Shown here: in pieces, positions 1-40,115 of the stretch | Position numbering within the stretch: position 1 is the stretch's first letter | Layout of the letters: the number at the start of each line of letters is the position of its first letter | NCBI RefSeq assembly: GCF_000337615.1 | Contig: NZ_AOII01000088.1 | Location: forward strand, 173,966 to 214,080 | Reading direction: 5' to 3' | DNA from: Natrinema pallidum DSM 3751 | GTDB taxonomy: Archaea; Halobacteriota; Halobacteria; Halobacteriales; Natrialbaceae | DNA: 40,115 bases | The notes under the pieces: model-generated | Seen by the model: the letters and a program-made list of their open reading frames with translations, nothing else | Database searches by the model: none | What the model was told of the DNA's origin: nothing | Made by a program: the position numbers and the translations under genes

Positions 1-20
1 GAGATGTGTATAAGAGACAG
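1..20. other. Nextera/Tn5 mosaic-end adapter remnant
   Basis: Bases 2-20 are exactly the 19-bp Tn5 mosaic end (AGATGTGTATAAGAGACAG) used in Nextera libraries. It reads straight into haloarchaeal coding sequence at base 21. It is untrimmed adapter at a contig end. Any translation beginning MCIRDR here is an artefact. Confidence 0.98.
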
Positions 21-21
21 G

Positions 22-396
22 CCGGACAGCGGGTCCGCGGACACCCGTATTACCTACAAGGGTCCGCTCGTCGACGACGAGTCCAAGACCCGCGAGGAAC
101 TCGAGACCGCCGTCGGCGATCGCGAGACGGCCGACGCGATCCTGACGAACCTCGGCTTCGAGGCCGCCGCGACGGTCCGCAAGGAGCGCGAACGGTTCGC
201 GCTCGAGGGGTACACCGTCACCCTCGATTCGGTCGACGACGTCGGCGAGTACGTCGAAGTCGAAACCGACGTCGTGGACGAATCCGATCTCGAGGCGGCT
301 CGTGACGGTGCCTACGACGTACTCGAGCGGCTCGAACTGGAGCCAGACGACCAGCTTCGGACGTCCTATCTCGGCTTGCTGCTGGGGGCCGAATAG
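22..396 (+). CDS. CYTH-domain protein (class IV adenylate cyclase-like), 5' truncated
   Basis: This is the C-terminal 124 residues of a CYTH-superfamily protein, the fold shared by CyaB-type class IV adenylate cyclases and thiamine-triphosphatase-like triphosphate hydrolases. Visible family features are the ITYKGP strand near the beginning, the KERERF segment with alternating basic residues, a 'GYTVTLDSV' strand, and the acidic 'EYVEVET' strand that usually ligates metal in the tunnel. The start codon and the N-terminal ExE motif are missing because the contig begins in an adapter. The true product (cAMP or triphosphate hydrolysis) cannot be told from sequence. The frame ends in TAG and is followed by about 170 bases without a gene before the SAM synthase. 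Confidence 0.8.
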   Translation, partial: PDSGSADTRITYKGPLVDDESKTREELETAVGDRETADAILTNLGFEAAATVRKERERFALEGYTVTLDSVDDVGEYVEVETDVVDESDLEAARDGAYDVLERLELEPDDQLRTSYLGLLLGAE

Positions 397-533
397 AGTA
401 GCAACTGAACGTCAATGCACACCTGATCGCAGGACGGTGTTGCGATCAGTATGTAAATCGTTTCAGTTGCTATCGGCCGTTCGCCGACAGATACATAACC
501 GATAAGCATTTTCCATCTCGTGTCTGTTTTCGC

Positions 534-543
534 AAGTTATACC
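534..543 (+). promoter_or_regulatory. TATA-like element before SAM synthase
   Basis: The AT-rich AGTTATAC stretch is centred about 30 nt before the ATG at 568. This spacing predicts transcription starting at or a few bases before the start codon, a leaderless haloarchaeal mRNA. It favours 568 over the in-frame upstream start at 520, which would lie before this element. Confidence 0.4.
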
Positions 544-567
544 ACCTCGCTCCGTTTAGAGCCGCCA

Positions 568-1773
568 ATGAGCGAGCGGAATATCCGGATCGAGTCTATC
601 GATCGGCAAGCGGTCGAGGATCAGGAGGTCGAAATCGTCGAACGAAAGGGGATCGGACATCCCGACTCTATCTGTGATGGCATTGCCGAGAGCGTCGCGG
701 GGGCGCTCGCACGCGAGTACTTGGATCGCGTCGGTGAAGTACTACACTTCAACACCGACGAGACGCAACTCGTCGCCGGCGAGGCAGCGCCCGCCTTCGG
801 CGGCGGCGAGGTCGTCGACCCGATCTATCTGCTGATCGTCGGCCGCGCGACCAAACACTACGAAGGCCAGACGATCCCCGCCGAAACCATCGCCCTGCGG
901 GCGGCACGGGAGTACCTCGAGGAGAACATCCCCCAACTGACCGTCGGCGAGGACGTCGTGGTCGACGTCAAACTCGGGGAGGGGAGCGGCGACCTGCAGG
1001 AAGTCTTCGGGGAGGACGAAGTGAGCGTCCCGATGGCCAACGATACGAGTTTCGGCGTCGGCCACGCGCCGCTGACCGAAACCGAACGGATCGTTCTCGA
1101 GGCCGAGCGACGACTGAACGGGGAGTACGCCGACGAGAACCCCGAACTCGGCCCGGACGTGAAGATCATGGGCAAGCGCGAGGGCGACGAGATCGATGTC
1201 ACCGTCGCGGCGGCGATGGTCGACGAGTACGTCGCCGATCTCGACGACTACGCCGAGGCCGTCGAGTCCGTCCGGGACTTCGTCGACGACGTTGCGCGCG
1301 CACACACCGACCGCGATGTCGACGTGCACGTCAACACGGCCGACGACTACGACGAGGGGTCGATCTATCTCACGGTCACCGGAACGTCCGCCGAGCAGGG
1401 CGACGACGGCTCCGTCGGCCGCGGGAACCGCGCGAACGGACTCATCACGCCCAACCGTTCGATGTCGATGGAGGCGACCAGCGGCAAGAACCCGGTCAAT
1501 CACATCGGGAAGATTTACAACCTGCTCTCGACGGAGATCGCCGAAGAGGTCGTCAGCGAGGTCGACGGCATCCGCGACCTGCGCGTGCGGCTCCTGTCAC
1601 AGATCGGCCGGCCGATCGACCAGCCCCACGTCGCCGACGTGCAGGTCGTCACCGACGAGGGCGTCGCGGTGTCGGATGTCGAGGACGACGCCGCCGCGAT
1701 CGTCGATCGGGAACTCGCGAACGTGACCGAAATCACGCGTAGCGTGATCGAGGGCGACCTCTCGACGTTCTGA
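568..1773 (+). CDS. mat: S-adenosylmethionine synthase, archaeal type
   Basis: The 401-aa protein makes S-adenosylmethionine from methionine and ATP in the cytoplasm. It belongs to the archaeal MAT family, which is distant from bacterial MetK. The length matches the family (about 400 aa). Diagnostic segments are '[16 protein letters not shown]' near residue 25, '[11 protein letters not shown]', '[11 protein letters not shown]', the glycine-rich '[15 protein letters not shown]' and '[14 protein letters not shown]', which carry substrate- and phosphate-binding residues. The start at 568 gives the usual [11 protein letters not shown]-terminus. An in-frame ATG at 520 adds 16 unrelated residues and lies upstream of the likely TATA box. 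The gene appears monocistronic. It supplies methyl groups to methyltransferases such as the one at 34.5 kb. Confidence 0.95.
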
Positions 1774-1915
1774 GAACGTAGTTGTTGGCCGCCTATTAAC
1801 ACACCCCCTTCTCGGCAAAATCTTTCATCGCTGTAGTAATACGTATCACTGGAGGGATTCAGCAGAGTCAACCGGCGGAGACGAACCACCACAGGGCAAT
1901 GGAACCCGTTTTGCA

Positions 1916-2137
1916 GTGGTATTCAAAACCATTCTCGGCGCTTTCGGACTATGCATCGGATTCGTATTCACTGTCGGCAGCGGTCTGAGCGCGGGAGGAA
2001 CGATCCATACGCTTTTCCTTCTTTTCGGGCTGCTTCTCTTCTTCAGTTCTGCGTACGTGCTCTATTGTACGGGGATACAGGTCACCCGATCTCACTCATC
2101 GCTCGTGCTCGGACTGCCGAGCAGCGATCCAACGTGA
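1916..2137 (+). CDS. Small two-TM hypothetical membrane protein
   Basis: A 73-aa reading frame with a GTG start encodes two hydrophobic stretches, roughly residues 5-27 (ILGAFGLCIGFVFTV...) and 32-54 (TLFLLFGLLLFFSSAYVLY), followed by a short polar tail. I do not recognise the family. The segment length, helix spacing and lack of stops fit a small integral membrane protein, but GC3 is lower than in neighbouring genes and no clear ribosome-binding site is seen. A competing ATG at 1899 is in another frame and stops after 29 codons. It lies between SAM synthase and the MFS transporter, on the same strand as both, with no overlap. I treat it as a probable gene of unknown function. Confidence 0.5.
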   Translation: MVFKTILGAFGLCIGFVFTVGSGLSAGGTIHTLFLLFGLLLFFSSAYVLYCTGIQVTRSHSSLVLGLPSSDPT

Positions 2138-2190
2138 GCCACGGTTTTGAGTGATAACTCGAGCGGCGACAGAACTGTCGGATTCGGTCG

Positions 2191-2200
2191 TGTATTTATG
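2191..2200 (+). promoter_or_regulatory. TATA-like element before MFS transporter
   Basis: TGTATTTATG is a good haloarchaeal TATA-like element. A start site about 27 nt downstream would leave a leader of about 40 nt before the ATG at 2263, so this transcript would not be leaderless. Confidence 0.35.
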
Positions 2201-2262
2201 TACCGACACATTTCTTGCCGTCGCGATCGCCGTTTCGAAACAGTACTCGAGAACGATCACCG

Positions 2263-3516
2263 ATGTCACGGATATCTGCCAGTTCGAACCGCATCGTCTA
2301 CGCCGTCGTCGCGAGTACCTTCTTCGTCGGCTTCGGTGGCGGCGTCGTCTTCCCGATCCTCCCGAACCTCGGCGAGGTGCTCGGCATCTCGGCGTTCATG
2401 GTCGGCGTCATCCTCTCGGCCAACCGCTGGACGCGGCTGGTCGCCAACGGGCCGGCCGGCGCGCTCGTCGACCGGATCGGCACCCGGAAACCGTTCGTCG
2501 CGGGGCTGGCGATCGAGGGGGCCGCGACCGCGGGCTACGTCGTCGCGATCACGTCGTCGGTGCCCGAGTTCTGGTTCGTCCTCGCGCGGGTCTGCTGGGG
2601 CGTCGGTAGCGCGCTCGTGTTCGCGACGGCCTACACGATCACCGCCGACATCAGCGACGCCAGTTCGCGCGGGACGAGCATGGGCATCGTCCGAGCCGGG
2701 ATCACGTTCGGCTTCCCCGCCGGCATGGTTCTCGGCGGGCTCGTCAGCGAGGCCTACAGCAACGCGACGGCGTTCGTTCTCGCGGCCTCCTTCGCCGCCC
2801 TCGCGAGCGTCATCGCCTTCTTCATCGTTCCGGAAACCCACGTCGAGGCCGCCGGGTCGTCGATCAGCCCCTGGGACCTCGAGACGACGCTCCCCGCACT
2901 CACCGTCGGCCTGGTCAACTTCGGGCTCTATTTCGCGTACATCGGCGTCCTCTTCTCGACGCTCGTCCTCTATCTCGAGGCCGAGTCGCTGACGCTGTCG
3001 CTCGCGGTCGCGGGCCACGGCATCGACTACGGGGAACAGGGAACCTCGGGGCTGCTGATGGCGGTCTCCGCGCTCTCGGGTGCGGCCTTTACTATTGTCG
3101 GCGGCAAACTCAGCGATGTCGTCGGTGCCCGTGTGCCCGTCCTGATCGGTTTTCTGACGATCAGTTGTGCCGGGTTCGCCGTGCTCACGGTCGCCCCTTC
3201 GTTCGGAGCCGTCGTCCTCGCGTGTGCCTTTATCGGGGCAGGACAGGGCGGCGTCGGCGGCCCGCTGACGGCCCTCCTCGCCGACCTCACGCCCGAGGAT
3301 CGGATGGGCAGGGCGATGGGAACGAACAACATCTTCGGCGACGTCGGCGGCGGTCTCGGGCCGCTGGTATCGCTCCCCTTCGCTACCGCGGTCGGGTACG
3401 ACGTGCTGTACGCGCTCAGCGCGCTCATCCCGCTGTTGGCCGGGACCGTTCTGGTCGCCGGTATCTACTCCTACACCGGCCACCTGAGTCCGACGGTCGA
3501 CGACTCCATCGTCTGA
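2263..3516 (+). CDS. MFS transporter
   Basis: The 417-aa polytopic membrane protein has about 12 predicted helices and the loop signature of the major facilitator superfamily. After helix 2 it has 'GALVDRIGTRKPFV', the G-x-x-x-D-R-x-G-R/T-R/K motif A, and a weaker repeat 'GKLSDVVGARVPV' in the second half. These mark a drug- or metabolite-efflux type 12-TM carrier driven by ion gradients. The substrate cannot be inferred. The ATG at 2263 (MSRISASSNR) places the first helix at the expected distance. An in-frame upstream ATG at 2215 adds a basic 16-residue leader and is less likely. The gene stands alone between a small membrane ORF and thiI. Confidence 0.9.
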   Translation: MSRISASSNRIVYAVVASTFFVGFGGGVVFPILPNLGEVLGISAFMVGVILSANRWTRLVANGPAGALVDRIGTRKPFVAGLAIEGAATAGYVVAITSSVPEFWFVLARVCWGVGSALVFATAYTITADISDASSRGTSMGIVRAGITFGFPAGMVLGGLVSEAYSNATAFVLAASFAALASVIAFFIVPETHVEAAGSSISPWDLETTLPALTVGLVNFGLYFAYIGVLFSTLVLYLEAESLTLSLAVAGHGIDYGEQGTSGLLMAVSALSGAAFTIVGGKLSDVVGARVPVLIGFLTISCAGFAVLTVAPSFGAVVLACAFIGAGQGGVGGPLTALLADLTPEDRMGRAMGTNNIFGDVGGGLGPLVSLPFATAVGYDVLYALSALIPLLAGTVLVAGIYSYTGHLSPTVDDSIV

Positions 3517-3558
3517 GTTGCTGGCGGCTCCTCGGCCGAATCCCGTCCTCGTAATGCC

Positions 3559-3566
3559 CTTATAGC
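3559..3566 (+). promoter_or_regulatory. TATA-like element before thiI
   Basis: CTTATAGC is centred about 26 nt before the ATG at 3588, which fits a leaderless transcript and supports that start. Confidence 0.45.
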
Positions 3567-3587
3567 CCCAACCATCTATCACAGTCC

Positions 3588-4766
3588 ATGCACCCACCGG
3601 GAGCCGACACCGTCCTCATCCGCCACGGGGACCTCAACACAAAGAGCAATACTGTCAAGCGGTACATGGAGGACCTCCTCGCGGAGAACATAGAGGCCTT
3701 GCTGGCGGATCGGTCGGTTCCGGGCGAGGTCGAGCGCCGGTGGAACCGGCCGCTGATCCACACGACCGAGGACGCCGTCGAAGCGGCGACTGCTGCCGCA
3801 ACGGACGCCTTCGGCGTCGTCTCCGCCAGCCCCGCCCTGACGGTCAGCACGGAGCAGGCGCGCATTCTCGAGGCGGTCGCGGAAACGGCCCGCGAACACT
3901 ACGACGGCGGGACGTTCGCGGTCGACGCCCGCCGGGCGGACAAGAGTCTGCCCTACGACAGCGAGGATCTGGCTCGCGACGCCGGGAACGCGATCTGGGA
4001 GGCCGTCGACGACGAGTTCGAGCCCGCGGTCGACCTCGACGATCCCGATCTCACGTTCGGCATCGAGGTACGCGCCGACGTCGCGTTCGTCTACCTCGAG
4101 CAGGTCGACGGGCCGGGCGGGCTCCCGCTTGGTTCCCAGGAGCCGGTCATCGCGCTGGTCAGCGGCGGGATCGACTCGCCGGTCGCAGCCTACGAAATGA
4201 TGAAACGCGGGAGTCCGGTCGTCCCGGCGTACGTCGCCCTCGGGGATTACGGCGGGATCGACCACGAGGCCCGCGCGATGGAAACGGTGCGCATCCTCTC
4301 TGCGTACGCGCCGAACTTCGACATGCAGGTCTATCGGGTTCCGGGCGGCGAAACGATGGCTCTGCTGGTCGAGGAGATGGAACAGGGTCGTATGCTCTCC
4401 CTGCGGCGATTCTTCTACCGCGCCGCCGAGACGCTGGCCGAACGCATCGACGCGGACGGCATCGTCACCGGCGAGGCGGCCGGCCAGAAGTCGAGCCAGA
4501 CGATCCGCAATCTCGGCGTCACAAGCCGTGCGACCCGCCTTCCGATCCACCGCCCGCTGTTGACCAGCGACAAACAGTACATCGTCGCCCAGGCCCGCGA
4601 GATCGGCACCTTCACCGACTCGACGATCGACGCCGGCTGCAACCGCGTCACTCCCGACCAGGTCGAGACCAATGCCCGACTGAAACCGCTGCTGGACGCC
4701 GAGCCAGACGACCTGCTCGAGCGCGCCGAAGACGCGGCGGCGGCTGCGGAACTGGTCGACCCCTGA
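3588..4766 (+). CDS. thiI: tRNA 4-thiouridine sulfurtransferase ThiI
   Basis: The 392-aa protein activates uridine 8 of tRNA with ATP and inserts sulfur to make 4-thiouridine. Domain order is an N-terminal ferredoxin-like region, a THUMP RNA-binding domain (about residues 60-165) and a PP-loop ATP pyrophosphatase domain. The PP-loop SGGIDS is at residues 192-197, and a conserved cysteine sits at residue 351 in GCNRVTP. There is no C-terminal rhodanese domain, so sulfur must come from another carrier, as is usual for archaeal ThiI. In haloarchaea thiazole for thiamine is generally made by a Thi4-type enzyme, so the role here is most likely tRNA thiolation only. The gene is monocistronic, with a TATA-like box 26 nt before the start. 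Confidence 0.93.
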   Translation: MHPPGADTVLIRHGDLNTKSNTVKRYMEDLLAENIEALLADRSVPGEVERRWNRPLIHTTEDAVEAATAAATDAFGVVSASPALTVSTEQARILEAVAETAREHYDGGTFAVDARRADKSLPYDSEDLARDAGNAIWEAVDDEFEPAVDLDDPDLTFGIEVRADVAFVYLEQVDGPGGLPLGSQEPVIALVSGGIDSPVAAYEMMKRGSPVVPAYVALGDYGGIDHEARAMETVRILSAYAPNFDMQVYRVPGGETMALLVEEMEQGRMLSLRRFFYRAAETLAERIDADGIVTGEAAGQKSSQTIRNLGVTSRATRLPIHRPLLTSDKQYIVAQAREIGTFTDSTIDAGCNRVTPDQVETNARLKPLLDAEPDDLLERAEDAAAAAELVDP

Positions 4767-4947
4767 ACCGGTCCGCGACACGCCGTGTCCTCCGCTCGGA
4801 GACAGCCCGACGAGCCACTGCCGGGATAGGATCGAAGAGGACGTCGATCACCGTCGCGGTCAGGGAGCCCGTCGCTCCGCAGCGAGCGGTGGTCGCGATG
4901 GCCCCGTTTACAAGCCGAAACCAACATTACGCCGTCGCTCCCACCAC

Positions 4948-5559
4948 ATGATAGTGACCCGCGTCTGTCTCATCGGCGAGGCCGGGACCAACCTCCAGTA
5001 CGAACTCCTCTCGCGCGAAACGGCTCGCGAGGCGCTGTCGACCTACGACCTGGAGCGCCCCGTCGAGAACTCGCTGGCCGTCCGGACGGTCAGTATCGGT
5101 GCTGCCGTCTCGCTGCTGAACGACCTGAACTGGTATCTCACCAGGTTCGTCGACGAGGCGCTCGTTCAGGACCCCAGCATCAGCGACGAGGACTGGCTCT
5201 CGCGGTCGCTGGCCACGCAGCTCCGGAATGGCGACCTCGAGCCCGCGGCCACCGCCGAATTCTGCAAGGTTTACGGCCTCGAGCGAGTGGGCGCGGGTTC
5301 GGAGCCGGCTGCCGACGACGCTACCGGGACCGGCGACTCGAGGGCGGACGCCGATGGCGGCGCGAAGGCGTCCGTCGGCCCCGAGACAGGGACCGAGGGC
5401 GACCCGGGCGAGGCCGAGCGGGCGGGCGTCGCAGAGCCGACACACAGACTCGTCGAACCGCTGTACGTACGCCGGGTCGACGGCGATGTCCCCGAGTACG
5501 ATCTCCGGGACGTCGAGGACACCCTCGTCGTCCGGGTGACCGAAGCCGAATACTCGTAA
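4948..5559 (+). CDS. DUF5804-like haloarchaeal protein
   Basis: The 203-aa acidic cytoplasmic protein resembles a haloarchaeal family of unknown function that I believe is DUF5804. A folded N-terminal part (residues 1-112) contains 'VCLIGEAGTNLQYELLSRET' and 'SIGAAVSLLNDLNWYLTRFV'. A conserved C-terminal tail (about 164-203) follows. Between them, residues 114-163 form a Gly/Ala/Asp/Glu-rich low-complexity linker with no likely fold. No catalytic motif or membrane segment is visible. The gene is convergent with the lipoprotein at 5619-6302, with about 60 bases between the stop codons. The function is unknown. Confidence 0.75.
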   Translation: MIVTRVCLIGEAGTNLQYELLSRETAREALSTYDLERPVENSLAVRTVSIGAAVSLLNDLNWYLTRFVDEALVQDPSISDEDWLSRSLATQLRNGDLEPAATAEFCKVYGLERVGAGSEPAADDATGTGDSRADADGGAKASVGPETGTEGDPGEAERAGVAEPTHRLVEPLYVRRVDGDVPEYDLRDVEDTLVVRVTEAEYS

Positions 5560-5618
5560 GTCGGCTTCGAGGCCGGTCTCGACGGACATCCCGACGACTG
5601 TCTCGGTGACGTGCGACC

Positions 5619-6302
5619 CTACTCGTCGTCGGCTGTCTCGGTCGAGCTATTCGACGACTCGGCACCCGCGCTCTCGGACGCGGTATCGTGCGACACTGAC
5701 ACCTGGTGCGACTCGCCGTTCCGGTCCACGATGGTCACCGAGACGTTCGTCAGGCGCTGTCCATCGAACGTCGCCCGAACGAGGCGTCCGACGGTCGTCT
5801 CTTGAGTGATACAGGCCTCGTCGTCGTCGCTCGTCTCGCGGACTGCCCCATCGAGGACGACCTGCTCGTCCTCGGCAGCGATCGACTCGAGCGCCAGTTC
5901 GTGGCAGGGGTTTGGAGCGCCGGCCTCGAGTGACACGAGGACCGATGTCTCGAAATCGGTCTCGTCGACGAACGTCTCGAGGGAGTCGCCGGTTCGATCG
6001 TGCTCGGCGAGCCAGTCGGTGGCTGCTGCATCGTCCCCGAGCATGTTCAGCCGGGGCGACGTCGACCGCTTCGAGTACCGGTACGTTCGGGAGTCGGAGC
6101 CGGCCAACTCGGTGGCTTTCCCGTCGGCGTCGTCACCGTCCTCGGGGCCGTCGTCATCGCCCGACGGCGTTCCGGGATCGCCGTCGTCGGGTTCGGTCTC
6201 GTTCGACGGCGAGTCCTCGGTGTCGTCGCCGAGACAACCGGCGGACAGCGCGATCACGGATGCGGTTCCACAGAGCAGGGCGCGTCTCGAGGGGGCTGTC
6301 AT
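5619..6302 (-). CDS. Tat-exported lipoprotein, hypothetical
   Basis: The 227-aa precursor begins with SRRALLCG, a twin-arginine signal, followed by a hydrophobic stretch and the lipobox SAGC with Cys23 as the predicted lipidated residue. Residues 24-55 are a Glu/Asp/Pro/Gly-rich spacer typical of haloarchaeal surface lipoproteins. The remaining domain has two cysteines (in 'GAPNPCHEL' and 'DDEACITQ') that could form a disulfide outside the cell. An acidic Ser-rich tail ends in TADDE. No enzymatic motif is recognised. A T-rich TTTTACTTAC element on the minus strand at about 6325-6335 is a plausible TATA box. It is probably anchored to the outer face of the membrane. Confidence 0.8.
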   Translation of the reverse strand: MTAPSRRALLCGTASVIALSAGCLGDDTEDSPSNETEPDDGDPGTPSGDDDGPEDGDDADGKATELAGSDSRTYRYSKRSTSPRLNMLGDDAAATDWLAEHDRTGDSLETFVDETDFETSVLVSLEAGAPNPCHELALESIAAEDEQVVLDGAVRETSDDDEACITQETTVGRLVRATFDGQRLTNVSVTIVDRNGESHQVSVSHDTASESAGAESSNSSTETADDE

Positions 6303-6426
6303 AGTACTACCCAATACGCACTCGTAAGTAAAAGGCATTCGGCTAGCTGAAAGAAAGGTTTTCGTTACGGCGGGTGCGTTTTCGGCCGCGCTTCCGTGCG
6401 TCACTGACGGCCGCAAGGCCGAGGCG

Positions 6427-7410
6427 TCAGTCGAAGAGGCCGGTCGAGAGATACCGTTCGCCGCTGTCCCAGAAGACGGTGACGACGAGCGGGCAGTCGT
6501 CGGCCGTCCGTCCGCCGTCGGTCTCCGGCGAGGCCGGCCGCTGGCCCTCGTCGAACGCGGTCGGGACCTCCGGACAGTCGAGGTCCGGCTCGGCGATCTC
6601 GCGTGCGACACGCTGGGCGACGAGACTCGTCGCACCGCTCGACTGACCGACGAGGACACCCTCCTCGCGAGCGAGACGACGACACTCGTCTTCGGCGTCC
6701 TCGAGTGGCACGGTCTCGACGCGATCGAGCAGATCGAGGTCGAGGTTGTCGCTGACGAAACCGGGCCCCATCCCCTGGAACTCGTCGCTGCCGGCTTCGC
6801 CGGTCGAGAGGACGGCGTTGCGCTCGGGTTCGACGGCGACGATCTCGACGTCGGGGAACTCCTCGCGGAGCCGGCGGCCGATGCCCGAGATCGTGCCACC
6901 GGTTCCGACGCCGGCGACGAAGGCGTCGACCTCGCGGTCGCCGACCTGTTCGACGATCTCCTCGCCGGTCGTCTGATAGTGTGCCTTAGGGTTCGCGGGG
7001 TTCTCGAACTGGCCGAGCTGGACCGCGCCCTGGGCCTCGAGTGCCTCGGCTCGAGCGCGGGCATCGGCCATCTCCCCCTCGACGAGTTCGAGGTCGGCTC
7101 CGTAAGCGGACAGCAGCTGCTGGCGTTCGGTGGACTTGTCCGCCGGCATGACGATCGTCAGGTCGTAGTCGCGGGCGGCCGCGACGAGCGCGAGTCCGAT
7201 GCCGGTGTTGCCGCTCGTCGGCTCGACGAGCCAGTCGCCGGGTTCGATCAGCCCGTCGCGCTCGGCGGCCCGAATCATCTCGCGGGCCGGCCGGTCCTTC
7301 GCCGAGCCGCCAGGGTTGAACGATTCGATCTTCGCGGCGACCGTCGCACCCGCTGGCGAGTCGACCTGGACCAGCGGCGAGCCGATCGTGTCCAGGATGC
7401 TCCCTTTCAT
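6427..7410 (-). CDS. PLP-dependent cysteine synthase family enzyme
   Basis: The 327-aa enzyme belongs to the fold-type II PLP family of CysK, CysM and cystathionine beta-synthase. The PLP lysine is K38 in NPGGSAKDRPA. The substrate loop is SGNTG (residues 66-70), the phosphate-binding glycine loop is 'GVGTGGTISG', and a terminal 'GQSSGAT' places the serine that contacts the pyridine nitrogen. It probably condenses O-acetylserine (or a related activated serine) with sulfide to give cysteine. The exact donor cannot be read from sequence. A Glu/Pro/Asp-rich insertion of about 25 residues lies just before the last strand. The ATG at 7410 gives the expected MKGSILDTIGSPLV start. The gene is divergent from the VOC gene at 7601. 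Confidence 0.9.
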   Translation of the reverse strand: MKGSILDTIGSPLVQVDSPAGATVAAKIESFNPGGSAKDRPAREMIRAAERDGLIEPGDWLVEPTSGNTGIGLALVAAARDYDLTIVMPADKSTERQQLLSAYGADLELVEGEMADARARAEALEAQGAVQLGQFENPANPKAHYQTTGEEIVEQVGDREVDAFVAGVGTGGTISGIGRRLREEFPDVEIVAVEPERNAVLSTGEAGSDEFQGMGPGFVSDNLDLDLLDRVETVPLEDAEDECRRLAREEGVLVGQSSGATSLVAQRVAREIAEPDLDCPEVPTAFDEGQRPASPETDGGRTADDCPLVVTVFWDSGERYLSTGLFD

Positions 7411-7573
7411 TGGCCCGCGATACGGTTTCCAGACGTAAACCCATGCTGGACAGAGGCAGGACGTGCCGGTGTATCGGCGCGACCGGTCGAACCCGCCGGA
7501 GAGTGACGGCGGTCGGTGCTCGCGCCCCGGCCCGACACGGCCGGCGATGACCGCCCGCCAACCGCAGCCGATT

Positions 7574-7590
7574 TGTGTCACTGTGACACA
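7574..7590. promoter_or_regulatory. Perfect 17-nt palindrome before VOC gene
   Basis: TGTGTCAC and GTGACACA flank a single T (7582), giving perfect dyad symmetry. It ends 10 bases before the VOC start codon and lies in the divergent region with the cysteine synthase gene. A dimeric repressor site or a short RNA hairpin would both fit. Confidence 0.5.
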
Positions 7591-7600
7591 GGTAGCCGGT

Positions 7601-7930
7601 ATGGACGGTATCGTGTTCTTTCGGACGGCACACCACGACGACGTGATCGAGTTCTATCGCGATCTCGGTGCCGACATCTGGCTCGAGCAGCCGGGATGTA
7701 CCATCCTCGAAGCGGGCTCGTTCCGCGTTGGCTTCTGCGCCGGCTCGGAGGCGGATACCGAGGGGATCGTCACGTTCGTCTTCGACGACCGCGACGGTGT
7801 CGACGAACTGTACGCGCAGTTGGAGGCCCGTGCGGACGGCGAACCACGGTTCAACGACACGTACGATATTTACCAGTTCTTCGCGTCCGACCCCGAGGGA
7901 CGAACCGTCGAGTTCCAGACGTTCGAGTGA
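7601..7930 (+). CDS. VOC (glyoxalase/bleomycin-resistance fold) protein
   Basis: The 109-aa single-domain protein has the beta-alpha-beta-beta-beta arrangement of the vicinal oxygen chelate superfamily. It opens with 'MDGIVFFRTAHHDDVIEFYRDLG', continues with 'GSFRVGFCAG' and 'GIVTFVFDD', and ends with the family-typical 'FFASDPEGRTVEFQTFE'. The terminal Glu in VEFQ is a usual metal-ligand position. VOC proteins act as glyoxalases, dioxygenases, isomerases or antibiotic-binding proteins, and sequence alone does not choose among them. The ATG at 7601 is preferred because the dyad at 7574-7590 lies just upstream. The next gene on the same strand is a thioredoxin 98 bases downstream. Confidence 0.85.
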   Translation: MDGIVFFRTAHHDDVIEFYRDLGADIWLEQPGCTILEAGSFRVGFCAGSEADTEGIVTFVFDDRDGVDELYAQLEARADGEPRFNDTYDIYQFFASDPEGRTVEFQTFE

Positions 7931-8028
7931 TCGCCGCCCCGCCACGAATCCCGGCGGTCGGCAAGCGGACCGAGTCGGACCGCCGTCGAAGCATCGCCGT
8001 TAAGCCCGCCCGGACGCAAGCCGTTCAC

Positions 8029-8403
8029 ATGAGTCTCGAGACCATGCGGCCGAACCCCACGTGGGATGCGGCCAGCTACGAGGACGCGGTCGACACGCTC
8101 GCGGCCCATAGCGACGAACTGATGTACACGGTCTGGGGCGGCGACTGGTGTACGGACTGTCGCGCGCTCCTGCCCGACTTCGGCGCGGCGCTCGAGGCCG
8201 CCGCGGTCCCCGACGACCGTATCGAGGAGGTCAGCGTCGATCAGGACAAACAAGGGCCGGGGGTCGAGGAATACGGCATCGAGTACATTCCGACGATCGT
8301 CGTCGAAACCGACGACGGCGAGGAACTCGTCCGCTTCGTCGAGGAGGAGGACGTGCCACCGGCCGTCTGGCTGGCCGAGCGACTCGAGGACGAACTCGCG
8401 TAA
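8029..8403 (+). CDS. Thioredoxin family protein
   Basis: The 124-aa protein has a thioredoxin fold with the redox motif WCTDC (Cys41 and Cys44), preceded by the usual 'YTVWGGDW' strand and followed by the cis-proline segment 'EYIPTIVVE'. The motif CTDC differs from the classical CGPC, so redox potential and partners are likely different. It lacks a signal peptide and should act in the cytoplasm as a thiol-disulfide oxidoreductase or bacilliredoxin-like protein. A TTAAG element about 28 nt upstream could be a TATA box. It converges with the large DUF255 protein, which also starts with a thioredoxin-like domain. Confidence 0.87.
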   Translation: MSLETMRPNPTWDAASYEDAVDTLAAHSDELMYTVWGGDWCTDCRALLPDFGAALEAAAVPDDRIEEVSVDQDKQGPGVEEYGIEYIPTIVVETDDGEELVRFVEEEDVPPAVWLAERLEDELA

Positions 8404-8485
8404 CGCCGCCGGCGTCAGCCTCGAACGGATCGTCTTTTGAATCGCTCTCTACGCGTCCATCCGCGTCGGCCCTCGAGTCCCGGCC

Positions 8486-10669
8486 CTAGAACGGGCTGCC
8501 CGACTCGTCGGCCGTCGTCTCGTTCGAGCCACCGGCATCGGTGTTCTCGCCGAGCCACTCGAGCGCGTCGGCCACGTCGTGAGTCGGCGGCGAGCAGGTC
8601 CGTTCCCGACAGACGTACAGTGTCGGTTCGTCGTCGCGGGCCTCCCGGTCCGCCCAGATCGGCGGCGCGTTCTCGAGGCCGAGCGTCTCGAGCCACGCTT
8701 CGAGTCCGTCCTCGGTCGGCGGCCGCAGCGCAAAGAGCCGGTCGGGGTAGTACTGCGAGGCGAGGCGGTCGCGCCACGCGGTCGGCAGGTCGTCGGCCGC
8801 GACGGTCACTTCGAGCGCGCCGGCCGCGAGTCGGTCGGCGGCGAGACAGAGCGTCGCGTGCTCGAGCGCGTTCGACTCGAGTTCGTTCGCGTGGGTCTCG
8901 AGGACGGTCGCGGCGATGTCCTCGAAGTCTTCCGCAGCGAACTCGTCGAGGGCGAGGAGGGTTTCGACCGCGACCCCGGTCGCCGAGGGGGTCGACTGGT
9001 CGCCGAGTTCCTGCGGCCGGGTGACCAGCGACTCGCCGCTCTCGGGCGTGAAGTAGAGGGTCCCGCGGTCCGCGTCCCAGAACTCGGCCTCGATGACGCG
9101 AGCCAACTCGAGGGCGAACGCGAGGTGGTCGACCTCGCCGGTCGCCTGGTAGCAGTCGAGTGCGCCACGGGCGAGGAAGGCGTAATCCTCGAGATAGCCG
9201 TCGACTTTGACGTCTCCATCTTTATAGCGCCGCGAGAGCCGCTGGTCGTCCTCATCCCAGAGGCGATCGCGGACGAACTCGAGTGCGTCGACGGCAGTGT
9301 CGGCGTAGTCGTCCGCGCCGAGTACCAGCGCCGCCTCGGCGTAGGTCGAGATCAGCAGCCCGTTCCAGCCCGCGAGGATCTTCTCGTCACGGTTGGGTCG
9401 CGGCCGCTCCTCGCGGGCCTCGAACAGCGTCTGGCGGGCCGAGTCGAGTCGCTTCAGGATTTCGTGTTCCGCGAGGTCGAACTGGTCGGCGAGTTCCGAC
9501 ACGGTAGCCACGCGGTTGGGCTGGTTCCGTCCCTCGAAGTTGCCCGACTCCGAAATATCGAACCGGGCACAGAAGAGGGCGGCGTCGGTCTCGTCGTCGA
9601 GTGCCTCGTGGACCTCCGCGGGCGTCCAGACGTAGAACGCCCCCTCCTCGCGCTCGCCAGTTTCGGGCGACTCGCTCTGGGCGTCGAGAGTGCTGAAGAA
9701 GCCGCCCTCGTCGTGGGTCAGTTCCCGATCGACGAACTCCAGCGTTTCCGAGACGACGGTGGCGTAGCGGTCTTCGCCCGTCAGTTGATAGCCCGAGAGG
9801 AACGCCCGCGGGATCTCGGCGTTGTCGTACAGCATCTTCTCGAAGTGGGGGACCGTCCAGTCCCGATCGACGCAGTACCGATGGAACCCGCCCCCGACGT
9901 GATCGTAGAGCCCGCCCGCGGCCATCGCGTCCAGCGTCTCCTCGAAGACCTCGCGGTACTCCTCGCGACCGGTGCGGTCGTAGGCCCGTGCGAGGACGCG
10001 CAGTCGCGAGGGCTGGGGGAACTTCTGGCCGGAGCCGAACCCACCGTATTGGCGGTCGGCGCTGCGGAGCACCATGTCCGCGGCCGTCTCGAGCACGTCG
10101 CTCGAGGGCGGCTCAGCACCGACTCCCGCGGTATCCGGGGTCTCCTCGAGTTGGTCTTTCGCGGCGTCGGTCCACTGCTGGGCGCGGTTCTCCATCTCCT
10201 CGCGGTCCTCCTCGCTTTCCCAGGAGTCGCTAATGCGCTGGCAGAGATCGCGGAAGCCAGGCTGACCGCGCTGGCCCTCGCGAGGGAAGTAGGTCCCGAT
10301 GAAGAACGGTTTGCCTTCGGGCGTGAGCCACGCCGAGAGCGGCCACCCGCCCTGTCCGCGCACGAGTTGACAGACGGTCATGTAGATGCTGTCGATGTCG
10401 GGACGCTCCTCGCGGTCGACCTTGATCGGGACGAAGTTCTCGTTTATCACCTCTGCGACCGCCTCGTCCTCGAAGCTCTCCTCCGCCATAACGTGACACC
10501 AGTGACACGCCGAGTAGCCGATCGAGAGGAAAATCGGTACGTTGCGCTCGCGGGCCGCCTCGAGAGCAGTTTCGTCCCAGGGCTGCCAGTTGACGGGGTT
10601 GTCCGCGTGCTGGCGCAGATACGGGCTCTCCTCCTCGTCGAGCCGATTGCGCCGGGTCGGATCGGTCAT
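8486..10669 (-). CDS. DUF255 thioredoxin-domain protein (YyaL/SSP411 family)
   Basis: The 727-aa cytoplasmic protein has the architecture of the YyaL / spermatogenesis-associated protein 20 family. An N-terminal thioredoxin-like DUF255 domain (about residues 5-165) begins with 'SPYLRQHADNPVNW' and contains CHWC (Cys55 and Cys58) in 'GYSACHWCHVM' and 'KVDREERPDID'. A long (alpha/alpha)6 glycosidase-like domain follows, including 'GGFGSGQKFPQP', 'DHVGGGFHRYCVD', 'PHFEKMLYDNA' and 'ILAGWNGLLI'. The length is normal for the family (about 700 aa). The substrate is not established. Related proteins have been discussed as N-acylglucosamine epimerase-like. The ATG at 10669 (MTDPTRRNRL) is favoured over an in-frame start 16 codons upstream. 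Confidence 0.92.
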   Translation of the reverse strand: MTDPTRRNRLDEEESPYLRQHADNPVNWQPWDETALEAARERNVPIFLSIGYSACHWCHVMAEESFEDEAVAEVINENFVPIKVDREERPDIDSIYMTVCQLVRGQGGWPLSAWLTPEGKPFFIGTYFPREGQRGQPGFRDLCQRISDSWESEEDREEMENRAQQWTDAAKDQLEETPDTAGVGAEPPSSDVLETAADMVLRSADRQYGGFGSGQKFPQPSRLRVLARAYDRTGREEYREVFEETLDAMAAGGLYDHVGGGFHRYCVDRDWTVPHFEKMLYDNAEIPRAFLSGYQLTGEDRYATVVSETLEFVDRELTHDEGGFFSTLDAQSESPETGEREEGAFYVWTPAEVHEALDDETDAALFCARFDISESGNFEGRNQPNRVATVSELADQFDLAEHEILKRLDSARQTLFEAREERPRPNRDEKILAGWNGLLISTYAEAALVLGADDYADTAVDALEFVRDRLWDEDDQRLSRRYKDGDVKVDGYLEDYAFLARGALDCYQATGEVDHLAFALELARVIEAEFWDADRGTLYFTPESGESLVTRPQELGDQSTPSATGVAVETLLALDEFAAEDFEDIAATVLETHANELESNALEHATLCLAADRLAAGALEVTVAADDLPTAWRDRLASQYYPDRLFALRPPTEDGLEAWLETLGLENAPPIWADREARDDEPTLYVCRERTCSPPTHDVADALEWLGENTDAGGSNETTADESGSPF

Positions 10670-10750
10670 GGACGGACCTACGGCCGACGCGGCTAAAAAC
10701 AACAGGAGATCCGGCACCGAACACCGCTACTTGCTCGCTGTCGACGGCGA

Positions 10751-10769
10751 TCAAAACGGGGAAAACGGA
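10751..10769 (-). terminator. T-rich termination region of secreted-protein gene
   Basis: Read on the minus strand this is a run of two TTTT blocks (TCCGTTTTCCCCGTTTTGA), 10 bases after the stop codon of the gene at 10779-11306. Oligo-T tracts are typical archaeal termination signals. Confidence 0.35.
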
Positions 10770-10778
10770 AACCGCGCT

Positions 10779-11306
10779 CTAGTTGCCGCCGCCGCTCTCG
10801 TTGCCGCCGTCTCCCATCGGTTCATCCGATTCGGTCTCGCTGTCGCCGCCGCCACCGCCATCGCCACCGCCGCCGGTCTCGCCGGGGGTAGCCTCGACCA
10901 GACTCAGTTCGGAATCGCGGAACTGCCCGTCCGCGCCCATCGTCTCGCTATCACCGGCGCTGAGGTCGACGTCTTCCGACATCAGGAATCCCAGCGACGG
11001 GGCGGAGCCGCCAACGTCGTAGTTGATGATGTAGACATCCCAGTCGTCCGGCGTGTCGAACTCGTCTTCCAGACCGGCCTCGCTGAACAGTTCGTCTTTC
11101 GTTCCGTCGTTCAGCGCCGAGACAACGGTGAGGTCGACGCCGGGCTCGTAGTCGTCTCCGAAGACGACGACACTGCCACCGTCTTGAGCTGCTGCAGTCC
11201 CCGCACCTGCGGTTCCGAGCGCTACTGCGCCCGCAGTAAGGGCACTCTTTTTCATGAACGATCGCCGCGAGTCGTCGAATAGTCCGCTATCGGTTTCGTC
11301 TGTCAT
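10779..11306 (-). CDS. Tat-secreted haloarchaeal protein of unknown function
   Basis: The 175-aa precursor has a twin-arginine signal, SRRSFMKK, followed by an Ala/Gly-rich hydrophobic stretch ending in TAAAQ, a good signal-peptidase site near residue 42. The mature domain contains 'VVVFGDDYEPGVDLTVVSAL' and 'VYIINYDVGGSAPSLGFLM' and is acidic. I recall similar halophile secreted proteins but no experimentally known function. The C-terminal 40 residues are a Gly/Glu/Asp-rich low-complexity tail. There is no lipobox, so it is probably released or loosely surface-bound. The start at 11306 is chosen because it puts the RR motif at residues 14-15. An in-frame start 10 codons upstream is possible. 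Confidence 0.8.
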   Translation of the reverse strand: MTDETDSGLFDDSRRSFMKKSALTAGAVALGTAGAGTAAAQDGGSVVVFGDDYEPGVDLTVVSALNDGTKDELFSEAGLEDEFDTPDDWDVYIINYDVGGSAPSLGFLMSEDVDLSAGDSETMGADGQFRDSELSLVEATPGETGGGGDGGGGGDSETESDEPMGDGGNESGGGN

Positions 11307-12009
11307 GTCTCTCACTTGTCCCCTCGATCGGGGCACATGACCGTAGACCGGAGTGTCGGAAAAGGGAGCCCGATCGTTTCACATTCTATGGTGGCCTATA
11401 CTCCAGAAACAGCCCCTTTTGGGGCTCAAACACCGGAATATTGAAGCGGTCGCTATCGATGTCGGACTGTGCTGAAAGACGGCGGCACCGACAGGAACGT
11501 GACCCTCGAGAGAGGTCTCATCGAAGTTGGATAAGTCCCGTGAGAAACCGGGCAAAGACGCTCTGACTGCCCCATCGGTGTCGAGAGCAGGATCGATGCC
11601 GGTCTCCCCTCCTCGAACGGGGCAGGTGAGTCAGCACCTGTAGTCACCGTCACGATTCGGTCGGACCGTTTCGGGGACCAAGAGGTGCTTTCGCCGGACA
11701 GTTCAGCGACCGTGAACGCCGCGAGACGAGCGACGAATCCCGGGTCCGGTTCCGCGCCCGAGCAACGGTTTGCGCCCATCGTTTCACTCTCTCAGTGGCC
11801 ACATCGAGTGCCTTCCCGTCCTGGTACGCCGCCGACGAGGGGCATACCCTTCGAGGAGCCGCTCGAGGCGCGAGCATGTGCCGGCGGTCGAGGGGCCCGG
11901 TCGTGAAACATCGCATTATGTCCCCGGAAAGAGCACGCGTGGGTCGGCAGTGTGGACACACCGCCGCCGAAACGCGTCGCGAGTCCGTCGTCGCGGCCAG
12001 CGGGTCCGG
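11307..12009. other. Gene-poor 700-base region
   Basis: I see no convincing intact gene. A short hairpin with arms AGCCCC and GGGGCT and a TTTT loop lies at 11411-11426. The minus strand at about 11640-11779 has a stretch with coding-like composition (VARLAAFTVAELSGES), and another minus frame over about 11470-11590 reads GFSRDLSNFDETSLEG, so a decayed gene is possible. The remainder, up to the folA stop, shows only random-looking frames. Confidence 0.5.
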
Positions 12010-12555
12010 TTACCGCTCGCGGACGTACTCCACGAACGCGAACCCGTCGTGTTCGTCTCGAGACGCCTCCCTCCACGACCCCCGATCCCAGGCGGGGAAG
12101 AACGTGTCGCCGTCCGGTTCGTCGTGGACCTCGGTCACGACCAGCCGATCGAGCACGGGGAAAAACCCCTCATAGACGGTCGCCCCGCCGGCGATGAAGA
12201 TCCGATCGGCGTCGCCGTGGCGCTCCTGCGCGGCCGTGTCGGCCCGATCGACGGCTTCCTCGAGTCCGTTCGCGACCACGGCATTGTCGGGCGTCTCGAG
12301 GTCCCGACTCGTCAACACGACGGTCGTCCGCCCGGGCAGTGGCTCCCCCAGCGTCTCGAGGATCCCCTCGTAGGTCACCCGGCCCATGATGACCGGGTGG
12401 TTCATCGTCGTCTCCTTGAAGTGCTGGAGGTCGGCCGGAACGTGCCAGGGCATGTCGCCGTCGCGTCCAATGACGTCGTTGTCCGCGACGGCGACGATAC
12501 CGACGAGTTCGCGGTCGGTCTCGAAAGCCAGGGTCGCGTCCCGCGTGTCGCTCAT
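12010..12555 (-). CDS. folA: Dihydrofolate reductase
   Basis: The 181-aa enzyme reduces dihydrofolate to tetrahydrofolate with NADPH. Landmarks are 'LVGIVAVADNDVIGRDGDMPW' (the mobile Met20-type loop), 'PADLQHFKETTMNHPVIMGRVTYE' and 'RIFIAGGATVYEGF' with the GG pair of the cofactor site. The acidic residue that protonates the pteridine is the D in 'HVPADLQHF'. The gene overlaps the end of thyA by four bases (ATGA), so the two are almost certainly co-transcribed and translationally coupled. This makes sense because ThyA produces the dihydrofolate that this enzyme recycles. It corresponds to the thyA-linked HdrB type of haloarchaeal DHFR. Confidence 0.93.
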   Translation of the reverse strand: MSDTRDATLAFETDRELVGIVAVADNDVIGRDGDMPWHVPADLQHFKETTMNHPVIMGRVTYEGILETLGEPLPGRTTVVLTSRDLETPDNAVVANGLEEAVDRADTAAQERHGDADRIFIAGGATVYEGFFPVLDRLVVTEVHDEPDGDTFFPAWDRGSWREASRDEHDGFAFVEYVRER

Positions 12556-13568
12556 TCGGCCACCGAAAACGTGAGGTCGTCGTGGGACTCGTAGCCTCGC
12601 AGTTCGACGTCCTCTGGTGATAGTTCGTCGATCGAGACGTCCGCAACCTCGAGTGTGGGCCGTGCGAGCGGCGCTCGCGATAGTTGCTCGAGCAGGCCGG
12701 GGACGTGATCGAGTCGCTCGTCGCCCTCGGCTTCGGGCGGGGCTTCGGACTCGAGCCACTCGCGGACCTCGCGGTACTCATCGCGGTCGTCGACGTCGGC
12801 CAGCCTCGACTGGAGCGCCGCGAGGTTGTCGGCGTACCACTTGCCGCGCTCGCTGCGGCCACAGTAGACGTGCGTGTCGACGACGGTGTGGGCGAAGGTG
12901 CCGGGTTCGAAGCCGGTCTGCTGGGCGATCACTTTCGTCAGGAGCGCGTAGGCCGCGATGTTGAACGGGATGCCGAGTGCGGTGTCGCCCGAGCGCTGGG
13001 TGAGATGGCAGTTCAGCCGGTCGCCCTGGACGTTGAAGACGAACGAGTAGTGACAGGGCGGGAGCGTCGAGACGGCCGCGTTGGCGGGATGCCAGGCGTT
13101 GACGACCAGCCGCCGGGAGTTCGGCGAGTCGGAGAGCGTGTCGATGACGTACTGCAGTTGATCGAACGTCTTCCGACCGTCTCCCTCCTCGGTGACCCAC
13201 TGGTGGGTCTCGTCGGGCCAGGACTCGCCCTCGAGGCGGGCGTCGTCCTCGGGGACCGGGAATCGCCGCCAGAAGCGACCGTAGGCGGTGTCGAGCCGTC
13301 CTTCGTCGTCGGCCCAGGCGTCCCAGATTTTCGTTTCCTCGCGGAGGTCGCGGATGTGTTCCGCGCCGGAGAGATACCAGCAGACTTCATGCAGCATCGA
13401 GTTCCAGCGGTAGCCGTCCATCTCCTTGGTCGTGAGCAGGGGATACCCCTCCCGCAAATCGACCTCGTAGTGCTCGCTGAACGACGAAATCGTGTCGACG
13501 CCGGTCCGGTTGGGCTTGTGCGTGCCCCCGGAGAGGACCGTCTCGACGAGATCGAGATACTGTCGCAT
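12552..13568 (-). CDS. thyA: Thymidylate synthase ThyA
   Basis: The 338-aa enzyme methylates dUMP to dTMP with methylenetetrahydrofolate, releasing dihydrofolate. The catalytic cysteine is Cys172 in LPPCHYSF. The phosphate-binding arginines are in 'DSPNSRRLVVNAWHPAN', and the dUMP/folate segment is 'QRSGDTALGIPFNIAAYA'. The N-terminus 'MRQYLDLVETVLSGG' followed by 'RTGVDTISSF' is standard. It is longer than bacterial ThyA (264 aa). The surplus includes an acidic insertion around residues 105-135 and an extended C-terminal part, and the protein ends in the folA overlap. An ATTATAATAAC sequence about 28 nt upstream is a strong TATA box, predicting a leaderless thyA-folA mRNA. Confidence 0.95.
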   Translation of the reverse strand: MRQYLDLVETVLSGGTHKPNRTGVDTISSFSEHYEVDLREGYPLLTTKEMDGYRWNSMLHEVCWYLSGAEHIRDLREETKIWDAWADDEGRLDTAYGRFWRRFPVPEDDARLEGESWPDETHQWVTEEGDGRKTFDQLQYVIDTLSDSPNSRRLVVNAWHPANAAVSTLPPCHYSFVFNVQGDRLNCHLTQRSGDTALGIPFNIAAYALLTKVIAQQTGFEPGTFAHTVVDTHVYCGRSERGKWYADNLAALQSRLADVDDRDEYREVREWLESEAPPEAEGDERLDHVPGLLEQLSRAPLARPTLEVADVSIDELSPEDVELRGYESHDDLTFSVAE

Positions 13569-13591
13569 TACCCGTACTGTAGCGACCGAAC

Positions 13592-13603
13592 GATTATAAT
13601 AAC
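13592..13603 (-). promoter_or_regulatory. TATA box of thyA-folA
   Basis: On the minus strand GTTATTATAATC is centred about 28 nt before the thyA start codon at 13568. It is the strongest TATA-like element near this pair and lies in the short gap next to the helicase remnant. Confidence 0.55.
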
Positions 13604-13640
13604 GCACGATCCGGAAGACGTCAGCTAGATAATCGGAGAC

Positions 13641-14498
13641 GTGACGGTGCTGGACGCCGTCTCGGAGGAGTCCCGCGACATCGGCGAGTTCACGCTGCAC
13701 TTCGGCCGCGGCCGGGTGCTGGTCTATCACGGCAGCTACGACAAGGTCGCGGTTCACGGCGGCAAGCGCACGGAGCAGGGAATCCCAACCGAGAACCCGC
13801 CGCTCGAGATGGAGACGCAACTGTGCTGGCTCGAGGTACCCTCGCGCGTCGAGGCTGCGCTGAGAGAGAAATACCGGAGCTTCGAGGTGCCCGAACTCGA
13901 GGACGGGCTGGCGGGGACGGCCCATCTGGGCTACGCGGGCGGGCTCCACGCCGCCGAGCACGCGACGATCGGCGTTGCACCCCTCGAGTTGATGGTCGAC
14001 AAGCGCGACCTCGGTGGGCTCGCGACCCTGACGATCGACTCGCATCTCGATCAGGAGACAGACACGGATGCGGACGCGAGGTCCCAGTTCGGAACCGCGG
14101 GCAGTGGGGGCGACGGTGCGCCGCGAAACATCGCCGCCGCCGAGGCCACGGTACGGGAGATCGCGAGCGGTCTCGAGCGTCCCCCCGCCAGCGGCTGCTT
14201 CATCTACGACGGCATCGAGGGCGGACTGGGTTTCGCACGGGCGATCTACGAGAACTACGAGGCCGTCGCCGAGCGCGCTCGAGAACTCATCGCGGATTGC
14301 GACTGCGGGAACGTCGACGGCTGTCCGGCCTGCGTGATGGACGACCAGTGTGGGAACGACAACCAGCCGCTACACCGCGACGCGGCCGTGGACGTGCTGG
14401 ATCAGTTGCTGGGCGACGCGGACGAGGGGGCGCTCGAGTCCCACCTCCCCGACGAGGAGTACGGAGGCGATCGGCGACCGCCGCTGTTCTACGCCTGA
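13641..14498 (+). pseudogene. C-terminal fragment of a DEAD/DEAH-box helicase (DUF1998)
   Basis: The open frame encodes 285 aa from a GTG. It matches only the C-terminal zinc-binding part (DUF1998/MrfA-type) of large DEAD/DEAH-box helicases. Typical features are 'HFGRGRVLVYHGSY', 'GLHAAEHA' (residues 101-108), 'YDGIEGGLGFA' and the cysteine cluster C220, C222, C228, C231 and C237 followed by 'NQPLHRDAAVDVL'. Full proteins are generally 800 aa or more, with Walker A, DEAD and helicase-C motifs. All are absent here because thyA starts only 72 bases upstream, divergently, and an in-frame TAG lies at 13626. The remaining frame is intact, with haloarchaeal codon bias, so the truncation may be recent or the fragment may still be expressed. 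An acidic insertion (residues 138-160) is also visible. Confidence 0.7.
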
Positions 14499-14550
14499 CG
14501 AGATCGTTCGACTGCGGTACGGCAAGGATGCGCCCCGCAGTTGCCATCCC

Positions 14551-14640
14551 TCAAACTCCGTGAGCGTGAACGAGGATCGACCGGGCGACGGCGTCTTCCA
14601 GAACGCTCCTGATAGTTTCGACGTCGCAATCCTCGCCCAT
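14551..14640 (-). pseudogene. 29-codon remnant resembling haloarchaeal winged-helix regulator N-terminus
   Basis: On the minus strand an ATG at 14640 opens MGEDCDVETIRSVLEDAVAR, continues SILVHAHGV and stops at 14551. The pattern D-V-E-T-I-x-x-V-L-x-D-x-x-A-R-S-I-L is the first helix of haloarchaeal ArsR/winged-helix regulators, whose wing and recognition helix are missing here. It is either a truncated regulator relic or a very small protein. The call rests on one short motif. No other gene is visible in the roughly 210-base gap. Confidence 0.3.
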
Positions 14641-14681
14641 ACGTGACACTCCGTTTCGGATGCCGTAAGGTAGCCCCCACA

Positions 14682-14698
14682 GCTTCAGGACCTGAAGC
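14682..14698. repeat. Perfect inverted repeat, 8-bp arms
   Basis: GCTTCAGG and CCTGAAGC are separated by one A (14690). It lies between the regulator-like remnant and the lipoprotein stop codon at 14709. It could be a terminator-type hairpin, a regulator site, or the subterminal hairpin of a lost IS200/IS605-type element. Confidence 0.45.
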
Positions 14699-14708
14699 CG
14701 CGTGTGCG

Positions 14709-15536
14709 TCAGTTCGAGTCGACGACGGAGTCGGGACAGGCCGCCGCTCGTCCCTCGAGGTTGACCGGCTCGCCTTCGAGGCGATACGTAAAGTCGTAGG
14801 CCATGCTGCCGCCGGAACCGGGAACGACGGCGATTTTGCCGGTTCGCTCGTCCCCGGCACAGTCGGCCGCGTCGACACCGTCGGGGAACGCGAACGGCGC
14901 GTAGGTCGTTTCGAACGGTTTCGTCTCGCCCGGCGGGACGACGAGATCGGTTCTCGACGGTGAGAGCGGTCGATTCTCCTCGATACCGATAACGCCCGGC
15001 CCTGGGTCGAACGTCGACGGGTCGAACGAGTCGGCCTGCGGATCGACCGTCGGGTTCGGAACGTCGCCGTAGATCGCGACGAAGCGCGCGAGAAGCGGCG
15101 CATCGCCCTGGTTCTCGAGCGTGAACCTGGCGCGACCGTCCGGGAGCGGTTCGACGGCTCTCGTCACGCCGTGGATCACTTCCCAGACGGAGAGGTGCGC
15201 CGTCCCGTCCGGCGTCTCGGCTCGGACGCGAAGTCCCGGGTAACTGGAGGAGACCGTCTCGAGCCGATTCGGGAAGATCACGGGGAAGCGAACGGTTCCG
15301 CCCGGTCCCTCGACGCGATCGAATTCCTCGTCGGTCGTGGAATCGACGAGGATCGCCCGCTCTACGTCGACGTCATCGCGGAACTGGACGCGGAGATCCG
15401 TCTCTTCGTACCAGTACTCTTCGAACACGTCGTCGGTCTCCAACCCCGACCGAGTGAGCGGAAGCGACTCGGTACAGCCGGCCGAGAGGAGGGTACCACC
15501 AGTGGCGAGGGCCTGCAGGAACGGGCGGCGGTTCAT
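14709..15536 (-). CDS. Tat-exported lipoprotein, hypothetical
   Basis: The 275-aa precursor starts MNRRPFLQALATGGTLLSAGC, combining a twin-arginine signal with lipobox SAGC and lipid-anchored Cys21. The mature part looks like an all-beta extracellular domain with 'YEETDLRVQFRDDVDVERAI', 'GRARFTLENQGDAPLLARFV' and 'DLVVPPGETKPFETTYAPF', reminiscent of immunoglobulin-like modules. Two C-terminal cysteines ('DAADCAGDE' and 'AAACPDS') may pair. No catalytic motif is recognised. A TATATTTT block on the plus strand (GAAAATATATG on the minus), about 30 nt before the ATG at 15536, supports this start and a leaderless mRNA. It diverges from purD. Confidence 0.83.
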   Translation of the reverse strand: MNRRPFLQALATGGTLLSAGCTESLPLTRSGLETDDVFEEYWYEETDLRVQFRDDVDVERAILVDSTTDEEFDRVEGPGGTVRFPVIFPNRLETVSSSYPGLRVRAETPDGTAHLSVWEVIHGVTRAVEPLPDGRARFTLENQGDAPLLARFVAIYGDVPNPTVDPQADSFDPSTFDPGPGVIGIEENRPLSPSRTDLVVPPGETKPFETTYAPFAFPDGVDAADCAGDERTGKIAVVPGSGGSMAYDFTYRLEGEPVNLEGRAAACPDSVVDSN

Positions 15537-15560
15537 GAACGGGATATCACAACCAAGCGG

Positions 15561-15571
15561 CATATATTTTC
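15561..15571 (-). promoter_or_regulatory. TATA box of lipoprotein gene
   Basis: The minus strand reads GAAAATATATG, centred 30 nt before the start codon at 15536. It is a strong match to the haloarchaeal TATA element. Confidence 0.5.
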
Positions 15572-15675
15572 TATCGATTCGAGCGGAACGCGATCGGTCG
15601 CGTAGCCATGATCGTGTATACTTTCGACTCGAGGAAAGAGCAACGCTTACAGGTTCGTGCGTTCCGCTATCGACC

Positions 15676-16968
15676 ATGCGAGAGACCGTGCTCCTGATCG
15701 GCGGCGGTGGCCGCGAACACGCCATCGCCCGTGCGCTCGAGGACAGCGAGGCCGACCTGTACGCCTGTGCCGGCAATCGGAATCCCGGTATCGCCCGGAT
15801 CGCCGCCGGGTTCGAGACACTCGAGACGACCGACCCCGACGCCGTCGTCGACTACGCCACGGAGATCGACGCGACGATCGCCGTCATCGGTCCGGAAGCG
15901 CCGCTCGAGGCCGGCGTCGCGGACGCGCTCGAGGCAGCGGGGGTCTACCCGTTCGGACCGAAGGAGGCCGACGCCCGGATCGAGACGGACAAGGCCTTCC
16001 AGCGGCGGTTCATGCAGGAGAACGACGTGCCGGGCTGTCCGGACTTCGAGACGTTCGACGACATGGACGCGGCCTGCGCGTTCATCGACGACTACGACGG
16101 CGATCTGGCGATCAAGCCCGCCGGCCTCACCGGCGGGAAAGGCGTGAAGGTCATCGGCGATCAGGTGACCGCCGAGGAGGGGAAGGCGTACGTCCGCGAC
16201 GCCGACTACGACCGGATCGTCTTAGAGGAGCGACTGATCGGCGAGGAGTTCACGATTCAGGCGTTCGTCGCCAACGGCGAGTTCCGCACCGCGCCGGCAG
16301 TCCAGGACCACAAGCGCGCCTACGAGGGCGACGAGGGGCCGAACACGGGCGGCATGGGCAGTTACTCCGACGCGACCGACGACCTGCCGTTCATGACCGA
16401 GTCGGACTACGAGGACGCCGTCTCGATCATCGAGGCCACCGTCGACGCACTCGACGACTACCGCGGCATCCTCTACGGCCAGTTCATGCTGACCGAGACC
16501 GGCCCCCGCGTCGTCGAGTTCAACGCCCGCTTCGGCGATCCCGAGGCGATGAACACGCTGCCGGTACTGGAGACCGACTTCCTCGAGATTCTGACCGCCG
16601 CTCGCGACGGCGACGCACCACCGGAACTCGAGTTCGCCGAGCAGGCGACGGTCTGCAAGTACGCGGTGCCGGAGGGGTACCCGACCGACCCCGAGGCGGG
16701 TGCGAAGGTACAGGTCGACGAGGAGAGCGCGGGCGACGCCTTGCTCTACTACGCGAGCGTGGACGAACGCGACGACAGTATCTACACGACCACCTCGCGG
16801 TCGTTCGCGCTGGTCGGCGTCGCCGACTCGATCGACGAAGCCGAGGCAATCGCCGAGGACGCGCTCGCGGTCGCCGGCGAGGAAGGACTGCGGATCCGCC
16901 ACGACATCGGCAAGGCAGACCTCGTCCAGAAGCGGATCGATCACATGAACGAGCTTCGCGGCGAGTAA
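15676..16968 (+). CDS. purD: Phosphoribosylamine-glycine ligase
   Basis: The 430-aa ATP-grasp enzyme joins 5-phosphoribosylamine and glycine to form GAR, the second step of purine synthesis. It begins with the nucleotide-fold segment 'VLLIGGGGREHAIARAL'. It then has 'VIGPEAPLEAGVADAL', the ATP-grasp core 'LAIKPAGLTGGKGVKVI', 'VLEERLIGEEFTIQAFV', the PurD signature 'RAYEGDEGPNTGGMGSYS', and the metal-binding 'VEFNARFGDPEAMNTLP'. Length and order are normal. The ATG at 15676 is preferred because 'MRETVLLIGGGGREH' is the usual N-terminus, although the frame is open further upstream. It stands alone and is divergent from the lipoprotein. Its glycine can come from GlyA at 28.2-29.4 kb. Confidence 0.95.
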   Translation: MRETVLLIGGGGREHAIARALEDSEADLYACAGNRNPGIARIAAGFETLETTDPDAVVDYATEIDATIAVIGPEAPLEAGVADALEAAGVYPFGPKEADARIETDKAFQRRFMQENDVPGCPDFETFDDMDAACAFIDDYDGDLAIKPAGLTGGKGVKVIGDQVTAEEGKAYVRDADYDRIVLEERLIGEEFTIQAFVANGEFRTAPAVQDHKRAYEGDEGPNTGGMGSYSDATDDLPFMTESDYEDAVSIIEATVDALDDYRGILYGQFMLTETGPRVVEFNARFGDPEAMNTLPVLETDFLEILTAARDGDAPPELEFAEQATVCKYAVPEGYPTDPEAGAKVQVDEESAGDALLYYASVDERDDSIYTTTSRSFALVGVADSIDEAEAIAEDALAVAGEEGLRIRHDIGKADLVQKRIDHMNELRGE

Positions 16969-17063
16969 TACCGCGTAGACTGTTCGTACGGCATCGCTCG
17001 GCCGTCACGGAGCGAGCTGCCGTTCGCGTGGGCGTGCTGAGACCGGTGGTCGGGCTGGAACCA

Positions 17064-17071
17064 TTTTAGTA
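17064..17071 (+). promoter_or_regulatory. TATA-like element before metallophosphoesterase
   Basis: TTTTAGTA is centred 27 nt before the ATG at 17094, predicting a leaderless transcript. Confidence 0.4.
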
Positions 17072-17093
17072 ATGGGCGAGGACGTCTCTACCG

Positions 17094-18428
17094 ATGCCCG
17101 ACCCCGCGCGCGATCCGGTCTATTACGTGATCAGTGACCTCCACATCGGCGGGGACGAGCAACTCGGACAGGTCGACTTTCTGGCGGAGTTGCTCGCCTT
17201 CCTCGAGCGGTTGGAACGGACCGACGAGAACGCCGAGCTGATCATCAATGGTGACGCGTTCGGTCTCTGGGAGTTCACCGAACTCGAGGGCGTAGAGAAG
17301 TTCGACGTGCTGGTCGAAACGTATCCGGAGCTGTTCGAACAGCTCCGCGCGACCGGCGAGTCGGTCCCGATCACGCTGCTCCCGGGGAACCACGACCACG
17401 AACTTGCCGCACACGAGGAGTACGTCGACCGGCTCGCCGAGTACAACGTCGTCCTCCTTCAGGCGGAGTCGTTCACCCGCCCGGTCGGCGACCGAACGAT
17501 CTGGTTCGAACACGGCCACCAGCAGGACCCCAACAACCGGATCGAGGACTTCGGCAATCCGCACGCGACACCGCTGGGGTACTTCTACAACACACACGTG
17601 ACGAGTCGGGCCGGGAAGCTGTCCGAGCGGGGCCGATACAACTGGTTGAAAGACGTCCAGGCGGTAACGCCCACCGAGAGACTGCCGAAGTGGCTCGTCT
17701 CGAAGTACTTCTATCGCGAAATGAACCCCGTTCTTCGGTACGCGACGATCCCGTTCCTGTTTCTGTTCAATCTCAGTGTTCTTCTCGTGGTTCTTGCGGG
17801 GCTCGATCTGGCCGGCGTCTGGCGGTTGCCGGTCGAGACGTCGGACCGGTTCCTCGCTCAGTTCGGCCTGGCCGGGGAGACCGTTCACTTGCTCCTCGTG
17901 GTCAACGTGGCGATCGCCGGGCTGCTATTGCTCGTCGGCATACCGCTGTTCGTCTTCCTCCGCGATCTCAGGCAGACGATCAACCGTTTCGGCGTCGTCG
18001 AAACGGATCTCACGGTCGACCCCGAAGAGCCGTACAAGGACGCTGCCCGCCGAGTCTTCGATGAGCGACCGGAGACGGCGGTTTTTTGCTACGGACACAC
18101 CCACCGACCGACGGAGATCGAACTCGACGGCAGGCTGCTCGTCAACACCGGGACGTGGTTGAAGCGGCTCCACCGGCGAGACGTCATCGCCGGTCGGTTG
18201 CCGCCGGTCTTCTACCCGTCCTATCAGCTGTGTGTGGTCCGGATCGCAGCCGGTGACGAGGGCGTCACGATCGAGTACGAGGAAATCGAGAAATCGAGTC
18301 CGGTCGCCGAAGAACTCACACTCACCGAGCGACTGCTCACCCTGGGTCGGGAACCGTCTCCCGAACTCCCTGACAGAACGGTCGTCACGGACGAGACGGA
18401 AGCTGCCACCCTCGAGACGGCGGAGTGA
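17094..18428 (+). CDS. Membrane-embedded calcineurin-like metallophosphoesterase
   Basis: The 444-aa protein carries all motifs of binuclear metallophosphoesterases: SDLHIGG (residues 14-20), NGDAFG (52-57), GNHDHE (98-103), FEHGHQ (138-143) and GHTH (334-337). Two hydrophobic helices, about residues 217-242 and 264-289, lie between GHQ and GHTH, so a membrane hairpin interrupts the catalytic domain. With an even number of crossings both halves would be on the same, presumably cytoplasmic, side. The substrate is unknown; candidates are nucleotides or lipid-linked pyrophosphates such as the UDP-diacylglucosamine type. An acidic tail (about 400-444) has no motif. The gene is monocistronic, and the neighbouring pseudogene is convergent. 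Confidence 0.87.
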   Translation: MPDPARDPVYYVISDLHIGGDEQLGQVDFLAELLAFLERLERTDENAELIINGDAFGLWEFTELEGVEKFDVLVETYPELFEQLRATGESVPITLLPGNHDHELAAHEEYVDRLAEYNVVLLQAESFTRPVGDRTIWFEHGHQQDPNNRIEDFGNPHATPLGYFYNTHVTSRAGKLSERGRYNWLKDVQAVTPTERLPKWLVSKYFYREMNPVLRYATIPFLFLFNLSVLLVVLAGLDLAGVWRLPVETSDRFLAQFGLAGETVHLLLVVNVAIAGLLLLVGIPLFVFLRDLRQTINRFGVVETDLTVDPEEPYKDAARRVFDERPETAVFCYGHTHRPTEIELDGRLLVNTGTWLKRLHRRDVIAGRLPPVFYPSYQLCVVRIAAGDEGVTIEYEEIEKSSPVAEELTLTERLLTLGREPSPELPDRTVVTDETEAATLETAE

Positions 18429-18510
18429 TGGATCGTCGCTGGAATCGAACCGTCATCCACACCTAACCCGTTCCGAGGGGATCCGTATTCGACACCGTGG
18501 ACGGATCGAG

Positions 18511-19158
18511 TCACCGTCCCCGTTCGTTCGAGTCGGCCCGATCTCCGTCCGCGACAGCCGCGACGGACTCAAGCAACAGGCGCGACCCCAACTTGATCTC
18601 CCGCTCGGTCACGTCGAGCGGCGGCAGCAATCGCAGCGTCTTGTGGCCACAGCCGAGCGTCAGGGGCCCCGCCGGAACGCCGTCTCGAGGACCGCATCGC
18701 GGCGTTCTTTCGTATCGAACTCGACGGCCAGCATCAGTCCGCGGCCGCGGACCTCGACGGCACCGGGCACGTCGCCGTCGGCAATCGCGTCCTCGAGTCG
18801 CCGTCGCAACTGCGCGCCGCGCTCGCGGACGTTCGCGAGCAGGCCGTCCTCGTGGATCGCGTCGATCGTCAGGACGCCTTGCATCGCACCGAGGAGATCG
18901 CCCGCGCCCCACGTGGAGGAGAGCCGCCCCCGTTCCGCCGAAAAGTTCTCCCAGCGCGACACCGTGGCTCGTGAAATCGAGCAAGACGTTGCCGTCGATG
19001 TCGGTACAGAAGGGACCGATCACCTCGCGGCTGGCGTCCCAGACGAACTCGTAAACGTACGTACTCGGGGCGGCGAACCAGTGGTGGTAGTCGACCCACT
19101 CGCGGGCCCGCTGGCCGGGGAAGTCGTCGACCCTGGGCTCGACCGTATCGCGGTCCAT
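18511..19158 (-). pseudogene. Class III aminotransferase (4-aminobutyrate type) with internal deletion and frameshift
   Basis: The first about 65 codons (from ATG 19158: 'MDRDTVEPRVDDFPG', 'HHWFAAPSTYVYEFVWDA', 'TDIDGNVLLDFTSHG') are the N-terminus of a haloarchaeal GabT-like class III aminotransferase. At about 18962 the sequence jumps to the C-terminal part in another frame ('RWENFSAERGRLSSTWGAGD', 'GLMLAVEFDTKERRDAV'). Near 18665, at a GGGGCCCC run, a second frame change leads to 'LTLGCGHKTLRLLPPLDVTE'. About 650 bases remain, against about 1,350 for a full gene, and the PLP-binding core with its lysine is missing. It cannot be an active transaminase. It converges with the metallophosphoesterase gene and lies downstream of the MgtC-like gene on the same strand. 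Confidence 0.85.
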
Positions 19159-19242
19159 AGGGTATGTTAGCACGCCGAAGCCATGTAGGCGACGCCGGCT
19201 CTCGAATTCCGAACGATGGCCGGACGACGACCGAGTCGGCCC

Positions 19243-20541
19243 CTAGACGACGAGCAGGGCGGACGCGAGCGCCCCACCCACGAGCAGCACGGTGCTGTAG
19301 GCCGCGACCTGGTTCCGGAAGCCGTCGTTCGTCGAGGTCGAAGCCAGCAGTGCTTTGACCACGATGCTCGAGACGGTCGCGAGCAGGATGGCGATCGTCG
19401 CCTCGGCGGGCCCGAGCTGGCCGCCCCGGTAGAGGACGACCGCCGAAGTGGTTGCGCCGGCGCTCGAGACGAAGCCGCTGGCGACGGCGGTCGCGTAGAA
19501 GCCGAGCGTCCCGAACCACGTCTCGGCCAGCGACCCGAACACGAGGACGACGAGGAAGACGGCCCCGAACGCGAGGGCGTTCTTCAGCGAAAACGGGCTC
19601 TCGAGATCCATCGGACCGGATTCGGTCCAGTCGGCGGTGAGTGCAGCGACGGCGAATGCGAGCAGGATGACGGTCCCGAGCGGGACGATCGCCTCGACGA
19701 GGATATCCGTCTCCCCGCCCGCGGTGAAGCCGACCGCGATCGCCAGATTCCGGGCAGCCATGGCGGCGTTCGCGAGCAGGATCGCCGCGACGGCATACGA
19801 GGACGCGTCGGGCCGCTGGTTGACGTGATCGAGCATCGTTCCGACGACGGCCGTCGAAGAGGCGAGTCCGCCGAAAAAGCCGGTGATCGCGATACCACGA
19901 CCGCCGTAGGTGGAGACGATCGCGTAGTTGACGATCCCGATCCCCGCGACGGCAACGACCATCAGCCAGATGACCTGTGGCTCGAGCGGGATGGTAAGCC
20001 CCGCGATTTCGGGCTCGTAGGTGGCCGGAAGCACCGGATAGATGACGAACGCGAGGATGGCGAACTCCGTGGTCGAGCGCATCTCCTCGCGGGAGAGTCC
20101 CCAGGCGAACTCGTGGAGTTCCCGTTTTAACACCAACAGGAGCGAGGAGAGGACGGCGACGGTGACGCCTTCGAGGATGAATCCGGCGGCAACCAGGACA
20201 CCGACGCCGTAGGCGACGAGCATCGAAACGGAGGTCGTCAGCGACAGTCCCGTCTCCGCGGGGTCGTCCTGCATGAGTCCCTGGACCGCGAGCAAGATTC
20301 CTTGGACGATCACTAAAACGCCGCCCAACGGGAGCAGACTCTCGCCGACCCCACCCTCACGTACGAGCACGGTAAAGACCGCACCGAGCAGACTGATCAG
20401 CGAGAACGTCCGGATGCCGGCCGATTTCTGTGACCACTCGCGCTCGAGTCCGAGGAACATCCCCAGCGCGCCCGCGAGGGCCATCCGAACGACCGTCTCC
20501 TCGAGGGGCGCATCCGCGACCTGTAGCGCAACCTCGTTCAC
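19243..20541 (-). CDS. MgtC/SapB-DUF4010 family membrane protein
   Basis: The 432-aa integral membrane protein has about 12 hydrophobic helices. The N-terminal 130 residues form an MgtC/SapB-like domain with the signature 'ALGMFLGLEREWSQKSAGIRTFSLISLLGA'. The second half is the DUF4010 domain, with 'GFFGGLASSTAVVGTMLD' and 'GFVSSAGATTSAVVLYRGG', two internally similar glycine/serine-rich loops. Proteins of this architecture are predicted transporters or regulators of ion homeostasis. No substrate has been established. The start at 20541 puts the first helix at residue 16. The PadR regulator lies 108 bases upstream on the same strand and may control it. Confidence 0.9.
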   Translation of the reverse strand: MNEVALQVADAPLEETVVRMALAGALGMFLGLEREWSQKSAGIRTFSLISLLGAVFTVLVREGGVGESLLPLGGVLVIVQGILLAVQGLMQDDPAETGLSLTTSVSMLVAYGVGVLVAAGFILEGVTVAVLSSLLLVLKRELHEFAWGLSREEMRSTTEFAILAFVIYPVLPATYEPEIAGLTIPLEPQVIWLMVVAVAGIGIVNYAIVSTYGGRGIAITGFFGGLASSTAVVGTMLDHVNQRPDASSYAVAAILLANAAMAARNLAIAVGFTAGGETDILVEAIVPLGTVILLAFAVAALTADWTESGPMDLESPFSLKNALAFGAVFLVVLVFGSLAETWFGTLGFYATAVASGFVSSAGATTSAVVLYRGGQLGPAEATIAILLATVSSIVVKALLASTSTNDGFRNQVAAYSTVLLVGGALASALLVV

Positions 20542-20649
20542 TGCCGAACGTTCGCCACGACCACGGATAAGCGACCCGCCGGGAACGGCGGACCGACAGT
20601 CGTGACTCCTGGGCGTCCAGCGGCGGAAGCGACCGGGGTCCGGGACCCG

Positions 20650-20925
20650 CTACAGGTCGACGTACTGGCTCTCCCACTCACGGCGCGCCTCGAGTTCGCG
20701 GCGGCCGCGGCGAGTGAGCGTATAAAAGTTCGTTCGACGATCCCGGCGGCCCTTTTCGATGAGGCCCTTGTCGACGAGCGTATCGAGGTTGGGATAGAGC
20801 CGTCCGTGGTGGATCTCCTTTTCGTAGTACTGTTCGAGTTCCTCCTTGATCGCCAGGCCGTGTGGCTCGTCCTCGCCAGCGATGACGTAGAGCAAGTCAC
20901 GCTGGAATCCTGTCAGGTCGTACAT
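20650..20925 (-). CDS. PadR family winged-helix regulator
   Basis: The 91-aa DNA-binding protein is a minimal PadR domain. It has the family opening 'LTGFQRDLLYVIAGEDEPHGLAIKEELE', the recognition-helix region 'EIHHGRLYPNLDTLVDKGLI' and the wing 'RDRRTNFYTLTRRGRREL'. The C-terminal dimerisation helix is short, as in haloarchaeal PadR/PhiH-repressor-like proteins. PadR repressors commonly control themselves and an adjacent transporter gene. Here the adjacent gene on the same strand is the DUF4010 membrane protein, and a 15-nt dyad sits directly before the start codon. The ATG at 20925 gives the canonical N-terminus. Confidence 0.9.
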   Translation of the reverse strand: MYDLTGFQRDLLYVIAGEDEPHGLAIKEELEQYYEKEIHHGRLYPNLDTLVDKGLIEKGRRDRRTNFYTLTRRGRRELEARREWESQYVDL

Positions 20926-20931
20926 TGGGAA

Positions 20932-20946
20932 AGTACCAATCGTACT
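20932..20946. promoter_or_regulatory. Dyad AGTAC-N5-GTACT before padR
   Basis: The perfect 5-bp arms AGTAC and GTACT with a 5-base spacer begin 7 bases upstream of the padR start codon. The position, over the expected transcription start of a leaderless gene, fits an autoregulatory operator. Confidence 0.45.
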
Positions 20947-21214
20947 TACTGTCGAATTTTAATAAGGCTATCGGGTTGTTTCGATCGAAAGGGGGCTATT
21001 ACCAGCGAGAGGACGCGTTTTCAGTATCGGCGATCCATAACACCCATGACGAATCGTCTGCGGAACCACACATAATGCGCGGTTCATGTTTACAGTTCGT
21101 GAGTTACGTTCCGGGATAATTATACGTAACGACCGCGCCACCACGGGCTCGTATCGGTCCGGAATAACGGACAGCGCCGATGCTATGTCGATTCGATATC
21201 GAAACAGGAAAGCA

Positions 21215-21300
21215 GATCGCGTGACGGAAAAATGTCACGCGATCGCTTGCCGCCCTGAATTGGTCCCCGCTGACGCTTCGGCCCTCCAAGCGAAGCGTCA
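21215..21300 (-). ncRNA. Candidate small RNA with two stem-loops
   Basis: On the minus strand, a perfect 10-bp stem (arms TGACGCTTCG and CGAAGCGTCA, 10-base loop, 21271-21300) is followed after 26 bases by a perfect 11-bp stem (arms GATCGCGTGAC and GTCACGCGATC, 8-base loop, 21215-21244). A CATTTAAGT TATA-like sequence at 21323-21331 predicts a start near 21300, at the first base of the first stem. A pyrimidine-rich tract (TGCTTTCCTGTTTC) follows the second stem and could end transcription. No homology to a known RNA class is recognised. It could also be the 5' leader of the small gene at 21377-21523 if transcribed the other way, or a mobile-element relic. Confidence 0.3.
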
Positions 21301-21322
21301 CCAGAAAGGTTCTGCCGAGTGT

Positions 21323-21331
21323 ACTTAAATG
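21323..21331 (-). promoter_or_regulatory. TATA-like element for the hairpin RNA
   Basis: CATTTAAGT on the minus strand is centred about 27 nt upstream of the first stem of the candidate RNA. Confidence 0.3.
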
Positions 21332-21376
21332 TAACGACACTGGTCAGGACGGCGCTCCCGTCGCGCGTCGCCGTGG

Positions 21377-21523
21377 TCACATGTGTTCTTCCTCGAGCAC
21401 CCAGCCGATCGCGCGCTTGTAGTAGGTAAACATCTCCTCGACGCCGTCGTGGCGCATCTCGTCGCTCTCGAGGTGGTCTTTGAGGAACTCGTACTGCTCG
21501 CGGATTTCGTCTTCGTCACGCAT
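21377..21523 (-). CDS. Small acidic helical protein (48 aa), conserved-looking
   Basis: The 48-aa protein opens MRDEDEIREQYEFLKDHLES and contains 'GVEEMFTYYKRAIGWVLEEE'. It is highly charged and predicted fully helical, resembling small conserved haloarchaeal proteins of unknown function. Codon use (strong G/C at third positions) matches the genome, whereas the flanking DNA does not, which supports it as a real gene. The ATG at 21523 is the natural start; frames further upstream read into unlikely basic sequence. No motif, metal site or membrane segment is present. It is isolated, with hairpin-containing DNA downstream. Confidence 0.7.
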   Translation of the reverse strand: MRDEDEIREQYEFLKDHLESDEMRHDGVEEMFTYYKRAIGWVLEEEHM

Positions 21524-21913
21524 ACCCGTGACTTCCGAGCGGACGGGGAAAAAAGCCGCTACGCCGAGCCGACATCGTGCCGTTTCCCGGTTCGGGGCTC
21601 GCACTCGAGCGGACGGCGACCTGCTGCCCGGCCACACGCGCGTGGACGAATAATGCGGGTAACTCCACACAACGGGCATCGGACCGTCGTTGTCGCCGGA
21701 TTCCGCACTGCGTTCGCCGCGTCGTTTCAGGACGGAAGGACGCACTTTCCATCACGAAACGATCCGAAACGGGCGGCCGCTCTCAGATGGCAAGCGCTCG
21801 GCGTGCAGCGTCGATCACCTCGACTCTCGCGTCGAAAACGGAATCGCCGTCAGTTGTGAGCGAGACGATCGAAACCGATGGGGCACGGCCCTGGTCGGGC
21901 CCGACGGAACCGG
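21524..21913. other. Intergenic region, no gene seen
   Basis: These 390 bases contain only frames with random-looking translations. A six-A run at 21549-21554 (T-tract on the minus strand), about 28 nt before the 48-aa gene, may be part of its promoter. Confidence 0.45.
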
Positions 21914-22525
21914 TTACGAACTGTTCTCGGCGTCGCTCTCGTTGCTCTCGTTACCGCCGGTGTCGCCGTCGCCGAACGTCAGCGTGACCTCCTCGTCGCC
22001 GCCGTCGATTTCGACATCCGATTCGGTCTCGTCGCCCTCGTATTCGGCGCTGACGGTGTAGGAACCGTCCTCGAGGTCCTCGAATTCGACCCCACCGTCC
22101 CCGTCGGTCTCGTCCTCCATCGGGAAACTCTCCTCGCCGCCGTCGGTCGTGGTCTCGTTGTCGGACTCGTTGTCCATCTCGCCGTCCGACACGTTGTCCG
22201 TCCCGTCGTCGGTCATCGTCTCGTTGTCCGAGACGTTATCGGACTCGTTGTCCATCTCGTCGTCCGATGACCCGCCCATGCCCGCTTCCTCGAGAGTGAC
22301 GGTCGCGCCTTCGACCGCTCCGTCGGCGTCCTCGACCATGACGGTCAGCGTATACGTCCCGTCGCCGGTTCCCCCGTCCTCGCTCTCGTTTTCATCGTCG
22401 GTCGTGTTGTTCTCGTCGTCCGTCTCGTTGCCGCCGGGGCCGCTGTCTGCACACCCGGCAAGTGCGAGCGCGCTTGCTGTTCCTGCTGCGGTCACGAACG
22501 TTCGCCGGTTCAGTCTCCGGGACAT
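21914..22525 (-). CDS. Tat lipoprotein with acidic Asn/Ser/Asp repeats and a carboxypeptidase-regulatory-like domain
   Basis: The 203-aa precursor starts MSRRLNRRTFVTAAGTASAL with a twin-arginine motif (NRRTFV) and lipobox LAGC, lipid-anchored at Cys25. An acidic linker is followed by 'YTLTVMVEDADGAVEGATVTLE', the opening strand pair of a carboxypeptidase-regulatory or SpaA-like beta-sandwich. The domain is then interrupted by a low-complexity block built from DEMDNESDN-like units repeating with a 26-residue period. It resumes with 'GGVEFEDLEDGSYTVSAEYEG', the typical closing strands. It is presumably surface-exposed and heavily acidic, with many N-x-S/T sites that could be N-glycosylated. 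The function is unknown. Confidence 0.82.
   Translation of the reverse strand: MSRRLNRRTFVTAAGTASALALAGCADSGPGGNETDDENNTTDDENESEDGGTGDGTYTLTVMVEDADGAVEGATVTLEEAGMGGSSDDEMDNESDNVSDNETMTDDGTDNVSDGEMDNESDNETTTDGGEESFPMEDETDGDGGVEFEDLEDGSYTVSAEYEGDETESDVEIDGGDEEVTLTFGDGDTGGNESNESDAENSS
22161..22259. repeat. 78-nt-period repeat inside lipoprotein gene
   Basis: A 21-nt block starting TCGGACTCGTTG occurs at 22161-22181 and again, identically, at 22239-22259. The spacing is 78 nt (26 codons). It encodes the repeated EMDNESDN units, and related partial copies lie between. Length variation by slippage or recombination is likely. Confidence 0.7.
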
Positions 22526-22779
22526 ATATTCGGGTTGGACGTTCCGGTTGGTTTTGATGTGGCCTGCAGGTGCTGCCCGTTAATGACCTATTGAACGATG
22601 CCCACCGATCGATGATCCTCCTCGTATGCGTACCATCAACGGGGCCGAAGTGTCACGGGAAGTGATGAAACAGGGACGACACGATGGGTTCGACCGGCCC
22701 ATCGAACCGAGCACGCGCCCTCGCTGCCCGGTCGCGGCGGGTCGGTGGGACTTTTGCCGTTCCGACCGTATCCCCGCCC

Positions 22780-23526
22780 ATGAAAATCCGGGGCGAGCGC
22801 GAATGCAAGGCGTGTGGGACTCGGTGGTCGTACTACGAGACCGGCAGCGTCGGCTGTCCGGCCTGCGGGAGTCTCCGAAGCGTCGGCGTCGACGAACGGA
22901 CCGAACATACCGACCTGCAGGTCGCATTCGATCTCACCCCCGTTCGGAACGCGATCGACGAGACTGACCCCGACGAACTCGCCGAGCGGGCGCGCGACCG
23001 CTGTCGCGAGTACGTTCGCCGACGCGGGTTCGTCAACGCCGGCACCCTTCGGGACCTCGACGATACCTACCTCGCCGCGGGCGAACTCCTCCACGTCGGC
23101 GACATCGTCGCCCGCGAGATCCACCTCGAGGACCGCGACGAGCTGTACTTCCTCTCGCTGCTTCGCGACGCCGATCGGGGCGAGCGGCCGCCGGTCGAGG
23201 ACGTCCCGCGCTCGTTGCAGGCGGCCCGCGGGCTCGCGTACGCGACCGCCGTCCGCGAGTACCGCCGCGACATCAAAACGTGGGCCGCCGACCGCGATCT
23301 CGCCGCCGACGAACGGAGCGCCCTCGAGACGCTCGGCGAACACGTCACCCGCGTCCGGATGCTCGACGGCGACATCGAACCGGAGACCGCCGAACGGCTC
23401 GTCGAGGCGACCCGCGAGCTAGCACACGGCCTGCGCGGCGACGAGTTCGCGTTCACGCAGGCCCAGGAGCGTCTGGACGCCCTCGAGTTCGCCGACGGGG
23501 ACGCCGATGGCCGATTCGGAGGCTGA
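22780..23526 (+). CDS. Zinc-ribbon haloarchaeal protein
   Basis: The 248-aa protein has an N-terminal TFIIB-type zinc ribbon with C9, C12, C26 and C29 in 'RECKACGTRWSYYE' and 'SVGCPACGS'. An entirely helical, Arg/Asp/Glu-rich region follows ('LQVAFDLTPVRNAIDETDPD', 'REYVRRRGFVNAGTLRDLDD', 'LERLDALEFADG'-like end). I recognise it as a conserved haloarchaeal family of unknown function, not as a transcription factor B. The core and cyclin folds are absent. The ATG at 22780 is the first residue before the zinc ribbon. The frame is open 32 codons further up, but without halophilic composition. It is divergent from the lipoprotein gene. Confidence 0.82.
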   Translation: MKIRGERECKACGTRWSYYETGSVGCPACGSLRSVGVDERTEHTDLQVAFDLTPVRNAIDETDPDELAERARDRCREYVRRRGFVNAGTLRDLDDTYLAAGELLHVGDIVAREIHLEDRDELYFLSLLRDADRGERPPVEDVPRSLQAARGLAYATAVREYRRDIKTWAADRDLAADERSALETLGEHVTRVRMLDGDIEPETAERLVEATRELAHGLRGDEFAFTQAQERLDALEFADGDADGRFGG

Positions 23527-23725
23527 GCCGACGCCTCGAGCCGGCACCGGTGCCCCCGTCTCGGTCGTCGTAAATCTTGCATCACTTATACTCTCGATTG
23601 AATAGTGACTAATCGACGCACGGACCGCCCTGAATCGGTTCGGTTAGCGACGGGTTCGATACCGGCACGGCCGTCTCGAATCGGTCGTCCCACCGAACGT
23701 CCGCAGGGTGGCCGGGCCACCCACT

Positions 23726-25708
23726 ATGGAACACGAACCATCGGAGAACCACCCGGAGGCGAGCGACAGTCGCACAGCATCCGAACAGTCGACGGCTGAC
23801 GGGCCGTCCCCGTACGTTCCCGCGGGAAAGAGCGTCGCCGAACTCACGATCAAGGCGGTCGGCATGGGCCTCGCACTCAACGTCGTGATGCTGACCGCGA
23901 ACATGTACCTCGGCATGCGCTCGGGAATGACGATCAGCGCGTCCATCCCGGCCGCAGTCATCAGTATGGGCCTCTTCTACGGCCTTCGACGGGCCGGCAT
24001 CGGCGGCTCGATCCTCGAGAACAACATCGTCCAGACGATGACCTCCGCGGGCGAGGCGCTGGCGGCCGGCGTGATCTTCACCATCGCCGGCGTTACGTTC
24101 CTCGACGAGTCCATCGACATCGTCGGCACCGCGTCGGTAGCGATCCTCGGCGGCCTGCTCGGGGTCCTCTTTATGATCCCCATGCGCCGCTATCTCATCG
24201 TCGACAAACACGAGGAACTCCCCTATCCCGAGGGAACCGCGTGTGCCGACGTTCTCGAGGCCGGCTCTCGCGGCGACGAGGGCGTGAAACTCATCTCGTT
24301 TGGCTTCCTCGTGAGTTTCATCTACATGTGGCTGGCAAACGGGATGGCCGCATTCCGGACGACGCTCCAGACGGCGTTTTCGGCCGGCGAGACGGACGGG
24401 TTCGCCATCGGCGGCGACTTCACGCCCGCGTTGATCGGCGTCGGCTACATCATCGGACCCCGGATCGCCGGCTACGTCTTCGGCGGCGGGCTGATCGCCT
24501 GGATGATGCTGATCCCGCTGCTCATCACGGGCGGCTTCGTTCCCGAGTCGACCGCCGACGCGGCGCTGATGGTACAGGCCGACAAGGTCTGGGACGAGTA
24601 CATCCGCTACGTCGGCGCGGGTGCAATGATCGTCGGCGGGTTCTACGCGATTCTCTCGATGCGGGGAACGATCGCCGACGCGCTGGGCACCGCCGCGACG
24701 GAAATCCGCGGGTCCGAATCGGCTGCGATGAGCGACCGGAAGCGTACACAGCGGGACCTCCCGATGAAGCTCGTCGTGGTCGGCGCGGTTCTGATCGCGC
24801 TTGCACTGGTCGCCGTCCCGCAGGTGCAGGTCGGATTGCTCGGCGGGTTCATCGCCGTCATCGCCGCCTTCCTTTTCGTCGCCGTCTCGGCGTATCTCGT
24901 CGGGGTCGTCGGCAGTTCCTCGAACCCCGTCTCCGGGATGGCCGTCGCGACTGTCCTGATCGCCGCGCTGGCGATGCGCTCGGCCGGCGTCGCCGACCCC
25001 GTCGTGGTACTGATGACGGCCTCGGTCGTGGCCATCGCCGCCGCGGTCGCCGGCGACACCTCCCAGGACTTGAAGACCGGTTATCTGCTCGGCGCGACCC
25101 CGCGAAAGCAGCAGATCGCCCAAGTGATCGGGATCGCCGTCTCGGCGCTGTTCGCCGGCTGGATCCTATACTTCTTCCACCAGGCCTACGGCATCGGCAC
25201 CGATCCCATCCCCGCGCCCCAGGCCGGGATGATGGCGCTGATCTCCGAGGGCGTCCTCACCGGCTCCGCCCAGTGGGGGATGATCCTCATCGGCGCGGTC
25301 TTCGCGTTCGTCCTGATCCTCATGGATGTTCCCGTCCTTCCGTTCGCCGTGGGAATCTACCTCCCGATCACGCTCTCGACGCCGATCTTCCTCGGCGGCC
25401 TGCTCCGGGCCGGGATCGACCGCTACGTCGCCCGGCGCGACGACGAGGACGGTACGCTCGCCGAGCACGCGACCTCGAGGGGCCGGATCGTCGCGGCCGG
25501 CCTGATCACCGGCGAGGCGATCATGGGGATCGTCATCGGCGCGCTCTATATCACCGGCAGCGGTAATGCGGAAGGAGCGCCCTACCCACTCGGACTCGCC
25601 GGCGAGACGCAGACGCTCCTTGGCGTCGTGGCGCTCGTCGCGCTCGTTGGCCTCTTTACCGCGAGCGTGCTCTGGAACGCCGACTCCGCCGAGACGGTCG
25701 ACACATGA
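23726..25708 (+). CDS. OPT family oligopeptide transporter
   Basis: The 660-aa integral membrane protein has about 15 hydrophobic helices and belongs to the OPT (oligopeptide transporter) family, which imports peptides or metal-chelate complexes with protons or sodium. Family features are 'ELTIKAVGMGLALNVVMLTANMY'-like first helix, 'GLRRAGIGGSILENNIVQT', 'PYPEGTACADVLEAGSRGD' (highly conserved in the prokaryotic clade) and 'DTSQDLKTGYLLGATPRKQQ'. The N-terminal 35 residues are a soluble acidic stretch. The start at 23726 gives MEHEPSENHP. Its stop overlaps the start of the PqqD-like gene by four bases (ATGA), implying translational coupling. Confidence 0.92.
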   Translation: MEHEPSENHPEASDSRTASEQSTADGPSPYVPAGKSVAELTIKAVGMGLALNVVMLTANMYLGMRSGMTISASIPAAVISMGLFYGLRRAGIGGSILENNIVQTMTSAGEALAAGVIFTIAGVTFLDESIDIVGTASVAILGGLLGVLFMIPMRRYLIVDKHEELPYPEGTACADVLEAGSRGDEGVKLISFGFLVSFIYMWLANGMAAFRTTLQTAFSAGETDGFAIGGDFTPALIGVGYIIGPRIAGYVFGGGLIAWMMLIPLLITGGFVPESTADAALMVQADKVWDEYIRYVGAGAMIVGGFYAILSMRGTIADALGTAATEIRGSESAAMSDRKRTQRDLPMKLVVVGAVLIALALVAVPQVQVGLLGGFIAVIAAFLFVAVSAYLVGVVGSSSNPVSGMAVATVLIAALAMRSAGVADPVVVLMTASVVAIAAAVAGDTSQDLKTGYLLGATPRKQQIAQVIGIAVSALFAGWILYFFHQAYGIGTDPIPAPQAGMMALISEGVLTGSAQWGMILIGAVFAFVLILMDVPVLPFAVGIYLPITLSTPIFLGGLLRAGIDRYVARRDDEDGTLAEHATSRGRIVAAGLITGEAIMGIVIGALYITGSGNAEGAPYPLGLAGETQTLLGVVALVALVGLFTASVLWNADSAETVDT

Positions 25709-26052
25709 GCGCTCACGGGCCGACCGCGGTTCCGAAACGAGTCGCCGACGACTGGCGGGAGACGACCGTCGACGGCGACTCGAGGGTGACCATCGTTCGG
25801 AGCCGCCCCCCGCGGAACCGGCTCGACGAGTTCCTGTTCGACCTCTTCGGAACGAGCCGCGAGCGCGAACTGACACTCGACGCCGTCGGCACGACCGTCT
25901 GGCGACACTGCGACGGCGACCACACCGTCGCCGAAATCGCCGCGGCCGTCGCCGATGCACACGACGGCGACCGCGTCGAGCCCGTCGACGAGACGCTCTC
26001 GCACTTCCTCATGCAGCTCGCGGAGCGTGATTTGATCCGGTTCGACGAGTAA
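25705..26052 (+). CDS. PqqD-like protein
   Basis: The 115-aa protein has the three-helix plus wing fold of PqqD-type RiPP recognition elements. The diagnostic part is 'LTLDAVGTTVWRHCDGDHTVAEIAAAVADA', followed by 'VDETLSHFLMQLAERDLIRFD'. PqqD proteins bind leader peptides and hand them to radical-SAM enzymes. No precursor peptide or radical-SAM gene is visible nearby, so the actual job is open. The gene starts within the OPT stop codon (ATGA overlap). The pair is therefore probably one operon, and a role in regulating or feeding the transporter is an inference. Confidence 0.8.
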   Translation: MSAHGPTAVPKRVADDWRETTVDGDSRVTIVRSRPPRNRLDEFLFDLFGTSRERELTLDAVGTTVWRHCDGDHTVAEIAAAVADAHDGDRVEPVDETLSHFLMQLAERDLIRFDE

Positions 26053-26152
26053 CTCCCGTCACCGATTCACGGCGGCGACGCTCGAGGCGCACCGAATTCG
26101 ACCGATATCGAGCGATCGAAACGCGTCCCTCGAGACGACCCCGCCGCCCGGA

Positions 26153-27046
26153 TCAGGGGAGTTCGACGTCGATCGCTTCCTGCAGGCTCGCCGCTTTGAC
26201 CGTATTGTAGAGCAACATCGCGCGGGTCATCGGGCCGACGCCGCCGGGAACGGGCGTGATCGCGCTGGCTTTCTCCTTCGCGCTCTCGAACTCGACGTCG
26301 CCGACGAGTTCGTACCCCTTGTCCGTGTCGGCGTCGACCCGGTTGACGCCCACGTCGATGACGACCGTCCCGTCCGCGAGCATCGACCCGTCGACGAGGT
26401 CCGGGACGCCGGCAGCCGCGACGACGATGTCGGCGCTGCGGGTCTTTGCGGCGAGGTCGTCCGTGCGGGAGTGACAGACCGTCACCGTCGCGTTGCCGTC
26501 CTCGGCTTTCTGGATCAGGAGATTGGCGAGCGGTTTGCCGACGATGTCCGAGCGGCCGACGATGGTCACGTCCTTGCCCTCGGTGTCGATCTCGGCCGCC
26601 TCGAGGAGTTTCTGGACGCCGTGGGGTGTACAGGGACGGAACCGGGCGTCGCCGGCGACCAGCCGGCCGACGTTTTCGGGGTGGAAGCCGTCGACGTCTT
26701 TGATCGGGTCGACGCGACGGATCACGTCGCGGTAGTCGACGTGGTCGGGAACCGGAGCCTGGACGATGTAGCCGTGAACATCGTCGTCGTCGTTGAGAGC
26801 CGCGATGGCGTCGTACAGCTCCTCCGGCGGCGCGTCGCCGTCGACGTCGACGTGGTGGCTCTCGATGCCGACCTCCTCGCAGTCTCGCTGTTTCATGTTT
26901 ACGTAAGTCTGGCTCGCTGGGTCGTCGCCCATGAGCACGGTCGCCAGCCCCGGCCGCGAACCCGCGTCGGCGAGCGTCTCGATCGCGTCGGTTAACTCGT
27001 CTCGAAGCTCGCTCGCGACAGCGTTGCCGTCGATGATCTCGGTCAT
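26153..27046 (-). CDS. folD: Bifunctional methylenetetrahydrofolate dehydrogenase / cyclohydrolase
   Basis: The 297-aa enzyme interconverts 5,10-methylene-, 5,10-methenyl- and 10-formyl-tetrahydrofolate with NADP. The catalytic Tyr48 and Lys52 are in 'SQTYVNMKQRDCEEVGI'. The folate-binding 'VQAPVPDHVDY' and the signature 'DPIKDVDGFHPENVGRL' follow. The dinucleotide fold has 'VTIVGRSDIVGKPLANLL' and ends with 'ITPVPGGVGPMTRAMLL'. Length is typical. ATTAAT on the plus strand at 27073-27078 (the same on the minus) lies about 29 nt before the ATG at 27046, supporting a leaderless start. Folate carbon made by GlyA at 28.2 kb enters here and serves purine, thymidylate and methyl transfer. Confidence 0.95.
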   Translation of the reverse strand: MTEIIDGNAVASELRDELTDAIETLADAGSRPGLATVLMGDDPASQTYVNMKQRDCEEVGIESHHVDVDGDAPPEELYDAIAALNDDDDVHGYIVQAPVPDHVDYRDVIRRVDPIKDVDGFHPENVGRLVAGDARFRPCTPHGVQKLLEAAEIDTEGKDVTIVGRSDIVGKPLANLLIQKAEDGNATVTVCHSRTDDLAAKTRSADIVVAAAGVPDLVDGSMLADGTVVIDVGVNRVDADTDKGYELVGDVEFESAKEKASAITPVPGGVGPMTRAMLLYNTVKAASLQEAIDVELP

Positions 27047-27072
27047 TACCTGAGTGGGGGGCCGCGGGGCTC

Positions 27073-27078
27073 ATTAAT
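27073..27078 (-). promoter_or_regulatory. TATA-like element before folD
   Basis: ATTAAT in a GC-rich surround is centred about 29 nt before the folD start codon. Confidence 0.4.
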
Positions 27079-27143
27079 CCCCGGATCGGTGCGCACAACG
27101 TCGGTATATGCGGCCCAAATGCACACGTTCGTGGATATTCACA

Positions 27144-27956
27144 TCAGAACCGCTCGTCGAGGAACGACCGGATCGCGTCGTTTGCCGCCTCGGCCCCCTC
27201 GAGGTTCGCGGTGTGGCCCGCCTCCGGAATCAGTTCCATCTCGGCGTCGGGCAGTTCCTCGAGCATCGGCTCCGCTCGGGACGGGGCGATCGAGGGGTCC
27301 TCTTCGCCGTGGACGATCAGGACTGGTACATCGATCTCCGAGAGACGGTCGGTCACGTCCGGCCGGTCGAGCCACGAGTGTAGCTCGTGGTAAACCGCCG
27401 CGCCGGGATACGTCGCCCAGCGATTGACCCAGGTCTCGACCAGTTCGGGGTTCTCCTCGCGGGTCGTCTCGCCGAAGAGATATCCCGTCACGCCGTCGGC
27501 CAGTTCGCGCGGGGTCGCCTCGTGAGACCCGTCCAGCGGCTCGACGAGATCGCCGTAGACCGCCCGTTCTTCGGCCGTGTGCGGTGCTGCCATCGAATCG
27601 ATCAAGACCAGCCCATCGACCCGCTCGGGATACTCGAGGGCGAAACGCAGCCCCATGAACCCGCCCATCGACATGCCGGCGATGACGGCGCTGTCCTCAC
27701 CGATCCCGTCGAGCAGTGCGTCACAGTCGTCGGCCAGCTCCCGGAGACCGTAGCCCGGAGCGTACCGGTCGGTCCGGGCCCGGAGGTCGTAGGCGACCGC
27801 CCGGTACCCGTCCCGCAGCGCCTCGAGCTGGGGCGCGAACATCGTCCGGTCCATCAACGTCCCGTGGGCGAAGACGACCGGCTGGCCCTCGCCGACGTCG
27901 GTCGTGAGCGCGTCGGTTCTGGTGCGGTACATCGCCGTCGCCGTTCCATCACTCAT
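27144..27956 (-). CDS. Alpha/beta hydrolase
   Basis: The 270-aa protein is an alpha/beta-hydrolase fold enzyme. It has the oxyanion segment 'VVFAHGTLMDRTMF', the nucleophile elbow GMSMGG with Ser96, an acid residue in 'VLIVHGEEDPSIAP', and the catalytic His in 'PEAGHTANLEGAEAAN'. This completes a Ser-Asp-His triad. The cap region (about residues 125-190) is helical. Esterases, lactonases and 3-oxoadipate enol-lactonase-like hydrolases share this layout, and the substrate cannot be fixed. The ATG at 27956 is chosen because upstream in-frame sequence lacks halophilic composition. It ends about 100 bases from the folD start. Confidence 0.9.
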   Translation of the reverse strand: MSDGTATAMYRTRTDALTTDVGEGQPVVFAHGTLMDRTMFAPQLEALRDGYRAVAYDLRARTDRYAPGYGLRELADDCDALLDGIGEDSAVIAGMSMGGFMGLRFALEYPERVDGLVLIDSMAAPHTAEERAVYGDLVEPLDGSHEATPRELADGVTGYLFGETTREENPELVETWVNRWATYPGAAVYHELHSWLDRPDVTDRLSEIDVPVLIVHGEEDPSIAPSRAEPMLEELPDAEMELIPEAGHTANLEGAEAANDAIRSFLDERF

Positions 27957-28099
27957 GCCACCTACCCACATTAGTAAGTGACAAAAGGTATTCGGTCCGA
28001 CGCGATCTCGCTCGAAACGGACGGCGGCCGGCGACGCGAGGTCTAGCACAACGCGGTCGCGGATCTCGACAGCCTCGAGCCTACAGGAAGAACGCGCGG

Positions 28100-28104
28100 A
28101 AAAA
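28100..28104 (-). terminator. Oligo-T tract after glyA
   Basis: The minus strand reads GGTTTTTCC about 50 bases after the glyA stop codon. It is a short T5 tract of the kind used for archaeal termination. Confidence 0.3.
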
Positions 28105-28154
28105 CCGGCGAGTGGCGTTCGCAGTCGGACCGGCCGCGGCGACGCGGTCGTCGG

Positions 28155-29402
28155 CTACTCGTAGAGCGGGTTGGCGTCGCAGAGGGCCGCGACCTCGGCG
28201 CGGACGTCCTCGATGACGGTTTCGTCCTCGGGGGCGTCGACGACGCGGGCGATCAGGTCGCCGACTTTCCGACAGTCGTCCTCGTCGAAGCCGCGCGTGG
28301 TCAGCGCCGGCGTTCCGGCGCGGATCCCGCTCGGATTGAACGGCGATCGCGTCTCGCCGGGCACCGTGTTCCCGTTGAGGACGATGCCGGCCTCCTCGAG
28401 GGCTTCTTCGGCGTCGCTGCCGGACGTGTCGGGGTGGCTGTCACGCAGGTCGACGAGCACGAGGTGATTGTCGGTGCCGTCCGAGACCAGCGAGAAGCCG
28501 TTCTCCGAGAGCGAGTCGCCGAGCGCCTGCGCGTTCGCGACCGTCTGCTCGGCGTATTCGGTGAACGCGGGCTGAAGCGCTTCCTTGAAGCCGACGGCCT
28601 TGCCGGCGACGTTGTGCATCAGCGGGCCGCCCTGACCGCCGGGGAAGACCGCCGAGTCGATGTCGTCGGCGTACTCCTCGTCGCACATGACGATCCCGCC
28701 GCGACCGGCGCGGATGGTCTTGTGGGTCGAGCCGGTGACGAAGTCGGCGATGCCGACCGGCGAGGGGTGGACGCCCGCGGCGACGAGTCCCGTGATGTGG
28801 GCGATGTCCGCGAGGTGGTAGGCGTCGACGTCGTCGGCTGCCGCCTGGATGCGTTCGAAGTCGATCTCGCGCGGGTACGCGGAGTAGCCCGAGACGATGA
28901 TGTCCGGGTCGAACTCGGCGGCGTGGTCGGCGAGGGCGTCGTAGTCGATATAGCCCGTTTCGGGATCGACTTCGTACTGCTCGACCTCGTAGAGCTGGCC
29001 CGTGAAGTTCGCTGGATGGCCGTGGCTGAGGTGGCCGCCGTGGTTCAGATCCAGCGACAGGATCTTGTCGCCGGGCTCGAGCATCGCGAAGTATACTGCC
29101 TGATTTGCCTGCGTGCCCGCGTGGGGCTGGACGTTGACGTGATCGGCACCGAACAGTTCCGTCGCGCGTTCGATCGCGAGTTCCTCGACCGCGTCGGCGT
29201 ACTCACAACCGCCGTAGTAGCGCTCGCCGGGATAGCCTTCGGCGTACTTGTTCGTCAGCGCACTGCCCTGCGCGTCGATGACCGCCTCGCTGGCGTGGTT
29301 CTCGCTGGCGATCATCTGCAACGTCTCTCGCTGACGGTCTACCTCGCCCTCGAGGGCGTCGGCAACGGCGGGATCGACGTCCCGAACCTGATCGTGGTCC
29401 AT
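28155..29402 (-). CDS. glyA: Serine hydroxymethyltransferase
   Basis: The 415-aa PLP enzyme converts serine and tetrahydrofolate to glycine and 5,10-methylenetetrahydrofolate. The PLP lysine is Lys228 in TGSTHKTIRAGRGG. Other landmarks are 'MIASENHASEAV', 'NKYAEGYPGERYYGGCEYAD' and the glycine loop 'HAGTQANQAVYFAML' for cofactor phosphate. 'LDLNHGGHLSHG' and the C-terminal 'NPSGIRAGTPALTTRGF' complete the family pattern. The start at 29402 (MDHDQVRDVD) is set by a CACTTATG element 28 nt upstream. The in-frame ATG at 29429 lies inside that element. It feeds FolD, ThyA and PurD in this window. Confidence 0.95.
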   Translation of the reverse strand: MDHDQVRDVDPAVADALEGEVDRQRETLQMIASENHASEAVIDAQGSALTNKYAEGYPGERYYGGCEYADAVEELAIERATELFGADHVNVQPHAGTQANQAVYFAMLEPGDKILSLDLNHGGHLSHGHPANFTGQLYEVEQYEVDPETGYIDYDALADHAAEFDPDIIVSGYSAYPREIDFERIQAAADDVDAYHLADIAHITGLVAAGVHPSPVGIADFVTGSTHKTIRAGRGGIVMCDEEYADDIDSAVFPGGQGGPLMHNVAGKAVGFKEALQPAFTEYAEQTVANAQALGDSLSENGFSLVSDGTDNHLVLVDLRDSHPDTSGSDAEEALEEAGIVLNGNTVPGETRSPFNPSGIRAGTPALTTRGFDEDDCRKVGDLIARVVDAPEDETVIEDVRAEVAALCDANPLYE

Positions 29403-29426
29403 ATCCGAAATGCAGTCTGGCGGCCG

Positions 29427-29434
29427 CATAAGTG
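29427..29434 (-). promoter_or_regulatory. TATA-like element before glyA
   Basis: The minus strand reads CACTTATG, centred about 28 nt before the ATG at 29402. It decides the start by making the ATG at 29429 part of the promoter. Confidence 0.4.
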
Positions 29435-29558
29435 TACCTTTCCCCGGCAAGAGGAGCCACTATACGAGGTCTTGACCCAACCGCTTGCCTGCCGTCGACC
29501 GCTCGCAGGTGGACACAACGCCCCGTCCGAGACGGGTCAGTTCGTCAATGTTCTGTTC

Positions 29559-29597
29559 CGACCGCTATTACCTATCAATATTGTAACCGAGCGGTCG
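29559..29597. promoter_or_regulatory. Dyad with 8-bp arms upstream of CHAT gene
   Basis: CGACCGCT (29559-29566) and AGCGGTCG (29590-29597) are exact reverse complements flanking a 23-base AT-rich spacer. They lie 74-112 bases before the CHAT-protein start in the glyA-CHAT divergent region. They could be paired operator half-sites. Confidence 0.35.
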
Positions 29598-29670
29598 AAT
29601 ACCGGCTGTATATGCCACTTACACGAACCCCGATACAACTAACTTGTCCCAGTGACATTCTGCCAACCGA

Positions 29671-31845
29671 ATGATCGAGTGGGCGGTAGATGGCGACACT
29701 CTCCACGTCACCGACGCGGATAACGCCGAGCTAGCGGTCACTGGTGACGACCTCGACGTCAGCAGTTCCGACAGCGACGTCTCGCGCCCGGTCGACGAGA
29801 CGGTCGCCGTGACGACGGACGAGCTACGGTTTCCCCACGCGGTCGTCTACGCGTTCTCCCTCGGGTGCGAGGAACAGCACGAACTCGATCCCGGCGGCGA
29901 GCCGCTCGCGCTGTCGCCCGGCGAGTACATCGTGGACATCGATACCGAGATCAAGGCCTACCTCCAGTTCGCCGGGGAAGCGACGATCGAAAAGACCGAC
30001 GGCTACGAGGAGATCGTCGTCTCTTTTCCGGATCGAACGCGCGTCATCCTCGGCGTTCGCTGTCGCCACGAACTCCCCGCCGGTACGATCACCGTGCCGG
30101 ACTCCCCGTCGGCGATCGCCGAGGCTATCACGCACATGGCCGCCTCGCACAAGACCACCCGGCCGGACCGATCCTACCCCACGCTCCGCGGTCATCCATC
30201 GCTGATCGAACGCGGCGAACGCCTCGAAATCCCCGACTGCATCCGAGCCGATACGCCGGATCACGGGATCGAACTGATCCTCCCGCCGGACTACGAGTCG
30301 CTGTTCGTGGCCGCGCCGCTGGCGTACTACCTGCAGGCAACCGTCCGGACGACCGACGATGGACCGGGCTCTCGTGCCGGAGCCGATTCCGACCGGCCGC
30401 GGCTCCGACTCCGCGATCACGACCGCGAGGAGGAACTGTCACCGATGCCGGATCTCGAGCGCGATGTCGAGCGACTCCTTCGAAAGACGTTCTTCCTCGA
30501 TTGCCTCGCCCGGAACGCCGGTCCCCACGGGACCACCCTCTCCGAGAGCAGTCTGCTCGCGGCCCTTGGTCTCGACGCCAGCGTGCTCTATCATGCGTCG
30601 CCCCAGGATCGGTTGGCGACCTACCTCGACGTCCCCTACGCGGCGATCAAGCATCGCCTGCCGGAGTGGCACCTCTCGACGTACGTTTCCCCGACCTACG
30701 ACAGCGTCGAGACGCTGCCCTTCCTGCTCGACCGGTTGAGCATGATTTACACGCCCCAAACCTCGGAGCTCGAGGGGCAGGAACTTGTCGAGCGGTCGCT
30801 CGAGGACTTCTATCGGGGCGAGGGCGGCCCCGCCGAATTCGTGTCGGGTATCGAAGCTACGCCGACGGTCGGATCGAGTGGCTCCGGACGCGGTCGGGCC
30901 ACCACCGGCCAGGTCGCCTCGGTCGATATCGTCAAACCCGAACTCCGAAGCGGCCGCACGCACGGATGGCTCGCGGACGGCGTTCCGATCGACGTTTTCA
31001 AATCGACGCCCACGGCCTACCACAACCGATTGGAGTTCCTCGAGCAGGCGAGCGATTCGACCTCGATCTGTGTCGTCCTCAACGATCCGGAGATGGCCGG
31101 CGAGCACGACGATGTCGCCGAAATCTATCGCCGGCGCTCCGAGGAGCTCACGATCGATCTCACCGTCGCGGAGTCCCTCGAGACGGCCGCCCTCGCCCGC
31201 GTCCTGGAGGACGACAACGACTTCGTTCACTACATCGGCCACTGCGAAACCGGCGGACTGTGCTGCCCCGACGGAACCCTCGCGACCTCGAGTCTCGACC
31301 GCTGTAATGCACAGACGTTCTTCCTGAACGCCTGCGGGTCCTTCTACGAGGGCATGAACCTGATCGAAAAGGGAAGCGTCGCGGGCGCGGTCACCGTCAC
31401 CAAGGTGTTGAACGACCACGCCGTCAAGGTCGGATCGACGTTCGCAAAGTTACTGGTTCACGGCTTCAGCATCGAACGCGCGATGGTGCTCGCTCGGCGG
31501 CGGATCATGATGGGGAAAGACTACGCCGTCGTCGGTGACGGCACCCACTCGCTTACCCAGGCGGAAAGCCGCAATCCGACGACCGCGCGACTCGAGGAAC
31601 TCGGGGAGGGCGAAAACGACGGGCAGTACCCGCTGTCGCTCGATTGCTACTCGACGCGGGTGACCGGCTCGTACTACTACCCACACACCGAAACCAACGA
31701 CTACGCCTATCTCTGCGGGAACGAGTCGAACTTTACGCTGACGGAGCCGGAGCTGGCGACGATGCTCGCGGAGACGGAGGCGTCGGTAATCTACGACGGC
31801 GATATCTACTGGTCAAAAGAACTGAGCAAGCGGTTCGATCGGTGA
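29671..31845 (+). CDS. CHAT-domain (caspase-fold) protein
   Basis: The 724-aa soluble protein ends in a CHAT domain, a caspase-like cysteine-peptidase fold. The predicted dyad is His524 in FVHYIGHCETGG and Cys555 in FFLNACGSFYEG, each at the end of a hydrophobic strand as in caspases. 'GSVAGAVTVTKVLNDHAVKV' and 'FAKLLVHGFSIERAMVLARR' continue the fold. Residues 1-225 are mostly beta-strands with an acidic surface. About 255-360 is helical, containing 'LERDVERLLRKTFFLDCLAR' and 'DRLATYLDVPYAAIKHRLPE'. A low-complexity linker is at 395-413. There is no TPR, signal peptide or membrane helix. Some bacterial CHAT proteases act in defence by cleaving gasdermins or partner proteins, but no such partner is visible here. 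The role is unknown. Codon use is native. Confidence 0.78.
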   Translation: MIEWAVDGDTLHVTDADNAELAVTGDDLDVSSSDSDVSRPVDETVAVTTDELRFPHAVVYAFSLGCEEQHELDPGGEPLALSPGEYIVDIDTEIKAYLQFAGEATIEKTDGYEEIVVSFPDRTRVILGVRCRHELPAGTITVPDSPSAIAEAITHMAASHKTTRPDRSYPTLRGHPSLIERGERLEIPDCIRADTPDHGIELILPPDYESLFVAAPLAYYLQATVRTTDDGPGSRAGADSDRPRLRLRDHDREEELSPMPDLERDVERLLRKTFFLDCLARNAGPHGTTLSESSLLAALGLDASVLYHASPQDRLATYLDVPYAAIKHRLPEWHLSTYVSPTYDSVETLPFLLDRLSMIYTPQTSELEGQELVERSLEDFYRGEGGPAEFVSGIEATPTVGSSGSGRGRATTGQVASVDIVKPELRSGRTHGWLADGVPIDVFKSTPTAYHNRLEFLEQASDSTSICVVLNDPEMAGEHDDVAEIYRRRSEELTIDLTVAESLETAALARVLEDDNDFVHYIGHCETGGLCCPDGTLATSSLDRCNAQTFFLNACGSFYEGMNLIEKGSVAGAVTVTKVLNDHAVKVGSTFAKLLVHGFSIERAMVLARRRIMMGKDYAVVGDGTHSLTQAESRNPTTARLEELGEGENDGQYPLSLDCYSTRVTGSYYYPHTETNDYAYLCGNESNFTLTEPELATMLAETEASVIYDGDIYWSKELSKRFDR

Positions 31846-32010
31846 GCGACTACGGCCCGCCGTACGTGCTGACTCGCTTGGCCCGCGCCGTGAACCGCGG
31901 CGACATCCGATCTGCCCCTCGCCCGTTCGCCGCGCTCTCGACTACCGTCTGTACGACCCACCACAGTCGATTGTGTCGAACACCCATACGATATGGTAAT
32001 GCCACGTTTC

Positions 32011-32020
32011 CGTTATATAG
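32011..32020 (+). promoter_or_regulatory. Distal TATA-like element upstream of tbsP
   Basis: CGTTATATAG is the strongest TATA-like sequence in this gap. It would start a transcript near 32045, giving a leader of about 210 nt before the ATG at 32255. Confidence 0.35.
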
Positions 32021-32215
32021 TTATTGTAAACTTTGATAGAATATTGCCTTTGTCTCGAGTCGATGGCCGCGCCTCGCTCACAGATCGACTGGGAGGTTTT
32101 CATCTCGCCGGTCCTGGAAGTGATATCGCGTTTTCATCGGCGAACTAACGAATTATTGGTCAAAAATTACCGGTACAGGCCCCGAGAGAGAAGTTCTGGC
32201 GTGAAAACGGCCACC

Positions 32216-32226
32216 AAAATTAAGTA
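32216..32226 (+). promoter_or_regulatory. Proximal TATA-like element of tbsP
   Basis: AAAATTAAGTA is centred about 34 nt before the ATG at 32255, allowing a nearly leaderless transcript. It supports the internal start over the longer open frame. Confidence 0.4.
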
Positions 32227-32254
32227 CGACGCTCTCGATTACTTCTGTATAGGC

Positions 32255-33073
32255 ATGACCTCGAATTTACTTAATCACCAAATTGACGATATCCTCGGGT
32301 CCGTGCTCGAGGACGTGAGCGGTACTATCTACATGGTCAACCCGTCACGGGATGCCATTGAAGAGTTCATTTCCGTCGCGACTGCGTTCGACGGCGACCT
32401 GCCCTCGGTCCGCATGCTCGCCGACGAACGCACCCTGAAAGACGTCATGGACGACTTCATCGTCGCCTCGAACGCCGCCGACCTCATCAGCGAGGACGCG
32501 CTGTCGCTGCGAACGCTCGCGGAAGCGCCCGAAAACTCGCTGCTGGTCAGCGAGGACCGCGTCGTTGCCCTCGTCCACGCCGACGACCGCGTCGGCGGGC
32601 TCACCACGGACGACGAGAGCTTCGTCGAAGATACCTACGACACCTACGCGGGCCGCTGGGAGGACGCCACCGACTTCAACCTCCGTACGCCGCCGATCAC
32701 GGCCGTCCGCGAAACGCTGTCCGACGAGATCAGCCCCGAGGCCGAGGCCGACTTCACCGCCATCCTCGACTCCCTCGAGACCGCTCGCGGCGACGGCGAT
32801 GGCCTCGACGAGGTCACCATCTCCCTGCTCGTGGCGGCCAAGAACGAAGCGCTGCTCTACGACATCAGCAAGTGGGGCGAGGACGTCGGCATCGCCTCCA
32901 AAGCGACCTTCTCCCGGACGAAGACCAAGCTCGAGGATATGGGCCTGATCGACACCGAGAAGGTCCCGATCGACGTCGGCCGACCGCGGCTCCGCCTGAA
33001 GATCGGCGACGAGCGCCTCAGCGAGGCCGACAACGGTCAGCTCGCGACCGTCGCACAGTCCATCCTGAACTAA
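32255..33073 (+). CDS. tbsP: Transcriptional regulator TbsP
   Basis: The 272-aa protein matches the haloarchaeal DUF5821/TbsP family, a DNA-binding regulator described in Haloferax as working with TrmB on gluconeogenic gapII control. Conserved parts are 'SGTIYMVNPSRDAIEEFISV', 'SVRMLADERTLKDVMDDFIV', 'NSLLVSEDRVVALV' and the C-terminal winged helix 'GEDVGIASKATFSRTKTKLE' followed by 'PIDVGRPRLRLKIGDE'. The N-terminal half resembles an effector-binding domain. The ATG at 32255 (MTSNLLNHQIDDILG) is supported by the near TATA element. The frame extends 74 codons upstream without typical composition. That it regulates central carbon metabolism here is inferred from the family. Confidence 0.88.
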   Translation: MTSNLLNHQIDDILGSVLEDVSGTIYMVNPSRDAIEEFISVATAFDGDLPSVRMLADERTLKDVMDDFIVASNAADLISEDALSLRTLAEAPENSLLVSEDRVVALVHADDRVGGLTTDDESFVEDTYDTYAGRWEDATDFNLRTPPITAVRETLSDEISPEAEADFTAILDSLETARGDGDGLDEVTISLLVAAKNEALLYDISKWGEDVGIASKATFSRTKTKLEDMGLIDTEKVPIDVGRPRLRLKIGDERLSEADNGQLATVAQSILN

Positions 33074-33298
33074 CACTTTTGGGCTGCGGGCGCGGCGACG
33101 TCGCGTCCCGGAAATCCTTCGATCAGCGGTACTTTGCACGCCGCTCGTTGACGGTGTCTAGCGACTGGAAACCGCAAGCCGAGAAGCCGACGGACTGCCG
33201 AGATAGAATGTATCCTTTCCATATTGGGTCTGATACAAGGGGGAGTTCGGTTCACAAGCAGCGAAATTCGGGCTGGTTCAGAAAGCGTCTCGCAAGAA

Positions 33299-33394
33299 GT
33301 GATGCTCTTAGAATCCATCAGAGAAGTGCTGGTCATCGTCCTTGCGATCGTAATATTTGCTATATTCGTTCGAAAATATCTATCGCCAGTTTGA
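33299..33394 (+). CDS. Possible 31-codon single-TM peptide
   Basis: From a GTG-ATG pair (33299/33302) the frame reads MLLESIREVLVIVLAIVIFA followed by IFVRKYLSPV and stop at 33392-33394. It is one transmembrane helix with a positively charged C-terminal side and a negative N-terminal side. It is AT-rich and lies just before a second AT-rich membrane-protein gene. A small membrane peptide is plausible, but short frames like this arise by chance, and the reading frame is open further upstream. Confidence 0.35.
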   Translation: MMLLESIREVLVIVLAIVIFAIFVRKYLSPV

Positions 33395-33420
33395 ATAACC
33401 CCTCATATTTAACGTAAAGG

Positions 33421-33430
33421 TATTTATATG
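33421..33430 (+). promoter_or_regulatory. TATA box of AT-rich membrane gene
   Basis: TATTTATATG is centred about 26 nt before the ATG at 33451, giving an almost ideal leaderless promoter and fixing that start over the GTG at 33436. Confidence 0.55.
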
Positions 33431-33450
33431 GGCTGGTGCCACATTATTCC

Positions 33451-33774
33451 ATGGATAGGATTCGAGATGAGATCAATTATAGCGGTCTAATAGGTAGTAT
33501 AATTTTAGGGATTCTTTTGGCATTCCTCTTTATTATTGATGCCAATAAAATATCAATATCTGTGGTTGGTGTTTTATTCATACTGCTATCGGTCAATATA
33601 TCTAGGGAAATGTCCGAGAAAGAGAACCTCAATAAATCGTTCTATCTTATTGGTGGTCTTCTTGCAATCATAGCTGGTGTGATTATACTATCATGGGGAC
33701 ATATACTTGGCTCTGCGATATTATTTATTGTTGGTTTATTAATAATATCTGACCTCATATTTAATATAAAATAG
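33451..33774 (+). CDS. AT-rich four-helix membrane protein of unknown function
   Basis: The 107-aa protein has four hydrophobic helices (about residues 11-32, 37-54, 69-86 and 88-105) and a short basic N-terminus MDRIRDEINYSG. The DNA is conspicuously AT-rich, with many ATA isoleucine, TTA leucine and TTT phenylalanine codons that are rare in neighbouring genes. That indicates foreign origin. I do not recognise the family. It lies between tbsP and the RNase P operon and appears to have its own strong TATA box. It could have come from a plasmid, virus or another lineage. No integrase or IS element is nearby. Confidence 0.7.
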   Translation: MDRIRDEINYSGLIGSIILGILLAFLFIIDANKISISVVGVLFILLSVNISREMSEKENLNKSFYLIGGLLAIIAGVIILSWGHILGSAILFIVGLLIISDLIFNIK

Positions 33775-33851
33775 TTTGTGGTGTGCGATCTCTATACGAT
33801 TGGACAGCACATGACGCAAACCCCAAGTTGCCGCCGCGAGAGGACTCGAGT

Positions 33852-34556
33852 ATGTACGAGGCCGTCCACGCCCACCCCGACGGAGAGAGCACGGTCGCCA
33901 GAGTCGCGAAAACGGCGGCCGACTACGGGTTCGAGGGCGTGGTCGTCCGCAATCACGCCGACGCTCGAGCGGAGTACGATCCCGACGAAATCCGCGACGA
34001 GTACGGGATCGATGTCGTCGAGGGCGTCGAGATCCGGGCCGACGACCCACAGCAGGCCAGCGGGTCTGTGGGGAACTTCCGGACATCACACACGATCGTC
34101 GGGATTCACGGCGGGACGACGGCGCTGAACCGCTTCGCCGTCGAACAGGCGAAAGTGGACGTGCTCGCCCATCCGATGACCGGCAACGGCGACATCAATC
34201 ACGTCTTGGCGAAAGCCGCCGTCGAGAACGGCGTTCGCATCGAGTTCAACCTCGGCGGAGTCCTCCGAGAGAGCGGCGGCCGCCGCGTCCGAATCCTGCA
34301 GTCGCTGCGGAAACTCCGGGAGATCGTCGCCCACTACGACGCGCCCTACGTCGTCAGCGCCGATCCGACCTCGCACCTCGAGTTGCGCACGCCCCGCGAG
34401 CTCAAAGCGCTCGGCGAGGAGATCGGGTTCTCCGGCGAGTTCGTCGAAGACGGCCTCGCGGAGTGGGGGCGGCTGGCCGAGCGCAATCGCCACGTCCACT
34501 CCGAGTCGTTCATTGAGCCGGGGGTCGAACGGGGGAGGTATGAAGAGGAGTCTTGA
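33852..34556 (+). CDS. rnp3: RNase P protein component 3 (Rpp30)
   Basis: The 234-aa protein is the archaeal Rpp30 subunit, a TIM-barrel (PHP-like) protein that, with Pop5, activates the RNase P RNA for tRNA 5'-end cleavage. It starts 'MYEAVHAHPDGESTV' and has 'GFEGVVVRNHAD', 'IDVVEGVEIRADDP', 'VDVLAHPMTGNGDINHVLAK' and 'GVRIEFNLGGVLRESGGRRV', then 'PYVVSADPTSHLELRTPREL'. It leads an operon with the methyltransferase (17-base overlap), rnp2, psmA and the SBDS gene. The ATG at 33852 gives the standard N-terminus. The roughly 75 bases upstream no longer look AT-rich and hold no obvious TATA box, so the AT-rich island ends just before this leader. Confidence 0.94.
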   Translation: MYEAVHAHPDGESTVARVAKTAADYGFEGVVVRNHADARAEYDPDEIRDEYGIDVVEGVEIRADDPQQASGSVGNFRTSHTIVGIHGGTTALNRFAVEQAKVDVLAHPMTGNGDINHVLAKAAVENGVRIEFNLGGVLRESGGRRVRILQSLRKLREIVAHYDAPYVVSADPTSHLELRTPRELKALGEEIGFSGEFVEDGLAEWGRLAERNRHVHSESFIEPGVERGRYEEES

Positions 34557-35172
34557 GGAACACGCCGCGCGGTTCGACGAACAGGCCGGCGAGTACGACG
34601 ACTCGAAGTCCGAGGAGTACCACGCCTGTGCGAATCTCGTCATCGAGCACGCCGCTCCCGGGGCCGACGACGTCGTCCTCGATCTGGCGACCGGCACCGG
34701 CGCGATCGCGCTCGCCCTGGCCCCCGACGCGAAGCGGGTCGTCGGCCGGGACATCAGCGACGGGATGCTCGAGGAAGCGAAACGGAAGGCCGACGACCAC
34801 GGGCTCGAGAACCTCGAGTTCGACCGGGGAACTTTCCGCGAGCCGGAGTACGACGGGCCGGTCGACGTGGTCACCTCGAACTTCGCCATGCACCATCTCT
34901 CGGACGCGGAAAAACGCGAGGCGATCGCGGTCATCGGGGACCTCGAGCCCCGGACGTTCGTGCTGGGGGACGTGATGTTCTTCGGCGAGCCCGACCCCGA
35001 GGAGCCGTTCTACTCGCCTGAGGTCGACGATCCGGCGACCGTCGGGATGCTCGCCGACGCCTTTACCGATGCGGGCTTCTCGCTGACGGCCGTCGAGCGC
35101 GTCCACGAGCAGGTCGGCGTGCTGGTCGCGGAGCGCAGTTCGACGGCGGGCGACGCGGTAGTCGGTGAATGA
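34540..35172 (+). CDS. Class I SAM-dependent methyltransferase
   Basis: The 210-aa enzyme has a Rossmann-like fold with motif I VLDLATGTGAIALAL, acidic motif II 'VVGRDISDGMLEEAKR', and 'VDVVTSNFAMHHLSDAEKR' as motif IV. It uses S-adenosylmethionine. The acceptor is unknown. Its invariable place between two RNase P subunits suggests an RNA or ribosome/proteasome-related substrate, but that is inference. The ATG at 34540 overlaps rnp3 by 17 bases and follows directly on a GGGGGAGGT stretch, so spacing is unusual for a Shine-Dalgarno site. Its stop overlaps the rnp2 start by four bases. Confidence 0.9.
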   Translation: MKRSLEEHAARFDEQAGEYDDSKSEEYHACANLVIEHAAPGADDVVLDLATGTGAIALALAPDAKRVVGRDISDGMLEEAKRKADDHGLENLEFDRGTFREPEYDGPVDVVTSNFAMHHLSDAEKREAIAVIGDLEPRTFVLGDVMFFGEPDPEEPFYSPEVDDPATVGMLADAFTDAGFSLTAVERVHEQVGVLVAERSSTAGDAVVGE

Positions 35173-35654
35173 AACACCTCCCGAAACACCTCCGGCCGCG
35201 CTGGCGGTACCTCGCCGTGGAACTCGAGACGTGGCCCGACGAGCGGATCGGCAGGCGGTCGTTCCAGCGTGAGCTGTGGTACGCGGGTCAGAACTTACTC
35301 GGCGATCCGGGCAGCGCCGACGCCGATCTGACGGTTGTCAGGTTCGAGTTCGCCGACGGAACGGGGGACGCAGTTGTCAAGGCCCGCCGCGGCGAGACGG
35401 AGTCCGCTCGAGCGGCACTGGCCTGTATCGACGGGATCGACGGCGCTCCCGTCGGCGTTCGGGTCCGCGGTATCAGTGGCACGATCCGTGCCGCTGAAGA
35501 AAACTATTTAGGACGCGACCGGCAAGATTCGGGAGAGAGAAACGTCGTGTTCGGGAACGAAGAGCGAGCCGCCGTCCTGCGGGACGACGTCGGGGACGTA
35601 CGGTTCGATGAGGCGTTCGTGGGCGCGACAGACCTCGATTACCATTTAGTGTGA
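35169..35654 (+). CDS. rnp2: RNase P protein component 2 (Pop5)
   Basis: The 161-aa protein is the Pop5 subunit that pairs with Rpp30. It has the RNP-like core 'MKHLPKHLRPRWRYLAVELET', 'RSFQRELWYAGQNLLGDPGS', 'DLTVVRFEFADGTGDAVVKA', and 'GVRVRGISGTIRAAEENYLG', followed by an acidic C-terminal extension of about 45 residues that many archaeal Pop5 proteins lack or have shorter. ATGA overlap with the methyltransferase implies coupled translation. Four bases separate its stop from the psmA start. Confidence 0.93.
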   Translation: MKHLPKHLRPRWRYLAVELETWPDERIGRRSFQRELWYAGQNLLGDPGSADADLTVVRFEFADGTGDAVVKARRGETESARAALACIDGIDGAPVGVRVRGISGTIRAAEENYLGRDRQDSGERNVVFGNEERAAVLRDDVGDVRFDEAFVGATDLDYHLV

Positions 35655-35658
35655 TACT

Positions 35659-36429
35659 ATGCAGGGACAACAACAACAGCAGGCGTACGACCGCGGCATC
35701 ACGATCTTCTCGCCCGACGGCCGACTCTATCAGGTCGAATACGCTCGTGAGGCGGTCAAACGAGGCACGGCGAGCATCGGTGTCCGAACGAACGACGGCG
35801 TCGTCCTCGCCGTCGACAAACGAGTCCCCTCCCCGCTGCTCGAGGACTCGAGCGTCGAGAAGATCCACAAGGCCGACGACCACGTCGGCATCGCCAGCGC
35901 GGGTCACGTGGCCGACGCTCGCCAGCTGATCGACTTCGCGCGCCGCCAGACGCAGGTCAACCAGCTTCGGTACGGCGAGCCCATCGGCGTCGAGACGCTG
36001 ACCAAAGAGGTTACCGACCATATCCAGCAGTACACGCAGGTCGGCGGTGCCCGACCGTTCGGCGTCGCGCTGATCGTCGGCGGCATCCAGAACGGCGAGC
36101 CGCGCCTGTTCGAGACCGATCCCTCGGGGACGCCCTACGAGTGGAAGGCGCTGGCCGTCGGCTCCGACCGCGGCGAACTCCAGACCTACCTCGAGGAGCA
36201 CTACGACGACGAGGCCGACCTCGACGGCGGCATTCAGCTCGCCCTCGACGCGCTCGCGTCGGTCAACGACGGGTCCTTGCTCCCCAACGAAGTGGGGCTG
36301 GCGACCGTCGACGTCGAAACCGAGTCCTTCGAGCAGTTCGACCAGGATCGGATCGCCGACCATCTCGAGGAGAACGACCTCCTCGATACGGGTGAGGGCG
36401 AGGACGAAGCCGACGACACCGCCGAGTAA
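35659..36429 (+). CDS. psmA: Proteasome subunit alpha
   Basis: The 256-aa subunit forms the outer rings of the 20S proteasome and gates substrate entry. It has the alpha-type N-terminus 'AYDRGITIFSPDGRLYQVEY' followed by 'AREAVKRGTASIGVRTNDGV', the signature that distinguishes alpha from beta subunits. It lacks the catalytic threonine, as expected. The C-terminal tail (GEGEDEADDTAE) is acidic. Placed directly after rnp2, it ties protein turnover to RNA processing in the same operon. A T5 tract at 36447-36451 could partly terminate the transcript before SBDS. Confidence 0.96.
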   Translation: MQGQQQQQAYDRGITIFSPDGRLYQVEYAREAVKRGTASIGVRTNDGVVLAVDKRVPSPLLEDSSVEKIHKADDHVGIASAGHVADARQLIDFARRQTQVNQLRYGEPIGVETLTKEVTDHIQQYTQVGGARPFGVALIVGGIQNGEPRLFETDPSGTPYEWKALAVGSDRGELQTYLEEHYDDEADLDGGIQLALDALASVNDGSLLPNEVGLATVDVETESFEQFDQDRIADHLEENDLLDTGEGEDEADDTAE

Positions 36430-36446
36430 TCGAGACGCCGAGTTCG

Positions 36447-36451
36447 TTTTT
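36447..36451 (+). terminator. Oligo-T tract after psmA
   Basis: CGTTTTTCG 18 bases after the psmA stop is a short archaeal-type termination signal. It would separate SBDS from the upstream operon at least partly. Confidence 0.3.
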
Positions 36452-36629
36452 CGACGCCGTATTCCGTCGTCCCGTTGGAAAGCGGCCCGCTCGAACGCGA
36501 CACCCCTCGAAGCGCCGGTCACGTCGCATCGGCGGCCCCGTCGATCCGCGGCGACTCGAGGCGTTTTCGACCTCGAGTGCCGGATCGGTTCGGGAAACAC
36601 TCTTTTCATTGGCGGCGGAACCGTCAGGT

Positions 36630-37355
36630 ATGATTTCGCTTGACGAGGCAGTGACAGCGCGACTCGAGTCACACGGGGCGCGCTTCGAAGTGTTAGTCGA
36701 TCCGGACGCGGCGCTTTCGATCAAACGCGACGAGTTCGACGGCGAGTTGGAGGACGTGATCGCCGCCGAGGACGTCTTCGAGGACGCCTCGCGCGGCGAC
36801 CGGCCCGCGGAGTCGGACCTCGAGACGGTCTTCGATACCACGGAGCCCCTCGAGATCATTCCCGAAGTGATAAAGCAGGGGGAGATCCAGATCACGGCCG
36901 ATCAGCGCCGCGAGATGCAAGAACAGAAGCGCAGGCAGTTGATCGATACGATCACGCGCAACGCGGTCAACCCCCAGATGGACAACGCGCCCCATCCGCC
37001 CGAACGGATCGAGAACGCCCTGGAAGAGGCCGGCTTCACGGTCGATCCAATGGAGCCGGTCCAAGAGCAGGTCGACGACGCGCTGGACGCGTTACGGCCC
37101 GTGATCCCGATCCGGTTCGAAGAAGTAACCGTCGCCGTCCAGGTGCCGGCGGATCACGCGGGTAGCGCGCAGGCGAAAATCCGCCAGTTCGGCGATCTCG
37201 AGCGCGAGGAGTGGCAAAACGACGGCTCGTGGATCGGCGTATTGACGTTCCCGGCCGGACTGCAAAACGAGTTCTACGACACCGTCAACGAACACACCAG
37301 CGGACAGGCGGAGACGGAAATCGTCAAGGACAAAGACGATCTCCGAACGCGGTGA
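36630..37355 (+). CDS. Ribosome assembly factor SBDS
   Basis: The 241-aa protein is the archaeal orthologue of Shwachman-Bodian-Diamond syndrome protein, which helps mature the large ribosomal subunit (removal of aIF6 with an EF-2-like GTPase in eukaryotes). Three domains follow in order: the FYSH fold (about 1-85, 'LDEAVTARLESHGARFEVLV'), a helical central domain (about 85-150, 'ADQRREMQEQKRRQLIDTIT', 'DNAPHPPERIENALEEAG'), and a ferredoxin-like C-terminal domain (about 150-241, 'IPIRFEEVTVAVQVPADHAG'). Start ATG 36630 gives MISLDEAV. It is 200 bases after psmA. It is followed by a strong hairpin and is convergent with the FUN14 gene. Confidence 0.94.
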   Translation: MISLDEAVTARLESHGARFEVLVDPDAALSIKRDEFDGELEDVIAAEDVFEDASRGDRPAESDLETVFDTTEPLEIIPEVIKQGEIQITADQRREMQEQKRRQLIDTITRNAVNPQMDNAPHPPERIENALEEAGFTVDPMEPVQEQVDDALDALRPVIPIRFEEVTVAVQVPADHAGSAQAKIRQFGDLEREEWQNDGSWIGVLTFPAGLQNEFYDTVNEHTSGQAETEIVKDKDDLRTR

Positions 37356-37356
37356 C

Positions 37357-37383
37357 GTACCTCGGGGCTTGTCCCCGAGGTAC
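37357..37383 (+). terminator. Strong hairpin after SBDS gene
   Basis: Perfect 11-bp arms GTACCTCGGGG and CCCCGAGGTAC with a CTTGT loop begin two bases after the SBDS stop. Because the arms are palindromic, it could serve both converging genes. There is no T-tract, so it may be a stabilising or processing structure rather than a classical terminator. Confidence 0.55.
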
Positions 37384-37434
37384 TCTCGGTGTATGCCTGG
37401 TCGATGACGCGTCCGGTTCCGGGTCGGGACCGCG

Positions 37435-37752
37435 TTAGCCGCGTCGGAAGCCGATCAGGAAGCCGCCGGTAAAGCCCGCACCGATCGAGAGCGTCGAGAG
37501 CAGCGATTGAACCCAGTGGCTGTTCGCAGCGTCCCCGGCGCGCGCTTGCGTTTTCAGGAGGCCGGCCGAGAGCCGATTCCAGTCGACGATGATGATCCCC
37601 TGGGACTCGAGGTAGCGAAAGGCCATCAACTGCACGCCGACGATGATCGCGAGGAGTTTCGCGATCTTCTTCGCGGCGAACCCGATGACGCCGCCGATGA
37701 CCGCGCCGCCCCCGATTTCGAGGCCAAGCGCCGTCGGATCGAGATCGAGCAT
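37435..37752 (-). CDS. FUN14 domain-containing membrane protein
   Basis: The 105-aa protein is a FUN14 (FUNDC1-like) domain protein with three hydrophobic segments. It has 'GGGAVIGGVIGFAAKKIAKL' near the N-terminus, the tract 'LAIIVGVQLMAFRYLESQGI', and a terminal 'SIGAGFTGGFLIGFRRG', the most conserved part of the family. Archaeal members are small integral membrane proteins of unknown function. Start ATG at 37752 gives MLDLDPTALGLEIGGG. It is convergent with the SBDS gene. Confidence 0.88.
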   Translation of the reverse strand: MLDLDPTALGLEIGGGAVIGGVIGFAAKKIAKLLAIIVGVQLMAFRYLESQGIIIVDWNRLSAGLLKTQARAGDAANSHWVQSLLSTLSIGAGFTGGFLIGFRRG

Positions 37753-38085
37753 TATGCACCTCAATTCGAGTCGGTTCCTATGACTGTTGTGATCGGGTCC
37801 GCTCGACGGACCGGACGGGACCCGATCGATGGCGGCCGCGACGCGAACGCGCGGACGGTCACAACGGGCGCGGGATTCAAGACGGTTCGCCGCGTACGGA
37901 CGAGTATGACTCACGTGCGTCCAACGGAGGTGTGCGACCGGCATCGTTAGCGTCTCCGGGTCCACGCGGCAGTGCCCGCACCGACTGTACGGCCGGTGTC
38001 GGCGAGCGGCGGGGCGCGCAAGCGACGAGCTGCGGCGCTCGAGCGAGCACGACCGACCACGCCCGGCAGACACGAAGCCACCCGC
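37753..38085. other. Intergenic region upstream of hflX
   Basis: The 333-base GC-rich gap has no credible gene. The hflX frame is open back to 37972, but the extra 38 residues are Arg/Ala/Pro-rich and unlike HflX. A GTG at 37972 cannot be excluded as a start. No clear TATA box is seen. Confidence 0.4.
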
Positions 38086-39390
38086 ATGAACACGATCATC
38101 GCGAAACGCGTCGATTCCGGCACGGCTGACACGAGCGAGATCCGCGACCTAGCCCGGGCGGCGGGGTATACCGTCGTCGGCGAGGTCACGCAGTCCCGAC
38201 GGGCCGATCCGGCCCTTCAGATCGGCGAGGGGAAAGCGGAGGAACTGGCCGCGCTCGCCGCGGAGACCGACGCGACGACCGTCGTCTTCGACAATCGGCT
38301 CGGCCCGTATCAGACGTACAACCTCGGGCGGCTCCTGCCGGAAGGCGTCGAGGTCATCGATCGATTTACGCTGATCCTCGAGATTTTCGGCCAGCGCGCC
38401 CAGACGCGGAAGGCACAGCTCCAGGTCGAACTGGCCGAGCTCCGCTACGAACTCCCCCGTGCCGAGGCGAAGACGAGCCTCGCAAAGCGGGAGGAACACC
38501 CCGGCTTCATGGGGCTTGGCGAGTACGACGAGAGCCGCGAACGGGACATCAAAGCCCAGATCAGCCGGATCAAGGACGAACTCGAGCGGATCGAGCAGAC
38601 CGAACAGCAGCGCCGGGAGCGCCGTCGGGACTCCGGGTTCGATCTGGTCGCGCTTGCGGGATACACCAACGCGGGGAAGTCGACCCTGTTGCGTCAGCTC
38701 GCGACCGATCTCGAGGTCGAGGAAAACGAGGAGCTCCATCCCGACCTGGACCCGACGGCCGAGTCCCAGGACAAGCTGTTCACGACGCTGGGGACGACGA
38801 CGCGACGGGCGGCCATCGACCGGCGGGACGTGCTGGTGACCGACACGGTCGGGTTCATCAGCGATCTGCCCCACTGGCTGGTCGAGTCGTTCAAGTCGAC
38901 GCTGGACTCGGTCTACCGGGCGGACCTGGTCTTGCTCGTCGTCGACGTCAGCGAGCCGGTCGACGAGATTCACGAGAAGCTGGTCACGTCCCACGACACC
39001 CTCTACGAGCGCAACGAGGCCCCGATCGTGACCGTGTTGAACAAGATCGATCAGGTAAGCGACGAGGACCTCACGGACAAGCGCGAAGCCCTGTCGTCGC
39101 TCGCGCCGAACCCGGTCACCGTCAGCGCCAGGGAGGGGCTCAACGTCGACGGCCTCCTCGAGCGGATCGACCACGAACTGCCCGACTGGGAGGAAGAGCG
39201 GCTCATGCTGCCGATGACCGAGGACACGATGAGCGTCGTCTCGTGGCTTCACGACAACGCGAACGTCGACGACGTGACCTACGGCGACGAGGACGTGATC
39301 GTCTCCTTCGAGGCTCGGCCCGCGGTGATCTCGCAGGCGCGCTCGCGAGCGAGCGAGTTGCGGACGACGGCGGCGGAATCGGCCTCGTAG
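38086..39390 (+). CDS. hflX: GTPase HflX
   Basis: The 434-aa protein is a ribosome-associated translational GTPase. An N-terminal HflX-specific domain has 'VGEVTQSRRADPALQIGEGK' and 'VVFDNRLGPYQTYNLGRLL'. A coiled-coil connector contains 'AKREEHPGFMGLGEYDESRE' and the long charged helix 'QISRIKDELERIEQTEQQRR'. The G-domain has G1 GYTNAGKST, G3 DTVGF and G4 NKID. HflX rescues or splits stalled ribosomes in bacteria. The archaeal role is likely similar but inferred. The ATG at 38086 (MNTIIAKRVD) is taken as start. Confidence 0.92.
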   Translation: MNTIIAKRVDSGTADTSEIRDLARAAGYTVVGEVTQSRRADPALQIGEGKAEELAALAAETDATTVVFDNRLGPYQTYNLGRLLPEGVEVIDRFTLILEIFGQRAQTRKAQLQVELAELRYELPRAEAKTSLAKREEHPGFMGLGEYDESRERDIKAQISRIKDELERIEQTEQQRRERRRDSGFDLVALAGYTNAGKSTLLRQLATDLEVEENEELHPDLDPTAESQDKLFTTLGTTTRRAAIDRRDVLVTDTVGFISDLPHWLVESFKSTLDSVYRADLVLLVVDVSEPVDEIHEKLVTSHDTLYERNEAPIVTVLNKIDQVSDEDLTDKREALSSLAPNPVTVSAREGLNVDGLLERIDHELPDWEEERLMLPMTEDTMSVVSWLHDNANVDDVTYGDEDVIVSFEARPAVISQARSRASELRTTAAESAS

Positions 39391-39480
39391 GGGTCGGACG
39401 CCGCGACGACGCTCTTTCTCCGAGCGCGGTCGGCGGGACGCCCGCCCTCAGGACGAGGGCGTCCGCACCCGTGACCCGCA

Positions 39481-39490
39481 CTTATAAATC
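39481..39490 (+). promoter_or_regulatory. TATA box of thiolase gene
   Basis: CTTATAAATC is a near-ideal TATA box centred about 28 nt before the ATG at 39513, predicting a leaderless mRNA. Confidence 0.55.
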
Positions 39491-39512
39491 GATGTCTCGA
39501 GTCCGATACGTT

Positions 39513-40115
39513 ATGGAACGTGTTGCAATCATCGGAGCCTCCATGACCCAGTTCGGGCAACGGGACGGGGAGTGGATTCAGGACCTTCTCGCGGAGGCCG
39601 GCAGCGACTGTCTCGAGGATGCGGGCGTCGACGCCGACGACGTCGAGCACCTGTACGTCTCGAACATGGCAAGCGGCGAGTTCGAAGGGCAAACGGGCGT
39701 GATGAACGCGCTGGCTCACGACCTCGACGCGATGCCGGCGTACACCCAGCGCGTCGACCAGACGAGTTCGAGCGGCGGCGCGGGAATGTACGCCGCCTGG
39801 CAGTCGGTCGCCAGCGGTGCCAGCGACATGACGATGCTCGTCGGCGGCGAGAAGATGACGCATAAGACGACCGGGGAAGCGACCGACGTCATCGCGTCGC
39901 TGACCCATCCCGTGGAGTACAAACACGGCGTCACGCTGCCCTCCTTCGCGGGCCTGACGGCGCGCCACTACTTGGAGCGGTTCGACGCGCCCCGCGAGAG
40001 CCTCGGGAAGGTCGCCGTCAAGAATCACAAGAACGGCGTCGACAACCCGCATGCCCAGTTCCGGAAGGAAGTCGACCTCGAGACGGTCCTCGAGTCGCCG
40101 ATCGTCGCCGATCCG
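39513..40115 (+). CDS. Haloarchaeal-type thiolase, 3' truncated by window
   Basis: The first 201 residues of an archaeal thiolase (acetyl-CoA C-acyltransferase superfamily) are present. It begins 'MERVAIIGASMTQFGQRDGE', continues 'LEDAGVDADDVEHLYVSNMA', and has 'MTMLVGGEKMTHKTTGEATD'. At the position of the nucleophilic cysteine (NxxCxSG) it has TSSSGGAG, so Ser85 replaces the cysteine. This agrees with haloarchaeal-type beta-ketothiolases, which are two-subunit enzymes reported to use Ser-His-His. The distal histidine and cysteine motifs lie beyond the edge. In relatives the gene is commonly followed by a DUF35 OB-fold/zinc-ribbon partner, expected just outside the window. Confidence 0.87.
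   Translation, partial: MERVAIIGASMTQFGQRDGEWIQDLLAEAGSDCLEDAGVDADDVEHLYVSNMASGEFEGQTGVMNALAHDLDAMPAYTQRVDQTSSSGGAGMYAAWQSVASGASDMTMLVGGEKMTHKTTGEATDVIASLTHPVEYKHGVTLPSFAGLTARHYLERFDAPRESLGKVAVKNHKNGVDNPHAQFRKEVDLETVLESPIVADP

Follow-up and report, generated by a model that had tools for sequence, protein, structure and literature searches.

The gene at positions 29671–31845 (forward strand, ATG start) of a 40 115-nucleotide stretch of the Natrinema pallidum DSM 3751 genome (hereafter the window) encodes a 724-residue protein whose C-terminal part is a divergent branch of the CHAT peptidases with the caspase–hemoglobinase fold. Through its family almost all haloarchaea possess a caspase-fold protease whose dyad is intact; the distant cousins of such proteases run cell death in animals. 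The protein belongs to clade A of a haloarchaeal family that comprises two clades (A and B), and its nearest named orthologues are those of Natrinema gari and N. altunense (95%). In the collection of papers searched, none linked the term CHAT domain to haloarchaea or Haloferax. The reading frame and its HYIGH and LNACGS motifs were found where an earlier sequence-only reading had placed them.

The CHAT peptidase domain and its C-terminal extension span residues 412–724 (30904–31842, forward strand). Alignment of homologues located the HYIGH motif (31228–31242, forward strand), which contains H520 and the predicted catalytic H524, and the LNACGS motif (31324–31341, forward strand), which contains the predicted catalytic C555 and S557. 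H520, H524, C555 and S557 are invariant in 126 homologues. In a set of 144 rows (140 haloarchaeal and four non-haloarchaeal homologues) H524 is kept by every haloarchaeal row and C555 by 139 of the 140, the last one having a gap at this position. When searched alone, the window protein gave no significant match in Pfam, NCBIfam, PADLOC or the PDB sequences, and it is also missed by the Pfam CHAT model (PF12770), for which it is too divergent. The same model matched 21 of 60 family members at E ≤ 1 (best value 1.3e-5), and one clade-A homologue reached the curated cutoff. Profile–profile comparison (hhalign) with a set of 13 canonical CHAT domains, taken from further genomes in the same phylum, gave 95.8% (E 7.9e-9); the alignment ran over 131 columns and brought the His and Cys motifs of both profiles into register. 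The full-length AlphaFold model had a pLDDT of 88.7 and a pTM of 0.88. In a Foldseek search the CHAT part found SAVED-CHAT as its best match among solved structures (PDB entry 8tl0; E 1.2e-8), followed by separase (4e-7) and gingipain (4e-5). The alignments take in no more of the chain than the CHAT part, which keeps the TM-scores low, and those with separase and gingipain were long and superposed poorly (r.m.s.d. 14–18 Å). The C-terminal CHAT domain and the His524/Cys555 dyad of the sequence-only reading are thus upheld: a caspase-type fold was predicted and both residues are conserved.

Two positions of the putative substrate pocket were compared with canonical CHAT by sequence alignment. 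E478 is conserved, and in the hhalign comparison it falls opposite a Glu that is invariant in the canonical domains. The near-invariant Asp that follows the Cys in canonical CHAT (D258 of the domain L188) aligns with N581 of the window protein; this near-invariance comes from the 13-sequence alignment made here and not from a published family definition, and was therefore not used to exclude membership. Position 581 is Asn in 86 and Asp in 17 of 103 clade-A sequences and Asn in 34 of 37 clade-B sequences. With Asn in place of the canonical Asp, the pocket chemistry may differ from that of canonical CHAT.

The N-terminal region, residues 1–372 (29671–30786, forward strand), was predicted with high confidence (AlphaFold pLDDT 91.7, pTM 0.87) to be nearly all β in residues 1–142 and α/β in residues 143–372. 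It is joined to the CHAT part by a linker (residues 376–411; 30796–30903, forward strand) that is predicted by AlphaFold to be disordered and evolves faster than the remainder of the protein. R173, P176, D277, R281, P331, W333 and P350 are invariant within this region in a 60-row alignment. When the fold of residues 1–372 was compared with the PDB and with viral models, nothing matched at E < 1e-3, and PDB sequence searches gave chance matches only. Matches to glycosidase β-sandwiches were disbelieved, being weak (best E 5e-3, TM about 0.2). The region, described earlier as a β-rich and helical N-terminus that could not be assigned, indeed has no counterpart in Pfam, NCBIfam or the PDB. Among 393 genomes sampled within the phylum it was found in the Halobacteria and, outside them, in four genomes belonging to a single other family, probably methanogens; in those four it is likewise joined to a CHAT part.

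SAVED-CHAT, although it ranks first among solved folds in the comparison with the CHAT part, differs in its N-terminal half: residues 1–372 gave no match to 8tl0, and there was no Pfam match to a SAVED domain ahead of CHAT. Separase and the TPR-CHAT protein Csx29 resemble the window protein in that a caspase-type dyad ends a large regulatory chain, which in Csx29 is allosterically switched (PMC10028731). Unlike Csx29, the window protein has no TPR match and no type III-E CRISPR context among its neighbours. A second, inactive caspase copy of the separase type was not detected upstream of the domain, residues 1–372 showing neither profile similarity nor a fold match in comparisons that could miss a very degenerate copy. 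The absence of an adjacent TPR or gasdermin gene, pointed out in the sequence-only reading, was confirmed. Prokaryotic metacaspases (C14) share the caspase-type fold and the His–Cys dyad but form a different family, which was present in five of 114 archaeal genomes (PMC3501461), whereas the present family reaches 94% of the good haloarchaeal genomes.

The protein can no longer be called an orphan, since a homologue of either clade is present in 354 of 377 high-quality Halobacteria genomes, the other 23 giving no match. The dN/dS ratio is 0.07–0.13 for the C-terminal part and 0.13–0.18 for residues 1–372, and the family is under strong purifying selection. In a tree from a rapid search, with SH-aLRT as the sole measure of support, clade A (37 rows) had a support of 99 and clade B (34 rows) a support of 100, with the four non-haloarchaeal rows standing apart; judged from this tree by eye, the descent of the family appears to be largely vertical. 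Clade B is multi-copy and is in part carried on megaplasmids. These megaplasmid copies, together with the good genomes that lack a match, indicate that the gene is not strictly essential everywhere. Two clade-B copies lie close together in genome G045 (L115:2-1963 and L115:2962-5064, both on the reverse strand). The window's own genome also contains a second copy, a clade-B protein with 35% identity (G000:C74:41570-43483; L116:6544-8616, reverse strand), which lies near a gene that by inspection resembles one for an AglB-like oligosaccharyltransferase.

In clade A the gene order is kept, with glyA divergent on one side and tbsP on the same strand on the other. In the window these neighbours are glyA (serine hydroxymethyltransferase; 28155–29429, reverse strand) and tbsP (a transcriptional regulator; 32063–33073, forward strand), and the wider surroundings are of a housekeeping kind (folD, RNase P, proteasome α and SBDS). 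They are the two commonest clade-A neighbours, well ahead of the next. Among 115 clade-A loci, drawn from two collections so that some species are counted twice and with gene calls in the fetched loci made by a simple composition score, tbsP adjoins the gene on the same strand in 110, which keep the order glyA–CHAT–tbsP; it is lacking in four, and the remaining locus stops at a contig edge. In clade B a gene for a DUF7504 protein (PF24336) is often found upstream on the same strand, directly so in several families, and a gene for a HalX-domain receiver (PF08663) is often found downstream on the other strand (loci L104, L110, L112, L115, L117, L118, L131, L133, L134, L137 and L208–L221); this arrangement may be a signalling cassette. 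Recurring neighbours therefore exist for both clades, where the sequence-only reading had left the impression of a protein with no partner.

We propose, with moderate confidence, that the protein is a cysteine endopeptidase of the CHAT/separase branch, soluble and intracellular, which carries out N-terminally regulated, limited proteolysis in core or stress physiology. Residues 1–372 would form the regulatory or substrate-selecting part, tethered to the C-terminal peptidase by the flexible linker; on some cue this part would allow the His524–Cys555 dyad to cleave a single specific protein, or a few of them, in the cytoplasm. The outcome would be limited, signalling-type proteolysis rather than bulk degradation or antiviral defence. 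The model for this mode of action is the CHAT protease Csx29, in which the dyad is repositioned allosterically and a σ-factor inhibitor is cut (PMC10028731); by analogy, regulated and limited proteolysis is likely here. Core or stress physiology is favoured over defence by the near-universality of the family, its stable housekeeping locus, the lack of viral relatives and the purifying selection. The neighbours, a metabolic regulator in clade A and often DUF7504 and a HalX receiver in clade B, point to a connection with regulatory circuits.

It was also considered that the protein might be an antiviral or abortive-infection protease, with the N-terminal region as the sensor of infection and the CHAT domain as the part that brings about cell death or arrest. 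Other CHAT proteases, namely SAVED-CHAT and Csx29, serve CRISPR-linked immunity (PMC10028731), and the multi-copy, partly megaplasmid-borne clade B was counted in favour of such a role. The family is, however, near-universal in its class while defence genes are usually patchy, it occupies a fixed locus in clade A, it is under strong and uniform constraint, the PADLOC models gave zero matches for the window protein and no relative was found in viral contigs scanned with full-length and N-terminal profiles. A defensive role is thus unlikely, and the earlier suggestion that the gene belongs to an undescribed (defence) system was not borne out, given in addition the fixed position between glyA and tbsP in housekeeping surroundings.

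The conserved adjacency to tbsP raised the alternative that clade A processes TbsP or is controlled by it, tying proteolysis to the control of gluconeogenic genes. TbsP is a regulator that works with TrmB (PMC13286277, PMC11834397), and the same-strand adjacency in nearly all clade-A loci would fit such a link. The spacing between the two genes is about 100–700 bases, which does not constitute a tight operon, and tbsP occurs without an adjoining clade-A gene in 12 of 12 genomes tested (L176–L187), those of the genus Haloferax included; a specific functional link to TbsP is accordingly quite unlikely. The same 12 genomes led to the rejection of an obligate partnership with TbsP. In nine of these genomes the flank of tbsP also contains glyA, an arrangement that looks like the loss of a CHAT gene once placed between them, or like its never having been inserted there.

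The genus Haloferax was considered separately. Archaeal genomes are said to be without clear caspase homologues, and a caspase-like (LEVDase) activity has been reported in haloarchaea, in extracts of Haloferax volcanii, with no gene assigned to it (PMC3615174). The genus of fourteen genomes was taken as Haloferax because one of its plasmids aligns with Haloferax plasmids at 84% across 42% of 20 kb, a much better match than with plasmids of other genera. In a profile search all 14 contained exactly one copy of the family, of type B and with the dyad intact. A DUF7504 gene lies near it in 14 of the 14 and a HalX receiver in 12. The three of these genomes that were tested have tbsP beside glyA and no CHAT gene at that place.

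The H. volcanii activity might come from the window protein or from its clade-B sister, which would be in keeping with the lack of an assigned gene for that activity and with the single caspase-fold gene of the family per Haloferax genome. E478 presumably favours a basic P1 residue, as we assume from CHAT-like enzymes in general, and the acidic pocket that it would form should disfavour P1 Asp, so that on sequence grounds the pocket looks ill-suited to the activity of the extracts. This argument is a weak one. Asn replaces the canonical CHAT Asp in this protein, so that a basic specificity is not assured. The caspase-like sites of the proteasome could also give LEVDase activity (a reference listed in PMC3615174). 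Altogether the identification is distinctly doubtful, and improbable, too, is the wider proposition that the family has been a class-wide caspase-like regulatory protease with a new type of N-terminal sensor since the common haloarchaeal ancestor and is the missing gene of archaeal caspase-like stress proteolysis. With one copy per Haloferax genome, and gene deletion being routine in that genus, both the function of such a caspase-like protease and the link to the reported activity are directly testable.

A non-catalytic scaffold or binding protein with a retained caspase fold, as the deviation of N581 from canonical CHAT and the loss of the dyad in one non-haloarchaeal homologue might be taken to indicate, is very improbable, as the dyad and S557 are retained in every complete haloarchaeal row across deep divergence. 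This one of the four non-haloarchaeal homologues (L168) is the sole genuine case of dyad loss in the 144-row set; it has Arg at the position of the catalytic His and Asp at that of the catalytic Cys and is probably inactive. A further cysteine, C532 (31264–31266), lies eight residues past the catalytic His and is invariant in 144 of 144 rows, the dyad-less one included.
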